A stretch of 64,000 nt of DNA from positions 1,349,501 to 1,413,500 of the forward strand of contig NZ_AFEJ02000002.1 of assembly GCF_000238775.2 (NCBI RefSeq), written 5' to 3'. The notes beneath the pieces were generated by a model, which saw only the letters and a program-made list of their open reading frames with translations, had not been told where the DNA came from and searched no databases. A program made the position numbers and the translations under genes. Source of the DNA: Acaryochloris sp. CCMEE 5410 (GTDB taxonomy: Bacteria > Cyanobacteriota > Cyanobacteriia > Thermosynechococcales > Thermosynechococcaceae). This document shows, in pieces, positions 1 through 64,000 of this stretch (positions are counted from its first letter, which is position 1; each line of letters opens with the position of its first letter).

Positions 1-121
1 ATTGGTGAGGAGTTCTAGTGTGCTCAACGGACGAGAACAAAATCCCATCTCCATTGCTGGTGTGGTCTGCTTACTGAGCCCCAATGGGGTCTAACCCAGT
101 TATGAATCAGGCGTTGTACAT

Positions 122-965
122 CTAGCACTCGCTGTAACCCGACCGCTTCTTAGCGTAGAGATTCTGCCGTCTTCGATAAGCACTACATCGTCTCCTCAAG
201 GCAGCATTGTGAGCCTCATTATGATTGGCATGGACCTCAGACCCTAGACTGATAGCGGTAAAGGGATGCTCTGCTTTCACCCACTCTACTCGCCGATTCC
301 CCTGAGACCCTTTAACTTTCATCGCGACTTCTAACCCCTCTCGCCAAACCTTGCGATGCCCATAGTCAGGATGACACTCCTCACCATTGAGATAGACATT
401 GGCGAGCTTCCAAAGTTCTTGTCCATAACGCCTCTCACCATCGGTAAACCATCGAATCCCATCACAGGCTTTGACCCACTCCCAAGCTGAGTAAACGCCA
501 TTTGCAAAAGTTGTGCATCCTTGAGGCCAGCTTGTGCTGTCAACCAATAGCGGCTTTCGCGTTCAAGGAAATGGATGGTCCAGCCCTGGGATTGGCTGGG
601 GGGAAGATTTTTGCCTACACGCGTGTAAACTTCATCCCTTCTACCGTCACATCAGAGGCTGCTGGTGCGGGAGGTGACCAGTTCTGTGCTTGGTCTGCTA
701 GGCGTTTTTCCCAACGCATAATGGTGGTATGAGATTTACCGAAAGTTCGACCTGCAGCACGAATACCCATCCCTTCGGTGCGAGCTTTGATGGCATAGCT
801 CACTACTGAACTAGCGGTGCGTAAGCGAGCCATTGGGGTACCCGTGCGTTCGTTGAAACGCCGATTGCAATCCTTACACTGATATCGCTGGACTAATATC
901 CCATCTTGCAGGCTATCAAAGCCGCGCTTTAGGATCTTCTCGCTTAGACAATATGGGCATTCCAT
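122..965 (-). pseudogene. IS1-like transposase, frameshifted
   Basis: Two minus-strand reading frames make up one IS1-type transposase. The upstream part (965-615) has an InsA-like zinc finger (CPYC near the start, CKDC about 20 residues later) and a helix-turn-helix-like stretch ending in HTTIMRWEK. The downstream part (547-122) carries the catalytic half, with FTDGE and a basic HNEAHNAALRRR segment. After the upstream frame stops at GMKFTRV, the -1 frame continues GKNLPPSQSQGW into the downstream half, so a single -1 shift restores one protein. Classical IS1 uses programmed -1 frameshifting, but no canonical slippery heptamer is visible at the junction, so decay is as likely. Terminal repeats are not clear: weak GGTCTG matches lie near 64 and 1014-1019, so element ends remain unresolved. 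Confidence 0.7.
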
Positions 966-1188
966 TGATCTACATTAGGTTGCGTCGGAAGCATTATAGC
1001 TAGATCCTGCTAACAGACCAGTGCCAGTCAGTGGGGTTTACACCTATGGACAGCCCAGAGTAGGCGATCAAACGTTTACAAACAAATTCAATCCCCCCTT
1101 AAGGTCTAAAACCTTCCGCGTGATCAATAACAATGATGTTGTCGCTAGAATTCCCAACATTGGCTATACAGATGTAGGGCAAGTTAAG

Positions 1189-2330
1189 GGGAGCATGTCA
1201 CCTTTGCATTCCAATTAAGCCATTGAGGTAAGCACACCGATGTGCCAGCACTTGCGGGACATTACTTTCATTCCACTGCGCCCCTGAAATTTTGACTCTG
1301 CGACTAATCTGCTTGATAGCAGATTCAACAGCCCCAGACCCAATAGAGCAGATTTGCTCACTCTGGTAATAGTCATAATTGACGATCCGATGCCGATGTT
1401 TGCGAACATAGTTGCAAAAGACTTGGGCCTGCTTTTCTTCAATGACTCAAATAGAGCCAAGGTTTCATCAACCTTCCCCTGCCATAAGAGCTGCTCAGCC
1501 TGGTGCAGACGTTTGAGGGACCCACCGACCTTATGAAGATTTTCCACCAGATGGTACCAGTCCAGAATCTCTCGCCGTTGCTCAGGTATGCTCAGCTGAC
1601 GAATGATATTCCAAATGCCATCATGACCATCCCTAAACAAGTCAGTGGAGAGGCTAACGGTTGCTGGTGAGTCCAGTCAATGAGCCGGGCATTATTGTGA
1701 TAATCCGCGATGAGTCCCACATGCGTTGCCAGGGTTTTATAGTCTTTCCACTGACAAGGGTGTCCTAAAGGGGTGCGGATGCGCACTTTGCCACCATCTA
1801 CACTCACTTCGGTTAAGCTTCATGAGCCTGGGGGTAGGAAACCGTTGTTGATGCACCAATCGCTGCTGGGTTTTGGCTGGTACCTGAATCCCAGTTAAAT
1901 AAGCCACATCTTTAGCAGTTTGAGCATAGGAGACATTGGCACTGATGCGCAAGCAACAATTCTCTAAATGAGGACTGATTTGACGATAGGGGGAAACGGC
2001 TAGATGCTGTGCCTGTTGAGTTGTAATGCTTAGAACGCCCAAGGTGCTTTTCAGGCGTCGGTTGCGGCCTGCTGCTGTGCCAGTAGCTGTGCGGATAAAA
2101 ATGACCGAGTTCGGGACTGACATGGGTCTGAATTTGCTGACGCACCGTCATCTCAATACCTTCTAGCGTCTTCAGGTTCTCTGGATCGCTTTCTTCGTAC
2201 AGTAATTGGGCTATCGCATCAAGATGGACTTTGAGTTGAGCTGCTTTTTCGGAGTTCATTGATGAAGACTTCTGGGCAACACTTGTATCCTGAACGATTT
2301 CAAAACAATCTGCAAAGGTGACATGCTCCC
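1189..2330 (-). mobile_element. ISKra4-family element, 1142 bp, with 20-bp perfect ends
   Basis: The left end GGGAGCATGTCACCTTTGCA (1189-1208) is matched perfectly in inverted orientation at 2311-2330. Both ends are flanked by the 8-bp direct repeat AAGTTAAG (1181-1188 and 2331-2338), which fixes the boundaries to the base. The element lies inside the lipase gene. It contains a multiply frameshifted ISKra4-type transposase and seems short for that family, so it has probably lost internal sequence. Intact ends mean it could still be mobilised in trans by a relative. The family call rests on the protein fragments; the ends and target duplication are read directly. Confidence 0.93.
1215..2259 (-). 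pseudogene. ISKra4-family transposase, degenerate
   Basis: Fragments in several minus-strand frames line up as one transposase. They are an N-terminus starting MNSEKAAQLKVHLDAIAQ at 2259, a middle part with YAQTAKDVAYLTGIQVP, then SVDGGKVRIRTPLG with QWKDYKT, and a C-terminal part with RDGHDGIWNI and ILDWYHLVENL. The SVDGGKVRIR and DWYHLVENL segments are typical of ISKra4-type proteins. At least three frame changes and an apparent internal shortening separate the pieces, so no functional protein is expected. It lies wholly within the element bounded by the 20-bp inverted repeats. Confidence 0.85.
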
Positions 2331-2602
2331 AAGTTAAGTATTTTGATGAAGATGGTAGTTTATATGATGAATCTAACCTGAATCGATTTACAAAATTCCT
2401 AACTCGCCTGGAAGGTCGACTGAAAGACTTAGGAAGTCCTAGTTCCGATGGCATAAAAGATCACAATTTGGGCGAAGAATATATTCCACACCTAAAAGCT
2501 AAACGTCCCAATTCCATGACGGTATAGCTTCAAGAGCGTGTTGGTGTTATCTCATTCAGTGACACGTGACACGCTCCTCTTTTATTCAACCCAGTTTCAT
2601 GG

Positions 2603-3667
2603 CTATTCCAAACGCTTCTGAGTTTGAACATCGAACCAATGCAGCTGATTCGTGGGTAATGCCACCGAAATCGTATCTCCCGACCAAGTTTGATCGGTGG
2701 GTAACAAAGCCCGAATCGTCTCTTCACCGCCCTGAACTTTAATGCTCAAGAGATTACTCATCCCCAAGTTCTCCACCAGGTAGACTTGGCCTGTAACCGT
2801 GGTGGCATCCCCTGATGTAGCGAGTCGGGTATGTTCAGGCCGAATGCCTAAAACAATTTCCCTCGGGTTCCCGGCACTACTCGGTAGAGGAATCCGAGTC
2901 TCCCCGAGAATAGCTGATTGATTCTCACACCTGAGGGTTAACAGATTCATCTGGGGGCTACCAATAAATCCAGCCACAAACTGGTTGGCAGGCCGAGAAT
3001 AAATTTGTTGGGGCGGATCGAGCTGCTGTAAATCCCCTTGGTAGAGCACCGCCACCTTGGACGAAAGCGTCATCGCTTCTGTCTGATCATGAGTGACGTA
3101 GACAACCGGGGCATTTTGCTTTTCAAAGAGCTGCTTGAGTTCCGCTCGCACCTGCTCTCGCAGCAAAGCATCTAGATTGCTCAACGGCTCATCTAACAGG
3201 AATACGGCAGGGTTGCGCACTAAAGCTCGACCAAGGGCCACTCGCTGCCGCTGTCCCCCGGAGAGTTGTCCCGGTTTACGACGCATCAAGTCATCGAGGT
3301 TGAGGACTCGGCTGGCTTCAGCCACCCGCTGCTGGATATCAGTGCTAGACATTTTGCGTAGCTTCAGTCCTGACGCAATATTGTCGTAGACATTCATATG
3401 GGGATAGAGGGCATAGCTTTGAAACACCATGGCAATATCTCGGTCCCCGGCACTTTTATGGGTAACCACGTCGGGTCCAATCACCACATCCCCTCGGGTG
3501 GGCTGTTCTAGCCCTGCAATCAGCCGCAGAGTTGTGGATTTGCCACAGCCGGAGGGCCCCAACAACGTCAAGAACTCACCATCCTCCACCGTTAAGCTGA
3601 GGTCTTTAACAGGAACAACTTTAGGGTTGTAGGTTTTATTCAGGTGTTTGATCTCAAGTTTGGCCAT
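2603..3667 (-). CDS. ABC transporter ATP-binding protein, MalK/UgpC type
   Basis: This is a 354-residue nucleotide-binding subunit of a carbohydrate/osmolyte importer of the CUT1 (MalK, UgpC) type. Visible motifs are Walker A GPSGCGKST from residue 37, Q-loop MVFQSYALYPHM, signature LSGGQ at 135-139, Walker B VFLLDEP at 155-161, D-loop SNLD and switch His in VTHDQTEAMT. Residues after about 235 form the TOBE/MOP regulatory domain with IGSPQMNLL and GIRPEH. It would sit on the cytoplasmic face and power a permease pair, but no permease or binding protein is in this window, so it is an orphan ATPase that may serve several permeases, as MsiK does. The sugar cannot be told from sequence. The ATG at 3667 gives the family-typical MAKLEIKHLNKTY start. 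Confidence 0.9.
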   Translation of the reverse strand: MAKLEIKHLNKTYNPKVVPVKDLSLTVEDGEFLTLLGPSGCGKSTTLRLIAGLEQPTRGDVVIGPDVVTHKSAGDRDIAMVFQSYALYPHMNVYDNIASGLKLRKMSSTDIQQRVAEASRVLNLDDLMRRKPGQLSGGQRQRVALGRALVRNPAVFLLDEPLSNLDALLREQVRAELKQLFEKQNAPVVYVTHDQTEAMTLSSKVAVLYQGDLQQLDPPQQIYSRPANQFVAGFIGSPQMNLLTLRCENQSAILGETRIPLPSSAGNPREIVLGIRPEHTRLATSGDATTVTGQVYLVENLGMSNLLSIKVQGGEETIRALLPTDQTWSGDTISVALPTNQLHWFDVQTQKRLE

Positions 3668-3699
3668 AGGGCAGAGGGAAGTTGAAGTTGGTTAAAAGG

Positions 3700-4215
3700 C
3701 TAACGCTGGCCTAAAAAGTTTCCGGCTAAGCGCAGGGCATCGGCAACATCGACATCACCGTCCCCATCACTGTCTAGAAATTGATTTAACACAGGATTAG
3801 AACCCTGTTGCGGATTGGCTTGGGAAGAACCGCTATGGAGCAAATTCAACACAATGGGAACCAGGACGGGCAACAGGCCTTGAATCACGCTGCTACTTAA
3901 GCCGGTCCGCTGAGCAATTTCTTGGGCAATTTGCTGTTGTTGTCCGTCAGAAAACAGGGCATTGACTGCAGCCCCATTCGCACTCGTACCACTATATTGG
4001 TTGACGAGGGCTTGGGCTTGGTCCGCTGACTGAGACTTTAATGCAGAACGAACATGGTTGCCCAGTAGAGACATCGCCGCTTCGGTAGAGCTATTGTTCA
4101 TGCCTTGTTGCTGGCTGAGTTGCTGCACCGTATTCAGGATATTGCCTAATTGGCCGGTATTAGCCTGTAAGGCTGGGTTATCAATAGCACTAACGATTTG
4201 ATCAAAGAGTCCCAT
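3700..4215 (-). CDS. DUF937 protein with C-terminal calcium-type loop
   Basis: The 171-residue protein begins MGLFDQIVSAI, typical of DUF937 proteins. Its core is Q- and S-rich helices, with two hydrophobic stretches around VIQGLLPVLVPIVLNLL. The last 30 residues contain DSDGDGDVDVADAL, an EF-hand/dockerin-like Asp-rich loop that would be expected to bind calcium. No signal peptide is visible. Function is unknown. It lies 32 bases upstream of the ABC ATPase gene on the same strand, so the two may share a transcript. The combination of DUF937 with an EF-hand-like tail is the notable feature. Confidence 0.8.
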   Translation of the reverse strand: MGLFDQIVSAIDNPALQANTGQLGNILNTVQQLSQQQGMNNSSTEAAMSLLGNHVRSALKSQSADQAQALVNQYSGTSANGAAVNALFSDGQQQQIAQEIAQRTGLSSSVIQGLLPVLVPIVLNLLHSGSSQANPQQGSNPVLNQFLDSDGDGDVDVADALRLAGNFLGQR

Positions 4216-4371
4216 AGTTTTTTGTCGGCTTCAGGTGAGGATCGGACTGCAGCATCATGCTTCAGTCCAGAGATCGATAACTGAGCCTCATCCTAAGGGG
4301 TGAGCATTCATGGGATCAAGTTAAGGGCGCATCCCTTCATTGGACTTTACGTTTACCAAAGCAATAGCAAT

Positions 4372-5046
4372 TTACTCTCTCATCACATAACCCACGCCCC
4401 TGACCGTCTGAATTAACCGCTTTTCTTGGTTCTCTTCTAGCTTGAGACGAAGGTAGCGAATGTAAACTTCGATGATATTTGAGTCCCCCATAAAGTCGTA
4501 GCCCCAGACTTGTTCCAGGATGCGATCGCGGGTCAATACCTGGCGAGGATGCATCATCAAATACACCAGCAAATCAAACTCTTTGGCCGTTAGCTCAATG
4601 GAGCGTTCACCCCGGAAGATCTCACGGGTGCGCTGGTTAAGGGTCAAGTTAGAGAATTCCAAAACATCGGGATCTTCTTCTTGGGTTCGCCGCAAGTGGG
4701 CTCGCACCCTGGCTAACAGCTCTTCGATGCTAAAGGGCTTCACCATATAGTCATCCGCCCCGGCATCCAGCCCTTCGACCCGATCGCTAATTTCATCTTT
4801 GGCGGTCAATAAAATGACGGGTACTTTATCCCCAGTTGCCCGCAGACGGCGGCAGACTTCAACACCAGAGAACCCTGGCAACATCCAGTCTAGGAGAATC
4901 AAATCCGGTTGAGACTCGCGAGCAGCGGTGAGTCCGCCGATGCCATCATTGGCCACGGTCACCTGATACCCCTCATGGGTCAGTTCCATCTCAACAAATT
5001 GAGCCAGTTTGGTTTCGTCTTCAACCAGGAGAATATGTGCTGTCAT
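4372..5046 (-). CDS. OmpR/PhoB-family response regulator
   Basis: The 224-residue protein has an N-terminal receiver domain with acidic residues E9-D10, phospho-acceptor D53 in LILLDWMLP and conserved K103 in MVKPFS. A C-terminal winged-helix domain follows, with ELTAKEFDLLVYL and RGVGYVM. It would be phosphorylated by the kinase encoded immediately upstream, whose stop overlaps this start by four bases (5043-5046), a classic sign of translational coupling. The pair resembles cyanobacterial stress or metal two-component systems; I cannot assign an orthologue (NblR-, RppA- or ManR-like) from sequence alone. Confidence 0.92.
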   Translation of the reverse strand: MTAHILLVEDETKLAQFVEMELTHEGYQVTVANDGIGGLTAARESQPDLILLDWMLPGFSGVEVCRRLRATGDKVPVILLTAKDEISDRVEGLDAGADDYMVKPFSIEELLARVRAHLRRTQEEDPDVLEFSNLTLNQRTREIFRGERSIELTAKEFDLLVYLMMHPRQVLTRDRILEQVWGYDFMGDSNIIEVYIRYLRLKLEENQEKRLIQTVRGVGYVMRE

Positions 5047-6557
5047 ATTTTTGCTTCAGGAGATATGGGTAACGTCACGGTGAATGTACTGCCTTCACCC
5101 TCGGCAGACAGGACACTGACTTGTCCTCCCATGCCTTCGGTAAAGGTCTTGACTAGGGAGAGGCCCAGACCAACGCCACCGGTACAGCGGGCTCGGGCTT
5201 CATCTAATCGATAAAAACGTTCAAAAATGCGGGACTGTTGTTTGAGAGGAATACCATCGCCGCGATCGCACACATGAATCAAAGCTGTGTCCTCTCGTTG
5301 TTCTAGCTTCACAGTGACAGGTTCCGTCGTTGCAGAATATTTAATCGCATTTTCCACCAAGTTTACCAATACCTGTTGGAGACGCTTCGCATCAGCAAAA
5401 ACGGGAATTAAAGGAGACTCAAACTCCAAATCAATCTCACGCTGATTAAACTTGTCTGCCATATTAACGACTTCTACCGCCACATCATTCAGAATCAACG
5501 TCTCCAGATGATAAGGCATATACCCATCATCCGCTCGGGCTAAACACAGCAAATCTTGCAATAACTGAATCGTCAGGTCCGCCTCAGCCGTAGAGATTTC
5601 CAAGGCTTCCCGCTGCATTTCAGTCAGGTTATCGCCCCGCCGTTGAATACTTTGCAAATAGCCCCGGACGATCGTGAGAGGTGTTCGCAGTTCATGGGAG
5701 ACATTGCTCACAAACTCTCGCTGTCGCTCCGTAGCATGCTGCTGCTCATGCCAGGCCTCAGATAGGCGCTCCAACATCCGATTGAAAGTCTCTGTCAATT
5801 CCTGGATTTCACTGGGCGCATTATCAATTTCTACCTTTGTCTTCCCTAAATCATCCGGCGAAATGGCTTTTGTCATTAAGTCCATTTGGCTTAAGGAGCG
5901 TAAGGAACGATGAACATACCAAGTTAAAGCCAAAGTGATCAAGACAACGGCAACTGAACTAGCCAAAGCCAGGGATTGCACACTAGCGATAAACTGGCGT
6001 TGATCCTCAGTAATATCTTGAGCTACAAATAACGTTCCCAAAGACTGGTTCCTCACCATTAAAGGGCTATGGCAGGCGACAAAATCTCGTCCTTGAATGT
6101 GATAAACCTTGGGGACAATGCTGTCTCGGAAAGCCGTTGCCAACGTACCAGGGCCTTCAAATCGTTGCCACGTTGGCCCCGACATATTGGCAGACATCGC
6201 CACCAAATTTTCTTGGGAATCGTTGACCCACAGCAGTAAATTACGTCCTGACCGATTGTTAATCGCCTTTTCGATACTCTTTTGCAGCGGGAACATCTCA
6301 TCTTGTTGATAAAGCACCACATCATCCGCAATTCGATCGCTAATATCAACAATTTTTTGCTTATGACTAGAAATCAAAATCCGCTGCATCTTCCAGCTCG
6401 TCCATACAGCGACACTGGTTAACCCCACAGCAATCAGTCCTGCAATACTAGCCGTCAGCCGAAACTGGAGTGACTTAGGATTCACAGCTTGGCGCAACTG
6501 GGGAGAGACGTTTCGCCATCCCTTACCCAGGGAAGATTTGATCGGAAGTTCACCCAC
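5043..6557 (-). CDS. Membrane sensor histidine kinase
   Basis: This is a 504-residue kinase. A first membrane segment lies at about 33-55, then a periplasmic sensor region of about 135 residues, and a second membrane segment at about 195-214. A HAMP linker follows, then the HisKA domain with phospho-acceptor H288 in [10 protein letters not shown], and the HATPase domain with NLVENAIKYS (N box), DRGDGIP (G1) and GVGLGLSLVK (G2). The start appears to be GTG at 6557; no ATG lies before the first membrane segment. It is cotranscribed with the response regulator at 4372-5046, with a 4-base overlap. The upstream cupin gene ends 12 bases before it, so it may join the same operon. The signal sensed is not evident. 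Confidence 0.9.
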   Translation of the reverse strand: MGELPIKSSLGKGWRNVSPQLRQAVNPKSLQFRLTASIAGLIAVGLTSVAVWTSWKMQRILISSHKQKIVDISDRIADDVVLYQQDEMFPLQKSIEKAINNRSGRNLLLWVNDSQENLVAMSANMSGPTWQRFEGPGTLATAFRDSIVPKVYHIQGRDFVACHSPLMVRNQSLGTLFVAQDITEDQRQFIASVQSLALASSVAVVLITLALTWYVHRSLRSLSQMDLMTKAISPDDLGKTKVEIDNAPSEIQELTETFNRMLERLSEAWHEQQHATERQREFVSNVSHELRTPLTIVRGYLQSIQRRGDNLTEMQREALEISTAEADLTIQLLQDLLCLARADDGYMPYHLETLILNDVAVEVVNMADKFNQREIDLEFESPLIPVFADAKRLQQVLVNLVENAIKYSATTEPVTVKLEQREDTALIHVCDRGDGIPLKQQSRIFERFYRLDEARARCTGGVGLGLSLVKTFTEGMGGQVSVLSAEGEGSTFTVTLPISPEAKI

Positions 6558-6569
6558 GCTAGTCGTCCC

Positions 6570-7181
6570 TCAAAATAACTTAGCGGTATGGGAAACTGAA
6601 TCAAAGCTGTACCGGTTCTGATAATCCGTCAGTCCGTAAAGATTAAACGTCACCGTTGGTTCATCCCCTAATGCTTCTACACAGTGAATGGCTTCAGGCA
6701 TTAGGCTAATCGTATCGCCAGGATTTAAAGTCAACTCTCCTACAGACTCAATTTTGTGGGGATTGTCATCCGATGGGGTCCGCTGCCAAAACGTATTTTT
6801 CTCTTGGCCACTTACCAGCGCTACAACCCCCCACGTCGCATGATTATGAATCTGGGACGTTTGCCCCGGTGCCCAAACCACCGTTTGTACCGTCAGCGGG
6901 AAATTCGGCTCATCGTAGAGCATGGTGACAGACCAGCCCTTTTCAGGGTCAGGAGGCTGAATCTCAAACTGCAACCAGGCCGAGTCCGTTAACAGTTCTC
7001 TAACGAGGGGATAAATGGCCTGCAAACGCTCCTGATCTTGGTCAGTCGCGGCTAAAATATCTTCAACTTCTGTCAGAAACCGGTATAGTCTATAGGTTTG
7101 CGCTCTCTTCTGTGGCAAAGACTGATGGGACCAAGGTTGCACTTGGCCATCATCCTTCACGAACCAATCTTGGTCTACCAT
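6570..7181 (-). CDS. Cysteine dioxygenase-type cupin protein
   Basis: The 203-residue protein matches the cysteine dioxygenase (CDO) type I/cupin superfamily. Cupin motif 1 appears as SQIHNHATWGVVALVSG and motif 2 as GDTISLMPEAIHCVEAL, providing the three His ligands expected for a mononuclear iron. Bacterial members oxidise thiols such as cysteine or 3-mercaptopropionate, but substrate cannot be inferred here. The gene lies 12 bases upstream of the sensor kinase on the same strand, which hints at a shared transcript. It is cytosolic, with no signal peptide. Confidence is good for the fold and moderate for the reaction. Confidence 0.75.
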   Translation of the reverse strand: MVDQDWFVKDDGQVQPWSHQSLPQKRAQTYRLYRFLTEVEDILAATDQDQERLQAIYPLVRELLTDSAWLQFEIQPPDPEKGWSVTMLYDEPNFPLTVQTVVWAPGQTSQIHNHATWGVVALVSGQEKNTFWQRTPSDDNPHKIESVGELTLNPGDTISLMPEAIHCVEALGDEPTVTFNLYGLTDYQNRYSFDSVSHTAKLF

Positions 7182-7209
7182 CTTGACGTTCTACAAAGTG
7201 GACTCAAAT

Positions 7210-7621
7210 CTATTGAACACTGACTGGATAGTCAGGGGTAGGGGTCAGGAGACGACTGAAGGCATAGTTCCCCAGCTTTAGCGTAATCGCATAGGATTGA
7301 GTTTGTCCTTGATTGAGGTCACCATCACTCACTTTAGGTAAAGTCACTGGGTTAATCCCTTCCCCCCACAAATAGAAACCCAGGCTTAAAACTGGATTTG
7401 CGTTTTTCCAAAGTTTCGCTGCTCAGTTTCTTACAATCATCCGCCTGTGTTGTTTTGAACCTGAATTTTTCAGATTCTGTCTCTAAAAATTGACAGCCAG
7501 TTTGAGTCAATTTAATCACTTCTACAGGTTGATCGACATCGCTGGTTTGAGTGTTTGAATCACAGCCTTCCACAAGGACAAATGCGAATAAACTTTCATA
7601 CCGAATGAGTCTAGATTGCAT
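7210..7621 (-). pseudogene. Exported cyanobacterial protein, frameshifted
   Basis: The first part (7621-7352) has a short hydrophobic leader ending in LVEGC, possibly a lipobox. It then reads VIKLTQTGCQFLETE and KTTQADDCKK, and runs into a stop at GGRD. Shifting frame near 7370 gives FYLWGEGINPVTLPKVSDGD, then NYAFSRLLTPTPDYPVSVQ and a stop at 7210. The two halves form one coherent small periplasmic or lipoprotein sequence, so a single-base frameshift has broken the gene. The junction KSSFKPGFYL also looks shortened compared with what such proteins usually carry. I cannot name a function. A sequencing error would be the alternative explanation. Confidence 0.65.
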
Positions 7622-7981
7622 AGGGTTTCATCTCATCAAGGGGGCTAAAGCAAAGCCCTATCTCAAGTTTAAAGTTGTACAGATGATATCGCCCTGACCC
7701 CTAAATAAATTTTTCCTGAGAAGTATGTAGAATCAACCCAAACAGGCTTTAGGGTCACTGTTTAAAATCCTTCAATCCTGCCATAAATCACTTTCTTAAC
7801 CAATCCCAATCTCCTTCTCAGCAAAATTTCAGATTAGTCAGTCTCAATCAAGAATGTCTGCCTGAACCTTCTGAAGAATTCGCCAAAAGAACTTCCTATT
7901 TCAGCCAAATTTCCATTTAATGCAACAATTAATTAGGCAATTTTAGTTGCACCAAAGATTAATCCGTCATGGAGAGTATCA
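7622..7981. other. Intergenic region, divergent promoters expected
   Basis: These 360 bases separate the broken minus-strand gene from the plus-strand DPCAAK lipoprotein. The stretch is AT-rich and shows no coding frame, tRNA or strong hairpin. The last 60 bases before 7982 should contain the lipoprotein gene's promoter, but I see no clear -35/-10 pair. Confidence 0.5.
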
Positions 7982-8323
7982 ATGAAAGTTAAATATATGG
8001 CAATGGTTGCCACCGTTTCTCTACTCAGTGTTGGTGGCCTGGTGATCGGTTGCGCTAATCCCTGTGCTGCTCAAGATAAGAACGGAGCCGAAACAACTGA
8101 AACAGCAGATCCCTGTGCTGCAAAGTCAGGCGATCCCTGTGCTGCCAAAGATGACCCCTGTGCTGCCAAAGGAGATCCTTGCGCCGCTAAAGATGACCCC
8201 TGTGCTGCCAAAGGAGATCCTTGCGCCGCTAAAGATGCCCCCTGTGCTGCCAAGGCAGATCCTTGCGCTGCAAAAGATGACCCCTGCGCTGCCAAATCTG
8301 AAGACCCCTGTGCAGGCTCCTAA
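7982..8323 (+). CDS. Cysteine-repeat (DPCAAK) lipoprotein
   Basis: The 113-residue protein starts with a signal peptide (MKVKYMAMVATVSLL) ending in a lipobox VIGC at C24, so the mature protein should be lipid-anchored. Almost everything after residue 41 is a tandem array of a roughly 7-residue unit, D-P-C-A-A-K-x, ten copies long, plus an earlier NPCAAQ unit. That gives 11 repeat cysteines plus the lipidated one. At DNA level there is a longer 42-base unit, nearly identical at about 8170-8255, which suggests growth by slippage or unequal recombination. Regularly spaced Cys, Asp and Lys on a surface anchor suggest metal binding or disulfide cross-linking, but this is inference. I recognise no named family. 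Confidence 0.8.
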   Translation: MKVKYMAMVATVSLLSVGGLVIGCANPCAAQDKNGAETTETADPCAAKSGDPCAAKDDPCAAKGDPCAAKDDPCAAKGDPCAAKDAPCAAKADPCAAKDDPCAAKSEDPCAGS

Positions 8324-8514
8324 TCCTTTTCCCCATAGCCTTCGTTAAGGCTGTGCTCAATTACAACTACAGATAACGATAGAATGCTGGAGGTAGATAC
8401 TATGGTGTCTACCTCTGTTCTATCTGCTGTTTTGCGAGAATTTGATCCATCACCATTGCCAACCAGAGATCCAAGCAAATGCACTGGGACAGATAGTTAG
8501 CAAAACCGTTTTCA

Positions 8515-8976
8515 ATGATTAATCAGATGAAATCAACCACTATGTCTTTACGTGTCAAGTTTGCCTGTTTCTGTGTGGCGTTTGCATTGCTCTTCAGCAG
8601 TATTATCAGCCCGCCTGCCCTTGCGGTGACTCAAATTCAACTTAAGGATCTCACCTATGAAGAATGCTCTGCTGAGGTTGGCAAAGGAACCGTCACCAGT
8701 GGAGGACCAATCATGCGATTGGCCAACTGTTTTATCATTTCGGGGACAACGGTCAACAAATCCGGCAAACCTGTGATGGATGCAGACGTATTTGGCCGTA
8801 TCTTTGATGCAAACAACAATCCAGCCATGGAAAACCGGGGACGGTTGGGAGCCATTGATATCGTTGAGCCTGGAGAAGGCACTTTCGAGCTAAGGGTGAG
8901 TGTTCCCGATGCCCTAGAAACCCCCTTTAAACTTGAACAGTTTAAGGCAAGCGGTTTTACAGCCAAAGTCCGTTAA
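8515..8976 (+). CDS. Secreted protein of unknown function
   Basis: The 153-residue protein has a long signal peptide (FACFCVAFALLFSSIISPPALA) with a probable AxA cleavage at ALA/V near residue 38. The mature part has two cysteines in the first third (EECS and ANCF) that could pair. It then reads ISGTTVNKSGKPVMDADVFGRIFDANNNP, resembling a carboxypeptidase-regulatory or transthyretin-like beta domain, but this is only a fold impression. ATGs at 8515 and 8527 are both possible; the signal peptide is compatible with either. It ends 20 bases before a strong terminator. No function can be assigned. Confidence 0.7.
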   Translation: MINQMKSTTMSLRVKFACFCVAFALLFSSIISPPALAVTQIQLKDLTYEECSAEVGKGTVTSGGPIMRLANCFIISGTTVNKSGKPVMDADVFGRIFDANNNPAMENRGRLGAIDIVEPGEGTFELRVSVPDALETPFKLEQFKASGFTAKVR

Positions 8977-8996
8977 CGACTATTAATTTAACCAAT

Positions 8997-9039
8997 AAAA
9001 AACAACCTGAGTTCAGCGTTAGAACTCAGGTTGTTTTTT
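8997..9039 (+). terminator. Intrinsic terminator after secreted-protein gene
   Basis: A perfect 18-bp stem (8997-9014 with 9022-9039) encloses the 7-base loop AGCGTTA. The right arm ends in a run of six T. The left arm starts with six A, so it can work in both directions, also ending the minus-strand ycf19-like transcript at 9084. Confidence 0.93.
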
Positions 9040-9083
9040 ATTTCAGAATAATGAGAAGACTGGCGAGCCTATAGCCGTTATTT

Positions 9084-9359
9084 CTAAATGGCGATTCCAG
9101 TCACAGCCTGCTGTAGGAACTGTAAAAGGAAAATAGCCAGAATCGGTGAAAAGTCGATGCCACCTAGAGGGGGAATGATGGAACGAAAAATATTGAGATA
9201 GGGATCAGTAAGCTGACTCAAAACCGAAAAGGGTGCACTACTCCAATCAATATTGGGGAACCAGCTTAGCAAAATCCGAATGATTAATAGAGCGAAGTAA
9301 ATTTGTAAAAATGTTGCGAGACTACTAGCAATTAATGCTGTGATTTCGGTTGCTGCCAT
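9084..9359 (-). CDS. YggT/Ycf19 family membrane protein
   Basis: The 91-residue protein has two hydrophobic segments, around LATFLQIYFALLIIRILLSW and SPILAIFLLQFLQQAV, joined by the family hallmark LTDPYLNIFRSIIPPLGGIDFSP. The ATG at 9359 was chosen because MAATEITALIASS begins directly before the first membrane helix; the longer upstream extension to 9482 looks non-coding. Ycf19/YggT proteins are found in plastids and cyanobacteria and are linked to membrane organisation or photosystem assembly and cell division. The exact role is not settled. Confidence 0.88.
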   Translation of the reverse strand: MAATEITALIASSLATFLQIYFALLIIRILLSWFPNIDWSSAPFSVLSQLTDPYLNIFRSIIPPLGGIDFSPILAIFLLQFLQQAVTGIAI

Positions 9360-9520
9360 GGTGATGTATATGGGATTAGTCGTACAAGGTAGATTAATAC
9401 TGATATCCATCAGTTTAGCGGATGTTTTGTAGTCAGGGTATACGGTGAGATTGTGAGATTGCCGTTCGAGAGGATCGGCCATCCACCACTATGGGGATAC
9501 CCGACATCATCTAAATTCAC

Positions 9521-10174
9521 CTAAGCAGTTTCAAAAGCGCGATCGCCCGCATCTCCTAACCCAGGAACAATAAACCCTTGTTCATTCAAGCCTTCATCAA
9601 TCGTCGCAGTATAGATTTGTAAACTCGGGTAGTTTTCACCCAATTGCTTCAGCGCTGGGGGCGCTGCCACGACTGAGATAATCCGAACTAACTCTGGATC
9701 AGCTTGGCGTTGGGTGAGTTCCTGCATGGTGGCCATAATCGAACCGCCCGTGGCTAGCATCGGCTCTGTGATCAAGATGCGAGTTTGGGGCAGAAACTGA
9801 TCTGGAAGTTTATTCAAATAACAGTGAGGTTGCAGGGTTTCTTCATCGCGCGCTAAACCCAAGTGGTAGGTGGCGGCTCTCGGGATGACACTTTGTGCGC
9901 CCTCTAGTAATGTCAGGCCAGCTCTGAGAATCGGTACCACTGCAACGGGTAGTTCAGGATTGATCACAGCAGCGGCAGCAGGACCTAAAGGTGTCTCAAC
10001 TGTTGTTTCTACTAAAGGGAACCATTCCCGCATGGCTTCGTAAGTCAGCCATCGACCTAGCTCCGTCATCGCCGTCCGAAACATTACCCCTGGTGTATTC
10101 CGATCGCGGGCCACCGCCAACCAATGCTTAATTAAAGGATGAGGAGGAACATATACCCGAAGTTGAAGCGCCAT
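9521..10174 (-). CDS. upp: Uracil phosphoribosyltransferase
   Basis: The 217-residue enzyme converts uracil and PRPP to UMP in pyrimidine salvage. Recognisable parts are the N-terminal PPHPLIKHWLAVARD, PILRAGLTLLEGA, the PRPP-binding loop ITEPMLATGGSI and the uracil-binding tail near IDEGLNEQGFIVPGLGDAGDR. The ATG at 10174 (MALQLRVYVPPHP) matches the family start; the frame continues upstream to 10273 without family similarity. In the PRPP loop many UPRTs have DPMLATGG, while here it is EPMLATGG. The gene is monocistronic and divergent from crtH. Confidence 0.93.
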   Translation of the reverse strand: MALQLRVYVPPHPLIKHWLAVARDRNTPGVMFRTAMTELGRWLTYEAMREWFPLVETTVETPLGPAAAAVINPELPVAVVPILRAGLTLLEGAQSVIPRAATYHLGLARDEETLQPHCYLNKLPDQFLPQTRILITEPMLATGGSIMATMQELTQRQADPELVRIISVVAAPPALKQLGENYPSLQIYTATIDEGLNEQGFIVPGLGDAGDRAFETA

Positions 10175-10489
10175 ATGGTTACTGAAGCAGGTTAGGAGCA
10201 AAGCAGTTCGTTCTTGAACCTGACCTATCATACGCCGTTTAATCCCTTGCCATCGGTGTCGAAACACAGACACCCAAAATTTTATTGAGAATTAATTGCA
10301 ATTAGTCGGCAACTGATCTATATTTATTCATGTGTTCTCCTCTCAGAGGATTCGGCAGGTGGGGCCAAGGCGTTAGCGCAGCTTGGTTCCATTTTTTTTG
10401 AGGGGTTAGGTCTACAACAGCAGTCAAGGCTGATTCGTTTCTCTTTCAAGCAGGATAATAAAAGAGAAACATCCTACTAGCCCTTGCCC

Positions 10490-12010
10490 ATGCCATCCTC
10501 TCTAAACAGCGGTCCTGATCAGACAATTAATTATGATGCCATCGTCATTGGCTCAGGGATTGGAGGATTGGTAACAGCGACTCAACTCGCAGCAAAAGGG
10601 GCCAACGTATTGGTTTTGGAACGTTACCTCATTCCAGGCGGAAGCGCAGGGTACTTTGAGCGCAGTGGCTATCGGTTTGATGTTGGGGCGTCCATGATTT
10701 TTGGATTTGGAGATCAGGGCACAACTAATCTGTTAACCCGCGCTTTAGCAGCCGTTGACCAGCACCTTGAGACCTTTCCCGATCCCGTCCAAATTCACTA
10801 CCATCTCCCTCAGAACTTAGACCTGAAGGTGCATAGAGACTATGAGAAGTTTTTGCAAGAACTGATTTCACTTTTTCCCCATGAGCGCCGTGGCATCCGC
10901 CAGTTTTACGACACCTGTTGGCAAATCTTTAATAGCCTTAACAGTATGGAGTTGCTGTCTCTAGAAGAGCTTGGCTACCTAGCCCGTTCCTTTTGGCAGC
11001 ATCCGGGCAGTTGTTTTCGGCTATTGCAGTATTTACCCCGCAATGTCGGGGACTATGCTCGGCGATATATCAAAGACCCTATTCTTCTCAAGTTTATTGA
11101 TATGGAGTGCTATTGCTGGTCGGTGGTACCAGCCGCCCAAACGCCCATGATCAATGCTGGTATGGTGTTCTCTGATCGCCATTATGGCGGGGTGAATTAT
11201 CCCAAGGGTGGGGTGGGTCAAATTGCCCTCAAGCTAGTGGAAGGACTAGAAGCTTCCGGGAGCCAGATTCGCTATCGGTCCCGGGTCAATAAAATTGTCT
11301 TGGAGCAGGGAACAGCCGTTGGGGTTCAGCTAGCCACGGGAGAAACCTACCGCGGCCAGCAGATTATTTCTAACGCCACTCGCTGGGACACGTTTGGCCA
11401 TTTAGTAGATGAAGTTCCGCCAGCAGAAGCCAAGTGGCGACAACGCTATACCAAGTCTCCTAGCTTTTTAAGTCTGCATTTAGGGGTGAAAGCAGAAGCA
11501 CTCCCTACAAACTTAGATTGCCATCATATTTTGTTGAGCGACTGGGATAAGATGGCTGAACCTGGCGCAACGGTATTTGTGTCCATTCCCACACTGCTCG
11601 ACTCCTCGTTAGCCCCACCAGGACATCATATTGTCCATGCCTTTACACCAAGTTGGGTTAAGGATTGGCAGGTGAGATCGCAAACTCAATACAATGCCCA
11701 AAAACAAGCGGCAGCCCAAAAACTGATTAGCCGATTGCAACAAATTATCCCCAACTTGGACCAGCATATTCATCATATGGAAGTAGGCACGCCCCGCACC
11801 CACCGCCGCTTCCTTGGTCGCCAGGACGGCACCTATGGCCCTATCCCTAGCCGTCAACCCTGGGGTTTAGTGGGTATGCCCTTTAACCGCACCGCCATTC
11901 CTGGGTTATATTGCGTCGGGGATAGTACCTTTCCAGGGCAGGGCCTAAACGCCGTTGCTTTTTCGGGGTTTGCCTGTGCTCACCGAGTCGCCAAAGATTT
12001 GAAGCTATGA
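10490..12010 (+). CDS. crtH: Carotenoid (prolycopene) isomerase CrtH
   Basis: The roughly 506-residue FAD-dependent protein belongs to the CrtISO/CrtH branch of the phytoene desaturase family. It isomerises poly-cis lycopene to all-trans lycopene during carotenoid synthesis. A Rossmann dinucleotide motif is clear near the N-terminus (AIVIGSGIGGLVTATQLAAKG), followed by LERYLIPGGSAGYFERSGYRFDVGAS. The C-terminal FAD-binding end reads IPGLYCVGDSTFPGQGLNAVAFSG. The ATG at 10490 is preferred to the in-frame TTG at 10484. No other carotenoid gene is adjacent. It should act at the thylakoid or cytoplasmic membrane. Confidence 0.93.
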   Translation: MPSSLNSGPDQTINYDAIVIGSGIGGLVTATQLAAKGANVLVLERYLIPGGSAGYFERSGYRFDVGASMIFGFGDQGTTNLLTRALAAVDQHLETFPDPVQIHYHLPQNLDLKVHRDYEKFLQELISLFPHERRGIRQFYDTCWQIFNSLNSMELLSLEELGYLARSFWQHPGSCFRLLQYLPRNVGDYARRYIKDPILLKFIDMECYCWSVVPAAQTPMINAGMVFSDRHYGGVNYPKGGVGQIALKLVEGLEASGSQIRYRSRVNKIVLEQGTAVGVQLATGETYRGQQIISNATRWDTFGHLVDEVPPAEAKWRQRYTKSPSFLSLHLGVKAEALPTNLDCHHILLSDWDKMAEPGATVFVSIPTLLDSSLAPPGHHIVHAFTPSWVKDWQVRSQTQYNAQKQAAAQKLISRLQQIIPNLDQHIHHMEVGTPRTHRRFLGRQDGTYGPIPSRQPWGLVGMPFNRTAIPGLYCVGDSTFPGQGLNAVAFSGFACAHRVAKDLKL

Positions 12011-12108
12011 CTAGCCCTGCTCCGCTTTTTCCAGGATTTCACAAGATTAGAGTTGACGGATTGCCGTAATGTGTTGAATGATAGTGAATCGCAGTTAATG
12101 CACAGCCA

Positions 12109-12192
12109 GCGGAACTGGCGGAATTGGTAGACGCGCTAGGTTCAGGTCCTAGTGTCTGCAAAGACATCCGGGTTCAAGTCCCGGGTTCCGCA
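12109..12192 (+). tRNA. tRNA-Leu (CAG)
   Basis: The 84-base sequence folds as a class II tRNA. The 7-bp acceptor is GCGGAAC/GTTCCGC with discriminator A. The anticodon stem CTAGG/CCTAG frames the loop TTCAGGT, giving anticodon CAG. There is a long variable arm, and a T-arm CCGGG-TTCAAGT-CCCGG. CCA is not encoded. The long variable arm fits leucine. The methyltransferase start codon lies only 13 bases downstream. Confidence 0.95.
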
Positions 12193-12205
12193 TCTTTTAC
12201 ACACT

Positions 12206-12991
12206 ATGATTACCAGCTTGCAAAATCCGCTGATTAAACAAATGCGGAAGTTGCAGCAGGTCAAACATCGCCGCCAGCAGGGCAAGCTGCTGCTCGAAGG
12301 CACCCATTTACTCCAGTCTGCCTGGGAGCAAAATTGGTCCTTTGAGATTGTTTGCTATACAGATAGATGGCAAGCCAAATATCCCCAACTATGGCAGCAA
12401 ATTCAAGGCCGAACGGTTCGGTTAGAGCAGGTCAGCCCAGAGGTCTTGCAAGCCACGGCAACTACCGTGCATCCTGATGGCGTGGTAGCAGTCGTCAGTC
12501 GACCAGCAACGCCAGCGCTACCGATTCAGACCCTAGGACTAGCCTTAGAGACCATTCAAGATCCGGGCAATCTCGGGACCTTGATTCGGACCGCTGTAGC
12601 AACTCAGGTGGAAGGGCTGTTGCTCAATCAACAGTGTGCAGATCTAGAAAGTCCCAAAGTATTGCGGGCTTCAGCCGGAGCTTGGTTTCATCTTCCTCAG
12701 CGGGCAACGGATACATTCATCACCGTATTACAAACGTATCAACAACAGGGCATGCAGCTTGTTGCTACGGTTCCCCATGCATCCCAAACCTTTTGGCAGG
12801 TGGATTATCGCCAACCCACCCTAATCTTAATTGGCAATGAAGGCGCAGGGTTATCCCAGCCTGTGTTGGATTTGGCCGATCATCAGGTCAATATTCCCAT
12901 TGCTCAAGGGGTGGAGTCGTTGAATGCTGCGATCGCAGCTGCGCTTCTCCTCTACGAAGTCCGTCGGCAGCGTGATGGCAAACCAACTTGA
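12206..12991 (+). CDS. SpoU/TrmH-family RNA 2'-O-methyltransferase
   Basis: The 261-residue protein has an N-terminal substrate-binding domain (LLLEGTHLLQSAWE) and a C-terminal SPOUT knot. The three signature motifs are DPGNLGTLIRTA, LIGNEGAGLS and IPIAQGVESLNAAIAAALLLYE. The family methylates ribose 2'-OH in rRNA or tRNA using S-adenosylmethionine; this protein resembles the rRNA guanosine methyltransferases (RlmB-like), but the exact nucleotide is unknown. The ATG at 12206 matches the family start MITSLQNPLIKQMRKL. It follows tRNA-Leu by 13 bases with no evident Shine-Dalgarno, so it may be read from the tRNA transcript. Confidence 0.9.
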   Translation: MITSLQNPLIKQMRKLQQVKHRRQQGKLLLEGTHLLQSAWEQNWSFEIVCYTDRWQAKYPQLWQQIQGRTVRLEQVSPEVLQATATTVHPDGVVAVVSRPATPALPIQTLGLALETIQDPGNLGTLIRTAVATQVEGLLLNQQCADLESPKVLRASAGAWFHLPQRATDTFITVLQTYQQQGMQLVATVPHASQTFWQVDYRQPTLILIGNEGAGLSQPVLDLADHQVNIPIAQGVESLNAAIAAALLLYEVRRQRDGKPT

Positions 12992-13081
12992 TTACGTTCA
13001 ATAACATCCAAGAGACTCCGCCCCAGAAGCCCATAGAATAAAACTACCTAGTAAAGCTGCTGCAATTTTTAAAAATTTTCT

Positions 13082-13540
13082 ATGACCACTGAAACGTCCT
13101 CTGCCAATGAAGTTGCTGCTGATGATTATGTTGTCATCGGTCTAGCGACCTGCTTTGTCAAAAAAGATAATAAGCTGCATCCAGTCAAAATCGTAGAGCC
13201 GATTCCTTCTGCCGCTCTAGAAGCGATTCTCAAAGGGATTCCCACCTCCTACGAAATGGCAGTTGCAACCACAGTTGGAGCAGTTTGGTCTAATGAAACA
13301 CCTCAAGCTCCTTCAGGATTTCCGGCTGAAGCCCAATTCTGTGATGAGTTTTCTTTCCGCCTCCAAGCCACAGCCCGCAGTTATCGGTCACGCCCCGTTG
13401 CCAAGGAGCACCTAGCACCAGGAGCCCTAAAAACAGACTTCAACTTCTCCACAGAACGGAAACGAATGCTCAATGCAGACCGCACGGTCAGTACTGAAGA
13501 CAATGTCAAACAGCATTCCCATACCCATAAAGTCCTCTAA
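13082..13540 (+). CDS. Conserved cyanobacterial hypothetical protein
   Basis: The 152-residue protein has no signal peptide or membrane segment. The central part reads YVVIGLATCFVKKDNKLHPVKIVEPIPSAALE, and the C-terminal half is charged and ends HSHTHKVL. The composition and even coding pattern suggest a genuine soluble protein. I recognise it only as the kind of short protein conserved among cyanobacteria without known function. It is monocistronic, lying between the methyltransferase and the glnA promoter region. Confidence 0.65.
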   Translation: MTTETSSANEVAADDYVVIGLATCFVKKDNKLHPVKIVEPIPSAALEAILKGIPTSYEMAVATTVGAVWSNETPQAPSGFPAEAQFCDEFSFRLQATARSYRSRPVAKEHLAPGALKTDFNFSTERKRMLNADRTVSTEDNVKQHSHTHKVL

Positions 13541-13758
13541 TCAGGCCATATAGCTGACTTAGTCTGTCGATTATTCCTAGTCCATAGGTCCCGCCCAACC
13601 TATTTGGTTTGCTCGGGTCTGATTCTGCTGGGCAAAGTGAACATTAATTTTACTGACAGCACAAAAAATTAAAGCAAGACTTTAGAAACGCTAATCCGTT
13701 GTGTTGATAGCTATTCTAGAGTTTTCTCCCTAAGGAAAAAGAGGGGATAAATAAAACT

Positions 13759-13801
13759 GTATTTAATGATACAAAATCTCTGTGATCCACTCTCTTAGGA
13801 T
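13759..13801 (+). promoter_or_regulatory. NtcA-activated promoter of glnA
   Basis: A perfect NtcA box GTA-N8-TAC lies at 13759-13772. It is followed 23 bases later by TAGGAT (13796-13801), which fits the TAN3T -10 element. This is the class II arrangement known for NtcA-activated cyanobacterial promoters, with the box replacing the -35. It predicts a transcript start around 13808 and a leader of about 120 bases before glnA. Nitrogen limitation, through 2-oxoglutarate and NtcA, should activate it. Confidence 0.88.
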
Positions 13802-13926
13802 ATTAGGCTAAATCCTTAGCTTGACTCACCCTGAGCATTTTTGTTTGACCGCTTTTTATGAGCTTGGTAACATTTCTACCCCAGGGAATGCACTTGAGCT
13901 TGCTATTTACTGTTAAGGAGTAATTC

Positions 13927-15348
13927 ATGGCCCAATCCCCCCAGGACATTCTGAATTGGATTAAAAACGACAATATTCAAGTCGTTGATCTTAAATTCAT
14001 TGATATGCCAGGTATTTGGCAGCACCTGACCCTTTATCAAGATCAAATTGACGAAAGTAGCTTCACCGATGGTGTTGCATTTGATGGTTCTAGTATCCGG
14101 GGTTGGAAAGCCATCAACGAATCGGATATGGCCATGGTGCCTGATCCCAATACGGCTTGGATCGATCCGTTCATGGAAGAGCCCACTCTGAGCATGATTT
14201 GTAGCATTCAAGAACCTCGGACCAAAGAACCCTACGATCGATGCCCTCGCTCCATTGCTCAAAAGGCATTGGATTACCTCGCCACCACAGGTATTGGTGA
14301 TACCGCATACTTCGGTCCTGAAGCTGAATTTTTCATCTTCGAAGATGTACGCTTTGATCAAACTGAAAATTCTGCCTATTACTATGTAGATACCAAAGAA
14401 GGTCGTTGGAATTCTGGAGCCGTTGAGGAAGGCGGTAACCTAGGTTATAAGCCCCGCTATAAGGAAGGCTATTTTCCCGTTTCTCCCACCGATACCCTTC
14501 AAGATATGCGGACGGAGATGCTGTTGACTATGGCTAAGTGCGGGGTGCCCATCGAAAAGCATCACCATGAAGTAGCCACGGGTGGCCAATGCGAACTGGG
14601 TATCAAGTTCCAGCCGATCATCGAGTCAGGGGATAGCTTGATGATCTATAAGTATTGCGTCAAGAATGTTGCCAAAAAATATGGCAAATCAGCGACCTTT
14701 ATGCCCAAGCCCCTGTTTAACGACAATGGGTCGGGAATGCATACTCACCAGTCCATCTGGAAAGCTGGGCAGCCTCTATTTTGGGGAGATGGCTATGCCA
14801 ATCTGAGCCAGACAGCGTTGCATTACATTGGCGGTATCCTTAAGCATGCCCCGGCATTATTGGCCCTCACCAACCCCACCACCAATTCTTATAAGCGTTT
14901 GGTTCCGGGCTTTGAGGCTCCCGTTAACCTGGCCTACTCTCAAGGTAACCGCTCTGCATCCATTCGGATTCCGCTTTCTGGTCCTAATCCCAAAGCAAAG
15001 CGTCTAGAATTCCGTTGTCCTGATGCTACTTGTAATCCATATCTCGCCTTTGCTGCGATGCTCTGTGCCGGGATTGACGGGATTAAAAATCAAATTGATC
15101 CAGGCAGCTCTTTGGATGTTGATATTTATGATCTCAGTCCTGAAGAACTCGCCAAGATTCCTTCTACCCCCGGTTCCTTGCTAGAAGCTTTAGAAGCATT
15201 GCAAAATGATCATAACTTCTTAGTCGACTCGGGTGTCTTTACTCAGGACTTCGTTGAGAACTGGATTGAGTACAAACTCGACAATGAGGTTAACCCCATG
15301 CGGTTGCGCCCTCATCCCTATGAATTGTCCTTGTACTACGATGTCTAG
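13927..15348 (+). CDS. glnA: Glutamine synthetase type I
   Basis: The 473-residue enzyme condenses ammonium with glutamate using ATP, the entry step of the GS-GOGAT cycle. Conserved blocks include [61 protein letters not shown] and [20 protein letters not shown]. The length is typical for dodecameric GSI. The position of the adenylylated Tyr of enteric GS is represented by DIYDLSPEE, but cyanobacteria control this enzyme by small inactivating factors instead; none (gifA/gifB) is seen beside it. A ribosome site AAGGAG lies 8 bases before the ATG. Transcription should depend on NtcA. Confidence 0.97.
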
Positions 15349-15378
15349 GACAGGTGTTCTAGGCTAGAGTCAAAGTGA

Positions 15379-15420
15379 TTTACAACAAAAGCTGCCTGTA
15401 CAGGCAGCTTTTGTTGTAAA
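15379..15420 (+). terminator. Perfect 42-base palindrome after glnA
   Basis: Two 20-base arms (15379-15398 and 15401-15420) are exact complements separated by TA. The right arm has the U-rich segment GCTTTTGTTGT. It starts 31 bases after the glnA stop, so it is best read as the glnA 3' hairpin, which would terminate or stabilise the message. Confidence 0.85.
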
Positions 15421-15600
15421 AAGCGATCAAAAATATAGATTCCTTTACACTTAACTTAATATAAATTTCATTATTGTAGACTTCGAAAGTGATTGATCTT
15501 GATTGGCAGGCTAGATAGCGGTCGCTGACCTACTTTTCTTTGTTCTCTAAATCACAATCTAGTTTGAAAACGATGACCTAATGGTAGGTTATCGTTTTTT
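15421..15600 (+). other. Possible small-RNA region ending in an intrinsic terminator
   Basis: A strong intrinsic terminator lies at 15567-15600: a 14-bp stem (15567-15580 with 15585-15598) with one G-U pair, loop ATGG, and a run of six T. It is about 150 bases beyond the glnA hairpin and no protein frame lies between them. It is either a backup terminator for glnA or the end of a small RNA of about 80-150 nt starting in the AT-rich stretch 15430-15490. The next gene begins at 15869. I see no convincing feature in 15601-15868. Confidence 0.5.
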
Positions 15601-15868
15601 AGTAAGGTGATTTGAGGTGGAAATCAATGTATTGAGGCACTACCAAAAACTTGGTAGACAATAAAACATGCTATCTTGTCCGAAATCATAATCAAGTTCA
15701 GCATGCCAAGAACTAGGGGAGTAGTTTGGCATCAGCAACTTGGTTTTATTCCTAGACATCCATTCAACACAGATGATGTCATTATTTTCTAGTGAAGTAA
15801 AAGCCTTCTCTATAGATAGACGGGGATGTTTCACGCGTTAGAAAAATGAGTGCAATTGTGCCAACCCT

Positions 15869-16747
15869 ATGAATCTCAAATCCTTAAACCAAGTATCAGA
15901 TGCTAGCCAGGCCCCTCAAGACGATGGGCCAACAACAAAAACTCCTCTCTCAGGTCATCAAGACCAATTATTACAGCTGGCTCAACAGCGTAACCTGGAA
16001 GCTCTGACAACACTCATCGATCAGAAGCTAGCAGAACAGGTCGTGAAGGTCGCTGAAATTGAGTTTAAAAATGATTTGCTACAGCTCAGTGTAGAGTCCT
16101 CTGAAGTTCCTGAACAGTCCGTGACTGTACCTCTGATACGAGATTTTTTGAGTCAATTACGATTGCCTGAAGTAACAGCAGTGACCATTTATGGCCAAAA
16201 ATTGGGTCAAGAGCTGCCGTTTTGGATGGAAGAGGTAGCTTTGGATTTGCTGATTCTGGATACGCAAGCCTTAATGCCTCAAACTATGGCTGCAGGAAGT
16301 GCTGAAGTTACAGCTGAAGAGCCCTCCCCTTTACCTGAGGCAGCACCATTACCCAGTGAAACTGCCCTGGATATAACAGCAAAGTACGAAGCAGGTGAAC
16401 GCAATTTTGCTCGAATCAACCTTAAGGATGAGGCATTGCCGGGTATTAATCTGACCTTAGCGGACTTACAAGAAGCTAATTTTGTATGGTGCAATCTAAG
16501 GGAATCGAGTTTAAGCCATGCCAACCTTACGAGTGCCCAGTTGCGTCATGCGGATTTAACAAATGCCAATCTGCAGGGTGCAAAGTTACAGGGAACGGAT
16601 TTGCAAGGGGCCAAGCTACAAGGGGCCAACTTAAGCTGGGCTGTTTTACGAGGCACCAACTTAACCGATGCAGATCTAACGGATGTTAATTTGCAAAATG
16701 CCACCCTAGAGCGTGTGATTATGCCCGATGGCACTATGCTTGATTAG
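15869..16747 (+). CDS. Pentapeptide-repeat protein with N-terminal cyanobacterial domain
   Basis: The 292-residue protein has an N-terminal region (about 30-135) with LLQLAQQRNLEALTTLIDQKLAEQ and TAVTIYGQKLGQELPFW, a module seen in many cyanobacterial proteins. A Pro/Glu/Ala-rich linker (140-165) follows, then roughly 20 pentapeptide repeats of the A(D/N)Lxx type from about 180 to 285 (for example ADLTNANLQGAKL). Pentapeptide arrays fold as a right-handed quadrilateral beta helix. No signal peptide or membrane segment is visible, so it should be cytosolic. The function is unknown; partner binding is the usual proposal. Confidence 0.85.
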   Translation: MNLKSLNQVSDASQAPQDDGPTTKTPLSGHQDQLLQLAQQRNLEALTTLIDQKLAEQVVKVAEIEFKNDLLQLSVESSEVPEQSVTVPLIRDFLSQLRLPEVTAVTIYGQKLGQELPFWMEEVALDLLILDTQALMPQTMAAGSAEVTAEEPSPLPEAAPLPSETALDITAKYEAGERNFARINLKDEALPGINLTLADLQEANFVWCNLRESSLSHANLTSAQLRHADLTNANLQGAKLQGTDLQGAKLQGANLSWAVLRGTNLTDADLTDVNLQNATLERVIMPDGTMLD

Positions 16748-17020
16748 ATTATTTTGGGACTTCACCCCCCTGTTTCTTAATAGCTATTACTCAATTTCTA
16801 GGGATCTTGGATTTTCATTTATCAATGAAATTTCAGGTGCCAGACAAGTGAATTATTTCTAGGGATAGTATAAATTCTTATCAATATACGATCTCAATAA
16901 AACTCAAGTCTGAAAATATTGTTTTCAAATAGAGATAAGTATCTCAAAAGTTTTTGGGCATTATTTTCTATAGAGATCTATTACCTGCCTAGCATTATCT
17001 TGCAGGTGGAGTCATTTTGC

Positions 17021-19810
17021 ATGATTATTCCTGAAACTGAACCTCCTCAACTCCCTAGCTCTTCCCAACAACCGACGATAGAACCATTGAATGTAGAAGA
17101 TAGTGACCTTACCCCACCAACTGCGGCCCAACTCAAAATGCAATTACAACAAGCCATTTTGTTGGGGGATGTCACCAATGAAATTCGCCAAAGTCTGGAT
17201 ACAACTACTATTTTCCAAATCGCGGTTGACAAAGTTCAAACTTTACTACAAGTTGATCGAGTCGCTATCTTTCAGTTCGATCCAGCCACAGACTATAAAC
17301 AGGGCGTTTTTGTCGCCGAGAAGGTTATTCCTATCTATTACTCTGCCGTGGCTGCACGGGTTCAAGATGATAGTTTTGGTGAAAATTATGCGACCAAATA
17401 TCAATTGGGGCGGGTATTTGCAGTAGCCGATGTCTACGATGCTGGACTCAGTGACTGTCATATCCAGATTTATGAACGCTTTCAGGTCCGAGCAACATTA
17501 GTAGTCCCACTGCTTCAAGGAGAAAAATTATGGGGGCTGTTATGTATTCATCAATGCTCAAGACCCCGGGCATGGAAATCTGCAGAAATTGAGTTCATCA
17601 AAAAGTTAGCCGATCAGCTCAGTGTGGCCCTTAAACAAGCAGAGCTACATGAACAAGCTTTAGAAAAATCTCAGCAGTTACAAAGTGCTCTCAATCAAGT
17701 GAAAGCTCAAAAGGAGCGGGAGGCATGGCTCGCCCAGTATGAGCGGAACATCACCCAAATTATTCAAAATATTCACCAAAATCTAGATATTGAGGATATT
17801 TTTAAGGCTACGACTCGGGATATTCGACAGTTTCTAAAATGCGATCGCGTTGCGGTCTACACCTACAGTTCTGATGGCGCAGGGGAACTGCTTTTAGAAT
17901 CTTCTGATACTCATCTACCACCATTATCCAAGAGCCAGGGGGCGAGTATTTGGCAAGAAATCTATTTAAATGCAACCCCAGACAACACCAGAGACTGCAT
18001 CCCATTGGTGTCAGATATTGCTCAGCAAAACCACCCGGCCGGACACTTAGCCTTACTCAATCAATTCCAGATTCGGGCCTATATGCTCGTTCCCGTTTTA
18101 ATTGGTGGCCAATTTTGGGGTTTATTAGTCACTTGCCAGCAAACCCCCCACCAATGGGACGACATTGAACAGAGTCTTCTGCGACGAGTGGGAGACCAAT
18201 TAGGTGTCGCCTTACAGCATGCAGAATTAATGTATCAACTACAAAAATCCAAAGAAAAAGCAGAAGCTGCAAATCGTGCCAAAAGTGCTTTTTTAGCCAA
18301 TATGAGCCATGAATTACGGACTCCCCTCAATGCCATCTTGGGATTTAGCCAGCTGCTCAATCGGGATAAAAATCTAACTCCCAAGCAAAAACAAACCCTT
18401 ACTTCAATTAATCGCAGTGGTTCTCATTTATTGAATCTCATTAACGATGTCTTGGAAATGTCCAAAATTGAGGCAGGCCGGGTCTCCCTCAACTTCAAGA
18501 ACTGTGACTTGATGAGTTTGTTGGATTCTATCCAAGAAATGTTTTTACTCAAGGTGGAATCGAAGGGGTTGAAATTAATGGTTGATAAAGCCCCTGACTT
18601 ACCACCCTACATTCGGACCGATGAAAGTCGGCTTAGACAAGTCTTGATCAATGTATTGACGAATGCCCTCAAGTTTACTGAACAGGGTAGCGTGGCCCTT
18701 AAGGTGTATACCCAACCTCTAATATCACCTGATTTAGTCCCCACCCATGACGATGGCAACGCTGTGGCAGAAGAAAACCAACCCAATATCTACCTCTGCA
18801 TTGATGTGGAAGATACGGGAGTAGGTATTTCTGCATCTGAAATGGGCAACCTGTTTGAAACCTTTACCCAAGCCTCAGCAGGGCGGAACTCCACAGAAGG
18901 AGCCGGGCTAGGCTTGGCCATCTGCCAACATTGTATCGAGCTAATGGGCGGTAACATCCTGATTGATAGCAAAGAGGGACAAGGAACCACGGTCCAGATC
19001 AAGGTACCCGTTATGGCGACCCAGACAAAGTCGGTGGATCACCTCGATGTTCCCATGGTGCAGACCCTAGCGCCCGGACACCCCCACATTCGCATGCTAG
19101 TCGTCGAAGACAATCCAGAGAATGCTCAGATCGTCATTGATTTAATGACTTCTGTCGGGTTTGAAGTGCAGTCGGTGGTCAATGGTCAACAAGCGGTTGC
19201 CTGCTGGCAAACCTGGCAGCCCCACGTCATTTTGATGGATTGGCAGATGCCCGTTATGAATGGCTATGAAGCAACGCAAACCATTCGCACCTTGGAAAGT
19301 CAAGCCGGATATACTATCCATCTTCAGGCTTCTCAAGATTCAAGTAGCAGCCCATCGGTCCTCTTTCCCCTCAACAATACGATTATTATTGCCCTCACAG
19401 CTAGCGTTTTTGAAGATACAAAGCAAGAATGTTTTGAAGCAGGTTGTGATGATTTTTTGCGCAAGCCATACCAACAAAGTGTTCTTTTTGAGATGCTAGC
19501 TCAGCATCTCAACCTCCAATATCTATATGATGAGTGTCCTCAAAATATCAATTTTTTACATTCATCAAGCCCTCAGAATATGCACCAAGGAGGTATTGAA
19601 TACCAATTATCCCAACTTCCTAAACCGTGGTTAGCTAAACTGCACCAAGCGGCGATTGAACTCGATGAAGAGCAGATGAGTCAGCAGTTTGTAGAGATTA
19701 CGTCTGACTACCCTTATTTAGCCACTCATTTAACGAAATTATTCCAAAATCTGCAGTTTGACCACATCGTAAACCTTACTCAAGCAGCCCTTCAAATCAA
19801 AAAACGGTAA
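17021..19810 (+). CDS. GAF-GAF hybrid histidine kinase/response regulator
   Basis: This is a protein of about 929 residues counted from the ATG at 17021; an in-frame upstream extension to 16919 reads poorly and lacks a ribosome site, whereas GTGGAG lies before 17021. It has two GAF domains (about 60-215 and 245-405), HisKA with H430 in [13 protein letters not shown], HATPase with [16 protein letters not shown] and GAGLGLAIC, and a receiver with phospho-acceptor D740 in [13 protein letters not shown] tail of about 100 residues follows, with no obvious HPt histidine motif. Neither GAF shows the usual bilin Cys-His context, so it is probably a ligand sensor and not a photoreceptor. It lies upstream of two more signalling genes on the same strand. 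Confidence 0.9.
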
Positions 19811-20256
19811 TGTCGTTCGACTATAATTCTATGCAGATCAAGCTAGAAATTCTCAAACATTTTTTATTTTGCTTTTGTCTCCATAGAATTTATTTCTTTG
19901 ATCTACTCAATAAAAGCCATTCCATGCATCAAATAGTCTTATCTAAAGTATTTTTAATTACATAAATGCAGACAAAACTCTATTTCAAAAACCCCCTTGT
20001 GTCCGCAATTTTGCATCAAAGAACACGCCTCATTTCTTTTTTTCGCCTCTATCCTAGTCCCAGGAAGGAATACTCTTCACGAGGGAAATCCTAGTAAAGA
20101 TACGGAGGAATATCTACATATATTTTTTTAAGATCAAGACAGCATTAGCTAACCTTTGAAAGGATCGAAGCTAGTTTATCCCTTTAGCAGTGCAAGTATC
20201 CCTTTTATTGCCAACAATATGGGAGACCCAAACTTCAATAGATTAAATTACGAGCA
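19811..20256. other. Intergenic region between two kinase genes
   Basis: There is no coding frame, tRNA or strong stem-loop in these 446 bases. The stretch is AT-rich. The gap makes it likely that the kinase at 20257 has its own promoter, though I see no confident promoter motif. Confidence 0.5.
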
Positions 20257-21897
20257 ATGAAAAATAGCACTGCGAATATTTTGATTGTTGATGACAACGT
20301 GGACAATTTAAATGTCTTAGCTGGAATGTTGGCAGAACAAAACTATAAGGTCAGACGAGCCATTAATGGATCAATTGCACTCAGAGCAATCAAAGCGTCG
20401 ATCCCTGATCTAATTTTGCTAGATATTGTGTTACCAGATATGACTGGATATGATATTTGCACCCAATTAAAACAGCATCCAAGCACCCAGGACATCCCGG
20501 TTATTTTCATTAGTTCCCTCAATGACGCCGAGGACAAAGTGAAGGCATTTGCGGTAGGCGGCGTGGATTATGTGTCTAAACCCTTCGAAATGGCTGAAGT
20601 CTGCGCTCGGATCCGCAATCAGCTAGAAATTCAGTTCGCAAAGGCAGAAATCGAATCTCTCAATGCCGAGTTGGAGCAACGCGTTCAAGAAAGGACCGCT
20701 GAACTGACTGCCGTTACTGTAACCCTAGAGAAACAGATCCAGGAACGCCAAAAAGCCGAACAGGCCTTGCGACACAGTGAAAGTCGCTTCCGAGCAATGA
20801 TTGAAAATGCGTCTGATCTCATTCTTTTACTCGATCCACAGGGGATAGTTCATTACTCTAGCCCCTCTGTGGAAAGGAATCTGGGATATCTCCCCACCGA
20901 TCTGCAGGGGCAATCCTTAGTCCATTTACTCCATCCCCAGGATCAGTCTAATATTACCCAATTATTAGCCGAGGTACTGGCAACGCCCAGCAAAGTTGCC
21001 GTTCCCCTAGAAATTCGATGGCAGCACCAAGCAGGACACTGGTGCACACTAGAAGCGATGGCCCAACAGTTTGCTGATACCAGCGGATTTTCCGGCATTG
21101 TAGTCAATGCTAGAGATATTACCGAACGACAAAAAATGGAGGCGATGCAACGAGCCTTAGAACAGGAACAAGAGTTAAGTGAACTGAAACTCCGCTTTTT
21201 CTCCATGGCATCCCATGAGTTTCGGACGCCCCTAAGTGTCATTCTGATGGCAGCTCAGATTCTTGGCAGCTCGGAGTCCCAGAGCCTAGACAGCAAACAC
21301 CAGCGGAATATTGAGCGTATCCATACGAGCGCGCAATATTTGGAAAAGATGTTAGCAGATATCTTAGATATTGCTCGGTTAGAAGCACAAAAAAGGGAGT
21401 TCAATCCACGACCCGTTTGCGTGAAAACGATGTGCGATCGCATCCTGGATACACAGCAAACCTCCCATGGGGGAATTTCCAGAATTCGCTGTGCCTATAC
21501 GGGGTTATCTGCGGAAATAGCCCTAGATCCGGATCTGTTCCAGTCTATTCTGAACAATCTGCTTGCCAATGCCCTTAAGTATTCGGCCCCAGAGAAATTG
21601 GTGCAGGTCAAGTTAACGCAAGAGCTAGACCAAATTGAATTAATGATCATCGATCAAGGCATTGGGATTCCTAAGGCTAGTCAATCCCAATTATTTGAAG
21701 CCTTTCATCGGGGGAATAATGTGGGTGAGATCGAAGGATCAGGTTTGGGATTGGCCATCGTCAAAAAATGTGTTGATCTTCATGGCGGCCATCTGTCATT
21801 TGTGAGTGAGGCTTCTGGTACCGCCTTTACGGTAAGATTACCGATCCAGACCAATCGACACCAGGCTGATCCACTCATTAGACAGACCGTAGCTTAG
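20257..21897 (+). CDS. REC-PAS sensor histidine kinase
   Basis: The 546-residue soluble kinase starts with a receiver domain: VDDN at 11-14, phospho-acceptor D56 in LILLDIVLPDM, and K108 in YVSKPF. A coiled coil runs over about 128-175 (ESLNAELEQRVQERTAEL). A PAS domain follows at about 172-290, ending with the PAC motif ARDITERQK, then HisKA with H320 in MASHEFRTPLSV and HATPase with NNLLANALKYS, DQGIGIP and GSGLGLAIVKK. An N-terminal receiver ahead of a kinase suggests it relays phosphate from another kinase, possibly the hybrid kinase upstream. The next gene, 20 bases downstream, is an OmpR-type regulator, its probable output. Confidence 0.92.
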   Translation: MKNSTANILIVDDNVDNLNVLAGMLAEQNYKVRRAINGSIALRAIKASIPDLILLDIVLPDMTGYDICTQLKQHPSTQDIPVIFISSLNDAEDKVKAFAVGGVDYVSKPFEMAEVCARIRNQLEIQFAKAEIESLNAELEQRVQERTAELTAVTVTLEKQIQERQKAEQALRHSESRFRAMIENASDLILLLDPQGIVHYSSPSVERNLGYLPTDLQGQSLVHLLHPQDQSNITQLLAEVLATPSKVAVPLEIRWQHQAGHWCTLEAMAQQFADTSGFSGIVVNARDITERQKMEAMQRALEQEQELSELKLRFFSMASHEFRTPLSVILMAAQILGSSESQSLDSKHQRNIERIHTSAQYLEKMLADILDIARLEAQKREFNPRPVCVKTMCDRILDTQQTSHGGISRIRCAYTGLSAEIALDPDLFQSILNNLLANALKYSAPEKLVQVKLTQELDQIELMIIDQGIGIPKASQSQLFEAFHRGNNVGEIEGSGLGLAIVKKCVDLHGGHLSFVSEASGTAFTVRLPIQTNRHQADPLIRQTVA

Positions 21898-21917
21898 GCA
21901 GTAATGGTAGGGGGGAC

Positions 21918-22595
21918 ATGAGACTTTTACTGGTAGAAGATGACTACCCACTGGCAGCCGTGTTTGCGGAGGCCCTGGAAGATTCTGGCTATATCGTCGA
22001 TGTCGTCCATGATGGAGAAGCCGGTTGGTATCAAGCAACGGAATCAGAATATGGCATTATTCTGCTAGATTGCATGCTGCCAAAGCTTGATGGTTTGGGG
22101 CTATGCCAGCGATTACGTGCCCATGGCTACACCATTCCCATCTTGATGATGACGGCCCGAGATGCCAGTACAGATAAAGTTCTGGGTTTAGATGCAGGGG
22201 CTGACGACTATCTGGTTAAGCCCGTCGATTTACCAGAGTTGTTAGCTCGGATACGTGCTGTCCTCAGGCGAGGCACAGCAACCCCTTCCCCCTTGTTATA
22301 TTGGGGCGATCTCTGTCTCCATCCCTTAAACCACGAAGTGACCTATGCCAGTCACCCCGTTAAGTTAACCCCCACTGAATTTTCACTCCTAGAACTGTTC
22401 CTGCGCAGTGGATTACGGGTACTTAGCCGCAAAATTATTATTAGCCATCTTTGGGATTTAGAAGATCCGCCTGGGGAAGAAACCGTTAAAGCCCACATCA
22501 AAGGGTTACGGCAGAAACTAGCAGAAGCCGGCGCACCTAAGACGTTCATCGAAACAATTCGGGGGGTTGGCTACCGGATGCAGCCGATTCCGTAA
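21918..22595 (+). CDS. OmpR/PhoB-family response regulator
   Basis: The 225-residue protein has a receiver domain with E7-D8-D9, phospho-acceptor D51 in IILLDCMLPKLDG and K101 in YLVKPVD. A winged-helix DNA-binding domain follows, with KLTPTEFSLLELFLRSG and IETIRGVGYRMQ. It starts 20 bases after the REC-PAS kinase, with GGGGGG just upstream of the ATG, so the two form an operon and a likely cognate pair. Target genes are unknown; the V4R-like gene 129 bases downstream is a plausible neighbour in the same pathway. Confidence 0.92.
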   Translation: MRLLLVEDDYPLAAVFAEALEDSGYIVDVVHDGEAGWYQATESEYGIILLDCMLPKLDGLGLCQRLRAHGYTIPILMMTARDASTDKVLGLDAGADDYLVKPVDLPELLARIRAVLRRGTATPSPLLYWGDLCLHPLNHEVTYASHPVKLTPTEFSLLELFLRSGLRVLSRKIIISHLWDLEDPPGEETVKAHIKGLRQKLAEAGAPKTFIETIRGVGYRMQPIP

Positions 22596-22724
22596 ATCTT
22601 CCCGCTTTCTTCCCGCTTTCTCCCTTTTCTCTTTACTCTCCCCAAATATATTGAGACTAGGTCACATCAAAGTGGCTTTTCGTTTCACAACGCACAGAAA
22701 TCTGCTGGCCTTATAGGGGGAATT

Positions 22725-23402
22725 ATGACATCGACTACTTTTCAAGTATCAGACTCAACGAATGTCTCGATTGCACAACCGGATTTATATGTATCACTTT
22801 TAAATAAAAGTTTCCTATTTTCCTCAGCTGGAACCCAGGAAGATTATGCCCATCAATTATTAGAGCTTAATGGCCTTGCTTGTCAGCTCAATCAGCTGCT
22901 CCAACAAGCTCCCGAGCATCATTGTGCTCAAAGTGCCGTGGGAGTCGTTATTCCCAGTGGCTTAACAGCCAAAGAAGCCTATCCATTGGGTAAAGAACTC
23001 GGCCAGCAAGAATATCAACATTTTGTCGCCTTAGCCTCTACACCCCAGCGATACCTGTTACCCGAGCAATTACTCGTACTGATTGACTGGTGGTCCCAAT
23101 CTTATTTGTCCCATTATGGTCAATTACTGATTGACGCAACCCGCTCATCCGATACCTATATTTATTTAGAGGTGTTGAGCACCTCCCATATCAGCCTCAA
23201 GCAGGACGAGCATCATCCCGATTGCGCCTTCTATGGGGGGCTAATTGCAGGCTTCTTTAGTGGCTTAGTGGATCGTGATTTTGAGGTCATTGAGCCAGAT
23301 TGGTGGCAAGCAAAAGGCAAACGCTGCCATTTTCTAATGGCTCCCCAATCGGAGCTGGATGCCCAATTCTTTTGGCAAACCGTTGATACATTATCAGCCT
23401 AG
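22725..23402 (+). CDS. V4R-like (4-vinyl reductase) domain protein
   Basis: The 225-residue cytosolic protein has a C-terminal region reading CAFYGGLIAGFFSGLVDRDFEV, then EPDWWQAKGKRCHFLM. This fits the V4R domain pattern of a Gly-rich helix followed by a Cys/Trp-rich closing strand (e-x-x-C...G-x-x-C-x-f). V4R domains are small-molecule binding modules found in BchJ-like proteins and several regulators. The N-terminal 80 residues are unique. A strong ribosome site (AGGGGG) precedes the ATG. The stop is followed 22 bases later by the start of another small gene, so the two are probably cotranscribed. The ligand could be a tetrapyrrole or aromatic compound, but that is inference. Confidence 0.6.
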   Translation: MTSTTFQVSDSTNVSIAQPDLYVSLLNKSFLFSSAGTQEDYAHQLLELNGLACQLNQLLQQAPEHHCAQSAVGVVIPSGLTAKEAYPLGKELGQQEYQHFVALASTPQRYLLPEQLLVLIDWWSQSYLSHYGQLLIDATRSSDTYIYLEVLSTSHISLKQDEHHPDCAFYGGLIAGFFSGLVDRDFEVIEPDWWQAKGKRCHFLMAPQSELDAQFFWQTVDTLSA

Positions 23403-23424
23403 GGGTGCGGAAAGGAAGATGACC

Positions 23425-23793
23425 ATGATCACAACCTATTCTAAACCCGCTACGCCAGAGCGCATCAGCAATGATGTCACCACCACAACCTGTTATTACA
23501 TTCGCAAGCTGCTCGCGACCTATTCGGGTGAACTACAGTCTTTTATTGCTGAAGGAGCAGGCCTTATTGCCGATGCGAAATCCGATCTCAATCATGTTTT
23601 GGAAAGCTTATATTTAGACGAACCCGACATCAGCGTGATGGCTCGAGAGCTGGAGGTTTTGGCCCAACTGCATCGGAGTTTAAGTGGCCAGGTTAAAGAT
23701 AGTATCAGTATCCCAGGGCAACTCGCAGAAGTAGAAAGGCGGATTTTCTGGGTTCTAGGTCTCAAGAGAGTCGATCGATCTGGGAAAGGTTAA
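23425..23793 (+). CDS. Small helical protein, partner of V4R-like gene
   Basis: The 122-residue protein is predicted to be mostly alpha-helical: CYYIRKLLATYSGELQSFIAEGAGLIADAKSDLNHVLESLYL, then two further helices ending ERRIFWVLGLKRVDRSGKG. No signal peptide, membrane segment or metal motif is visible. ATGs at 23419 and 23425 are both possible; 23425 sits about 7 bases from the GGAAG ribosome site and is preferred. It lies 22 bases after the V4R-like gene, so it probably acts with it. I recognise no named family. Confidence 0.6.
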   Translation: MITTYSKPATPERISNDVTTTTCYYIRKLLATYSGELQSFIAEGAGLIADAKSDLNHVLESLYLDEPDISVMARELEVLAQLHRSLSGQVKDSISIPGQLAEVERRIFWVLGLKRVDRSGKG

Positions 23794-23808
23794 GCCATCC
23801 CTGATAAC

Positions 23809-25251
23809 TTAAATTCTCGTCAATATAAACCGAGCGACTGCAAAGTAGATAAACACCCCTAACACATCAACTGCAGTGGTAATAAACGGTGCTGACATCA
23901 ATGCCGGGTCAAACCCAATCGCCCTAAAAACGAAGGGAAGGGCTGATCCGGCCACGGAGGCCAAAATGGAGATGGCGATTAAACTGATACCGACTGCGAT
24001 CGCAACCGCTAAACTGCCCTGGAGAAAATACGCCCAAATCACCACAATCACCCCCAACATCAAGCCCAATATGGCACCAGCAGACGCTTCTCGCTGAATC
24101 ACCCATAGGGGATGATTGGCCTGGGGCTGATCGACATTTAGACTGCGAATAACCACCGTTGAGGACTGGGCTCCAACATTACCTCCCGTCCCAATTAATA
24201 ACGGAATAAAACTAGACAAAGCCACAACCTTCTTGAGCATATCTTCCTGGCTATGGATCACAGCGGTTGTACCCGTATTAGTCAACAGCAACACCAACAG
24301 CCACACCACCCGTCTGCGGGCAACCGTGAGTAAATTCGTCTGAAAATAATCATCTCCTCCGGATTGTACCCCGCCCATGCGGTAGATATCTTCAGTCGTT
24401 TCTTCTTCAAAAATATCAATAACGTCATCAACGGTGACAATCCCCACTAGGCGTTCTTCTCGATCTACCACTGGCATCGCCAGAAAATCGTAGCGTTGAA
24501 TCGTCCGAGCCACCTCTTCTTGGTCCGTATCCGTACTGACAGACACCACATCCCGAGTCATAATTTCGCCAATGGTTTGCTCTGGCTGAGCCGTCACCAA
24601 ATCCCGCAAAGAAATAATTCCAGTTAAATGGCGGGCAATATCGACCACATATAGGTAATACACCGTTTCTGTGAACCGGGCTAGACTCCGAATTCGTTCC
24701 AATGCCTGAAAGACATTTAAGTTCTCCTTTAACGACACATATTCCGGCGTCATAATCCGCCCCGCCGTACCTGCTTCGTATCCCAACAACAAGGCAGTGG
24801 CTTGCCGTTCAATCAGGCTGAGCTGCCCTAGTAGGCGGCTAACCACCTTCGCAGGTAGTTCATCAAACAAGCGAGCCCGATCGTCCGGGGACATCTTATC
24901 GACAATATCCAAGACATCTTGCCGTTTAAACTCTTCGATCAGAGATTGCTGAACGTTGGAATTTAAATTCTCATAGACTTCAATCGCTTCATCTTTAGAC
25001 AACAAGCGAAAGGCAATGGCCTGTTTAGCCTCCGGGAGTTCTTCGATCGCTTCCGCAATATCTGCCGGCTGTACCGGAACCAGCAAGGCTTTTGCACCTT
25101 GTAGATTCCCCTGCTCTAACAGCATCAGCAGTTGAGATCGCACCAGCTCCCGCAATTCCTTGCGGGAAACCACTTGTAATCTGGAATCAGCATTTTCAGT
25201 CAAGCCAGATCCTCTTAGATATACGCCTTGTAGTGCTGGCAATCCAATCAT
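23809..25251 (-). CDS. mgtE: Magnesium transporter MgtE
   Basis: The 480-residue protein has the MgtE layout. A helical N domain (about 30-150) contains PADIAEAIEELPEAKQ and DKMSPDDRARLFDELP. Two CBS domains (about 160-285) include EIMTRDVVSVSTD and DFLAMPVVDREERLVGIVTVDDVIDIFEEE. A five-helix membrane domain begins near 325 and includes the pore-lining ALSSFIPLLIGTGGNVGAQSS. It conducts magnesium across the cytoplasmic membrane with gating by cytosolic Mg2+. The ATG at 25251 is taken as the start; the extra upstream 19 residues are cysteine-rich and unlike the family. It converges with the V4R operon. Confidence 0.93.
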   Translation of the reverse strand: MIGLPALQGVYLRGSGLTENADSRLQVVSRKELRELVRSQLLMLLEQGNLQGAKALLVPVQPADIAEAIEELPEAKQAIAFRLLSKDEAIEVYENLNSNVQQSLIEEFKRQDVLDIVDKMSPDDRARLFDELPAKVVSRLLGQLSLIERQATALLLGYEAGTAGRIMTPEYVSLKENLNVFQALERIRSLARFTETVYYLYVVDIARHLTGIISLRDLVTAQPEQTIGEIMTRDVVSVSTDTDQEEVARTIQRYDFLAMPVVDREERLVGIVTVDDVIDIFEEETTEDIYRMGGVQSGGDDYFQTNLLTVARRRVVWLLVLLLTNTGTTAVIHSQEDMLKKVVALSSFIPLLIGTGGNVGAQSSTVVIRSLNVDQPQANHPLWVIQREASAGAILGLMLGVIVVIWAYFLQGSLAVAIAVGISLIAISILASVAGSALPFVFRAIGFDPALMSAPFITTAVDVLGVFIYFAVARFILTRI

Positions 25252-25530
25252 TAGGCAGCCACAGCACAAGTGACCCCTTACTTCACAGGTTCTAAAATAT
25301 AGGTCCACTCAAACACTGCCAGCCCTTAGTTTACGCTATTGTGAGGGCGGTTGTGGGAAATGCTGATGCGGGAGTCACTACCGCGATCTTTTCTTCCTTC
25401 TACAGACCCACTCAGACTTAAATCGTTATCTGCAGATGGTAGATAAAGACTGCAATCTGTCTCCCGCTGCGCAACTCATCCAAAGTTATGTTAGGGTGGG
25501 TTCCTATGTTAGAATACATGGGCCTCAGAG

Positions 25531-25602
25531 GGGTCGCTAACTCAACGGTAGAGTACTCGGCTTTTAACCGATTAGTTCCGGGTTCGAATCCCGGGCGACC
25601 CA
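25531..25602 (+). tRNA. tRNA-Lys (TTT)
   Basis: The 72-base cloverleaf has acceptor GGGTCGC/GCGACCC with discriminator A. The anticodon loop CTTTTAA gives anticodon TTT, and the T-arm is CCGGG-TTCGAAT-CCCGG. CCA is not encoded. A T-run follows directly and may terminate the transcript. Confidence 0.95.
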
Positions 25603-25742
25603 TTTTTTTGGATTCAACACCCCATACTTGAGATTAAGCTACCGGAGAACCCGCTAGACAGGGTAGGATATCTAAAGATTAGCGTAAGAATTCGGCGCAG
25701 TTTTCGCTTTTTATCGACGACAAACATTTAGGAGGATCAACT

Positions 25743-26822
25743 ATGGCGCTTGTACCAATGCGGCTTTTGCTCGATCATGCCGCCGAAAACGGCTACGGCA
25801 TTCCGGCATACAACGTGAACAACATGGAGCAAATCATCTCCATTATGCAAGCTGCAGATGAGGCAGATAGCCCCGTAATTTTGCAAGCTTCTCGTGGTGC
25901 CCGTAGCTATGCGGGTGAGCATTTTCTCCGCCACCTAATTACAGCTGCGGTTGAGTCCTACCCTCATATCCCCATCGCGATGCACCAAGACCATGGCAAT
26001 AGCCCTTCCACATGCTATTCCGCCATGAAGAATGGGTTTACCAGCGTCATGATGGATGGTTCCTTGGAAGCAGATGCTAAGACCCCTGCAAGCTTTGAGT
26101 ACAACGTTGATGTGACCCGTAAAGTTGTACAAGTCGCTCATGCCATCGGCGTCAGCGTTGAAGGTGAACTAGGTTGCTTAGGTTCCTTGGAAACGGGTCA
26201 AGGTGACAAGGAAGATGGTCATGGTTTTGAAGGGACCCTCAGCCGCGACCAGCTCCTGACTGACCCTGACGAAGCCGTTGAGTTTGTTGAGCAGACTCAA
26301 GTGGATGCCCTAGCCGTTGCCATTGGCACTAGCCACGGTGCTTATAAGTTTTCGCGTAAGCCTACCGGTGAAATTCTAGCCATTAGCCGCATTGAAGAGA
26401 TTCACAGCCGCTTACCCAACACTCACTTGGTCATGCACGGGTCTTCTTCTGTGCCCCAAGAGTGGATCGACATGATCAACGCCCATGGCGGCAAAATTCC
26501 TGAAACTTATGGTGTTCCTGTAGAGGAAATCCAAAAGGGAATCAAGAGTGGTGTTCGCAAGGTCAATATTGATACTGACAATCGTTTAGCGATTACAGCC
26601 GCTATTCGGGAAGCAGCCTCTAAAGATCCTAGCAACTTTGACCCCCGTCATTTCTTGAAGCCTTCTATCAAGTACATGAAGCAAGTTTGCCTAGCTCGTT
26701 ATGAGTCTTTTGGCACTTCTGGAAATGCCAGCAAGATTAAGCAACAGCCCCTAGACATTTTTGCCATTAAATATGCCAAGGGTGAGTTGGATGCAACGAC
26801 TAAGAAAACTGTAACTGCCTAA
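25743..26822 (+). CDS. Fructose-bisphosphate aldolase class II
   Basis: The 359-residue zinc-dependent aldolase cleaves fructose-1,6-bisphosphate, and in cyanobacteria also forms sedoheptulose-1,7-bisphosphate in the Calvin cycle. The start [27 protein letters not shown] is typical. Metal and catalytic segments are [36 protein letters not shown] and [11 protein letters not shown]. The length matches the cyanobacterial CbbA/FbaA type. A GGAGGA ribosome site lies just upstream of the ATG, consistent with high expression. The gene is followed by a strong terminator at 26833-26868. Confidence 0.95.
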
Positions 26823-26832
26823 ACCAGTGGTG

Positions 26833-26868
26833 CAAATTTAGGTGGTGCGATTACACCACCTAAATTTG
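26833..26868 (+). terminator. Hairpin after aldolase gene
   Basis: A perfect 15-bp stem (26833-26847 with 26854-26868) encloses the loop CGATTA, 11 bases beyond the aldolase stop. It lacks a long T-run after the stem, though the right arm itself contains TAAATTTG. Confidence 0.82.
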
Positions 26869-26938
26869 TCGAACGGCATTCCCACTCTCAGTATGTTTTA
26901 AGTAGAAGTGAAGACTGACTTAATCCAGTTCCAAAGAA

Positions 26939-26980
26939 CATCAAGAAGGCCATGAAATATATTTCATGGCCTTCTTGATG
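26939..26980. terminator. 42-base palindrome between convergent genes
   Basis: Two 20-base arms (26939-26958, 26961-26980) are exact complements around a central AT. TTTT follows on the plus strand. Position 28 bases beyond the stop of the minus-strand M23 peptidase gene suggests a bidirectional terminator shared by the convergent genes. Confidence 0.85.
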
Positions 26981-27007
26981 TTTTAATATCTATGGATGCC
27001 TACCCTT

Positions 27008-28786
27008 TTAGAGCTTTCTAAGAAAGGGAACCGGGTTAATCGCACCTTTACCCGCAGGATGGAGTTCGAAGTGGGTGTGAGGCCCAGTACTGAGTCCAGT
27101 GCTCCCCATCTCAGCAATCTGTTGGCCTTGGTAAACAGATTGTCCAACGCGGGTTTTAATACGGTGGTTATGGGCATATAAGGTCAAGCTACCATCTGGG
27201 TGGCGGATCTCAACTAAATTGCCATATCCCCAGCGATTCCAGCCTGCAGTGGTCACAATGCCAGGAGCAGATGCTATGACCGGTGTACCCACAGGGGCAG
27301 CAATATCGATACCCCGATGGGGTCGTCCCCAACGCCAGCCGAACCCAGAAGTCAGAATGCCTTTAGCAGGCCACAAATACTTTTGGGGGCCCGGAAGCAT
27401 TTGGCTAGGGAGGTAACGATCAACGGAAGAAAGAGGCGGTAACTCTAAACTCGGAACCTGAGGCAACAGATTACGAGTGGCGATCTTCGTCGCATCACTA
27501 TTTAACTTCGTACTGGGGGCCGACTGAATCGGTAAAATAGCGACCGGCGGAGAGGCTTTAGTTGCGAGAGACTTGGTATCATCCTGGGTTGCTTTAGGCT
27601 CCTTGGATGTTTCAACCGTTGTCTTTTCCCCTTCCCCTAACACATCACTTGGCTTCGTCTTTGTCTCAGAATCGTTAAGAGCAACAATGTCCTCAACTGT
27701 TGTTAACGACAAGGACAGGGATTGATGGGCAGGAATGCGAAGCTTCGTTTCTGGCCCAATAGAAGCAGGGTCACTAATGCGATTTGCCTTCGTGATTTCC
27801 TTTGCCGAAACCTGGTAAAGGCGAGAGATATCGTCTAACGTCTCCCCCGGCTTGACCTGATGAACAATTGCTCCAGAGTCGATGAGAGCTGAGTTTTGCT
27901 CGTTCGGGATGATCGTTTGGGACAAATCGATATCGGGGAGGACAGCCAGGGAGGTAGAGTCCACTGATTTGACAGCAGTCGTGTCCTCAGGGCTATCTTT
28001 CTCAGACGTTGAGACATCCAGCGCTTCAATCCCTTGGGGGCTGCCCTCAAGGGTGGCAGACAAGTCTAAGGGATTGTTAATGGAAGCTAAACTCAACTCA
28101 ACATCTGACTGTTCGGATTGAGGCAGAAGCTCATCTAAATCAAGTAGGGGTTGGCTAGGTAACTCAGCCAACAGGATAGGCTCCACCTCTAGGATGGCTG
28201 ATGTGCTGAGTTCTACACTCTCTTCAATATTGTCAAGGTCGAGAATATCGATGGCTTCTAACAGATTTTTAGAGGTCAAGGGAGTCGTCAGCTCGTCAGC
28301 CAACTCTTGAGACACTCCAACCAAGGTACTTTGCGTAAAAGAAACGCCTGCCTTAGACACTAGTGATTTAGAAGATTTTTCAGACTCCAGAGGTGCAGAT
28401 TTAAGGGCCAGAGAACCAACCGGTTTAGTAGTCAGCAATGTAGTGGGCTTTGACCCTAGAGTTGGCTCAGCTGCAATGAGTGCAGATGAGCGCTGTACAG
28501 TCCGCTGTTGAAATAGCCTAGAGGACTGGGTGAGGTTCTGGTTTGAATAAGCCGATAATTTATATCGAGGAGAACCGATCAGATCTGGCAACTGCACAGA
28601 TGTAGAGGTGGATAGCTTTTGATGAGCCGGAGAAACGGCAGCTACAGCCGTCTGCCCAGTTGTTAGTCCGCCGATGGCACTGACCGTGATCATGAAACCT
28701 AGAACACTGACAGAACGAGTTCGACGAAGGAGAGTTGATACCCCTGACGAAGTGATATCAATCTTCTGCGGAATTTCTCGTTTCAA
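27008..28786 (-). CDS. LysM and M23 metallopeptidase (cell-wall endopeptidase)
   Basis: The 592-residue protein has an N-terminal signal or anchor (SVLGFMITVSAIGGLTTGQTAVAA). A long low-complexity Ser/Leu/Glu-rich region follows to about 310. One LysM domain (VHQVKPGETLDDISRLYQVS to LRIPA) comes next, then a linker and a C-terminal LytM/M23 domain. Zinc ligands are seen in HRGIDIA and HTHFELH, with GWRWGRPHRG and GSTGLSTGPHTHFE as family blocks. It should cleave peptidoglycan cross-links in the periplasm and help cell division or envelope growth. It ends 27 bases from the palindrome at 26939-26980. Confidence 0.9.
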   Translation of the reverse strand: MKREIPQKIDITSSGVSTLLRRTRSVSVLGFMITVSAIGGLTTGQTAVAAVSPAHQKLSTSTSVQLPDLIGSPRYKLSAYSNQNLTQSSRLFQQRTVQRSSALIAAEPTLGSKPTTLLTTKPVGSLALKSAPLESEKSSKSLVSKAGVSFTQSTLVGVSQELADELTTPLTSKNLLEAIDILDLDNIEESVELSTSAILEVEPILLAELPSQPLLDLDELLPQSEQSDVELSLASINNPLDLSATLEGSPQGIEALDVSTSEKDSPEDTTAVKSVDSTSLAVLPDIDLSQTIIPNEQNSALIDSGAIVHQVKPGETLDDISRLYQVSAKEITKANRISDPASIGPETKLRIPAHQSLSLSLTTVEDIVALNDSETKTKPSDVLGEGEKTTVETSKEPKATQDDTKSLATKASPPVAILPIQSAPSTKLNSDATKIATRNLLPQVPSLELPPLSSVDRYLPSQMLPGPQKYLWPAKGILTSGFGWRWGRPHRGIDIAAPVGTPVIASAPGIVTTAGWNRWGYGNLVEIRHPDGSLTLYAHNHRIKTRVGQSVYQGQQIAEMGSTGLSTGPHTHFELHPAGKGAINPVPFLRKL

Positions 28787-29434
28787 TGAGGACCTCCTAG
28801 ATGCGTAATGTGTCTCTGAATGACTCAGAAAAAGAACTGAGTGTATAACTGCGTTTGAGAGCTGGAATATAAGTTTTTAATTATCTCATAACATTGTTCT
28901 TAATGTTTGAGTGATCATGTCGTATCGAGAATCATATTAGGTAAAAATACCTTGCTTCTCTAAAATAAACAAGTTTCAAGTCGGTGCAGGCTAAACATGC
29001 TTGAATTAGAACCCTGGTCACGGATAGTAAACAGTATTCACAAATACCTTTGCCCAGAGTGTTCTACAGAAGCCTCTCACATGATTCACAATGACTGAGT
29101 GAATCAGAGCAGTGGTATTGCTCTGGATGGAGTGGCTTTCATTAATCTGCCCAGGAGCTTACTCGTATATCCTGCGTGATCCTACTGAATTCTTAAATAA
29201 AACCATCTAGGGATTGGTTATGCCTCCGTAAAAACACATAGAAGAGCTAACAGACTGCCTGAAATCAGTGAGATTCGAAGTCTAGATATAGATATTTATT
29301 TAAACTAAACTGATACATTAAAAATACTTATTTGTTTATAGAGAGAAATATTCCATTTATCCTAATCTATCTATTTGAATCTGCCAAAATTAGGGGCGAC
29401 CCTGTACAGATTTACCTCATTTCAAGTCTGAGGG
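28787..29434. other. 650-base intergenic region upstream of the M23 gene
   Basis: No coding frame is convincing on either strand. The sequence is AT-rich, with a small stem (GATTCAC/GTGAATC) near 29085-29106. I looked for a c-di-AMP (ydaO-type) leader, which sometimes precedes cell-wall peptidase genes, and did not find its conserved core. The length leaves room for a long leader or a small RNA. Confidence 0.5.
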
Positions 29435-29896
29435 TTAAGTCATTAATGCTAGCTGTCTACGAGCTTCAAATAGTCCAACAGCAGCACTGACAGACAGGTT
29501 CAAACTTCTGACCTGCTCATGGGCCATCGGGATACGAAGCACCGCAGAGCTATCTTGCAGAATATCTGGGGGTAAACCACTGGATTCACTCCCAAAGATC
29601 AGCCAATCATCCTCGCAGAATTGGAATTGCAAGTAGCTATGGGTTCCAGATTTGCTGAAGCTAACGGAACGTCCACCTTGTTGCTGACGCACCTGCTCAA
29701 AGGTATCCCAAGAAGCATGGGTTTGGAGTTTTACAAAGGGCCAGTAGTCTAGTCCTGCCCGCTTTAAATACCGATCGGATATTTCAAAACCTAAAGGCTC
29801 AACCAAATGCAGCTCGGTTTGCGTTGCCGCACAGGTCCGAGCAATATTACCTGTGTTGGGAGGGATCTCAGGATAAACAAGGACAATCCGGAGCAT
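29435..29896 (-). CDS. trmL: tRNA (cytidine/uridine-34) 2'-O-methyltransferase TrmL
   Basis: The 153-residue SPOUT methyltransferase is a minimal single-domain member. Motifs are YPEIPPNTGNIARTCAAT (motif 1), LIFGSESSGLP (motif 2) and IPMAHEQVRSLNLSVSAAVGLFEA (motif 3 with the knot). TrmL methylates the ribose of the wobble base in tRNA-Leu isoacceptors. The length matches the family. The gene follows gshA by 26 bases on the same strand, so the two are probably cotranscribed. Confidence 0.92.
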   Translation of the reverse strand: MLRIVLVYPEIPPNTGNIARTCAATQTELHLVEPLGFEISDRYLKRAGLDYWPFVKLQTHASWDTFEQVRQQQGGRSVSFSKSGTHSYLQFQFCEDDWLIFGSESSGLPPDILQDSSAVLRIPMAHEQVRSLNLSVSAAVGLFEARRQLALMT

Positions 29897-29922
29897 GGCT
29901 TAGACGTTAGCTGGTGGACTTT

Positions 29923-31068
29923 TTATACCGCTACAGGCTCACATAATTTGTTGCGCAGATCAATCTCTGTTTGGGCCATGTTTGCGATCGCATCCTGCAT
30001 CACAGACCGAATCGACTGCCCCTGTTGATGCTGCCTCAACCATTGTTGAGCCTCATTTCCTTGGTCCAAAATCTGGTGCATCGGCGACAGAAAACAGCTA
30101 AATCCTGATTGTTTCGCCATCGGCCATACTTCGGTATACAGCTCTTCAATCCAGTCTCGGGCCAGAATTTTGCGGCCATCTTGCCAATGGGTCAATTCCG
30201 CATCCAAACTATGGGTGGCAGCAGCGATTTCATTTGCATCTGCTAGAGCAACCAGGTATTCAGGATCAGTCTTGAAGTTGCTACCCACCAAAGGATCAAG
30301 CTGGAGATCATCAAGCAGCTGGAGGATTCGGGCTTCTAGCAACGCTGTAATCGCTAATAAATGGATGGGATGAGTGACGAGATCGCAAATTCTCAACTCC
30401 AAGCGATTCAAATCATAGGGACGACGATTGCCGTTGGGGCGCACCGAACTCCACAAGTGGCGCACGTTTTGCATCGTGCCCTGTAATAGCTGTGACTCGG
30501 TCCAATCAATAAAATGCTGATGACTGGTAAACAGGGGCACCTGGGCTGGGGTTTTGGGGAAGACGGCCCAACGAGACGAATGATGGCCCGTCACCTGCTC
30601 CCCTAAAAAGGGAGAAGAAGCACTTAAGGCCAAAAATAGTGGGGCTTCCATCCGAACTAGGCGACATGCCTGGAAGAGCTGCTCGATGTCAGGAATACCA
30701 ATATTGATATGAATACTGGCCGTCACAACACTCGTACCGTAGGTCTGCTCAATATAGGAATGGTAAGGATTTTTAGGATCAGACCGATAAAAACGCTGAT
30801 GATCTGCCAGGGCCAGGGTACTGCCTGGAATCAGGGTATAGTCTCCCAACGTTCGCACATATTCGCGAAGCTGGAGACGAGGTTTGAGAAGATCACAAAG
30901 CAGGGGATCATAATGATGGGCTGGGGCAGTCGTATATTCGACATTACGACTGTCAGGTTCTCGCACAAACCCATCTAAATCGGCAACAATTCGGTCGGAC
31001 AGGCCAACAATCTCACCTGAGGGTTTCCCAGTATACAGTTCTACCTCGAACCCTTTAGAAAGCACCAT
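29923..31068 (-). CDS. gshA: Glutamate-cysteine ligase, cyanobacterial type
   Basis: The 381-residue enzyme makes gamma-glutamylcysteine, the first step of glutathione synthesis, in the cytosol. It belongs to the GCS2-like branch used by cyanobacteria. Recognised segments are FEVELYTGKPSGEIVGLSDRI at the N-terminus, REPDSRNVEYTTAP, ASIHINIGIPD, SSRWAVFPKTPAQVP, and RPYDLNRLELRICD, which contains active-site Arg/Glu residues. Its length is normal. trmL follows 26 bases downstream. No redox or sulfur gene is adjacent. Confidence 0.92.
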   Translation of the reverse strand: MVLSKGFEVELYTGKPSGEIVGLSDRIVADLDGFVREPDSRNVEYTTAPAHHYDPLLCDLLKPRLQLREYVRTLGDYTLIPGSTLALADHQRFYRSDPKNPYHSYIEQTYGTSVVTASIHINIGIPDIEQLFQACRLVRMEAPLFLALSASSPFLGEQVTGHHSSRWAVFPKTPAQVPLFTSHQHFIDWTESQLLQGTMQNVRHLWSSVRPNGNRRPYDLNRLELRICDLVTHPIHLLAITALLEARILQLLDDLQLDPLVGSNFKTDPEYLVALADANEIAAATHSLDAELTHWQDGRKILARDWIEELYTEVWPMAKQSGFSCFLSPMHQILDQGNEAQQWLRQHQQGQSIRSVMQDAIANMAQTEIDLRNKLCEPVAV

Positions 31069-31397
31069 GCATATCCCTCGCTCTTGTCAAACAGATTATA
31101 GGCAGCAGATCTGAATAGACCCTTAGAAAGAGTTAGTAAATTTGATGAGGGCAAACCAAGGTTGAATGTACACCTAAAAATCGAACACGATCAATCAAAT
31201 AGGTGTACGGCTAGCAATGATGTCGCTCACTCGGCAGATCGTTGTTCACATTCTGACATATTTCGGTGCAGGTGTTGGGTAGAGTCCCGCCCCCCGCAGG
31301 ACTTCAGCCAAGCCAAAACAAGCATGAGGGCTACAAATGCCGATCATTACCGTTTAGAAAAACGATGTATGGAGTGCTTTCCTATAATCGGTTCAAC
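31069..31397. other. Intergenic region, no supported gene
   Basis: A 97-codon open frame on the plus strand (31162-31455) overlaps the 3' end of the DUF1400 gene. It has a composition unlike a protein (scattered Cys/His/Arg, no domain), so I treat the region as non-coding. No clear hairpin or promoter was seen. Confidence 0.45.
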
Positions 31398-32102
31398 TTA
31401 TTCCATGAAAGAACGAATGGTATCTGAGAGAATATCGAGGATTCCAGATTGCTGAATATAGGGTTGAGCTTGTTTTAAGATAGGACCCGCTTCTTTTAAG
31501 AGGGGACCTGCATCTTCTAAGAGAGGAGCGGCTTCTTTAAGCAAGGGGCTAGCAGCTCCGATGGCTGGGGCAAATTGCTTACCCTTGGCAATGATGGGGC
31601 CATATTTTTGATAGGCTTCCAACAGCCGCTCACCATCTACTTCGACAGTGCTGGTGGGATAACTTTCAAGGGTATCTAGGATGGTAATTTTGCCATCTCG
31701 GCTAGCGTCTAATACCAGGGCAGAGCGAATGGCCTGACGACTGGCTCGTTTAGAAGGGGGAGACATGATTTCCCCGGCTTCATCGAGCATGGCATCGCCA
31801 AAGGGGGTATTAAGTAACTGATCGAGCTGAGTAGAACTGACGGCAAAGGGGCGAGTGAGAATGTCGCTTACTTTTTCTGGCTCTTGTTCCGCTAACTCTA
31901 AATACACTTTTAGATCAGCAGGGGCACGACCTGTGTCAGCCAATTCTCGTAGGGAGCTAACCGGAACCGATCGGGCAATGGGGCCATATTTAAAGACAAC
32001 CTGTTCTGCAGCCCCAGAAGGTAATGCGCTCAATAGCACAGCCGCACAACTTCCTAATACATAATTCCACCATTTGCTGGTCTGTGATGTTGTTGAACTC
32101 AT
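31398..32102 (-). CDS. Exported DUF1400 protein with heptad tail
   Basis: The 234-residue protein has a signal peptide (YVLGSCAAVLLSALPSGAA, cleavage near residue 31). A DUF1400-like region follows: VVFKYGPIARSVPVSSLRELADTG, then LDQLLNTPFGDAMLDEAGEIM. In cyanobacteria this module usually precedes an alpha/beta hydrolase domain; here it stands alone. The last 60 residues hold five tandem 7-residue units of the type A-x-P-L-L-K-E (ASPLLKE, AAPLLED, AGPLLKE, AGPILKQ, AQPYIQQ). It should be periplasmic or lumenal. Function is unknown; loss of the hydrolase domain leaves a possible binding or assembly role. Confidence 0.72.
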   Translation of the reverse strand: MSSTTSQTSKWWNYVLGSCAAVLLSALPSGAAEQVVFKYGPIARSVPVSSLRELADTGRAPADLKVYLELAEQEPEKVSDILTRPFAVSSTQLDQLLNTPFGDAMLDEAGEIMSPPSKRASRQAIRSALVLDASRDGKITILDTLESYPTSTVEVDGERLLEAYQKYGPIIAKGKQFAPAIGAASPLLKEAAPLLEDAGPLLKEAGPILKQAQPYIQQSGILDILSDTIRSFME

Positions 32103-32435
32103 AGCGCTAGGGCCTATACCTTTCCAATCTTAAGAATACCCAATTACCATGACCAAAATGTGATCCCGGAGTTCCTGAAGTCTAAGAGATCTATAGTATT
32201 AGGTCGAACCCGTCGGGGATGGAATAGGATTTTGGCTGGGCGTTGATCTGGTATGGAGTGGGCGAAAATGCTCTCAAACCTGCTTCAATAGAAAGGAACG
32301 AAATCGGTTTATAGGCTCTGTAGCACTATATTCGAGGCCCAGTTAAAGCCAGCCGTTCAGGGTTTGAAATGGCATGGGGCTTGGAGTGATACAGAGTGAT
32401 TCACGAAAATTTGGCCACTGAAAGGTAAACGCTTT
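32103..32435. other. Divergent intergenic region upstream of hisA
   Basis: The 333 bases between the divergent DUF1400 gene and hisA show no coding frame or tRNA. Promoters for both genes should lie here, but I cannot place them with confidence. Confidence 0.45.
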
Positions 32436-33209
32436 ATGGATGTTATCCCTGCTATTGACTTGTTAGAGGGTCGGTGTGTCCGGCTATATCAAGGGGACTA
32501 TGACCAATCCCAGGTGTTTTCCGAGAATCCAGTTGAAGTTGCCAAAGCATGGGAAGCACAAGGGGCCAGGTGGCTCCATTTAGTGGATTTGGATGGCGCG
32601 AAGACTGGACAGCCCGTGAATCTAGACACCATTGCAGCGGTGGTAGAGGCTTTAGAAATTCCGGTGCAAGTGGGGGGAGGCTTGCGCGATCGCACCCGCG
32701 TTACCCAACTCCTCAATTTAGGTGTAAGAAGAGGCATTTTAGGTACGGTAGCCATTGAGAACCCTGATCTAGTGCAGGAGCTATGTCAGGAATTTCCCGA
32801 TCAGATTGTGGTGGGGATTGATGCAAGGGAAGGCAGAGTGGCCACCCGAGGCTGGTTAGAAACCTCTGAGATCCTGGCGGTAGACTTAGCCCAACGCATG
32901 GTGACGGCAGGTGCGGCGGCGATTATTTACACGGATATTCAGCGGGATGGTACATTGCAAGGTCCTAATATTCCGATGCTACGAGAAATGGCTGAGGCGA
33001 TTACGATTCCGGTGATTGCTTCTGGCGGCGTCAGCTCCATTACAGACCTACTGAATTTGCTAGCTTTAGAGGCTATTGGGGTCACAGGTGCAATTGTGGG
33101 TAAAGCCTTATATACAGAAGATATCGCTTTATCAGAAGCCCTTCGGGCCGTGGGTCCGGGTCGCTGGCAGGATGTGCCCCCTGATTTAGGCTCTTCTGCG
33201 CTGGCCTAG
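32436..33209 (+). CDS. hisA: Phosphoribosylformimino-AICAR-P isomerase HisA
   Basis: The 257-residue TIM-barrel enzyme catalyses the fourth step of histidine biosynthesis, the Amadori rearrangement of ProFAR to PRFAR. Catalytic D8 lies in [16 protein letters not shown] and D129 in VVGIDAREG. Phosphate-binding motifs are VGGGLRD and IASGGVSS. The length is slightly above the usual 240-250 because of a short C-terminal tail. It stands alone; other his genes are not in the window, as is common in cyanobacteria, where the pathway genes are dispersed. Confidence 0.95.
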
Positions 33210-33277
33210 AAGTGACAACGCCACTCAGCAAACCATTCGAACGGGGGTATTGAAAACACCATGCAATACTTCAAGAG

Positions 33278-33523
33278 CTATTCAAGCTCAAATTCAACGC
33301 TCAGAAGAGGATGAGAATGCTCAAGTACCTCGGCAAGAGCTTCAGCACTTTGCCTGTTTCCTTCCCACAGCAAAAAAGTGCTTGAATTCGTGAATTTATA
33401 CGTCAATCCATATTGTTTAAAGATAGGGATAGCAGATTTGAGCTGTTTCCAAACATCCTGAGTCCAGTTCGGATCGGACTCGTGTGGCCAAGAAACGATT
33501 ATCGTGCCATCCTCATTCACCAT
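33278..33523 (-). CDS. Small conserved hypothetical protein
   Basis: The 81-residue cytosolic protein starts MVNEDGTIIVSWPHESDPNW and ends LEHSHPLLSVEFELE. The alternating pattern suggests a small alpha/beta fold. It lies 4 bases downstream of the membrane-protein gene at 33528 on the same strand, so they are one operon. No function is recognisable. Confidence 0.6.
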   Translation of the reverse strand: MVNEDGTIIVSWPHESDPNWTQDVWKQLKSAIPIFKQYGLTYKFTNSSTFLLWEGNRQSAEALAEVLEHSHPLLSVEFELE

Positions 33524-33527
33524 GTAC

Positions 33528-33830
33528 CTATATATCTTGGATATCTAAGGTTAAAGTAGGCGGTGCCGCAAAATCTCTACAGTCAATCGCCTTCTCTGAT
33601 AAAGCCATATCAGGATGGACCGAGCATTTCAGACGATACTCGTTGGTGAAATATTGGCAGTTACTACAAGGGATTTGATGCATCCGATTTGAGACTCGGA
33701 TACTGTATGCGATCGCAGATCCAATATTCCAAAGTATTAACCCCACAATCCCCCAAGCTAAACAAAAGCCTATTCCCACAAACAGAGGATGCAAGAGAGG
33801 GGAATAACTAACCCACAGTTGATAAACCAT
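33528..33830 (-). CDS. Membrane protein with cysteine-rich cytosolic tail
   Basis: The 100-residue protein has an N-terminal hydrophobic stretch of about 35 residues (LLHPLFVGIGFCLAWGIVGLILWNIGSAIAYSI), enough for one long or two short membrane helices. A tail follows with CSNCQYFTNEYRLKCSVHPDMALSEKAIDCRDF: four Cys and a His spaced like a small zinc or iron-sulfur knuckle. The Cys motif resembles those in short cyanobacterial membrane proteins of unknown function. It is cotranscribed with the small gene 4 bases downstream. Confidence 0.65.
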   Translation of the reverse strand: MVYQLWVSYSPLLHPLFVGIGFCLAWGIVGLILWNIGSAIAYSIRVSNRMHQIPCSNCQYFTNEYRLKCSVHPDMALSEKAIDCRDFAAPPTLTLDIQDI

Positions 33831-34029
33831 AATGTCTCGCTAACTAAGCCATATGCTGATGGGCAATTAAACTACCCACCCTTACGGTAAAACCTTAAAA
33901 ACATCGGCTAAGCAAGGATCATAGCTTCGTTATAAATATTTCAATCTCTTTACCCTTGGTAATTGAGCAACACAATTAGGTTACTCATTACCTCAGATTT
34001 AAACGTCACTGGTCAAGAAATCTGTGGTC

Positions 34030-34359
34030 TCACTCCAGTTCCTCTAAATCATCTAGTGTCAGTGGTGCTTGGGCACTATGACGGATATACAACGTATAAA
34101 CTGTGCCCTCTTGAATCGTAAAAAGAACTCGATATACGTTTTTGTTCTTCCCATACAAGAGTTGGCGTACTTCCTCTGGAAAAATCTCATGTTCGATTGC
34201 TAGGGCACAGCGTTGCGGCTTCTCTTGCAGCGTAGCAATCGTATTCATTAATCCTCGGAACCAGCGATCGGCAAACTCAGGATTGCGTTCTCGATACCAG
34301 CGATAGGCTTGCTCAATTTGAGCTTCCGCAATTGGAGTGATTTCAACCTGAAATGCCAT
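34030..34359 (-). CDS. RelE/ParE-family toxin
   Basis: The 109-residue protein starts MAFQVEITPIAEAQIEQAYRWY and continues RNPEFADRWFRGLMNTIATLQEKPQRCALA, ELRQLLYGK-type and VYTLYIRHSAQAPL segments, the ParE/RelE toxin fold. RelE members cleave mRNA at the ribosome, ParE members poison gyrase; which applies cannot be told here. The ATG at 34359 overlaps the antitoxin's 3' end by 17 bases, as expected for a coupled type II module with the antitoxin first. First of three modules in this cluster. Confidence 0.85.
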   Translation of the reverse strand: MAFQVEITPIAEAQIEQAYRWYRERNPEFADRWFRGLMNTIATLQEKPQRCALAIEHEIFPEEVRQLLYGKNKNVYRVLFTIQEGTVYTLYIRHSAQAPLTLDDLEELE

Positions 34360-34606
34360 ACTTTTGCTGCATTTCTTGGACAAAATTGCCAACAGGGCGA
34401 GTTTGACCAGAGTTGAGTTCCTCAAAGCCTTGCTGAATCCCCTCAATCGTTTCCAACTGATCTATCAGTTGGCGGAGTTTAGTCGGATCGATTTTGCCGG
34501 GATCAAGAAAGGTGACGAGAACTTGGGAGTGGTTACTAATATTTTGCGGTAGCTCGGCAAGCTGAATTTGCCCATCCTGATAAGTGCCTTCGATGGTTTT
34601 GAGCAT
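34343..34606 (-). CDS. Antitoxin of the RelE/ParE-type module
   Basis: The 87-residue protein starts MLKTIEGTYQDGQIQLAELPQ, the short beta N-terminus seen in cyanobacterial AbrB-like or DUF104-type antitoxins. The C-terminus is charged and probably disordered (IQQGFEELNSG), the usual toxin-neutralising part. The ATG at 34606 fits this start better than the in-frame codon at 34684. Its stop overlaps the toxin start by 17 bases, coupling their translation. Family assignment beyond antitoxin is uncertain. Confidence 0.75.
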   Translation of the reverse strand: MLKTIEGTYQDGQIQLAELPQNISNHSQVLVTFLDPGKIDPTKLRQLIDQLETIEGIQQGFEELNSGQTRPVGNFVQEMQQKYGISG

Positions 34607-34746
34607 AAGGTGTTGTTGGATTGGTGGCTCTTTCAATTTTACCAATGGAAGCCAAAGGATCACCCGAATGTACAGTCTTACCAACCACTTAGCGGCATAA
34701 CGATTAGGGGCACTGGCGTTTAAATCTAAGATTATCTGTTTAAAAA

Positions 34747-35082
34747 TTAGGGAAGAAGCGTTTTCAGTTTCTTCGTAACCTCAGTAACAGTCTCATCAGG
34801 GAGCTTGGCAATAAATTCGGCATTGCGTTGCTGCCAATCTAGGCTTTTGACTTGATCCGATAGAATCACGCCTGATACTTTTTCACTTGACGGAATAACA
34901 ACCTCAAAGGGATAGCCCTTAATCTGGTTAGTGATGGGACACAAAAGCGCTAAACGGACCTTACGGTTGTAAGCCAATAGTGACAGGATCAAGGCTGGAC
35001 GCCTGCCTGCTTGTTCATGACCTGTCTGAGGATTAAAATCAATCCACACTGCATCACCCTGTTCGGGGATATAGGACACCAT
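34747..35082 (-). CDS. mazF: MazF/PemK-family endoribonuclease toxin
   Basis: The roughly 111-residue protein reads YIPEQGDAVWIDFNPQTGHEQAGRRPALILS, the MazF/PemK start. It continues LLCPITNQIKGYPFEV and GVILSDQVKSLDW, where MazF toxins carry catalytic Arg and Ser/Thr. MazF cleaves single-stranded mRNA at short motifs. I chose ATG 35082; the in-frame TTG at 35091 would overlap the mazE stop. Only 2 bases separate the mazE stop from this start, so the two are tightly coupled. Confidence 0.92.
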   Translation of the reverse strand: MVSYIPEQGDAVWIDFNPQTGHEQAGRRPALILSLLAYNRKVRLALLCPITNQIKGYPFEVVIPSSEKVSGVILSDQVKSLDWQQRNAEFIAKLPDETVTEVTKKLKTLLP

Positions 35083-35084
35083 GC

Positions 35085-35327
35085 TTACCAAGCCTCATTA
35101 CCGACGGAAGCCGATGTCTCAATTTCGGCATGGATATTCTCTTCCGTAACATCTTCAAGTAGCTGCTCTAGGGAGTAGTGAGTTTCAAGGATGGGAGTAA
35201 TCACTAACTTACCCTCGACCATGCTTAAATCAACTTCAGTGTCAGGCTGAAGACGGATCTCTGCCGCAAATGATTTGGGAATTCGTAGGGCTAAGCTATT
35301 GCCCCACTTTTGCACTTTAGTCTTCAT
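35085..35327 (-). CDS. mazE: MazE-type AbrB antitoxin
   Basis: The 80-residue protein starts MKTKVQKWGNSLALRIPKSFAAEI, the textbook swapped-hairpin AbrB N-terminus of MazE. An acidic C-terminus follows (EQLLEDVTEENIHAEIE) that would wrap around MazF. The ATG at 35327 fits the family start. It binds its own promoter and represses the operon. It is directly upstream of mazF in the standard antitoxin-first order. Confidence 0.92.
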   Translation of the reverse strand: MKTKVQKWGNSLALRIPKSFAAEIRLQPDTEVDLSMVEGKLVITPILETHYSLEQLLEDVTEENIHAEIETSASVGNEAW

Positions 35328-35534
35328 CAGAAACCCATAAGTATATACAAAGAGTATACACAAGCCTAACTGATTGGTGTTAGAGGCGATCTCAAGAATG
35401 TTGCAATACAGATAGCCTCATCCAAGTTGTTTTCGGGTCATAAGGACACGAAAATAGCCTCGCCGCGTTCTCCGAATAATCCACTAACCTTCGATAACAA
35501 CAACAGAGTTGAGTTTCAACGACTAAGCTGTTTG

Positions 35535-35834
35535 CTAAGCTGAGCGAGGCTCTACACGCCTGGCAATCTCATCACGAGTTGGCAGCGTTTTAAGGTCGTA
35601 TATCGCTTGAAGATTCAACCAAGAGGCTGCATCGCCTCCAAAGTAGCGGGCTAGTCGCTCTGCCGTATCAGCAGTAACAGACCGACGCTCTTTCACAATC
35701 TCGTGAATGCGAGTAGCTGGAACATTTAGGGCCAATGCTAGGGCATTCACACTCATATTAAGAGGGGCAAGGAAATCTTCTCTTAGAATTTCTCCTGGAT
35801 GTACCGGACGCATACGATTAGTGGCTTTACTCAT
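35535..35834 (-). CDS. higA: HigA-type helix-turn-helix antitoxin
   Basis: The 99-residue protein begins MSKATNRMRPVHPGEILREDFLAPLNMS, the HigA/VapI signature. A Cro/C1 helix-turn-helix follows (VNALALALNVPATRIHEIVKERRSVTADTAERLARYFG), with conserved ASWLNLQAIYDL. It neutralises the HigB toxin encoded upstream and represses the operon. Toxin-first order with an 8-base gap is typical for higBA. Confidence 0.93.
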   Translation of the reverse strand: MSKATNRMRPVHPGEILREDFLAPLNMSVNALALALNVPATRIHEIVKERRSVTADTAERLARYFGGDAASWLNLQAIYDLKTLPTRDEIARRVEPRSA

Positions 35835-35842
35835 AATGATTT

Positions 35843-36121
35843 TTAGTGATAATCAACAATCTCGACATCAGCAGGACCATTTTCGGTCCACACAAAACAC
35901 ACACGAAATTGAGCATTGATGCGAATGCTGTACTGTCCTTTGCGATTCCCTTTCAAGGCTTCAAGTTGGTTGCCGGGAGGGGAACGCAGAAATCCTAGGG
36001 TCTGAGCTGCATCTAGTTGAGTCAGCTTGCGAATTGCTACCTCTTTGAAAGCTCTAAATTGGCGAGGATCACCACCTTCGAACAAAGACCGCGTCTGCTT
36101 ACAGCGAAATGACTGAATCAT
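35843..36121 (-). CDS. higB: HigB-type mRNA interferase toxin
   Basis: The 92-residue protein starts MIQSFRCKQTRSLFEGG and continues AIRKLTQLDAAQTLGFLRSPPGNQLEALKGNRKGQYSIRINAQFRVCFVW, the HigB/RelE-like fold. HigB cleaves mRNA on translating ribosomes. It precedes higA by 8 bases. A palindromic operator-like site lies just upstream of its start (36132-36148). Confidence 0.93.
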   Translation of the reverse strand: MIQSFRCKQTRSLFEGGDPRQFRAFKEVAIRKLTQLDAAQTLGFLRSPPGNQLEALKGNRKGQYSIRINAQFRVCFVWTENGPADVEIVDYH

Positions 36122-36131
36122 GCCTAATTTT

Positions 36132-36148
36132 ATTACGCATAACGTAAT
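36132..36148 (-). promoter_or_regulatory. Palindromic operator-like site upstream of higBA
   Basis: ATTACG and CGTAAT form a perfect 6-bp inverted repeat around CATAA, 11 bases upstream of the higB start. HigA proteins typically bind such palindromes to repress their own operon. The role is inferred from position. Confidence 0.6.
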
Positions 36149-36180
36149 ACGTCGACAGTATAGATATTGACGAGGATCAA

Positions 36181-36582
36181 CTATATACTCTCTTCGATTT
36201 TTTTTAGTGAATCCAAGAACTTTGGCTCGCCTAATGCTTTCACCATACCGTTGGGCAAATGCTGCCTGGTTTTTGGGTTAGCCACAAAGGGGGTATCAAG
36301 ATCTGCAGAAAAGAGAACCATCCCTTCATCTTTCAGTAGATCAAAAATAGCAACCAAGAGTTCGGGGACTAACGCAGGGCGATCAATAACTATCGCATCA
36401 GTACTTATTAGACCTCTTTTTCCAGCGGTCATAGATGAGCCACAATCAAGTTCCCACCAGATTGTGTCTTTTATGAAGTATTCTTTTTTCCCAACTTTTT
36501 TGAAGGCTTGAGATAGCCTCGAAAGGCGAAATTCTTTAGATTCTTGATTTTCAAAACAATGGATGAACCAATCTACACTCAT
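36181..36582 (-). CDS. Hypothetical accessory protein
   Basis: The 133-residue cytosolic protein starts MSVDWFIHCFENQESKEFRLSRLSQAFKKVG. It contains WWELDCGSSMTAGK and an alpha/beta C-terminal half (LVPELLVAIFDLLKDEGMVLFSADLDTPFVANP). It sits between the higBA module and an ISAs1 element whose insertion point is 18 bases from its start codon. That insertion has probably separated it from its native promoter. It may be a toxin-immunity or orphan accessory gene, but I cannot assign it. Confidence 0.55.
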   Translation of the reverse strand: MSVDWFIHCFENQESKEFRLSRLSQAFKKVGKKEYFIKDTIWWELDCGSSMTAGKRGLISTDAIVIDRPALVPELLVAIFDLLKDEGMVLFSADLDTPFVANPKTRQHLPNGMVKALGEPKFLDSLKKIEESI

Positions 36583-36609
36583 TTTATTCTGTAAAACCCG
36601 TTTGTCGGG

Positions 36610-37939
36610 CAGGGGCAGCGCAAGAAAAATAAAGCTGTAATATGCTATGGAACTCCATTCTGTTAAAAGGGTTTCCCCATGGCTACAGGATTCAGCAAGC
36701 CTCCTTCCTCACCAGCTTCCACTGACTCATCCTCGTCACTACTGCCAACCACGGATTGCGATCAGGCTTATCAACAACTGTCCGAGTGTTTTCAGGAGTT
36801 GACTGATCCGCGGGGTGGTCAAGGTGTCCAGCATCCGTTTGTCAGCATCGTCGTGATTGGACTGTTAGCCAGTTTAGGTGGCGCACAGGGGTGGGAAGAT
36901 ATTGAAACCTATGGTCTGAGCCATGAAGATTGGTTGTCGAATTTTCTGAGCCTACCGTCCGGGATACCGACAGCAGACACCTATCGACGAGTGTTTGAGC
37001 GTATTTGCCCCACGGCCTTTGAGCGGAGTTTCAATCACTGGTTAGATCAGGTAGTGACGGCCCTCGGCGCTCAAGTGATTCCGATTGATGGCAAACAACT
37101 CAGGGGTTCCTATGACCGCAATCAAGACCAATCCGCCTTGCATCTGGTCAGTGCTTGGGCCAGTGAGTATCGGCTATTTCTTGGACAGGTCAAAGTTGCA
37201 GACAAGAGTAACGAAATTACCGCTATTCCAGCACTGCTAGAGCTATTAGACATTGCCGGGTGCATTATCACCATTGATGCAATGGGAACTCAGCACGAGA
37301 TTGCCCATCGCATTCAAGCTAAAGGCGCTGACTATGTGCTGGCCCTCAAAGAGAATCATCCCACGCTGTTTGAGCAGGTTGAGCAATGGTTTGAAACGGC
37401 TGAAGCGAATGAGTTTAAGGGCATTGAGTACAGCTATGATGTGCGGGTGGAAGCCGGACACCATCGTCGCGAGAAACGACAAGTTTGGGCGGTGTCCCTT
37501 CAACAAATGGGTCCTCTGTACAAGCAGGCGCAGTGGAAGGGCTTGCAAAGCATCGTCAAGGTCGCTCGGACCCGCCACTTGTGGAACAAAACCACCTATG
37601 AGGTGATGTTTTACATCAGTTCTCTACCGCCCATTGCTCAGCAGTTGGGCAAAGCCATCCGCCAGCATTGGTCGATTGAGAACCAACTCCACTGGGTCTT
37701 AGATGTGACCTTTGGCGAAGATGCCAGCCGCATTCGCACAGGACATGCGCCGGAAAACATGGCCATCCTGAAGCGCTGGAGCATCAACCTCCTGAATCAA
37801 GAAACGTCCTTTAAGAAAAGTACCCGTCAAAAACTAAAACGGGCGAGCATGGATGAAGCGTATATGCTCAAAGTTCTAGGTGCTTCTATTCCTTTACAGT
37901 CTAGCCTTTCAGAGGCTTGATTTTCTTGCGCTGCCCCTG
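36610..37939 (+). mobile_element. Complete ISAs1-family insertion sequence, 1330 bp
   Basis: The 19-bp ends CAGGGGCAGCGCAAGAAAA (36610-36628) and their exact complement (37921-37939) bound the element. A 10-bp direct repeat GTTTGTCGGG flanks it (36600-36609 and 37940-37949). It carries one intact transposase gene. Perfect ends, a perfect duplication and an unbroken gene point to a recent, probably active copy. The target CCCG-TTTGT-CGGG is a small palindrome. Confidence 0.95.
36679..37920 (+). CDS. ISAs1-family transposase
   Basis: The 413-residue DDE transposase has an N-terminal helper domain (FQELTDPRGGQGVQHPFVSIVVIGLLASLGGAQGWEDI) and TYRRVFERI. The catalytic core shows PIDGKQLRGSYD, ITIDAMGTQHEIA (second Asp), and REHW-like IRQHWSIENQLHWVLDVTFGEDASRIRTG with the catalytic Glu. 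The length is normal for ISAs1. It starts 70 bases inside the left end and stops just before the right inverted repeat. No disabling mutation is seen. Confidence 0.94.
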   Translation: MATGFSKPPSSPASTDSSSSLLPTTDCDQAYQQLSECFQELTDPRGGQGVQHPFVSIVVIGLLASLGGAQGWEDIETYGLSHEDWLSNFLSLPSGIPTADTYRRVFERICPTAFERSFNHWLDQVVTALGAQVIPIDGKQLRGSYDRNQDQSALHLVSAWASEYRLFLGQVKVADKSNEITAIPALLELLDIAGCIITIDAMGTQHEIAHRIQAKGADYVLALKENHPTLFEQVEQWFETAEANEFKGIEYSYDVRVEAGHHRREKRQVWAVSLQQMGPLYKQAQWKGLQSIVKVARTRHLWNKTTYEVMFYISSLPPIAQQLGKAIRQHWSIENQLHWVLDVTFGEDASRIRTGHAPENMAILKRWSINLLNQETSFKKSTRQKLKRASMDEAYMLKVLGASIPLQSSLSEA

Positions 37940-38010
37940 GTTTGTCGGGCCATAACAAACAGCTTGGATTTCAGGAACTTAACAACCCGCAGAACCAATG
38001 CAATGGCTTG

Positions 38011-38271
38011 TTATACATCTCCCTCTAGCATGGGAAGGTATTTATCGATTTCATCGTCGGATGCCTTCCAATTGTCCCCCCGGACCTCATGAAGTTTGGT
38101 AAGGCCAAGTAGTGAAAGCGGATCCTCTGCAACATACTCGTTACCTTTGCCAGAGGCTGTCCAGACCATCTCTTGATCGGCGTTCACGACTCTTGAAGCA
38201 ATGGTGAATCCCATTGACGCTAATGCGAGAATTGCCGGAACTTCAACATTGGCCATAGATACAATTTTCAT
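38011..38271 (-). CDS. Hypothetical protein
   Basis: The 86-residue protein starts MKIVSMANVEVPAILALASMGFTI. It continues VWTASGKGNEYVAEDPLSLLGLTKLHEVRGDNW and ends DKYLPMLEGDV. No signal peptide is convincing. The ATG at 38271 is preferred to 38328. It lies between the ISAs1 element and the MITE-like repeat. It is probably a genuine small accessory gene, with no recognisable family. Confidence 0.5.
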   Translation of the reverse strand: MKIVSMANVEVPAILALASMGFTIASRVVNADQEMVWTASGKGNEYVAEDPLSLLGLTKLHEVRGDNWKASDDEIDKYLPMLEGDV

Positions 38272-38360
38272 AGTCAGAAATTTTGTCCTGATTGTTTGAT
38301 GCTTAACAGTTAGGGTAGTAGCTGCCAACAGTTACCATTCAGCAGTTATATGAAAATACT

Positions 38361-38632
38361 ACTTGGCGTTCGCGTAATAAATTCGCGAAACAAACATTCG
38401 CCTAAATATACCTAAAACCCTCACTAGAAAATGGATACAGCATTAGTTCTGTTTGTGAAAGGCTATTTCTTTCCTCAAAATATTGCATTAGATTGCTCAG
38501 TTTATGAGTCTAATCAGACAAAGAATAATCTTTCAGAAGGATGAATTTACAGGCTGTAACGATTACATAGAGAGAGTTATAAGCTTTTTGAACAAGAAAT
38601 CTTTTTGCATTTCTATAACGCGAACGCCAAGT
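38361..38632. mobile_element. MITE-like element, 272 bp, no coding capacity
   Basis: The 15-bp sequence ACTTGGCGTTCGCGT (38361-38375) is repeated in perfect inverted orientation at 38618-38632. The pair is flanked by the direct repeat ACT (38358-38360 and 38633-38635). The 272-base interior is AT-rich and has no open frame. This is the structure of a miniature non-autonomous transposon. No parent element sharing these ends is present in the window, so family is unknown. It abuts the last codon of the TPR gene, whose stop lies at the right duplication. Confidence 0.75.
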
Positions 38633-38633
38633 A

Positions 38634-39581
38634 CTAGGCTGATGTATGAATAGGGATGTTATCGAGCCAATCCCATTGCTCCCTCTCAACTAGCTCAGAT
38701 AAATCGGCCCAAAGCTCCTTACTCAGACTACCTGTTGCAGCTTCCACGATGTATTGGCCCAAGAGATCCTTCGCTAGCCCAGGATCAGCAGACCATCGCA
38801 CTAAAAGTCTTTTAAACTCTAGAGTTGCCCCCCGTAAATCACCGGACTTCCAAAGGCAATAAGCTTTTTGCTCCAATAAGAGTTCATAACGCCAAGCCCG
38901 AAAACTGGTAAAAAAGGAAGCTTTGACTTGGCTGTAGGCACGATAAGCCTCTACCCATTTCTCAAGATCGTGCAGGCAGTGAGCACGATAAAGCAAAGCC
39001 CATTGATGCTCCTTATCCTCTGCTAATACAGCTTCAAAGTGTTGAAGGGCTTCTTCAACGGAATGGCTCTTATCGCGATAACAGAGTGATCCGAGCGTAT
39101 ACTGCACATGCGCATCAGTTGGAGCAAGAGTTTGAGCCTTGTAAGCAGAACGCCATGCAGTGTTCCATACTTTTCTCGCATTAATTTCTTCTAAGCACTC
39201 TGCAGTTTCCTGAGCTGATATTGCTCGTGAGTGATGCACAAAGTGATCATCTGGAGTTATGCTCAGGGCTGTCTTATAGACTCTATCGAGAGCAAGCCAT
39301 GCTCGATAAGACCAGGACAATTCTGGTTCAAGAAATATAGCCAGTTGCTTCAATCGTTCTTGGGGAAGCATGTCAATATGAACCGTATCTTGCAAAAAGA
39401 TCTTCAGATCAATCTTTTCAGCTTCTGCAACATCACTAATTTCAATATTTTTCTCTAGCCACAACACCATTTCTTGCTTTGGAGACAGCGTACTAGAAGA
39501 ATGCTGCTTATCAAGTTTTCCTCGAAGTTGAGCACGGTTGCGTTGATCTCTTAGCCCAGTTTTTACTGGAGAACGTGGCAT
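38634..39581 (-). CDS. TPR-like repeat protein
   Basis: The 315-residue cytosolic protein has an N-terminal basic, Ser-rich stretch. Repeated 34-residue helical pairs follow over about 135-275, of TPR type (AYKAQTLAPTDAHVQYTLGSLCYRD, ALQHFEAVLAEDKEHQWALLYRAHCLHDLEKWVEAYRAYSQV, KSGDLRGATLEFKRLL). TPR proteins scaffold protein complexes; the partner is unknown. Its stop codon (38634-38636) lies at the edge of the MITE-like repeat, so the C-terminus may have been altered by that insertion. No operon partner is evident. Confidence 0.75.
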   Translation of the reverse strand: MPRSPVKTGLRDQRNRAQLRGKLDKQHSSSTLSPKQEMVLWLEKNIEISDVAEAEKIDLKIFLQDTVHIDMLPQERLKQLAIFLEPELSWSYRAWLALDRVYKTALSITPDDHFVHHSRAISAQETAECLEEINARKVWNTAWRSAYKAQTLAPTDAHVQYTLGSLCYRDKSHSVEEALQHFEAVLAEDKEHQWALLYRAHCLHDLEKWVEAYRAYSQVKASFFTSFRAWRYELLLEQKAYCLWKSGDLRGATLEFKRLLVRWSADPGLAKDLLGQYIVEAATGSLSKELWADLSELVEREQWDWLDNIPIHTSA

Positions 39582-39707
39582 TTACCCCTCCATATCACAA
39601 GGAAACTTTACTATAGTTAGCAGGCCACTTCCTTCTTAACATAAGTGAATTGGTGGTTCATCCAACTCTCAATGCAGATTCGAAGTGAATTCCCGATAAA
39701 GCAGAGG

Positions 39708-41093
39708 TTATTTCAGTCGTTCTTGGCACAATTGCCGGAAATGATCGCCTCGTTTCTCAAAGTTTTGATATTGGTCAAAACTAGCACAAGCAGGTGATAA
39801 GAGCACACTTTTAGCTTGGAGCGAAGGGGCCAATTCAGCAGCTTTGGTAACCGCCTTATCCATTGTTTCTACGATTTCATAATCGTTATATCCAATCGCC
39901 TTAAGGCGCTGGCTAAAAGCATCGGCAGCACTGCCAATCAATAACACCTTGGCCGCTTGAGTCTGAATGGTTTGCAGCCATGCCTGATCGTCACCAACTT
40001 TAGCTTCCCCACCCGCGATCAGAATGGCAGGACGATTGACCGCAGCCAAGCCAGTTTGGGCTGCTTCATAATTCGTGGCCTTGCTGTCATTGATAAAATC
40101 TATGCCCTGCCAGGTACAGATATGTTCTAGGCGATGGGCCACACCGGGAAACGTGGATACGGCAGTTGCGATCGCATCCTTCTCAATCCCCGCCAAATGA
40201 GCCACAGCAACTGCCAGTAAAAGGTTCTGCTGGTTATGAACCCCCAACATCCGCATGGAGGATACCGGCACAATGGGTTCTCCTTCCACCTTCACCCATC
40301 CCTCTTCAATAAAAATATTGGGCACTGGACAGCGTTGACCATTACAGGCATCCGGCAAACTGGGGCCATGACTACTCGTCCAATAGGCATCCGCCCATCG
40401 CCAAGGCAAGCCTTTGATCAAGCCTTGATCATCACCATTGAGAATTTTCTGTTTGGACTGATTGAGAAGTAGGGCCTTAATTTCGCGATAGCACTCAACG
40501 GTGCCGTGCCGCTCCAGATGATCAGGGGAGAAGGTCGTCCAGACACCAATCGTGGGGGCTAGGGTGGGGGAGGATTCAATTTGATAGCTACTCACCTCCG
40601 CAATCACCCAGTCCAGCGGATCGCCTGCTAGGGCCAATTCACAGGCACTGTAGCCAATATTGCCGCAGGCGGGTGCCCGCAACCCCGCCGCCTTAAAGAT
40701 GGCTTCAACAATCGCAGTGGTAGTGGTTTTGCCATTGGTCCCCGTAATTCCGACCCAAGGATATTGCTTGAGGTATCGCCAGGCCAGTTCAAGTTCACCA
40801 AAGGTCTCAATGCCTTGAGATCGTGCCTCTTCCAGGGCAGGCAACTGCCACGGCACTCCAGGACTGACCACAATCCGATCAGGGCGAGTCAGCCCCAGGT
40901 CCGCCAAGGCTGATAGGGAAAATTTCAGATTTAAATGGACGGAGATACCTTCTGTTGCCAAGGTTTTCTGAGTCGCCACTAACCCTTCTGAATGGCCTGC
41001 ATCACCCACCGAAACTTGCCACCCCTCCCGGCGCAGCAGACGAGCAGCCGCGATACCGGAGCGACCAAGACCAATAATATGAACAGCAGGCAT
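39708..41093 (-). CDS. murD: UDP-N-acetylmuramoylalanine-D-glutamate ligase
   Basis: The 461-residue Mur ligase adds D-glutamate to UDP-MurNAc-L-alanine in cytosolic peptidoglycan precursor synthesis. The N-terminal Rossmann motif [15 protein letters not shown] and the ATP loop [18 protein letters not shown] are clear. So are [31 protein letters not shown] and FINDSKATN, and the C-terminal [19 protein letters not shown]. The in-frame TTG at 41105 is possible, but ATG 41093 gives the normal [13 protein letters not shown] start. It stands alone and not in a dcw cluster, as usual in cyanobacteria. Confidence 0.95.
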
Positions 41094-41165
41094 AGAAGGG
41101 AGCAAAGTGATTCAGCAATCCTGATCGTATCGCTTGGTGGTCCCTTTGCTCCAATTAAATGCTTC

Positions 41166-42212
41166 TTAGGGATAAATTAAAATCTTATAGGTCTCAGGTC
41201 CAGGAGAAACCGCCTGCTCGACCGCATTCGCTAAGTCTTGAAGCGGATAGCGATCGCTGACTAAGGCATCGACATCAATTCGCTGGTTGAAAATAATGTC
41301 CGCCGACTGTTTCTGTAATCGAAAAGAAGAGCTATAGCTACCAATCAAATCGATTTCGCGACGATACAAGACATTGGGATTAATGGGAATTTCGACCTCA
41401 TCCGGGAATTCAGCGAAGAACAGAATCTTGCCTCCCTTGCGGGTACAGTCGAGGGCTTGGAAAAAAGCTTTATCACTGGGCACTGCCAACAGGCTGACAT
41501 CTACCCCCATACCATTCGTCAGGTCTTGAATCTTTGTGGCTAGGTCTGGATCGCGGGCATCAAAGGCCGCCGTCGCTCCGACTTGCTTCGCTTTTTCAAT
41601 CCGTGTGGGTAAGAGATCGGTTGTAATGGCCCGGCCTCCCACATAATTGACGAGCATGACGAACATTAAGCCAATCGGGCCAGCTCCCGTAATCAGCACC
41701 GTTTGCCCTGGCTTGATATCGGCTTTGGTGACGGCCTTCAAACAGCAGTTAGTGGGTTCAACAAAGCTCGCTTGCTCAAAGGAAATATCATCAGGGATTT
41801 CGATTAAGCCACCCCGCTCAACAATATGCCCCGGCACTTTCACATAATCAGCAAACCCACCGCCGCTGGGGCTAAATCCTGCCGTGGTGGTGATATTTTT
41901 ATACACGTCGCACATGGAGAAGTTGTCATTTAGACAATACTCACAGTGCATACAGGGAATATGGTGCAGAACAACCACCCGTTGCCCCACCTGCCAGTCT
42001 TTAACCTCAGAACCCACAGCCGCAATCTCGCCTGCCGTCTCATGACCAAAGATTCGGGGCGGCTCGTAGAGGGGATAGCGAATTTTTTTAATGTCGGATT
42101 GACAGAGACCCACTACTTTGACTTGAACGAGAACCTCATCTGCACCTACCTCAGGCTTTGGTATCTCTTCATAGCTGAGCTGATTAACCCCGCGAAAGAC
42201 TTGAGCTTTCAT
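41166..42212 (-). CDS. Zinc-dependent alcohol/polyol dehydrogenase
   Basis: The 348-residue medium-chain dehydrogenase has catalytic zinc ligands in GLCQSDIKK and GHETAGEIAAVGSEV. The structural zinc motif is C-x2-C-x2-C-x7-C (CMHCEYCLNDNFSMC). The NAD-binding Rossmann motif is GAGPIGLMFVMLV, followed by TTDLLPTRIEKAK, where an acidic residue predicts NAD. It resembles sorbitol or threonine dehydrogenases; substrate is unknown. It lies 73 bases upstream of murD on the same strand but is probably independent. Confidence 0.88.
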   Translation of the reverse strand: MKAQVFRGVNQLSYEEIPKPEVGADEVLVQVKVVGLCQSDIKKIRYPLYEPPRIFGHETAGEIAAVGSEVKDWQVGQRVVVLHHIPCMHCEYCLNDNFSMCDVYKNITTTAGFSPSGGGFADYVKVPGHIVERGGLIEIPDDISFEQASFVEPTNCCLKAVTKADIKPGQTVLITGAGPIGLMFVMLVNYVGGRAITTDLLPTRIEKAKQVGATAAFDARDPDLATKIQDLTNGMGVDVSLLAVPSDKAFFQALDCTRKGGKILFFAEFPDEVEIPINPNVLYRREIDLIGSYSSSFRLQKQSADIIFNQRIDVDALVSDRYPLQDLANAVEQAVSPGPETYKILIYP

Positions 42213-42275
42213 GCTTCCCGAACCCTAACAAACGTCTGTTTTCAGCTTATCGTGTTGCTTCCTGCCCCTCAAGCT

Positions 42276-42305
42276 ATGAAACCCCACCAGCAGGCAGGGT
42301 TTCAT
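42276..42305. terminator. Hairpin between desC and the dehydrogenase gene
   Basis: The 9-bp arms ATGAAACCC and GGGTTTCAT (42276-42284, 42297-42305) enclose a 12-base loop, with TTTT following on the plus strand. On the minus strand it lies 27 bases beyond the desC stop, where it may end that transcript, although the U-tract is weak in that direction. Confidence 0.55.
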
Positions 42306-42332
42306 TTTAATGATTATGGGAGGTGTTGGGGG

Positions 42333-43175
42333 CTAGGCACCATCATTGGATGCCAGTTGTTGGGCATTAGGCAGGCGAACTTTATCCGCTAAGCCCAGAG
42401 ATTGGAGTAACTGCACCATCATCCAAGTGGTATCAATTTCCCACCATTGCAAGCCATGGCGAGCAGACTGAGGAAACGCATGGTGGTTATTGTGCCAGCC
42501 TTCACCATAGGTGAGGAGGGCAACCCACCAGCAATTGGTGGATTGGTCATCAGACTCATAGGTTTTATAGCCAAACTTATGGGTGGCACTATTTACAAAC
42601 CAAGTACAGTGATACACCAACACCAAGCGGACAAAAATACCCCAAACTACTAGAGGCCAACCGCCAATAAAGTAAAGTAACACCCCAAAGACAATTTGCA
42701 TGGGGAAGAAGTAGTCATCTAAAAACCGATAAAAGGGATCGGTGTTGATGTCTTTCGTCAGTTTGTCAATGTCTGCTTCTGCAGGGATTTCATGAATCAT
42801 CCAGCCCATATGGCTCCACCAGAAGCCGTTACGGGAATTATGCTGATCCAGATCCGTATCAGAATGCATATGGTGGTTGCGATGCAAGCCAACCCACCAA
42901 ATCACGCCGCCCTCACAGGCTAAGGATCCGCAAAAGACGAGAAAATACTCCAGCCACTTGGGGGTTTTGAAACTGCGGTGGGTGAGCATCCGATGCCAAC
43001 CCAGGGTGATACCGAGTCCACCGGTAACCCAGTGAAAAAAGACGGCAAAGCCGACGGCTGCCCAGCTAAAGTTGCTAGGTAAGAAGGCAAATAATGCTCC
43101 AATATGGATGGCAATTAGGACCACAATAAAGGTCCAATCACGCTTAAGCTGTGATGGCGGTGTTGCGATAGTCAT
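42333..43175 (-). CDS. desC: Acyl-lipid Delta9 desaturase
   Basis: The 280-residue membrane di-iron desaturase has the three His boxes HRMLTH (61-66), HRNHH (98-102) and HNNHH (228-232). Four hydrophobic segments lie in two pairs. It introduces the first double bond into C16/C18 acyl chains on membrane glycerolipids, using ferredoxin as electron donor, in thylakoid and plasma membranes. The segments LGITLGWHRMLTHRSFK and EGWHNNHHAFPQSARHGL are typical of DesC. Cold may raise its expression in relatives; no regulatory site was identified here. Confidence 0.93.
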   Translation of the reverse strand: MTIATPPSQLKRDWTFIVVLIAIHIGALFAFLPSNFSWAAVGFAVFFHWVTGGLGITLGWHRMLTHRSFKTPKWLEYFLVFCGSLACEGGVIWWVGLHRNHHMHSDTDLDQHNSRNGFWWSHMGWMIHEIPAEADIDKLTKDINTDPFYRFLDDYFFPMQIVFGVLLYFIGGWPLVVWGIFVRLVLVYHCTWFVNSATHKFGYKTYESDDQSTNCWWVALLTYGEGWHNNHHAFPQSARHGLQWWEIDTTWMMVQLLQSLGLADKVRLPNAQQLASNDGA

Positions 43176-43326
43176 TTAGTCTCTTTGTAAATGAATATTT
43201 CGACAAGAAAACAAGGGTAAATCTAATCCAGGATTCTCAAACTTGCCTAATCTCCGCCTAAGCTCTGTACGTCCACAGCGATCAAAATCAAGCCTTGGCT
43301 GTACGTTGTAAAGAAAAAGTTGCTCT

Positions 43327-44559
43327 ATGAAACCCCTTACACAGCTAGAGGCAGCCGAACAGGCAATGTCTCTCATCTTTTCTAAGATTGACACTCAAGT
43401 CAAGAAAAACTTAACACAAATATTAAAATCTTTTCATAATTGCCGCTTGGGTCCCCATCATTTTGCTAGTGTATCGGGTTACGGTCATGACGATTTAGGG
43501 CGGCAAGTCCTGGATCAAGTCTTTGCCGAAGTCATGGGCGCAGAAGCAGCTCTAGTGCGGGTCCAATTTGTATCCGGTACCCATGCGATCGCAGCTGCTC
43601 TATTTGGCGTATTGCGCCCTGGTGACCAGATGTTATCCGTGGCCGGAGCCCCCTACGATACTTTAGAAGAAGTGATTGGCATTCGCGGAGAAGGCCAAGG
43701 CTCCCTTAAAGAGTTTGGGGTGGAGTATCGGCAACTGGAGTTAACCCCAGCCGGAACCATCGATTGGCCAGCCTTAGAAACCAGCATTCAACCCCAAACG
43801 CGCCTCGTCTTGATTCAACGATCCTGTGGCTATAGTTGGCGGCCCAGTTTAAGTATTGAAGAGATTGGCAAAATTGTGGACCGGGTAAAAGCCCAAAACC
43901 CGAATACTATTTGTTTTGTTGATAATTGCTATGGGGAATTTATCGCAGATCGGGAGCCTCCCGCCGTCGGGGCCGATCTGATTGCTGGGTCCCTAATTAA
44001 AAATCCTGGGGGCACCATTGTCACTGCCGGGGGATATATTGCTGGGCGGCGTGATCTGGTGGAAGCTGCAGCCTGTCGATTGACCTCACCAGGGATTGGC
44101 TCAGCCGGAGGAGCGACCTTGGATCAAACCCGGTTGATGTTTCAAGGGTTATTTTTAGCCCCGCAAATGGTGGGGGAAGCCATGAAGGGCAATCATCTAG
44201 TGGCCCATGTGTTTCAGGAGCTGGGCTATCCAGTTAATCCCTTGCCCGAAGCCCCGCGTCGAGATGTGATCCAGGCGGTAAAGCTCGGATCTGCAGAAAA
44301 ATTAGTGGCCTTTTGTCAGGCTTTTCAGCAATATTCACCCGTGGGGTCTTATCTCGATCCGATGCCTGCTCCGATGCCGGGCTATGAGAGTAATTTAGTG
44401 ATGGCGGGGGGCACTTTTATAGATGGCAGTACCTCAGAACTCTCTGCCGATGGACCGTTGCGAGAGCCCTATATTGTCTTCTGTCAGGGAGGAACCCATT
44501 GGACTCATGTTGCGATCGCATTAGAAGCTGCCATTGAAGCCGTCGGTCCCGCCTCTTAA
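43327..44559 (+). CDS. YnbB/aluminium-resistance family PLP enzyme
   Basis: The 410-residue pyridoxal-phosphate protein belongs to the methionine gamma-lyase-like family first called aluminium resistance protein (YnbB). Typical segments are HHFASVSGYGHDDLGR, VRVQFVSGTHAIAAALFG and TICFVDNCYGEF with the PLP-ring Asp. K225 in GSLIKNPGGTIVTAGGYIAG is the likely Schiff-base Lys, and the protein ends in REPYIVFCQGGTHWTHVA. The reaction is uncertain; a C-S lyase is inferred by fold. It is divergent from desC, with about 150 bases of promoter between them. Confidence 0.9.
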   Translation: MKPLTQLEAAEQAMSLIFSKIDTQVKKNLTQILKSFHNCRLGPHHFASVSGYGHDDLGRQVLDQVFAEVMGAEAALVRVQFVSGTHAIAAALFGVLRPGDQMLSVAGAPYDTLEEVIGIRGEGQGSLKEFGVEYRQLELTPAGTIDWPALETSIQPQTRLVLIQRSCGYSWRPSLSIEEIGKIVDRVKAQNPNTICFVDNCYGEFIADREPPAVGADLIAGSLIKNPGGTIVTAGGYIAGRRDLVEAAACRLTSPGIGSAGGATLDQTRLMFQGLFLAPQMVGEAMKGNHLVAHVFQELGYPVNPLPEAPRRDVIQAVKLGSAEKLVAFCQAFQQYSPVGSYLDPMPAPMPGYESNLVMAGGTFIDGSTSELSADGPLREPYIVFCQGGTHWTHVAIALEAAIEAVGPAS

Positions 44560-44566
44560 TCAAAAA

Positions 44567-44589
44567 GGGCCTGTTGATGTAACAGGCCC
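44567..44589. terminator. Bidirectional terminator after the YnbB-like gene
   Basis: A perfect 9-bp stem GGGCCTGTT/AACAGGCCC (44567-44575, 44581-44589) with a 5-base loop begins 8 bases after the stop. A-tract upstream and only partial T-tract downstream suggest it mainly serves the minus-strand NifU-type gene. Confidence 0.8.
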
Positions 44590-44614
44590 CCGATTATTTC
44601 AAATTTGCGGTGAT

Positions 44615-44857
44615 TTAAAAGACCTGCTCAACCTCAGCAATCTCAGGGATGGTGTCTCTTAATTTGCGTTCAATCCCCATCTTTAAAGTCATGGCAGAGC
44701 TAGGACAAGATCCACAGGCCCCTTGTAGGCGTAGCTTCACTACAGGACCTTCGACTTCAACCAACTCAACATTGCCGCCGTCTGCCATCAGGTAGGGACG
44801 CAGCTCATCTAATACTGTTTCGACGTTTTCGGGATTAAGTTCTAACGTTTGTGACAT
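44615..44857 (-). CDS. NifU-type iron-sulfur scaffold protein
   Basis: The 80-residue protein corresponds to the C-terminal domain of NifU. It starts [30 protein letters not shown], with the cluster-binding CGSC (C48, C51) in [22 protein letters not shown]. Such stand-alone proteins (CnfU/NfuA type) assemble [2Fe-2S] or [4Fe-4S] clusters and deliver them, notably to photosystem I in cyanobacteria. It is cytosolic. The length is typical. It is monocistronic, with a terminator on the convergent side. Confidence 0.93.
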
Positions 44858-44987
44858 GACTAAACCTTGGTGTGCTGATCTATATTGTAGCGATTGCAGT
44901 AGAGACCTTATACGCCTGAACGATATCCATCTCTAACTGCCTGCAGAGAGTCCCTGCATTAATGAGGGTCTCAAATAGTCAAAAATA

Positions 44988-45013
44988 AAGGGTGAAGGCT
45001 AACCTTCACCCTT
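44988..45013 (-). terminator. Intrinsic terminator of the DUF3155 gene
   Basis: An 11-bp perfect stem (44988-44998 with 45003-45013) has a 4-base loop. Read on the minus strand, it is followed by TTTATTTTT, a good U-tract. It lies 24 bases beyond the DUF3155 stop. Confidence 0.9.
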
Positions 45014-45037
45014 ATTAAAAATTAGGAGCTTGAACTA

Positions 45038-45337
45038 TCACCTTGCAAGAGACAATTCTTCCGTTTCTACCCTTAAGCTAGGGAATAGAAAATGATTCTC
45101 TTCGACATATTGAGCACCGAACAAACCTTTTTCGGCCCAAAAATACCGATCAGTGGTATGTTCGTTGCGTTTGACGAGAAGTAAAGCGGGTGGAATAACC
45201 CCTTCCGTTTTAATATACTTCCGGGCTGCCGTTACTGGCTTATCCTCACCACTCTCGATACTGAACTGAGGAACATTTTCCAAAATTCGACGTCCTTCCT
45301 GTCGACGACGACTTTTGCGTTTCCGTCTTCTTGCCAA
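45038..45337 (-). CDS. DUF3155 cyanobacterial protein
   Basis: The 99-residue protein has a very basic N-terminus (ARRRKRKSRRRQEGRRILENVPQF), then TAARKYIKTEGVIPPALLLVKRNEHTTDRYFWAEKGLFGAQYVEENHFLFPSL. It is restricted to cyanobacteria and of unknown function; the basic tail suggests RNA or ribosome contact. Start choice: TTG at 45337 lies 8 bases after GGAGG and gives the family-typical (M)ARRRKRK, whereas the in-frame TTG at 45343 lies only 2 bases from it. A strong terminator follows. Confidence 0.85.
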   Translation of the reverse strand: MARRRKRKSRRRQEGRRILENVPQFSIESGEDKPVTAARKYIKTEGVIPPALLLVKRNEHTTDRYFWAEKGLFGAQYVEENHFLFPSLRVETEELSLAR

Positions 45338-45541
45338 ACCCAAGACCTCCTTAAGCTATACCGCAGTGTAGTCAAAGTTACAAAAGCTTAATGAGTATAA
45401 CTGGAGACAAATTAGAATTCAACTTTATCTTAAGTTTTGATAAGCGAAAATAGGTTGACAAACGATTTATTGCACCTTATGAGCTTTTTTAGATGTAAAA
45501 AATTGTAAAGTTTCCTCAGGGATTTATGAGACAATTCGGGG

Positions 45542-45928
45542 TTAGCCTTCGACCTTAGCCTGGTAGTCTGACGCCGACATAGCCTTGTCTAAAGCCGCAG
45601 ATCCACTCACCTTAATCTTGAGTAGCCAACCGTTATTGTAGGGATCTTCTGCGAGTTGTTCAGGGGCATCGGCAATGGCGGTATTGCACTCCAATACTGT
45701 TCCATTAATCGGAGCATAAATATCTTCTACGGCTTTGACGGATTCGATATTTCCCATCGTCTCCCCTTGGGATAATTCATCACCCACTTCTGGCAATTCA
45801 ATAAAGACAATATCCCCTAACTGATCAATGGCAAATGCGGTGATACCAACCGTGGCAACATCTCCCTCCAAACGAACATATTCGTGGGAGTCCATATATT
45901 TCAAATTGTCGGGATATTCAAAACTCAT
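45542..45928 (-). CDS. gcvH: Glycine cleavage system H protein
   Basis: The 128-residue lipoyl carrier shuttles the aminomethyl group between the P, T and L proteins. The lipoylation site is K65 in [16 protein letters not shown]. The N-terminal [28 protein letters not shown] and C-terminal [13 protein letters not shown] are typical. It follows gcvT by 76 bases on the same strand. In cyanobacteria the system works mainly in photorespiratory glycine breakdown. gcvP is not in the window. Confidence 0.95.
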
Positions 45929-46004
45929 AATGGGGTGCCTCAGTCAGTAAGGAAGTTGAGTAGGATTTCAGGAGAATCATCCAAACCATATTTTGCCTTA
46001 AATC

Positions 46005-47111
46005 TTACGCTTTAGGTCGCCGATAAAAGGGCTTTTTAACAACCGTTGCCGGTTGGGGCTTCTTGCGGATTAATACCGCTACTTCCGTACCGGATTTGGC
46101 ATAAGCCGTTGGGACATAGGCGAGGGCAATCGATTTACCCAAAGTGGGTGAAAAACTGCCGCTGGTGACAATGCCCACTTCTTGGTCATTGACCCAAACG
46201 GGATAATCATGACGAGCAATATGGCGCCCCTGCATTTCCAGAGCCACTAACTTACGGGGCGGTCCCTCTGCTTGCTGCTTCTTGAGGGTGTCTTGGCCAA
46301 TAAACTCACCTTGATCTAGATTAACCAACCATCCCAACCCGGCTTCGTAGGGGGTTGTAGTGTCATTAATATCTTGACCATAAAGCGCCATAGCGGCTTC
46401 TAGTCTTAAGGTATCGCGGGCTCCCAAACCGCAGGGAGCAACGCCAGCCTCCAAAAGGGTTTGCCAGAGTTTCTTACCCGTCTCTGGATCGATCATGACT
46501 TCAAACCCATCTTCGCCCGTATATCCGGTGCGGGCAAACCAGGCAGGTTGCTCCAGGATGGTGCCAGACTGATGGCGATAGTTGCGAATGGCTGAGAGCT
46601 CGGTGGGGGTGAAGCGCTGCAGGGTTGCGATCGCATCGGGTCCTTGCACGGCAATTAGCACATGGGAGTCGGAAACATCCTCAAACCCAATCGCTTCAGC
46701 GGAAACATTCTCTAATAACCAGGCTTTGTCCTTAGCCGTAGTCGAGGCATTGACAATCAGCTTGCCAATTTCTGCTCCTGAGTCTGAGATCCCCTCAAAG
46801 TAAAAGATTAGATCATCAATAATCCCAGCTTGCTCATTCAAAAAGACAGAGTACTTTGCTTGCCCCGGTTCAAGCTGACTGAGATCAGAGGGGACTAAGG
46901 GCTGCAGTTTCTGCCGTAAGTTATCTCCCTTGAGCAAGAACTTACCCATATGAGAGATATCAAACATGCCCACTTTTTGACGGACGCTTTGATGCTCAAC
47001 GGTGATGCCTTCATATTGAACAGGCATATTCCAACCCCCAAAGCCCATCATCCGAGCATTGAGCTGCTGATGTTGCTCTAGTAAAGGAGTCGGTTTCAAG
47101 GAGTCTGCCAT
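46005..47111 (-). CDS. gcvT: Glycine cleavage system T protein (aminomethyltransferase)
   Basis: The 368-residue enzyme releases ammonia from the H-protein-bound aminomethyl group and forms 5,10-methylene-tetrahydrofolate. Typical blocks are PTPLLEQHQQLNARMMGFGGWNMPVQYEGI, FDISHMGKF, AKYSVFLNEQAGIIDDLI, ARTGYTGEDGFEVMI, GLGARDTLRLEAAMALYGQDI and the C-terminal VTSGSFSPTLGKSIALAYVP. ATG 47111 (MADSLKPTPLLEQH) was chosen; the frame runs upstream to 47183 without family similarity. gcvH follows 76 bases later. I looked upstream for a glycine riboswitch and did not see one. Confidence 0.95.
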   Translation of the reverse strand: MADSLKPTPLLEQHQQLNARMMGFGGWNMPVQYEGITVEHQSVRQKVGMFDISHMGKFLLKGDNLRQKLQPLVPSDLSQLEPGQAKYSVFLNEQAGIIDDLIFYFEGISDSGAEIGKLIVNASTTAKDKAWLLENVSAEAIGFEDVSDSHVLIAVQGPDAIATLQRFTPTELSAIRNYRHQSGTILEQPAWFARTGYTGEDGFEVMIDPETGKKLWQTLLEAGVAPCGLGARDTLRLEAAMALYGQDINDTTTPYEAGLGWLVNLDQGEFIGQDTLKKQQAEGPPRKLVALEMQGRHIARHDYPVWVNDQEVGIVTSGSFSPTLGKSIALAYVPTAYAKSGTEVAVLIRKKPQPATVVKKPFYRRPKA

Positions 47112-47309
47112 GGTAATCCACGTTTGCACTAAGCTTCTGGCTGGGCTCGATGTAACACACCATCTGCGAACCAGCCCTCGCATTTATATCATGAACCCAG
47201 TGTCCAGATCAGTGCCGTAGCGATATAACCACTGATCTGTTGGGAATATCTTTAAGAAACGAATTCATTGATAAATCTGGTGTTGAGGCCATTGGATTGA
47301 ACTCGATAT

Positions 47310-48044
47310 CTAATTCCTATCGCGAGATTTTTCCCACACAGATATGTGAGATCGACTGGTGTTCGTAAACGGCTCCTTGTTCCAACCGCCCCATCTTGCT
47401 TTTAACTTTAAGTTGGCGAGCCTCGCCATCAGATCCAGCTCTGATGGCCAAACGTAGCGAAAAGGCGTTGAGGACAGTTCTGTGTCTCGATCACGAATGC
47501 GCATATGGTACGACTTGAGGGATTGGGATACGACATCATAGTCATCTATGCCCCAATGATCCGCTCCAAACTCAAAAACATGTTTGGTTTCACCAAAGGG
47601 GATGCACTGCAGCGCAGGTACCATAACCTCAATCACAAAACTGCCGCCAGGTTCGAGATGTATGGCTGCGTTTTGGAAACATCTAATTTGTTCATCCTGG
47701 GTTGTCAGGTTCATGATGGTATTGAAAACCAGATAGACAAGGGAGAAGGTTCCATTGCAAGGTGTGGTCGCAAAATCACCTTGAGTCACAGGAATGCGAT
47801 CTGTTTTTTCAGTAAGCTTAGTAAGCATTGCTTCAGAAAGATCGATGCCATGAACTTCAACACCTGACTGTTCCAGTGGTATAGCGATTCGACCTGTGCC
47901 AACGCCAAATTCGAGTGCCCTACCAGATCCAGCAAGTTTTGCCAGAAAATCAACGACAGGTTTCACTAATTCAGCGTTGGAAGACTCAACGTCTTCATCA
48001 TAATTTTTAGCGACTTTTTGAGGGAAATAGTCGTTAGTATTCAT
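47310..48044 (-). CDS. Class I SAM-dependent methyltransferase
   Basis: The 244-residue protein starts YFPQKVAKNYDEDVESSNAELVKPVVDFLAKL. The SAM-binding motif I is ALEFGVGTGRIAIPL, motif II VHGIDLSEAML, and motif III near GDFATTPCNGTFSLVYLVFNTIMNL. LEPGGSFVIEV is the usual post-motif strand. The acceptor substrate is unknown. An imperfectly matched neighbourhood (gcvT downstream, accessory genes upstream) gives no clue. It is cytosolic. Confidence 0.82.
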   Translation of the reverse strand: MNTNDYFPQKVAKNYDEDVESSNAELVKPVVDFLAKLAGSGRALEFGVGTGRIAIPLEQSGVEVHGIDLSEAMLTKLTEKTDRIPVTQGDFATTPCNGTFSLVYLVFNTIMNLTTQDEQIRCFQNAAIHLEPGGSFVIEVMVPALQCIPFGETKHVFEFGADHWGIDDYDVVSQSLKSYHMRIRDRDTELSSTPFRYVWPSELDLMARLANLKLKARWGGWNKEPFTNTSRSHISVWEKSRDRN

Positions 48045-48269
48045 GATTCAAAAGGAAACAGATAGGAAGATCAATATCAATCGTTGAGACACCTGGGTGA
48101 GCTACTTTTGCCAGAGATGAAGACTTGAAATCATCAAGAGACCACCCACCAGGACTAGCAAAGCAAAACTATCACTACACATGTAAAAAGCCCTTCATGC
48201 GGATATTGGTTGGTCGAGGAAGCAAGCGGTTTTTATAGAGTCTGTCATAATGTCTACTCTAGCGTTGAA

Positions 48270-48383
48270 CTAGTAGCTAGCATTGATGTAATGGGTCTTG
48301 GGATCTCTAAACCAAGCACCTATGGCCCAATCGTTTGGTTGTAAACGACAGCGATAAATTCGTTCGTTCAAGGTGAGGTTCAC
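48270..48383 (-). CDS. Small ORF or gene remnant, 37 codons
   Basis: A GTG-started frame encodes NLTLNERIYRCRLQPNDW, then AIGAWFRDPKTHYINASY and a stop at 48270. It overlaps the 3' end of the metallopeptidase gene by 4 bases. The amino acid pattern looks like real protein and the frame stays open upstream through EISSGSLPEV, so it may be a small coupled gene or the tail of a lost gene. I cannot tell which. Confidence 0.3.
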   Translation of the reverse strand: MNLTLNERIYRCRLQPNDWAIGAWFRDPKTHYINASY

Positions 48384-49243
48384 TTCCGGTAAGGAGCCAG
48401 AAGAAATTTCCAGCTTCGTTCACGACGCTGATAGTCTACGGGACATAAGTCAGCCCGCTCCTGAGGAAGATCGCCGCTGGTGACAAAGTTCGCAAACTTC
48501 TCAGGATTACTGCCATAAATAATGCAAGAAACGGTATAAAAACGCTGTGCCCCTAAACCATGGGATGTCCAAAACGGTAGTTCTTGAAGTTGCTCTTCTT
48601 CTTCCGCATCCACATCAAACTGATCGATGCCAGCGATGACTGCATCATCGTCTTGCAGTTCTAACAACATCATTGTGGCGAACTCATCCACAACATTCTC
48701 TTCTAGCCCGGTAATGGGAAGTTGGTATTGGTCCACAAAAGCATGACCCAGTTCGTGAAAAAACGTGAACAGAGCGGAGTAGATCACCTCATCTGCATAG
48801 GCTTCAGAAGACTGATTATCTTCGCCCAAAATGTCGGTATATTGCTTGAGCAGCTCGTAACACATTTCGATTTTGACTTGCTCAGGATCATAAAACGCAT
48901 TCGCTTCACCACATTCTTGAAAGCTAACTGTGATGTCTCTGGGTAAAGCAAACTTGGTATTGAGCTGGGCAATCAATCCATCTGATTCCTGGGGCACAGA
49001 AAATTCCAGGGAATCTTGGAGAGCTGCATAGATAACATTGAAGTTCGCATCCCTCGGCTGCACATAAACGATCCGCAGGTCACCTTGGTCGGTAATTTTA
49101 TGGCGAGCCAGTTGGGCAACTTTGATCGGTTTATTTTGAGGTGAGGCATTGATTAAAGGACTCGTGCATCCCGAAGTGGCCCATAGTACGCTGCTTATCG
49201 CAACACCCCACTGCCAAGATTTAAACCGAGCATGCTTAACCAT
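48380..49243 (-). CDS. DUF4344-type putative metallopeptidase lipoprotein
   Basis: The 287-residue protein has a signal peptide ending in a lipobox-like ATSGC (residue 26), so it is probably lipid-anchored. The zinc-protease motif HELGH lies in FFHELGHAFVDQYQLPITGLEENVVDEFATMMLLE, where the downstream Glu/Asp pair (EENVVDEF) may supply the third ligand. CYELLKQYTDIL and GLGAQRFYTVSCIIYG are further family-like blocks. DUF4344 proteins are putative metallopeptidases of unknown substrate. It would act outside the cytoplasmic membrane. Confidence 0.8.
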   Translation of the reverse strand: MVKHARFKSWQWGVAISSVLWATSGCTSPLINASPQNKPIKVAQLARHKITDQGDLRIVYVQPRDANFNVIYAALQDSLEFSVPQESDGLIAQLNTKFALPRDITVSFQECGEANAFYDPEQVKIEMCYELLKQYTDILGEDNQSSEAYADEVIYSALFTFFHELGHAFVDQYQLPITGLEENVVDEFATMMLLELQDDDAVIAGIDQFDVDAEEEEQLQELPFWTSHGLGAQRFYTVSCIIYGSNPEKFANFVTSGDLPQERADLCPVDYQRRERSWKFLLAPYRK

Positions 49244-49277
49244 AAGTGATACCCCTTTACACTAGCCAGATACGACA

Positions 49278-49805
49278 TTAAGTTGACCACTCCCAATACT
49301 CATGACATGGCCCAACAATACCTTCAAGCAATTGTCGAAATTTGGGATCCCATACTTCCTGGTCACAATCCGACACATAAACATAGAAACGTGCAAATTC
49401 CATTGACTCAACGTAATTCAAGTCCTTGATACACAGCTTTGAAGTACAAAAAGGACAGGTGATGGCACGATCTTGCAACGCAGTCTTAGAATCTTCTTTA
49501 CATACTTCGTTTACATTATCCATTACATCGGAAGAGCATTTTGGGCATTTGATTTCATAAAGGTAGTTTGGAACAGGGTGTTCTTTTGATTCGTCAACGA
49601 TTCCCATTCCGCCAAACTTCGCCTTAATATCAAGGTCGCAATCTGGGAATGGGCGGTCTGCATCGCGAAAAGCACGAATTCGATTCAAAATTACTGGTGT
49701 TTTGAGGAACACACCGTACTCCCAAAGCCTTTCGGCTAATTCCTCTCCACATCCTGACCACTGGTCTTGGTTCTCGGGTACATAATAAACACTAACCTGT
49801 CCCAA
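49278..49805 (-). CDS. Hypothetical protein with paired CxxC motifs
   Basis: The 175-residue cytosolic protein has CPKCSS and CPFCTS about 32 residues apart, a probable zinc ribbon, framed by DIKAKFGGMGIVDES and EFARFYVYVSDCDQEVWDPKFRQLLEGIVG. The start appears to be TTG at 49805, preceded by AGGAG at suitable spacing. It lies 34 bases upstream of the metallopeptidase gene on the same strand. It resembles immunity or accessory proteins of variable regions in general character only; no family is recognised. Confidence 0.6.
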   Translation of the reverse strand: MGQVSVYYVPENQDQWSGCGEELAERLWEYGVFLKTPVILNRIRAFRDADRPFPDCDLDIKAKFGGMGIVDESKEHPVPNYLYEIKCPKCSSDVMDNVNEVCKEDSKTALQDRAITCPFCTSKLCIKDLNYVESMEFARFYVYVSDCDQEVWDPKFRQLLEGIVGPCHEYWEWST

Positions 49806-50092
49806 GTCTCGTCTCCTATTGCAATAATAAGACTTCCATGAATTTATACTGGGACATCGATTTCAGATAAGAATCATTTAATTCTGAAATAGATATTAGT
49901 TTTCGGAATTTTATTGATTTAAAGCTTACGGTTTTTGATATCTCGGAAGATTGCAAAAAAGCTGTTACCAAATTTGCAACCCCTGTCAAACCTAAGGGCA
50001 GTTGGGCTAGAGTCGGAATGAACAGCTCTACTTGGAACTCATCCACTATTCGGGAGATCCATCTAAGCCATCCTTGTTGTCGAGATTTTCAT

Positions 50093-51565
50093 ATGTTTAA
50101 ACGATTGCCCGTCATTCAAACCCTCTTCAGTACCCTAGCGGTATCTATGGTGCTGACGTCTTCAGCCCTAGCGACAAAGCCAACCTTGATTGCCGAGGAA
50201 GAATCGTTTAATCCCATTGCCCCCAAATCAGAATCTGCGCCGGTGGAGAACAGCGATGTCATAGAGCCCCAGCCCCGCCGCCGCCCGATCTTCGATAATG
50301 GCTATCAACGGGTGATTGACCAAACGGTGCAAATGGTCACCAATCCCAAAGCTCAACGGTTGGCCCAACGGTTTGGCTTAAATATCCTCAACGTTACTTG
50401 GGAAGATACGGGACGCTACAAAAACTCCTCCGTTGGTCCCAACATTAGCGATATGACGATTCAAGTCCAACATCGCGATCCAAAGACTCGGTCCAATCGC
50501 CTGCATCTCATGCCTGTGATTCGACATCCCAACTTTTCTGATAAAACTGCTGATGTTCGCCTCGATCGGTTTTTCCTCAAAGTCGGCAATGAGAAAGGGG
50601 CAAAATTACGCAAAGTGGCCCTCAAAGATATTTTGAAAGACCCACGAAGATACCTGCATCAGCCCAACTCTTGGACAGGCCGTCAAAAATCACTTTTGGC
50701 CCCTCGCGATACCCATGCGTTGGTCAGTGCTCAAGCCAGTTTCCTACCGATACCCAAGGGCGGCAAGGCTGAATTCAATCCGGTACTGTTCAATTACCAG
50801 TCCTATGCAGATAACCCTGCAGTCCTTACGATTCTGGCGACCCGCGAAGGGACCAGCATGACGGTGATTGATAATAAGCGCGATGCCTTCTCTGCAGGTC
50901 AGACTTGGGGACAACGGTTGTTCTTTAACCAAAATGGTGAGCGAGCCAGTTTGACGGGGCAGCGAGCCAGCGATTTTGTTAGTAGTGGTCAGTCTTCTTC
51001 TGCATCGGCCAGTAGCTCTAAGGAGGTGGAAGACCGAGGCTTAAATATGGTGCTGCTCATTCAAGTCCCTCTCAAACAGAAACGGCCACCCATGCCATTG
51101 TTTGCACCTGAAGCGATGGAGGATAGCGCAGTCGGTGCGAGTGCCCCCACGGCAAAAGCCCAACGCAGTAATGTTGAGGCTGCCGTCATTGGTCATGGTG
51201 AAGTGGAGGGGCCGTTTACCGAAATTGATAACTTGGCCATTGAGCGCGATCCGCGTTTTCCGGTTCGGGTCACAGTCCAGTTCTATAAAGCCACCAGCAA
51301 TGGGGCTGTGTCTCAGGCCGATATGAAGCACATTAACCAACAAATCGCTCGGGTCTATGACGATGCCGACTATGTGGGCAGTTTAGTGGTCGAGGGAGAT
51401 ACGGGGCGCCCCACAGAGTATGACAGCTCTAAACAGGAACCCCCCACTTGGTGGCAGGAATTCTGGAAGCGGCATCGTTCCAATACCGGACAATCGAAGG
51501 AAGATGCTTGGGAAATGCTCAATCGGCTCATGGCGCAAGCATGGTCTGAGAATTCTGATTCCTAA
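50093..51565 (+). CDS. Large secreted protein of unknown function
   Basis: The 490-residue protein begins with a signal peptide (MFKRLPVIQTLFSTLAVSMVLTSSALA, cleavage after ALA). A Pro/Glu-rich linker follows, then a region of about 260 residues with NGYQRVIDQTVQMVTNP, RFGLNILNVTWEDTGRYKNSSVGPNISDMTIQVQ and LAPRDTHALVSAQASFLPIPKGGKAEFNPVLFNYQS. A Ser-rich linker (SSGQSSSASASSS) comes next, then a C-terminal domain with FPVRVTVQFYKATSNGAVS. It is presumably periplasmic or cell-surface. I recognise no named family. ATG 50093 was chosen over 50018, because the signal peptide begins there. Confidence 0.75.
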   Translation: MFKRLPVIQTLFSTLAVSMVLTSSALATKPTLIAEEESFNPIAPKSESAPVENSDVIEPQPRRRPIFDNGYQRVIDQTVQMVTNPKAQRLAQRFGLNILNVTWEDTGRYKNSSVGPNISDMTIQVQHRDPKTRSNRLHLMPVIRHPNFSDKTADVRLDRFFLKVGNEKGAKLRKVALKDILKDPRRYLHQPNSWTGRQKSLLAPRDTHALVSAQASFLPIPKGGKAEFNPVLFNYQSYADNPAVLTILATREGTSMTVIDNKRDAFSAGQTWGQRLFFNQNGERASLTGQRASDFVSSGQSSSASASSSKEVEDRGLNMVLLIQVPLKQKRPPMPLFAPEAMEDSAVGASAPTAKAQRSNVEAAVIGHGEVEGPFTEIDNLAIERDPRFPVRVTVQFYKATSNGAVSQADMKHINQQIARVYDDADYVGSLVVEGDTGRPTEYDSSKQEPPTWWQEFWKRHRSNTGQSKEDAWEMLNRLMAQAWSENSDS

Positions 51566-51573
51566 GTGGGTTA

Positions 51574-52026
51574 ATGCCTAGGGCTTTCAATGGCATGATT
51601 GAACTATCAGCATCCGATTTTTCAATTAGTCCACCCCAAATAGCTATTCGAGAGTGGTGGCAAGCGCTGATCAATATTGAAGCAACGTTTTGCATCACTA
51701 TTGGCAAAATCCAAATGATTCAAGAACCCCACTTTTGCGTCGTGGAACTGGTCAACGCACTTCGGTGTTGGGAAGCCAGTTCCAATTACTTATCAGATTT
51801 TGAATATGAATCTATGAATGAAGAAGAGACTGAACTCTTGTGGTTTCAGTTAACTTCAGAGGATCGTTGGCTCGTCGGCTCAGCATGGCAACAAACTGAA
51901 TGCCCAGATCCGGTGTCTACCCAAGCGCTAAAAACGGCCATTCATATTTTCAACAAGAGTGTCGAGCAATCTGTTGCGAATGATCTGGGTGTTTATCTTA
52001 TGGACTTTAAGGAGTTCGCTGCTTGA
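51574..52026 (+). CDS. Hypothetical protein
   Basis: The 150-residue cytosolic protein contains IREWWQALINIEATFCITIGKI, FCVVELVNALRCWEASSNYLSDFEYESMNEEETELLWFQLT and a C-terminal VANDLGVYLMDFKEF. It starts 8 bases after the secreted-protein gene, so it may be cotranscribed; an alternative ATG is at 51595. The acidic, aromatic-rich pattern resembles small immunity-type proteins, but this is impression only. Confidence 0.6.
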   Translation: MPRAFNGMIELSASDFSISPPQIAIREWWQALINIEATFCITIGKIQMIQEPHFCVVELVNALRCWEASSNYLSDFEYESMNEEETELLWFQLTSEDRWLVGSAWQQTECPDPVSTQALKTAIHIFNKSVEQSVANDLGVYLMDFKEFAA

Positions 52027-52073
52027 TCAAGCTTTGCAATTCAAACGTCCACTTGCAAGAAACAATTAGACGG

Positions 52074-53012
52074 CTAGTCGAGGCTTTGGAGGGTATCGCT
52101 AAATAAGTTAAAAAAGCGATACTCTTCCAGTGGTTGTTGGTCATTCCAGGTCGCAGAGACACAGTAATTATTGCCCAAGTCATCTTTGAGGGCTGTGGTT
52201 AGATTCAAGACGCCCGGTTCTGCGCCCCCTTTAAAGGCCACCTGTTGCCAGTTATCAGCATTGATAATGCCGGTATTGATATGCATCAGTGGTAAATCGG
52301 CAACCTGGGCAATCAGTTGGCAGAGTTCTTGGGTGGTGAAAAACCATTCAATGTCTGGGGCCAGGGGGTCACTATCCACTAGCTCAACGGGTGGAAGTGG
52401 GGCCTTGTGGATGGTTGGAAGTAGATCTGGACGAGCAGTACTTTGTCGATAGGTCTCTAGCAAGTCTTGATTCTCGGGGCTTTTGAGGGTGAAGACCTCT
52501 TGCGTTGATAAAAAGGGCTGGTTCCGAGGAGAGGCTGTGGCTAGGGTGTCTCGGCCTACAACCTGAATTAGAATATCCGCTGCTGTATTGTCACTGACGG
52601 AAATCATCAGGCTGGCCAAGGTTTGGAGGGTTAGAGGGGCCTGATCGGGCCAGTCTTGGAGGATGCCGCTAGGAATGCTTTTCCATTCGGGTTTTAGTTG
52701 AATCACCTCATCCCAGGAATGTTGTCCTGCATCAATTTGCTGCTGGAGTTCGGCGAGTACTTGGAGCTTAAACGCAGATGCGATCGCAAGGGGTTTCTCA
52801 GTATTTAGAGAGGCGACAGCTTCATTATCCTTAAGAACCAAAACACTTGTTCCCCCAGGTAAGGCATCAAATTCATCCATCAGCTTGCTAGGAACAGCGA
52901 ATACCTCTGAATAAGTCAGTCCTAGGCAAATTAGGAGAAATATCGTTCCAAGGGCCGTAATCACTCCTCGCTTTAAAAAGTTTTTATGATCAAAATGGTG
53001 ATAAAAACCCAT
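52074..53012 (-). CDS. Class A beta-lactamase-like serine hydrolase
   Basis: The 312-residue protein has an N-terminal membrane anchor or signal (GVITALGTIFLLICLGLTYSEVFA). A beta-lactamase/transpeptidase-like core follows. The catalytic Ser-x-x-Lys is S79-A-F-K82, SDN lies at 141-143, and the third motif appears as KGG (in VAFKGGAEPGVLNL) in place of KTG/KSG. A clear omega-loop ExxLN motif was not found, so antibiotic hydrolysis is doubtful; a peptidase or cell-wall role is equally possible. It should act in the periplasm. Confidence 0.8.
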   Translation of the reverse strand: MGFYHHFDHKNFLKRGVITALGTIFLLICLGLTYSEVFAVPSKLMDEFDALPGGTSVLVLKDNEAVASLNTEKPLAIASAFKLQVLAELQQQIDAGQHSWDEVIQLKPEWKSIPSGILQDWPDQAPLTLQTLASLMISVSDNTAADILIQVVGRDTLATASPRNQPFLSTQEVFTLKSPENQDLLETYRQSTARPDLLPTIHKAPLPPVELVDSDPLAPDIEWFFTTQELCQLIAQVADLPLMHINTGIINADNWQQVAFKGGAEPGVLNLTTALKDDLGNNYCVSATWNDQQPLEEYRFFNLFSDTLQSLD

Positions 53013-53197
53013 AATTAATCAACCCAGAATTTCCTAACACCCAGAATTATTGATCTGCACCAGAGAAAAAATGCGTAATTATACGGAAGATTAAAAATAT
53101 CTCATTTCAAAGTTCCGTATTTCTGACCTGAACACTCTCGACTTATTTGGGGATCATAGACATATATAAAAAATCGATATTCGGGGGATATGATCAA

Positions 53198-53299
53198 ATG
53201 CTAATTCCTATTGCTGGATTTGCTGCTTTATCAATGTTATCTATCATCACAAATACATTAATCCTGATGGATAGCAAGGATGCTCCCATCGAGAACTAA
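53198..53299 (+). CDS. 33-residue single-helix membrane protein
   Basis: A short ATG frame (53198-53299) encodes MLIPIAGFAALSMLSII, then TNTLILMDSKDAPIEN and a stop. The first 23 residues form one hydrophobic helix, followed by a short charged tail. A GGGGGA ribosome site lies about 9 bases upstream. Its size and shape resemble the small subunits of photosynthetic or NDH complexes, and it lies between the beta-lactamase-like gene and chlB. I could not match it to a known PsbX, PetN, PsaM or NdhQ type. Small ORFs arise by chance, so confidence is moderate. Confidence 0.45.
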   Translation: MLIPIAGFAALSMLSIITNTLILMDSKDAPIEN

Positions 53300-53615
53300 A
53301 ACGCTAACCCTTTGACTGCAAGCGATGCAATCAGGATTAGACATCAACAACAGTATTGTAAAAAAGTGTTTTGAGCTGCGTAAATGCAGTCCTGCGATCT
53401 GATAACTACAATATAGATTGCCAAACCAAACCTCTAAGCCCTTGTTTTTTGAAACGGGGGTTTTTTATTGCCATCACTCCCTAACAATGGCGACTGGCTA
53501 TTCCCTTTACCTCAGAAAATTGCACTTACGCCAATACTATCTCTCAAAAAAATATGCCAAGACTGACTCAACTTGAACAACCTTGACATATTTTCCTTAA
53601 ATCAACGGATTGAGG

Positions 53616-55142
53616 TTAAGCACCAACCGCTTCTTTGGCGGCATACAGCACTTCAGCTGTAATTTCGGTAATATTGCGCTCACGAGCGAACTTCTCGGTA
53701 TTGCGCTTCACTTTACCGCGCACAAAACCGGGGATTTTGTTGAGTTCGGCTTGCCCGTCGGCACTCCAACCCAAATCAGAATCAGCTGAAATTCCCTTCG
53801 TAATCACTTCCTTCGTGTCATGGCCACCGAAGATTTCGAGCAAGTGGTCTTCCATACCGAGGGTGAAGGAGTTGTAAACCAAATCAGCCACCTGATTGGT
53901 CCCTTCATAGCCAAGAAAAGGCTTGTAGCCGATGGGAAAATCTTGGATATGGATGGGAGCCGCAATCACCCCACAGGGAATATTAAGCCGCTTGCCGACG
54001 TGACGCTCCATTTGCGTGCCGAAAATAGCAGAGGGTTCGACTCGGGCGATAGCATCACCGATGGCACCATGATCTTCATTGATCAGCACTTCGTCACAAT
54101 ACTCGCTGACTTCTTTGCGGAACCATTCTTGATCATATTTGCAGTAGGTACCGGCCCAAACCACATGAATGCCCATTTCCCGTGCCAAGATTTTGGTCAT
54201 GGCTGCAGCATGGGTGTTATCGCCATAGACGACTGCTTTTTTACCGGTGAGGTTTTGGCAGTCGATGGAGCGAGAGAACCAAGCCGCCTGGGAAACATGT
54301 AAGGTTTGATTCTCGATGTACTCTTCATAGTTAACATCTGCCCCTTGCGCATTCAGCACTTCTTGAATCTTGCGAATGCAACGAGCCGTTTCTACCACAC
54401 CCATGGGTGTGATATCGACGAAAGGCATACCAAACTCTTTCTCCAGATAGTGAGCGGACATATGGCCAATCTCACGATAGGGAATCAGGTTAAACCAAGC
54501 TTGAGGGAGGCGCTTGAGGTTATGAACTGAAGCCCCTTCAGGAATGACTTCGTTGACTTCAATGCCTAGGTCAGTCATCAACCGCTTCAGTTCGGTGCAG
54601 TCATGCTGGTTATGGAACCCTAGGGTTGAAACTCCAATGATATTAACGGAAGGCTTAGCGGTTTTTTCTTCCAGTAAATCGCCATTCTTACGGGCTTTTT
54701 GGATATAAAATTGAACAATTTGGTCAAGGGTGCGGTCTGCAGCCTGTAGCTCGTTGACCCGATAGTGATTGACATCAGCCAGTAGGACATCCCCTTGAGT
54801 ACTAAGGGAGGCGCGCTCTACAAAGTTCTCCAGGTCTTCTTGCAAGATGCTGGAGGTGCAGGTGGGGGTGAGGACAATTAAATCTGGATTTTCCTCTTCA
54901 TCCTTGCGAGTAATGTTATCGACTACCTTTTCTTGGGAGCCACGGGCCAATACATGACGATCGACAACGCTGGCCGTGACGGGTGTGAAGTTCCGCTCTC
55001 GTTCTAGCATGGAGCGCATGACGTTGAAGTAGTCATCCCCCAAGGGAGCATGCATAATGCCGTGAACATTTTTGAAAGAACTGGCCACTCTCAATGTGCC
55101 AATATGCGCTGGACCAGCGTACATCCAGTAGGCTAATTTCAT
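53616..55142 (-). CDS. chlB: Light-independent protochlorophyllide reductase subunit B
   Basis: The 508-residue nitrogenase-like subunit pairs with ChlN to form the catalytic NB component of DPOR, which reduces protochlorophyllide in the dark and receives electrons from ChlL. The N-terminus [23 protein letters not shown] is diagnostic, followed by [58 protein letters not shown] and [10 protein letters not shown]. The small helical C-terminal domain ends [12 protein letters not shown]. chlL and chlN are not in the window. It is followed by a 474-base gap to the next gene. Confidence 0.97.
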
Positions 55143-55879
55143 TCTCTAGAATCTCCCTTGAGTTTCAGCACCTGTAAGCATTATTGACTAGTTTGTAGTG
55201 CTTTAGGAAGAATAAATTCCCCTTAAATCTCAAAAAAAAGAATTAAATAAGCTAATAGGAAAAATAAATCATCCATAGCCTCTAAAATAAAATAAATAAA
55301 AATTATATGGATATTTACTTTATTAATTTATAAATATAAGAACAATAGACAATTAAGCCTTTGATCAAATGCCAGCCACCAAAGACCCCATATGTGAGCA
55401 CAGCTGATCTCAATGGCTAGGGATGAGGGACCAATGTTGTTGAACGATAGGATTGATGTCCCTTAGATCCTTTGGGTTGGCGTAAACCTATCAGCGTTAT
55501 TCATAAGCGGTTTGTCAGGGATATCGTGTTCTGGCCCTTCAGAACAGCATTGCTAATTGGAGCAACAGAACATATTAAGGATATCCAGAGAAAAGGGTTG
55601 GCATTGAAAGAAAAAATGTTGGTGATTAACTGAGCCCGTTCCTTCGATAGATCTGATCACGAGTCATCCATAGGAGTAAACATTAAATTTAGTTACTTTT
55701 TCTATTTGGGGGTTTAGACGGGGCCTTAGAGGTTGAAGTAGGAGGCCAATCAACCCAATGGACAAATTTAAACTTGAGAGTCGAGGTTTGAGGCCAAGTC
55801 CAACTTTATCGGTGATTCCTTCAAAGGTTTCGATAAGATGGGACAAGTCCGTAAAATTAGCTGAAACAATAGATCCACA
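55143..55879. other. Intergenic region between chlB and thrS
   Basis: These 737 bases separate divergent chlB and thrS. The chlB-proximal half (55180-55350) is very AT-rich and should carry the chlB promoter. No convincing coding frame was found; a minus-strand frame at 55664-55924 overlaps the thrS start and has no protein-like features. No T-box-type leader was recognised upstream of thrS. Confidence 0.5.
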
Positions 55880-57700
55880 ATGTCCGCTGAACAGCAACCT
55901 GAACAACAGCCTGAAAAGATTCACTTACCCAAGACTAGTGAATCAGAACAACTCAAGAAAATCCGCCACACCACCTCTCATGTGATGGCGATGGCTGTTC
56001 AGAAGCTGTTTCCCGGTGCCCAAGTTACCATTGGTCCGTGGATTGAGTCGGGTTTCTATTATGACTTTGACAGCCCTACACCTTTTACGGATAAAGATTT
56101 GAAAGCCATCAAAAAAGAGATGGTCAAAATCATCAAGAAAAAGCTACCCGTAGAACGGGAAGAGGTGAGTCGAGAAGAGGCAAAGAAAAGAATAGAAGCT
56201 TTGGGAGAACCTTATAAGCTGGAGATTCTAGAGGATCTAGAGGATCCGATTACCCTCTATCACCTAGGCGATCAGTGGTGGGATTTATGTGCGGGTCCCC
56301 ATGTGGAGTCCACTGCCGATTTAAATCCCAAGGCCATTGCCCTAGAAAGCGTGGCAGGGGCCTATTGGCGTGGGGATGAAACCAAAGCCCAACTACAGCG
56401 CATCTATGGCACTGCTTGGGAAACCCCCGAACAGCTAGCAGAACATAAGCGACGCAAGGAAGAAGCCCTACGTCGTGACCACCGCAAGTTGGGTAAAGAG
56501 CTGGGGTTATTTCTCTTTTCTGATCTGGTAGGACCGGGATTACCCTTGTGGACACCGAGGGGAACCTTGTTGCGATCGCAACTCGAAGACTTCCTCAAAC
56601 AGGAACAGGTCAAGCGAGGATATCTGGGCGTAACCACACCTCACATCACTCGGGTTGATCTCTTTAAAATCTCAGGTCACTGGGAAAAGTATAAAGATGA
56701 CATGTTCCCGCTGATGAGTGACGATGATGCCGAACGGAATGCTGAGCTGGGCTTCGTGATGAAGCCGATGAATTGTCCATTTCACATTCAGATTTATAAG
56801 AATGAGCTACGCTCCTACCGCGACTTACCCATGCGATTAGCTGAATTTGGCACCGTTTATCGATATGAGCAATCCGGTGAGCTAGGTGGACTCACACGAG
56901 TACGCGGCTTTACCGTCGATGACTCCCATTTATTTGTCACCCCTGATCAGCTCGATGATGAGTTTCTGAAGGTAGTGGATTTAATTCTCTCCGTCTTTGA
57001 GAAGCTGCAGCTCAAGAATTTTAAAGCTCGCCTTAGCTTCCGTGATTCAGATTCCGATAAGTATATTGGCTCTGATGAAGCCTGGGAGAAATCTCAGAAT
57101 GCCATTCGCCGAGCGGTAGAGACCCTGGGAATGGACTATTTTGAGGGCATTGGAGAAGCTGCATTCTATGGTCCCAAGCTGGACTTTATTTTCCAAGATG
57201 TTCTGGATCGGGAATGGCAGTTGGGAACGGTGCAGGTGGACTACAACCTACCCGAACGCTTTGAACTGGAATATATGGGTGAAGACGGTAATCGCCAGCG
57301 CCCGATTATGATTCACCGGGCTCCCTTCGGATCTCTCGAACGACTGATTGGCATCTTAATCGAGGAATATGCAGGTGTCTTTCCCCTATGGCTAGCCCCC
57401 GAACAGGTGCGGCTGTTGACGGTAAATGACGACCATATGCCTTTTGCCCAGAAGGTGGCAACTGATTTGCAAGCTACGGGTATTCGAGTTTCGGTCGATC
57501 AAAGTGGCGATCGCCTAGGCAAGAAGATCCGCAATGCAGAGAAAGCCAAAATTCCAGTGATGTCGGTGATTGGGGATAAAGAGGTGGAAGCCAATAGCCT
57601 CAATATTCGCACCCGAGCATCGGGAGAGTTAGGGGCGATTCCAGTGGATGAGGTGAAGCAGAAGTTAGGAGATGCGATCGCAACCTTCTCTGCTTTTTAG
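55880..57700 (+). CDS. thrS: Threonyl-tRNA synthetase
   Basis: The 606-residue class II synthetase charges tRNA-Thr. Editing and catalytic blocks are visible: IRHTTSHVMAMAVQKLFPGAQ and WWDLCAGPHVESTADL in the N2 editing domain, then MKPMNCPFHIQIYKNELRSYRDLPMRLAEFGTVYRYEQSGEL with the zinc-binding Cys. Motif 2 is RVRGFTVDDSHLF and motif 3 RPIMIHRAPFGSLERLIGIL, followed by the C-terminal anticodon domain (VRLLTVNDDHMPFAQKVATDL). The protein lacks the usual N-terminal TGS (N1) domain, a feature seen in other cyanobacterial ThrRSs. A terminator lies 30 bases after the stop. Confidence 0.96.
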   Translation: MSAEQQPEQQPEKIHLPKTSESEQLKKIRHTTSHVMAMAVQKLFPGAQVTIGPWIESGFYYDFDSPTPFTDKDLKAIKKEMVKIIKKKLPVEREEVSREEAKKRIEALGEPYKLEILEDLEDPITLYHLGDQWWDLCAGPHVESTADLNPKAIALESVAGAYWRGDETKAQLQRIYGTAWETPEQLAEHKRRKEEALRRDHRKLGKELGLFLFSDLVGPGLPLWTPRGTLLRSQLEDFLKQEQVKRGYLGVTTPHITRVDLFKISGHWEKYKDDMFPLMSDDDAERNAELGFVMKPMNCPFHIQIYKNELRSYRDLPMRLAEFGTVYRYEQSGELGGLTRVRGFTVDDSHLFVTPDQLDDEFLKVVDLILSVFEKLQLKNFKARLSFRDSDSDKYIGSDEAWEKSQNAIRRAVETLGMDYFEGIGEAAFYGPKLDFIFQDVLDREWQLGTVQVDYNLPERFELEYMGEDGNRQRPIMIHRAPFGSLERLIGILIEEYAGVFPLWLAPEQVRLLTVNDDHMPFAQKVATDLQATGIRVSVDQSGDRLGKKIRNAEKAKIPVMSVIGDKEVEANSLNIRTRASGELGAIPVDEVKQKLGDAIATFSAF

Positions 57701-57729
57701 ATTTGGCAGTGCAATCAGTTCTTTGAATC

Positions 57730-57760
57730 AAGACCAATGTCAGCCCCAAATATTGGTCTT
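57730..57760 (+). terminator. Terminator after thrS
   Basis: A 9-bp stem AAGACCAAT/ATTGGTCTT (57730-57738, 57752-57760) with a 13-base loop is followed by GTTTCTT. It lies 30 bases past the thrS stop and fits a rho-independent terminator, though the T-tract is interrupted. Confidence 0.75.
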
Positions 57761-57910
57761 GTTTCTTAATGTGCAATCATCTACATTGAGAGGGAAGGCT
57801 TTTAGAGTATCTCCAAACACTATCCACAGGGCTTATTCGTATTAAACAAGCTGCTCTTTTATTCAGCTTGGATTTCTTCCTGTTTTGGTCCCAAGTTCAA
57901 TTGAGCATGG

Positions 57911-58828
57911 CTAATCAACACTAGCAGTTCTATCAATTAGCTCCATCTGTAAATCCTTCATAAAGTCCAAGAAAAAATTCATAAATGAGCAGGCTCTTTC
58001 TGAAGTACCCGTTCCGAAGGTGAAGTATAGATCGCTCGTTTTTTGTGCCGCTTTTGCAATTTGAAATATAACAACAGTCCACCCTGGTTTGGTCTTGGAC
58101 TTAAGTAGCCCTCCCAAATCTGAATCGCGTATTGCAATTCGAGGAGCTTGTAATGTTATTGGGTTTTTTGTGAAAATTTTATCGACCGGAAGATTTATAT
58201 TTTCTTTCAAAATATGTAAAGCATCGACCATACTTTTAGCTGCTCCAGCAATAGTATGCTGGCCTGCATCTACTAAGTGATAATCGTCAAGCAAATTATG
58301 GGCACAAAAATCATAGAGTTTCCCATGTGCTTTTTTTGCTTGAGCGTATCTAACAGGATTGATAGCTTCAGGAAGCCTTTGCAGCGTTTCTCTTCCAGCC
58401 AGGCAGATATCTAATGGTATTTCTGCCTGAGAGAAACGGCCCGCAATAAGTTGAGCCATGTGAAATGATAAGTCGCTGTCGTCAGCATTAGACACTAATA
58501 AATCTGCAATTTTAGTTATATCTTGTGGACGATATCCCCGCGCAATTTGATCGTCCATTTGTGATCTTCTTTTTTGGTATTCACGATTGGCTGATGATTC
58601 AAAGGGAAGAAACCAATTATCATCCTGAGGGGTATGGAACCGAGTTGCGCTTAAATAATACTTAACCCACCATGGTAATTCAGCAGTAGGATAGGCATGA
58701 AGTCTGTCTACATCACTAGAAGACTCAATTCTTTTAATCTGTTCAGGATTGGAAACAATAATAATATCTAAAACAAAAGGAATATTGATACGAGAAGGAT
58801 TAGGTAAAAAGCTTTGTTCTCTAGTCAT
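57911..58828 (-). CDS. Cytochrome P450-like protein with atypical Cys loop
   Basis: The 305-residue protein shows several P450-like blocks in the right order: an AGQHTIAGA segment at 188-196 like the I-helix AGxxT, then PGWTVVIFQIAKAA (249-262), then FGTGTSERAC (271-280) where P450s have FGxGxxxCxG. The loop is two residues longer than the standard heme-Cys spacing and lacks the following Gly. The whole protein is about 100 residues shorter than a normal P450. It may be a degenerate, heme-less or differently liganded relative, or unrelated. The ATG at 58828 was preferred to a GTG at 58837. It lies in an accessory zone. Confidence 0.45.
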   Translation of the reverse strand: MTREQSFLPNPSRINIPFVLDIIIVSNPEQIKRIESSSDVDRLHAYPTAELPWWVKYYLSATRFHTPQDDNWFLPFESSANREYQKRRSQMDDQIARGYRPQDITKIADLLVSNADDSDLSFHMAQLIAGRFSQAEIPLDICLAGRETLQRLPEAINPVRYAQAKKAHGKLYDFCAHNLLDDYHLVDAGQHTIAGAAKSMVDALHILKENINLPVDKIFTKNPITLQAPRIAIRDSDLGGLLKSKTKPGWTVVIFQIAKAAQKTSDLYFTFGTGTSERACSFMNFFLDFMKDLQMELIDRTASVD

Positions 58829-59173
58829 ATAAATCACTAAATAGCTTTTTCTTTATCTAGCTAGCAAACTGATGATAATCTCATCTGATGTATAAAATCT
58901 ACAACATTAAAAACCATTAAATTATTTACAGGAAATAATATCAAAAAATCAATATTTTGAATAAGAGAAAAATACAATCATCCTACAAGTCAAAAAAGCA
59001 CTATTTTCCTAGCAATTGAATTGAGAATCGATCATTCAATAACTTAAAGACTTATTTGGAAAGAGTCATACCATGGGAAATCAGGGCTACATTGGAGAAA
59101 TAAATACATCCCATCGTCAAAATACAGTTTGAAAGATTTAATGAATAGTCATGCCTATTAGTACCGAGTTTAG
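58829..59173. other. Intergenic region, AT-rich
   Basis: These 345 bases separate divergent genes. The stretch is strongly AT-rich, with no open frame, tRNA or hairpin that stands out. Promoters of both flanking genes are expected here. Confidence 0.45.
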
Positions 59174-59836
59174 ATGAAATCCTATGTTGAGATCTGGAAT
59201 CTGTTACACGATGGCAACATTGCCTCTATCAGGGGTGAGTGTCCTGGCAATGTCTCTGTGAAGGTCGAAATAGAATATCTATGCGAAGTACTAGCCGCCG
59301 AGTCTACTTTCATCTGGGTACATCTCCATGGTTGTAGCACCATAGCGTACACTCCCTTTCATGACTCAACCTGTATCACAGCACTCTCTCAATTAAGGGA
59401 TTGTGATTTCGAAATCTTGAGCGCGAAGAATGAGGGAGATCACATATCCGTCTGTTGTACTGATGGCATACTGCACCTTAAGCACTTAGCTAAAATTAAT
59501 TACATAATCATCGCTGTAGGTTTTCAAAACTCTTTCCACATATTCGACCAAAGATGACCACCCCCAGTAGGCACTCATTTCAATCCACTGATATTTCATG
59601 AATTGCCACAGACGCTCAATCAAATTTAGATGGGGAGAATAGCTTGGCAACTCAAACAAGGTAATTCCCCGTTCGGCCCACTCTGCCTTCATCTCATAGA
59701 TTGCTTGGCTCGTATGGATAGGGGCTTGATCCATCACAATGACGGTGGGCAACTCCACGTCAGCAAAGAAGGTATCAATGCAATGACTGACAACCTCACT
59801 GGTGATGGTCTGTTCTGATGTATAAGCATATAGCCC

Positions 59837-61000
59837 CAGGGTTGTTTTACGTTACTCCTAGAAAAAATAGGATGGTTCTACTGACCAACAGTAGAGAGAC
59901 CGATGAGCCATCTAATCGATACTTTGAAGCAAGTCCCGGATTTCCGCAGTGCCCATGGCCGTATTCATCCGTTATGGCTGCTGTTGCTATTGATGGTGAT
60001 GGGCATGCTTGCTGGATATCAAGGGTACCGTCCGTTAGAAACCTTTGTGAGCGATTATCGCCAGCCTTTAAGTGAGCTATTGGGGCTTGAGAGCCTCGAA
60101 GTTCCGTCTCACTGTACCTTTCGTCGAGTGATGAAGGGGCTTGACTTCCAAGCGTTGAGCCACCAATTTGAAGCATGGATGCTCTCGAAAGCCCAGACTC
60201 ACTCTCCCGATAATTATGCAGCCTCCATTGATGGCAAACGGATTCGTCAGGGGCTGACAGATGCCAAGGGGAAGCAGCGTTTTGTAGGGTTGGTGAGTTT
60301 ATTTGCGGTGGAAGCAGGCATCACCCTCAAGCTCGAAGCCCTCACTCAGGAGGATAATAGCGAAATCAAAGTCGTCCAGGCACTGTTGGAAACCCTTCAA
60401 CTCGATGGCTTGCTGATTACCATGGATGCCTTACACGCCCAAAAAACACTTGAGAAGATTGTGGCCTCGGGTAACGACTATCTTGTGGCGGTCAAATCCA
60501 ATCAGGGAAGACTTTACGACCACCTCCAGACTTACTTTGAGTGTCTTAAACCCATGGCTGAGCACATCCACTCCGCCCAAAGTAGAGGACGAGATGAACA
60601 TCGGTGTATACAGGTTTATGAGCCTGTCGGCATAGCCCTACAAGAATGGGAGGCAATTCGCTCTGTGCTTTGTGTCCAACGATGGGGCACTCGCAAAGGA
60701 AGGAGTATCACAATACGGCCTATTACATCAGTTCAGCTGCCACCTCACCCCAGCATTGGCAATCTCTGGTCCGAGAACATTGGGGCATTGAAAATCGGTT
60801 GCATTGGCCGAAGGATGTTGTTTTTGGCGAAGATGATTATCGACTCGAAGATGAACAAGCACTGCTCAATTGGTCAGTGCTTAGAACTATTGGGATTAAT
60901 ATCCTGCGGCTAAACGACTATCAATCCCTCAAAACCGCGATGACTAAGCTGGCTAATCGGGTCGATATTATTTTTTCGCTGCTAACTTAAAACAGCCCTG
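59837..61000 (+). mobile_element. ISAs1-family element nested in the IS630, 1164 bp
   Basis: Left end CAGGGTTGTTTTACGTTA (59837-59854) matches the inverted right end (60983-61000) at 16 of 18 positions. The 10-bp repeat CATATAGCCC flanks it exactly (59827-59836 and 61001-61010). It interrupts the IS630 transposase within GLYA-Y; deleting the element and one repeat restores the reading GLYAYTSEQT. It is a different subgroup from the ISAs1 copy at 36610-37939. Confidence 0.95.
59903..60990 (+). pseudogene. ISAs1-family transposase, one frameshift
   Basis: The first frame (from ATG 59903) reads MSHLIDTLKQVPDFRSAHGR, SHCTFRRVMKGL, ASIDGKRIRQGLTDAKG (first Asp), LLITMDALHAQKTLEKI (second Asp) and SGNDYLVAVKSNQGR. 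Near 60690-60715 the coding shifts to another frame, giving NTAYYISSAA and LVREHWGIENRLHWPKDVVFGEDDYRLEDEQA with the catalytic Glu, and a stop at 60990. One frameshift disables an otherwise complete protein of about 360 residues, unless programmed shifting occurs, which is not known for this family. Confidence 0.9.
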
Positions 61001-61874
61001 CATATAGCCCTTGTCGTCGACTCAAAAACCCCAGAACATTCAAGCGTTTACTTGAACGAGTCGGGATTTCCAGATAAGTCCCTATGGGTTGCCATCCATA
61101 GGGAATACAGGGGACTAACGAAAAACCACTCTCATCCATAAAGAATAGGTGGATGTCTCCCTTCTCTTCTTGTTTCTTGAGATGTTCTAACTGCTGTTTT
61201 TTCGAGGTAGTCGGCATATAAAGGCTGGCCTGATGTCCCTTGGCGAAAGCGATGCCAGCTCATGTCCATCTGCTTCAAGACGCGTTTAACGGTGGCCTTT
61301 GACACGCGTACTGACCACTGCTGTTCAATCTGAGCTAGCACCCGATTGAGTTGGATGGGAGATGCCTGAGTCCACTCATAAATCTGCTGTTGTTGGTCGG
61401 GATTAAACATCGGTTTTCGACCTCGGCCTGGGCGATTATAGAGTCCTGCAAAACCACGGTTATTCCAAGCCTTAAGCCAGTTGTACACGGTTTTAGGACT
61501 CACACTAAAAGGGAGGCTAAGGTGTAGGGACTCCAACCCTGGGCAGACAAAATGAGGCAATGGGCGCGTTGTCTGACCTGATGATGGCGACTACAGTGAT
61601 AAATCCGATGCAATAAGCGTAAGCTTTCGGTGGAGATAGGACGGACTAATGACATCAAATCAATGGATGTAAAAAAGAGGACTCAGGTAGTTTACAACCT
61701 GGAAATTCTATGTAATTAATTTTGTCCATCTGCTTAACTACGTGGACACTACTTGCGAGCTGGACAACGGTACTTCAGTGACACTCGATACTCTATTGCA
61801 GGCGTGTCAGAAATATTGGGATGAATGGAGCCACAGGGAATGACCTACGACAAACCATCAATCATTGACTACCA

Positions 61875-62123
61875 ATGACTGAAGATTCTGACAAAATTAC
61901 GATTGAACAAGCCTACTTGGCAGCATATGAGTACTTGCTGCGTAGATGGAAATATATACCCGAACGGCTGATAGCCGATGAACTCAGTGACATGAGTTTA
62001 TTAGATGACGGATGTAGTGCCGACCCAGCTTGCAAACATGAGTTTGTCGAAGCTCTTCACGCAGTTCTTGACGCTGAAGACACACCAGAGGGATATAGAA
62101 GAGCCGACCAACAGCTAAATTGA
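61875..62123 (+). CDS. Small hypothetical protein
   Basis: The 82-residue acidic cytosolic protein reads ITIEQAYLAAYEYLLRRWKYIPERLIADELSDMSLLDDGCSADPACKHEFVEAL and ends YRRADQQLN. It is mostly helical by pattern. It lies 31 bases after the 3' end of the disrupted orphan gene, so it may be a former operon partner (for example of a toxin-immunity or paired accessory system), but no function is recognised. Confidence 0.6.
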   Translation: MTEDSDKITIEQAYLAAYEYLLRRWKYIPERLIADELSDMSLLDDGCSADPACKHEFVEALHAVLDAEDTPEGYRRADQQLN

Positions 62124-62270
62124 GATCAATGGCACTGAATTAACCTTAAGCAATCAGCTAGCTTGGCTTTGAGAATATGCTTGCAGTCACTAAGATGATT
62201 TCCTACGAGTAAGTGGGTAGCGTTGACGGCACTATCTTAAGACAGATAAAGATCAAAAAAGTATTTGAAC

Positions 62271-62825
62271 ATGGACTCCCAAGAAAATCTCACTGCCATG
62301 ATTGTGCCATTCTATTTGGGTGAACGCCCCGATGTGGAAGGACGGAAAATACAAGAAATATGGGCATGGGATTTTGAAGAACTAGAATGTGTCCATAATT
62401 ACGTCCAATGGTTATTCCCCCTTACCGAACAAAGCCACTTTAATCCCCAGGCTCCAGTAGTTGAGCAGGAAGTTATCCGTGCATTCCGAGAAGCCCCAAG
62501 ACTACGGCAACACTTGTCCCAGTCTTTCTCAGTGATGTTAAATTTCTATGGTTTATCTATTGCTAGTGACAAGAGAGTAGCGCCAACGGTAGAGAAATCA
62601 GAAATCTACTCACAGCGAAAGAAGGAATGGGTCAACATGCTTAACCATAACTACCTTCGCATTACCCGAATACTCAAGTGTTTAATGACATTCGGATTAG
62701 AAGAAGAAGCCCAAGCCTTCTACAAGTGTCTGAGTCAGATTTATCGGGAAGAGAGCGACCAGATTGGAGGTGAAACATTCCAGTACTGGACTGATGCTGT
62801 TAACTCTCCGGTCATGGATCAGTAA
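62271..62825 (+). CDS. Opioid growth factor receptor (OGFr)-like protein
   Basis: The 184-residue protein carries the conserved OGFr N-terminal region. Typical pieces are IQEIWAWDFEELECVHNYVQWLFPLTEQSHFNPQAPVVEQEVIRAFREAPRLRQHLSQSFSVMLNFYGL, then WVNMLNHNYLRITRILKCLMTFGLEEEAQAFYKCL. The YIQWLFP-like tyrosine-tryptophan core and the Asn-Pro-x-Ala-Pro segment identify it. The domain was named from a vertebrate receptor but also occurs in bacteria, where its function is unknown. ATG 62271 is preferred to the TTG at 62265. It is cytosolic. Confidence 0.75.
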   Translation: MDSQENLTAMIVPFYLGERPDVEGRKIQEIWAWDFEELECVHNYVQWLFPLTEQSHFNPQAPVVEQEVIRAFREAPRLRQHLSQSFSVMLNFYGLSIASDKRVAPTVEKSEIYSQRKKEWVNMLNHNYLRITRILKCLMTFGLEEEAQAFYKCLSQIYREESDQIGGETFQYWTDAVNSPVMDQ

Positions 62826-62990
62826 AGTGCAGTGACCTTAAGACTGGTGCTGACCTATTTTAACTGGATCTGGTGCCACTCTCGATTCAAGAATACGGGT
62901 CTGCACAACGTGCTGGACTGACGGAGCATCCCTGGGAATAGCAAGACTTAGTCACCTATCCCACACTTTATTGAAGCACAATCGCCTTAG

Positions 62991-63043
62991 CCCTCATACA
63001 CTTGGTCTATAGGTTCCCTAACCAAAGGCCAAGTGTATGAGGG
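62991..63043. terminator. Long hairpin between OGFr-like and receiver genes
   Basis: The 15-bp arms CCCTCATACACTTGG (62991-63005) and their exact complement (63029-63043) enclose 23 bases. No T-tract follows on the plus strand. It lies between convergent genes and probably terminates one or both, or is a small repeated element. Confidence 0.6.
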
Positions 63044-63119
63044 GCTTGATATCGTGCCAGATATCCTATAAATGGTGTAACCGCACCAATTGCATAAGAG
63101 CTGCTTTTCAGTGCATTGC

Positions 63120-63479
63120 TTATAGAACAGAACGAACGGCTTTTAGAAAATCTTCGCGGGTGTAGGGCTTAGTGACGTATTCATCTGCTCCTTGCTTTTT
63201 ACCCCAGAGCTTATCTAAATCCTGATTCTTAGTCGTGCAGATAATCACAGGTAATTGCTGAGTCGCTTCATTCTTCTTTAGACTTCGGCACAACTCAAAC
63301 CCACTCATTTCAGGCATAACCACATCAGTAATGACAAGATCAGGCTTCTGAGCTTCAGCTTTTTTCAAGGCATCTTTGGCATCATCTGCGCTAATCACAA
63401 GATAACCAGCTTCTTTCAAATATAGACACATTAGCTTTAGTTCAGCTGGACTATCATCCACTACTAAAACAGTTTTCAC
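63120..63479 (-). CDS. PilH/PixH-type single-domain response regulator
   Basis: The 119-residue CheY-like receiver has D8-D9 (VVDDS), phospho-acceptor D52 in LVITDVVMPEMSGFE, and K104 in YVTKPYTREDF. Stand-alone receivers of this type (PilH, PixH) act with PilG/PixG and chemotaxis-like kinases to control type IV pilus motility in cyanobacteria. No pilG or che-like genes lie within the window on this side. GTG start at 63479 with an AGGAG ribosome site 9 bases upstream. Confidence 0.9.
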   Translation of the reverse strand: MKTVLVVDDSPAELKLMCLYLKEAGYLVISADDAKDALKKAEAQKPDLVITDVVMPEMSGFELCRSLKKNEATQQLPVIICTTKNQDLDKLWGKKQGADEYVTKPYTREDFLKAVRSVL

Positions 63480-63946
63480 TGGTTGTTTCTCCTATAAACA
63501 ATCGAGGTAAGCTCATAAAAAATGGCTCTACCTAATACCTTTAGGATGCCCTTTTTTATCTAAGACTCACTGCCTTTTGGCGGCATGGTTTTAAAACAGA
63601 GGATTTTAGGTTACACCTCCACAGCAAAATAAGCCATCAATTATCGATGACTTGAGGTCTATTCCTTACCGATCAGGTCAGACTATGCCCTTTGGAATCG
63701 CTTAAATCCCTGTAGCTGCCTGGGGGAAGATAACATTTAAGTTGAACTGTCAGAGATCCTAAAACTGAATCTCCTATCATAAAAAAGTAAGTGGCTCACA
63801 TCATAAAAGTATTGATATACATGGCTTTAAGAGAAACGTGAACTTTTACGAATCGTTGCCATCTCCCGTTCTGGCTCGATTCTCCTGTTCGCAGTCAATT
63901 CTCGCCCCGATTATCTGGAACATTTAACCAAGCATATGGTGATGGT
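63480..63946. other. Intergenic region at the window edge
   Basis: No convincing open frame, tRNA or promoter motif was found in these 467 bases. A promoter for the receiver gene should lie next to its start at 63480-63600. Confidence 0.4.
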
Positions 63947-64000
63947 ATGAGTAACAATCACAAATCGCGAACGGGCGTAGCTAATGGATCGGGGATGCCT
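63947..64000 (+). CDS. Possible 5' end of a gene truncated by the window
   Basis: An ATG at 63947 opens a frame (MSNNHKSRTGVANGSGMP) that stays open to the window end, only 18 codons. No ribosome site is clear. It is included because it is divergent from the receiver gene and at the edge, but it could be chance. Confidence 0.2.
   Translation, partial: MSNNHKSRTGVANGSGMP

Follow-up and report, generated by a model that had tools for sequence, protein, structure and literature searches.

Several described systems come close to the locus reported here. In Synechocystis, copMRS/copBAC encodes an exported ligand protein next to a two-component system of the OmpR type (PMC4284471). In the ScsB–ScsC and DsbD–TlpA systems, a DsbD_TM membrane protein is the partner of a thioredoxin-like protein that is exported, and ScsC also binds Cu(I) (PMC8900818). 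Bacterial metallothioneins of the SmtA type are small and cysteine-rich, and the 3-mercaptopropionate, cysteine and mercaptosuccinate dioxygenases resemble a cupin encoded at our locus. Thiol redox control outside the cytoplasm is poorly known in cyanobacteria, i.e. in oxygen-producing organisms that deal with copper at their membranes. The window analysed here, a stretch of 64,000 nucleotides from Acaryochloris sp. CCMEE 5410 (contig NZ_AFEJ02000002.1, positions 1,349,501 to 1,413,500), contains a gene for a lipoprotein with PCA repeats, which is divergent from the genes for a cupin, a histidine kinase and a response regulator (table 1). Taken together, the family to which this lipoprotein belongs, its putative sensor, a shared promoter signal and linked cysteine-redox enzymes suggest a response dedicated to thiol (or soft-metal) stress in the envelope.

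Table 1. Features of the PCA-repeat locus, in window coordinates.
Feature	Position	Strand	Remarks
OmpR/PhoB-class response regulator	4372..5046	-	overlaps end of kinase gene
membrane sensor histidine kinase	5043..6557	-	HAMP-HisKA-HATPase
thiol-dioxygenase-type cupin, 203 aa	6570..7181	-	divergent from repeat gene; H112, H114, H166 invariant
broken gene of secreted protein	7213..7621	-	frameshift, ~20 residues missing
predicted response-regulator operator TTCTCAGCAAAATTTCAG	7815..7832	+	direct repeat with 11-bp period, start codon about 150-170 bp downstream
PCA-repeat lipoprotein gene	7982..8323	+	113 aa, ATG start; homologues found
signal peptide (23 aa) of repeat gene	7982-8050	+	
predicted lipid-attachment Cys24 codon, repeat gene	8051-8053	+	
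repeat array of repeat gene	~8108 to 8320	+	

The window protein contains 12 cysteines, i.e. C24 in the lipobox and eleven in repeat units (residues 28, 45, 53, 60, 67, 74, 81, 88, 95, 102 and 110), which are mostly spaced 7 residues apart. Eight units read exactly DPCAAK, with NPCAAQ, APCAAK and DPCAGS as the others, giving the consensus (D/N/A)PCA. The lipobox LVIG-C24, recognized by inspection and unchanged in four Acaryochloris genomes, follows a signal peptide and conforms to the bacterial lipoprotein pattern [LVI][ASTVI][GAS]C, which suggests that the protein is exported and lipidated. At the DNA level, units follow each other at 21 bp from start to start, and Tandem Repeats Finder reported a period of 42 (4.4 copies, 88% match, 8111-8296) along with a second call of period 21 (8135-8313). 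Since the 42-bp unit encodes two successive protein repeats that differ in codon use (CCC TGT GCT GCC AAA and CCT TGC GCC GCT AAA), neighbouring copies differ largely synonymously, with 123 synonymous versus 29 non-synonymous pairwise codon differences in the P-C-A-A-K part of the units. Thus, the initial annotation was right in describing a lipoprotein with eleven regularly spaced cysteines and a 42-base repeat unit; its further statement that the protein consists almost entirely of repeats holds for the mature part, in which a short linker following the 23-residue signal peptide leads to the repeats at residues 43-113. The protein matched no Pfam or NCBIfam family and the repeat matched no solved structure; an AlphaFold model with a pLDDT of 40, obtained from a shallow alignment, hints at disorder. 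The repeat also gives rise to overlapping open reading frames at 8064-8348 (+) and 8071-8295 (-), which we regard as incidental. Downstream, 8515-8976 (+) encodes a secreted protein with two cysteines in its mature part, which is conserved adjoining the repeat gene in close relatives only, and an unrelated 21-bp tandem repeat (3.4 copies) occurs at 31468-31538.

Rather than being the solitary oddity it had first seemed, the protein is one form of a large family, apparently with its own regulon. Scanning with the window protein alone found matches only in three Acaryochloris metagenome genomes, while a profile built from 13 copies detected the family in 127 of 388 Cyanobacteriia genomes, or 97 of 334 when only the better assemblies were considered. 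Our family table comprises 135 genes in 99 genomes, many of them fragmented metagenome assemblies in which repeat counts may be collapsed; it includes 58 stand-alone copies and fusions to thioredoxin (about 33), YHS (about 40) and DM13 (4), after four genes left as 'other' by automatic classification had been recognized by sequence as two thioredoxin and two YHS fusions. A module of leader plus repeats thus occurs either alone or joined to one of three Pfam domains, i.e. thioredoxin (PF00085, E 6e-13), 'Electron transfer DM13' (PF10517, E 5e-24) or YHS (PF04945, E 8e-8). Family members combine an M(K/R)xx(Y/F) leader, seen in 113 of the 135 genes, with multiple (D/N)PCA(A/G/S) units, and the window protein with its MKVKY start and 11 units belongs among them. 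A lipobox-like motif is found in 46 of 58 stand-alone copies versus 13 of 38 YHS fusions.

The number of repeats per protein ranges from 2 to 16. Their cysteine is kept in 977 of 994 units (codons TGT 594, TGC 383), figures that somewhat favour intact units because genes were recognized by at least two of them. Both presence in related genomes and conservation of the cysteines in homologues, on which the initial annotation had made its reading depend, have thereby been borne out; retained cysteines and homologues also rule out a chance low-complexity reading frame. Distances between consecutive cysteines are, by falling frequency, 6, 7, 5 and 8 residues, and no fixed geometry is therefore kept. 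The repeat has no counterpart among the curated Pfam and NCBIfam families, none of 13 members tested matched a metallothionein family, and a Pfam 'Cornifin' match in two members was taken as low-complexity similarity rather than homology. A plasmid-borne origin was also considered, but no plasmid match was found. As a text search for repeat strings in openly licensed papers returned none describing the family, the PCA-repeat proteins apparently represent a widespread and so far undescribed family of exported thiol-rich proteins. One member (L067:9264-9561) is frameshifted inside the repeat array, by either a slippage mutation or an assembly error.

From one species of the genus to another the number of repeats changes, with 11, 11, 6 and 6 PCA motifs in proteins from four Acaryochloris genomes, three of these being metagenome assemblies in which repeats may have collapsed. 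The genome comprises 8.1 Mb; the window is part of its contig 2, and a second family gene is located on contig 1 (G000:C1:2300896-2301177). This second gene encodes an ordinary signal peptide in place of the lipobox and has no adjacent YHS gene, while in two sister genomes its counterpart precedes a gene for a YHS protein by 106-115 bp. The broken gene between cupin and repeat genes is intact in some relatives (L051:4484-4957), where its product shows a weak cupredoxin-like match below cut-off.

The layout of repeat gene, cupin, kinase and regulator recurs far beyond the genus. Among the 91 copies with at least 4 kb of flanking sequence on both sides, 53 have the cupin within 4 kb, where chance would give roughly 0.2% (one gene in a 5-Mb genome). 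By class, this linkage holds for 27 of 39 stand-alone, 18 of 24 thioredoxin-fused and 6 of 25 YHS-fused copies, and linked copies come from 61 genomes, 39 genera and 14 of the 17 GTDB families in the table. When neighbours were clustered, the most recurrent were the cupin (62 genomes), the kinase (39), the regulator (34), a DsbD_TM protein (27) and thioredoxins (22), followed by an FGE-domain lipoprotein (14), a DCC1-like thiol-disulfide oxidoreductase (9, beside YHS-fused copies) and thioredoxin reductase (6). The DsbD_TM gene lies directly downstream of thioredoxin-fused copies at a median of 76 bp, and its product has the marks of a CcdA/DsbD electron carrier, i.e. a score of 40.0 bits against a cut-off of 27.1 and two 'PC' cysteines (C97, C205) conserved in 27 of 27 sequences. 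Some of these loci also carry a thioredoxin and a thioredoxin reductase, and in a member of the genus (G005, L057) two repeat-thioredoxins, a DsbD-like carrier, a thioredoxin reductase and a thioredoxin stand in a row beside the cupin. The window copy has neither a thioredoxin nor a CcdA-like neighbour; a distant CcdA-like gene is present elsewhere in its genome. The FGE-sulfatase-domain lipoprotein gene is located upstream of stand-alone PCA-repeat genes at a median of 136 bp (L146:1221-2177 and 13 other genomes), and C285 and C294 are invariant in its products.

A second line of evidence is a promoter signal. Upstream of cupin-linked copies, the spaced tetramers TTCT-N10-TCAG and TCAG-N7-TCAG are enriched and combine into a TTCTCAG-N4-(T/C)TCTCAG-like direct repeat with an 11-bp period, typically 100-170 bp ahead of the start codon. 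Direct repeats of this period are expected for OmpR/PhoB-type regulators. The element was defined on linked copies and tested on unlinked ones, with similar sequences and overlapping regions removed. Exact TTCTCAG-N7-TCAG occurred in 8 of 48 unlinked copies versus 0 of 813 control upstream regions (Fisher 5e-11) and never on the opposite strand of the tested upstream regions; TCAG-N7-TCAG was found in 21 of 48 versus 13 of 813, and a profile trained on linked copies only recognized, at score 11, 27 of 48 unlinked copies and 24 of 813 controls. The same element precedes family genes in other genera, and among eight exact matches in the whole 8.1-Mb genome, that at 7815-7832 is the only one upstream of a family gene. 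A recognizable operator is present in only about half of the copies by the profile, and most thioredoxin-fused copies are without one. Together with the genome comparison that follows, these data provide good evidence for what would be a single regulon acting in trans on family copies, with the linked regulator, to judge by co-occurrence, as the probable partner of the predicted operator. This comparison covered 20 genomes selected because they have copies unlinked to the cupin; most belong to a single GTDB family, and they are thus not independent. The kinase and the cupin were each found in 19, mostly elsewhere than the repeat copies, and the regulator (about 69-79% identical) lay beside the kinase at 17 of 19 loci.

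Between two predicted membrane segments, the sensor region of the kinase contains a cysteine, Cys162, which is conserved in 35 of 39 linked homologues and, in a second comparison including the window, in 20 of 20. Such a lone sensor cysteine would fit thiol-redox and soft-metal sensing alike and does not tell them apart. For the cupin, a profile of 18 members matches the structures of cysteine, 3-mercaptopropionate and mercaptosuccinate dioxygenases with E-values down to 2e-17, and its three invariant histidines are those expected of the iron site, which together mark it as a thiol-dioxygenase homologue. As it has no apparent signal peptide, the cupin would act in the cytosol, presumably on small thiols there, and would not reach the exported protein.

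What could be the role of such a protein? On balance, we consider it probable, if by no great measure, that a lipid-anchored, disordered thiol polymer is the output of an envelope thiol-redox stress regulon. The unstructured cysteine polymer would face outwards from a cell membrane, and the kinase, by means of its conserved sensor cysteine, might detect oxidant, thiol imbalance or a soft metal. The OmpR/PhoB-type regulator would then bind the direct repeats and induce PCA-repeat genes wherever they are located in the genome, and the repeat thiols could serve as a sacrificial or exchangeable thiol store. Given the thioredoxin fusion and the CcdA/DsbD-like transporter in many relatives, electrons could come from cytoplasmic NADPH, whereas the window form would need a separate protein as reductant. 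Retained cysteines, variable spacing, the disordered model and the lack of CxC or CxxC motifs would suit a flexible chain of thiols better than a folded metal-binding site; the repeat cysteines would be free thiols with a redox function. Against this reading stand the operator that only about half of the copies have, the apparently cytosolic location of the cupin and the missing thioredoxin or CcdA-like neighbour of the window copy. Among three roles that had initially been suggested, it is the redox role that gene neighbourhood, domain fusions and the shared operator favour, with metal capture as a possibility and no specific support for a cross-linked coat.

The main alternative is an envelope buffer for copper or other soft metals, in which a metal-sensing two-component system would control an extracytoplasmic cysteine array that binds Cu(I), Ag(I), Hg(II), Cd(II) or Zn(II), as with Synechocystis copMRS. 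CopM and CopRS do provide a cyanobacterial precedent for an exported metal binder paired with a two-component system (PMC4284471), and the kinase and regulator score well against the CzcS/SilS/CopS and CzcR/SilR/CopR models. Their scores stay below cut-off, however (TIGR01386/TIGR01387 of NCBIfam; kinase 212.8 bits versus 292.55, regulator with the cztR/silR/copR model 244 versus 279.2), and WalK, PhoB and NblR models match equally well, NblR being the closest NCBIfam model of the regulator although also below its cut-off (288.4 versus 300 bits). A mycobacterial cyclase has a copper-sensing YHS domain with three conserved cysteines and an aspartate (PMC4626032), but 36 of 38 YHS fusions in the family carry a single cysteine after the repeats. 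At 118 loci, the 6 kb around the repeat genes contained no DKTGT-type P-type ATPase, none of the recurrent neighbour families with an identity was a metal transporter, and the variably spaced cysteines do not form CxC or CxxC clusters. Copper and thiol stress nevertheless overlap chemically, and the Scs proteins, in which ScsC and ScsB couple thioredoxin-like redox proteins to copper tolerance, combine both (PMC8900818). Arguments from gene neighbourhood cannot separate redox from copper stress, and we regard metal buffering as possible, though doubtful.

Two other readings have less in their favour. Even spacing, predicted disorder and the lipid anchor could all serve a structural coat, with intermolecular disulfides cross-linking the protein at the cell surface, but thioredoxin and DM13 fusions are hard to explain in this way and the nameable recurrent neighbours are mainly thiol-redox and signalling genes instead of wall or surface-layer genes, which makes a coat very unlikely. 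It also seems very unlikely that the repeat cysteines are a scaffold for sulfinate, formylglycine or another modification introduced by adjacent cysteine-oxidizing enzymes. Two unrelated enzyme families that include cysteine oxidizers, i.e. those of the cupin and the FGE-domain lipoprotein, do adjoin the repeat genes; yet the cupin is apparently cytosolic and has structural relatives that use small thiols, and in the FGE-like proteins the first canonical catalytic cysteine is replaced, as judged by eye. Of six genomes with PCA genes that were tested, three have no MNIO enzyme (PF05114), and the MNIO genes of the window's own genome are more than 500 kb away from the repeat gene, unlike the adjacent MNIO gene of a bufferin.

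Returning to the envelope thiol-redox regulon, one can also conceive of a more integrated scheme, which we put forward only tentatively and think rather unlikely as a whole: the PCA repeat could be a portable redox capacitor, an unstructured string of cysteines attached to various redox domains and charged via CcdA-like carriers. With its lone sensor cysteine, the kinase would sense how far this capacitor is oxidized, in a feedback loop controlling all copies via one operator. If the regulon as such is real, about a third of the sampled Cyanobacteriia genomes would possess a set of sensor, promoter signal and effector for such a response, and the repeat would offer a simple polymer for study as a natural thiol or metal buffer.

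In comparison with the known systems, the cupin resembles thiol dioxygenases but scores below the Pfam cut-off for CDO_I. In contrast to SmtA-type metallothioneins, the PCA lipoprotein is predicted to be exported and lipid-anchored, carries single cysteines 5-8 residues apart instead of the clustered CxC or CxxC motifs, and has no Pfam metallothionein match. Relative to ScsB–ScsC and DsbD–TlpA, PCA systems add the repeats, a thiol dioxygenase and a dedicated two-component system, whereas the window form lacks both a thioredoxin domain and a linked DsbD-like gene. Finally, PCA loci differ from copMRS/copBAC in that no linked efflux ATPase was found and in having, instead, cysteine repeats, several linked cysteine-redox genes and a TTCTCAG-N4-TTCTCAG-like operator.
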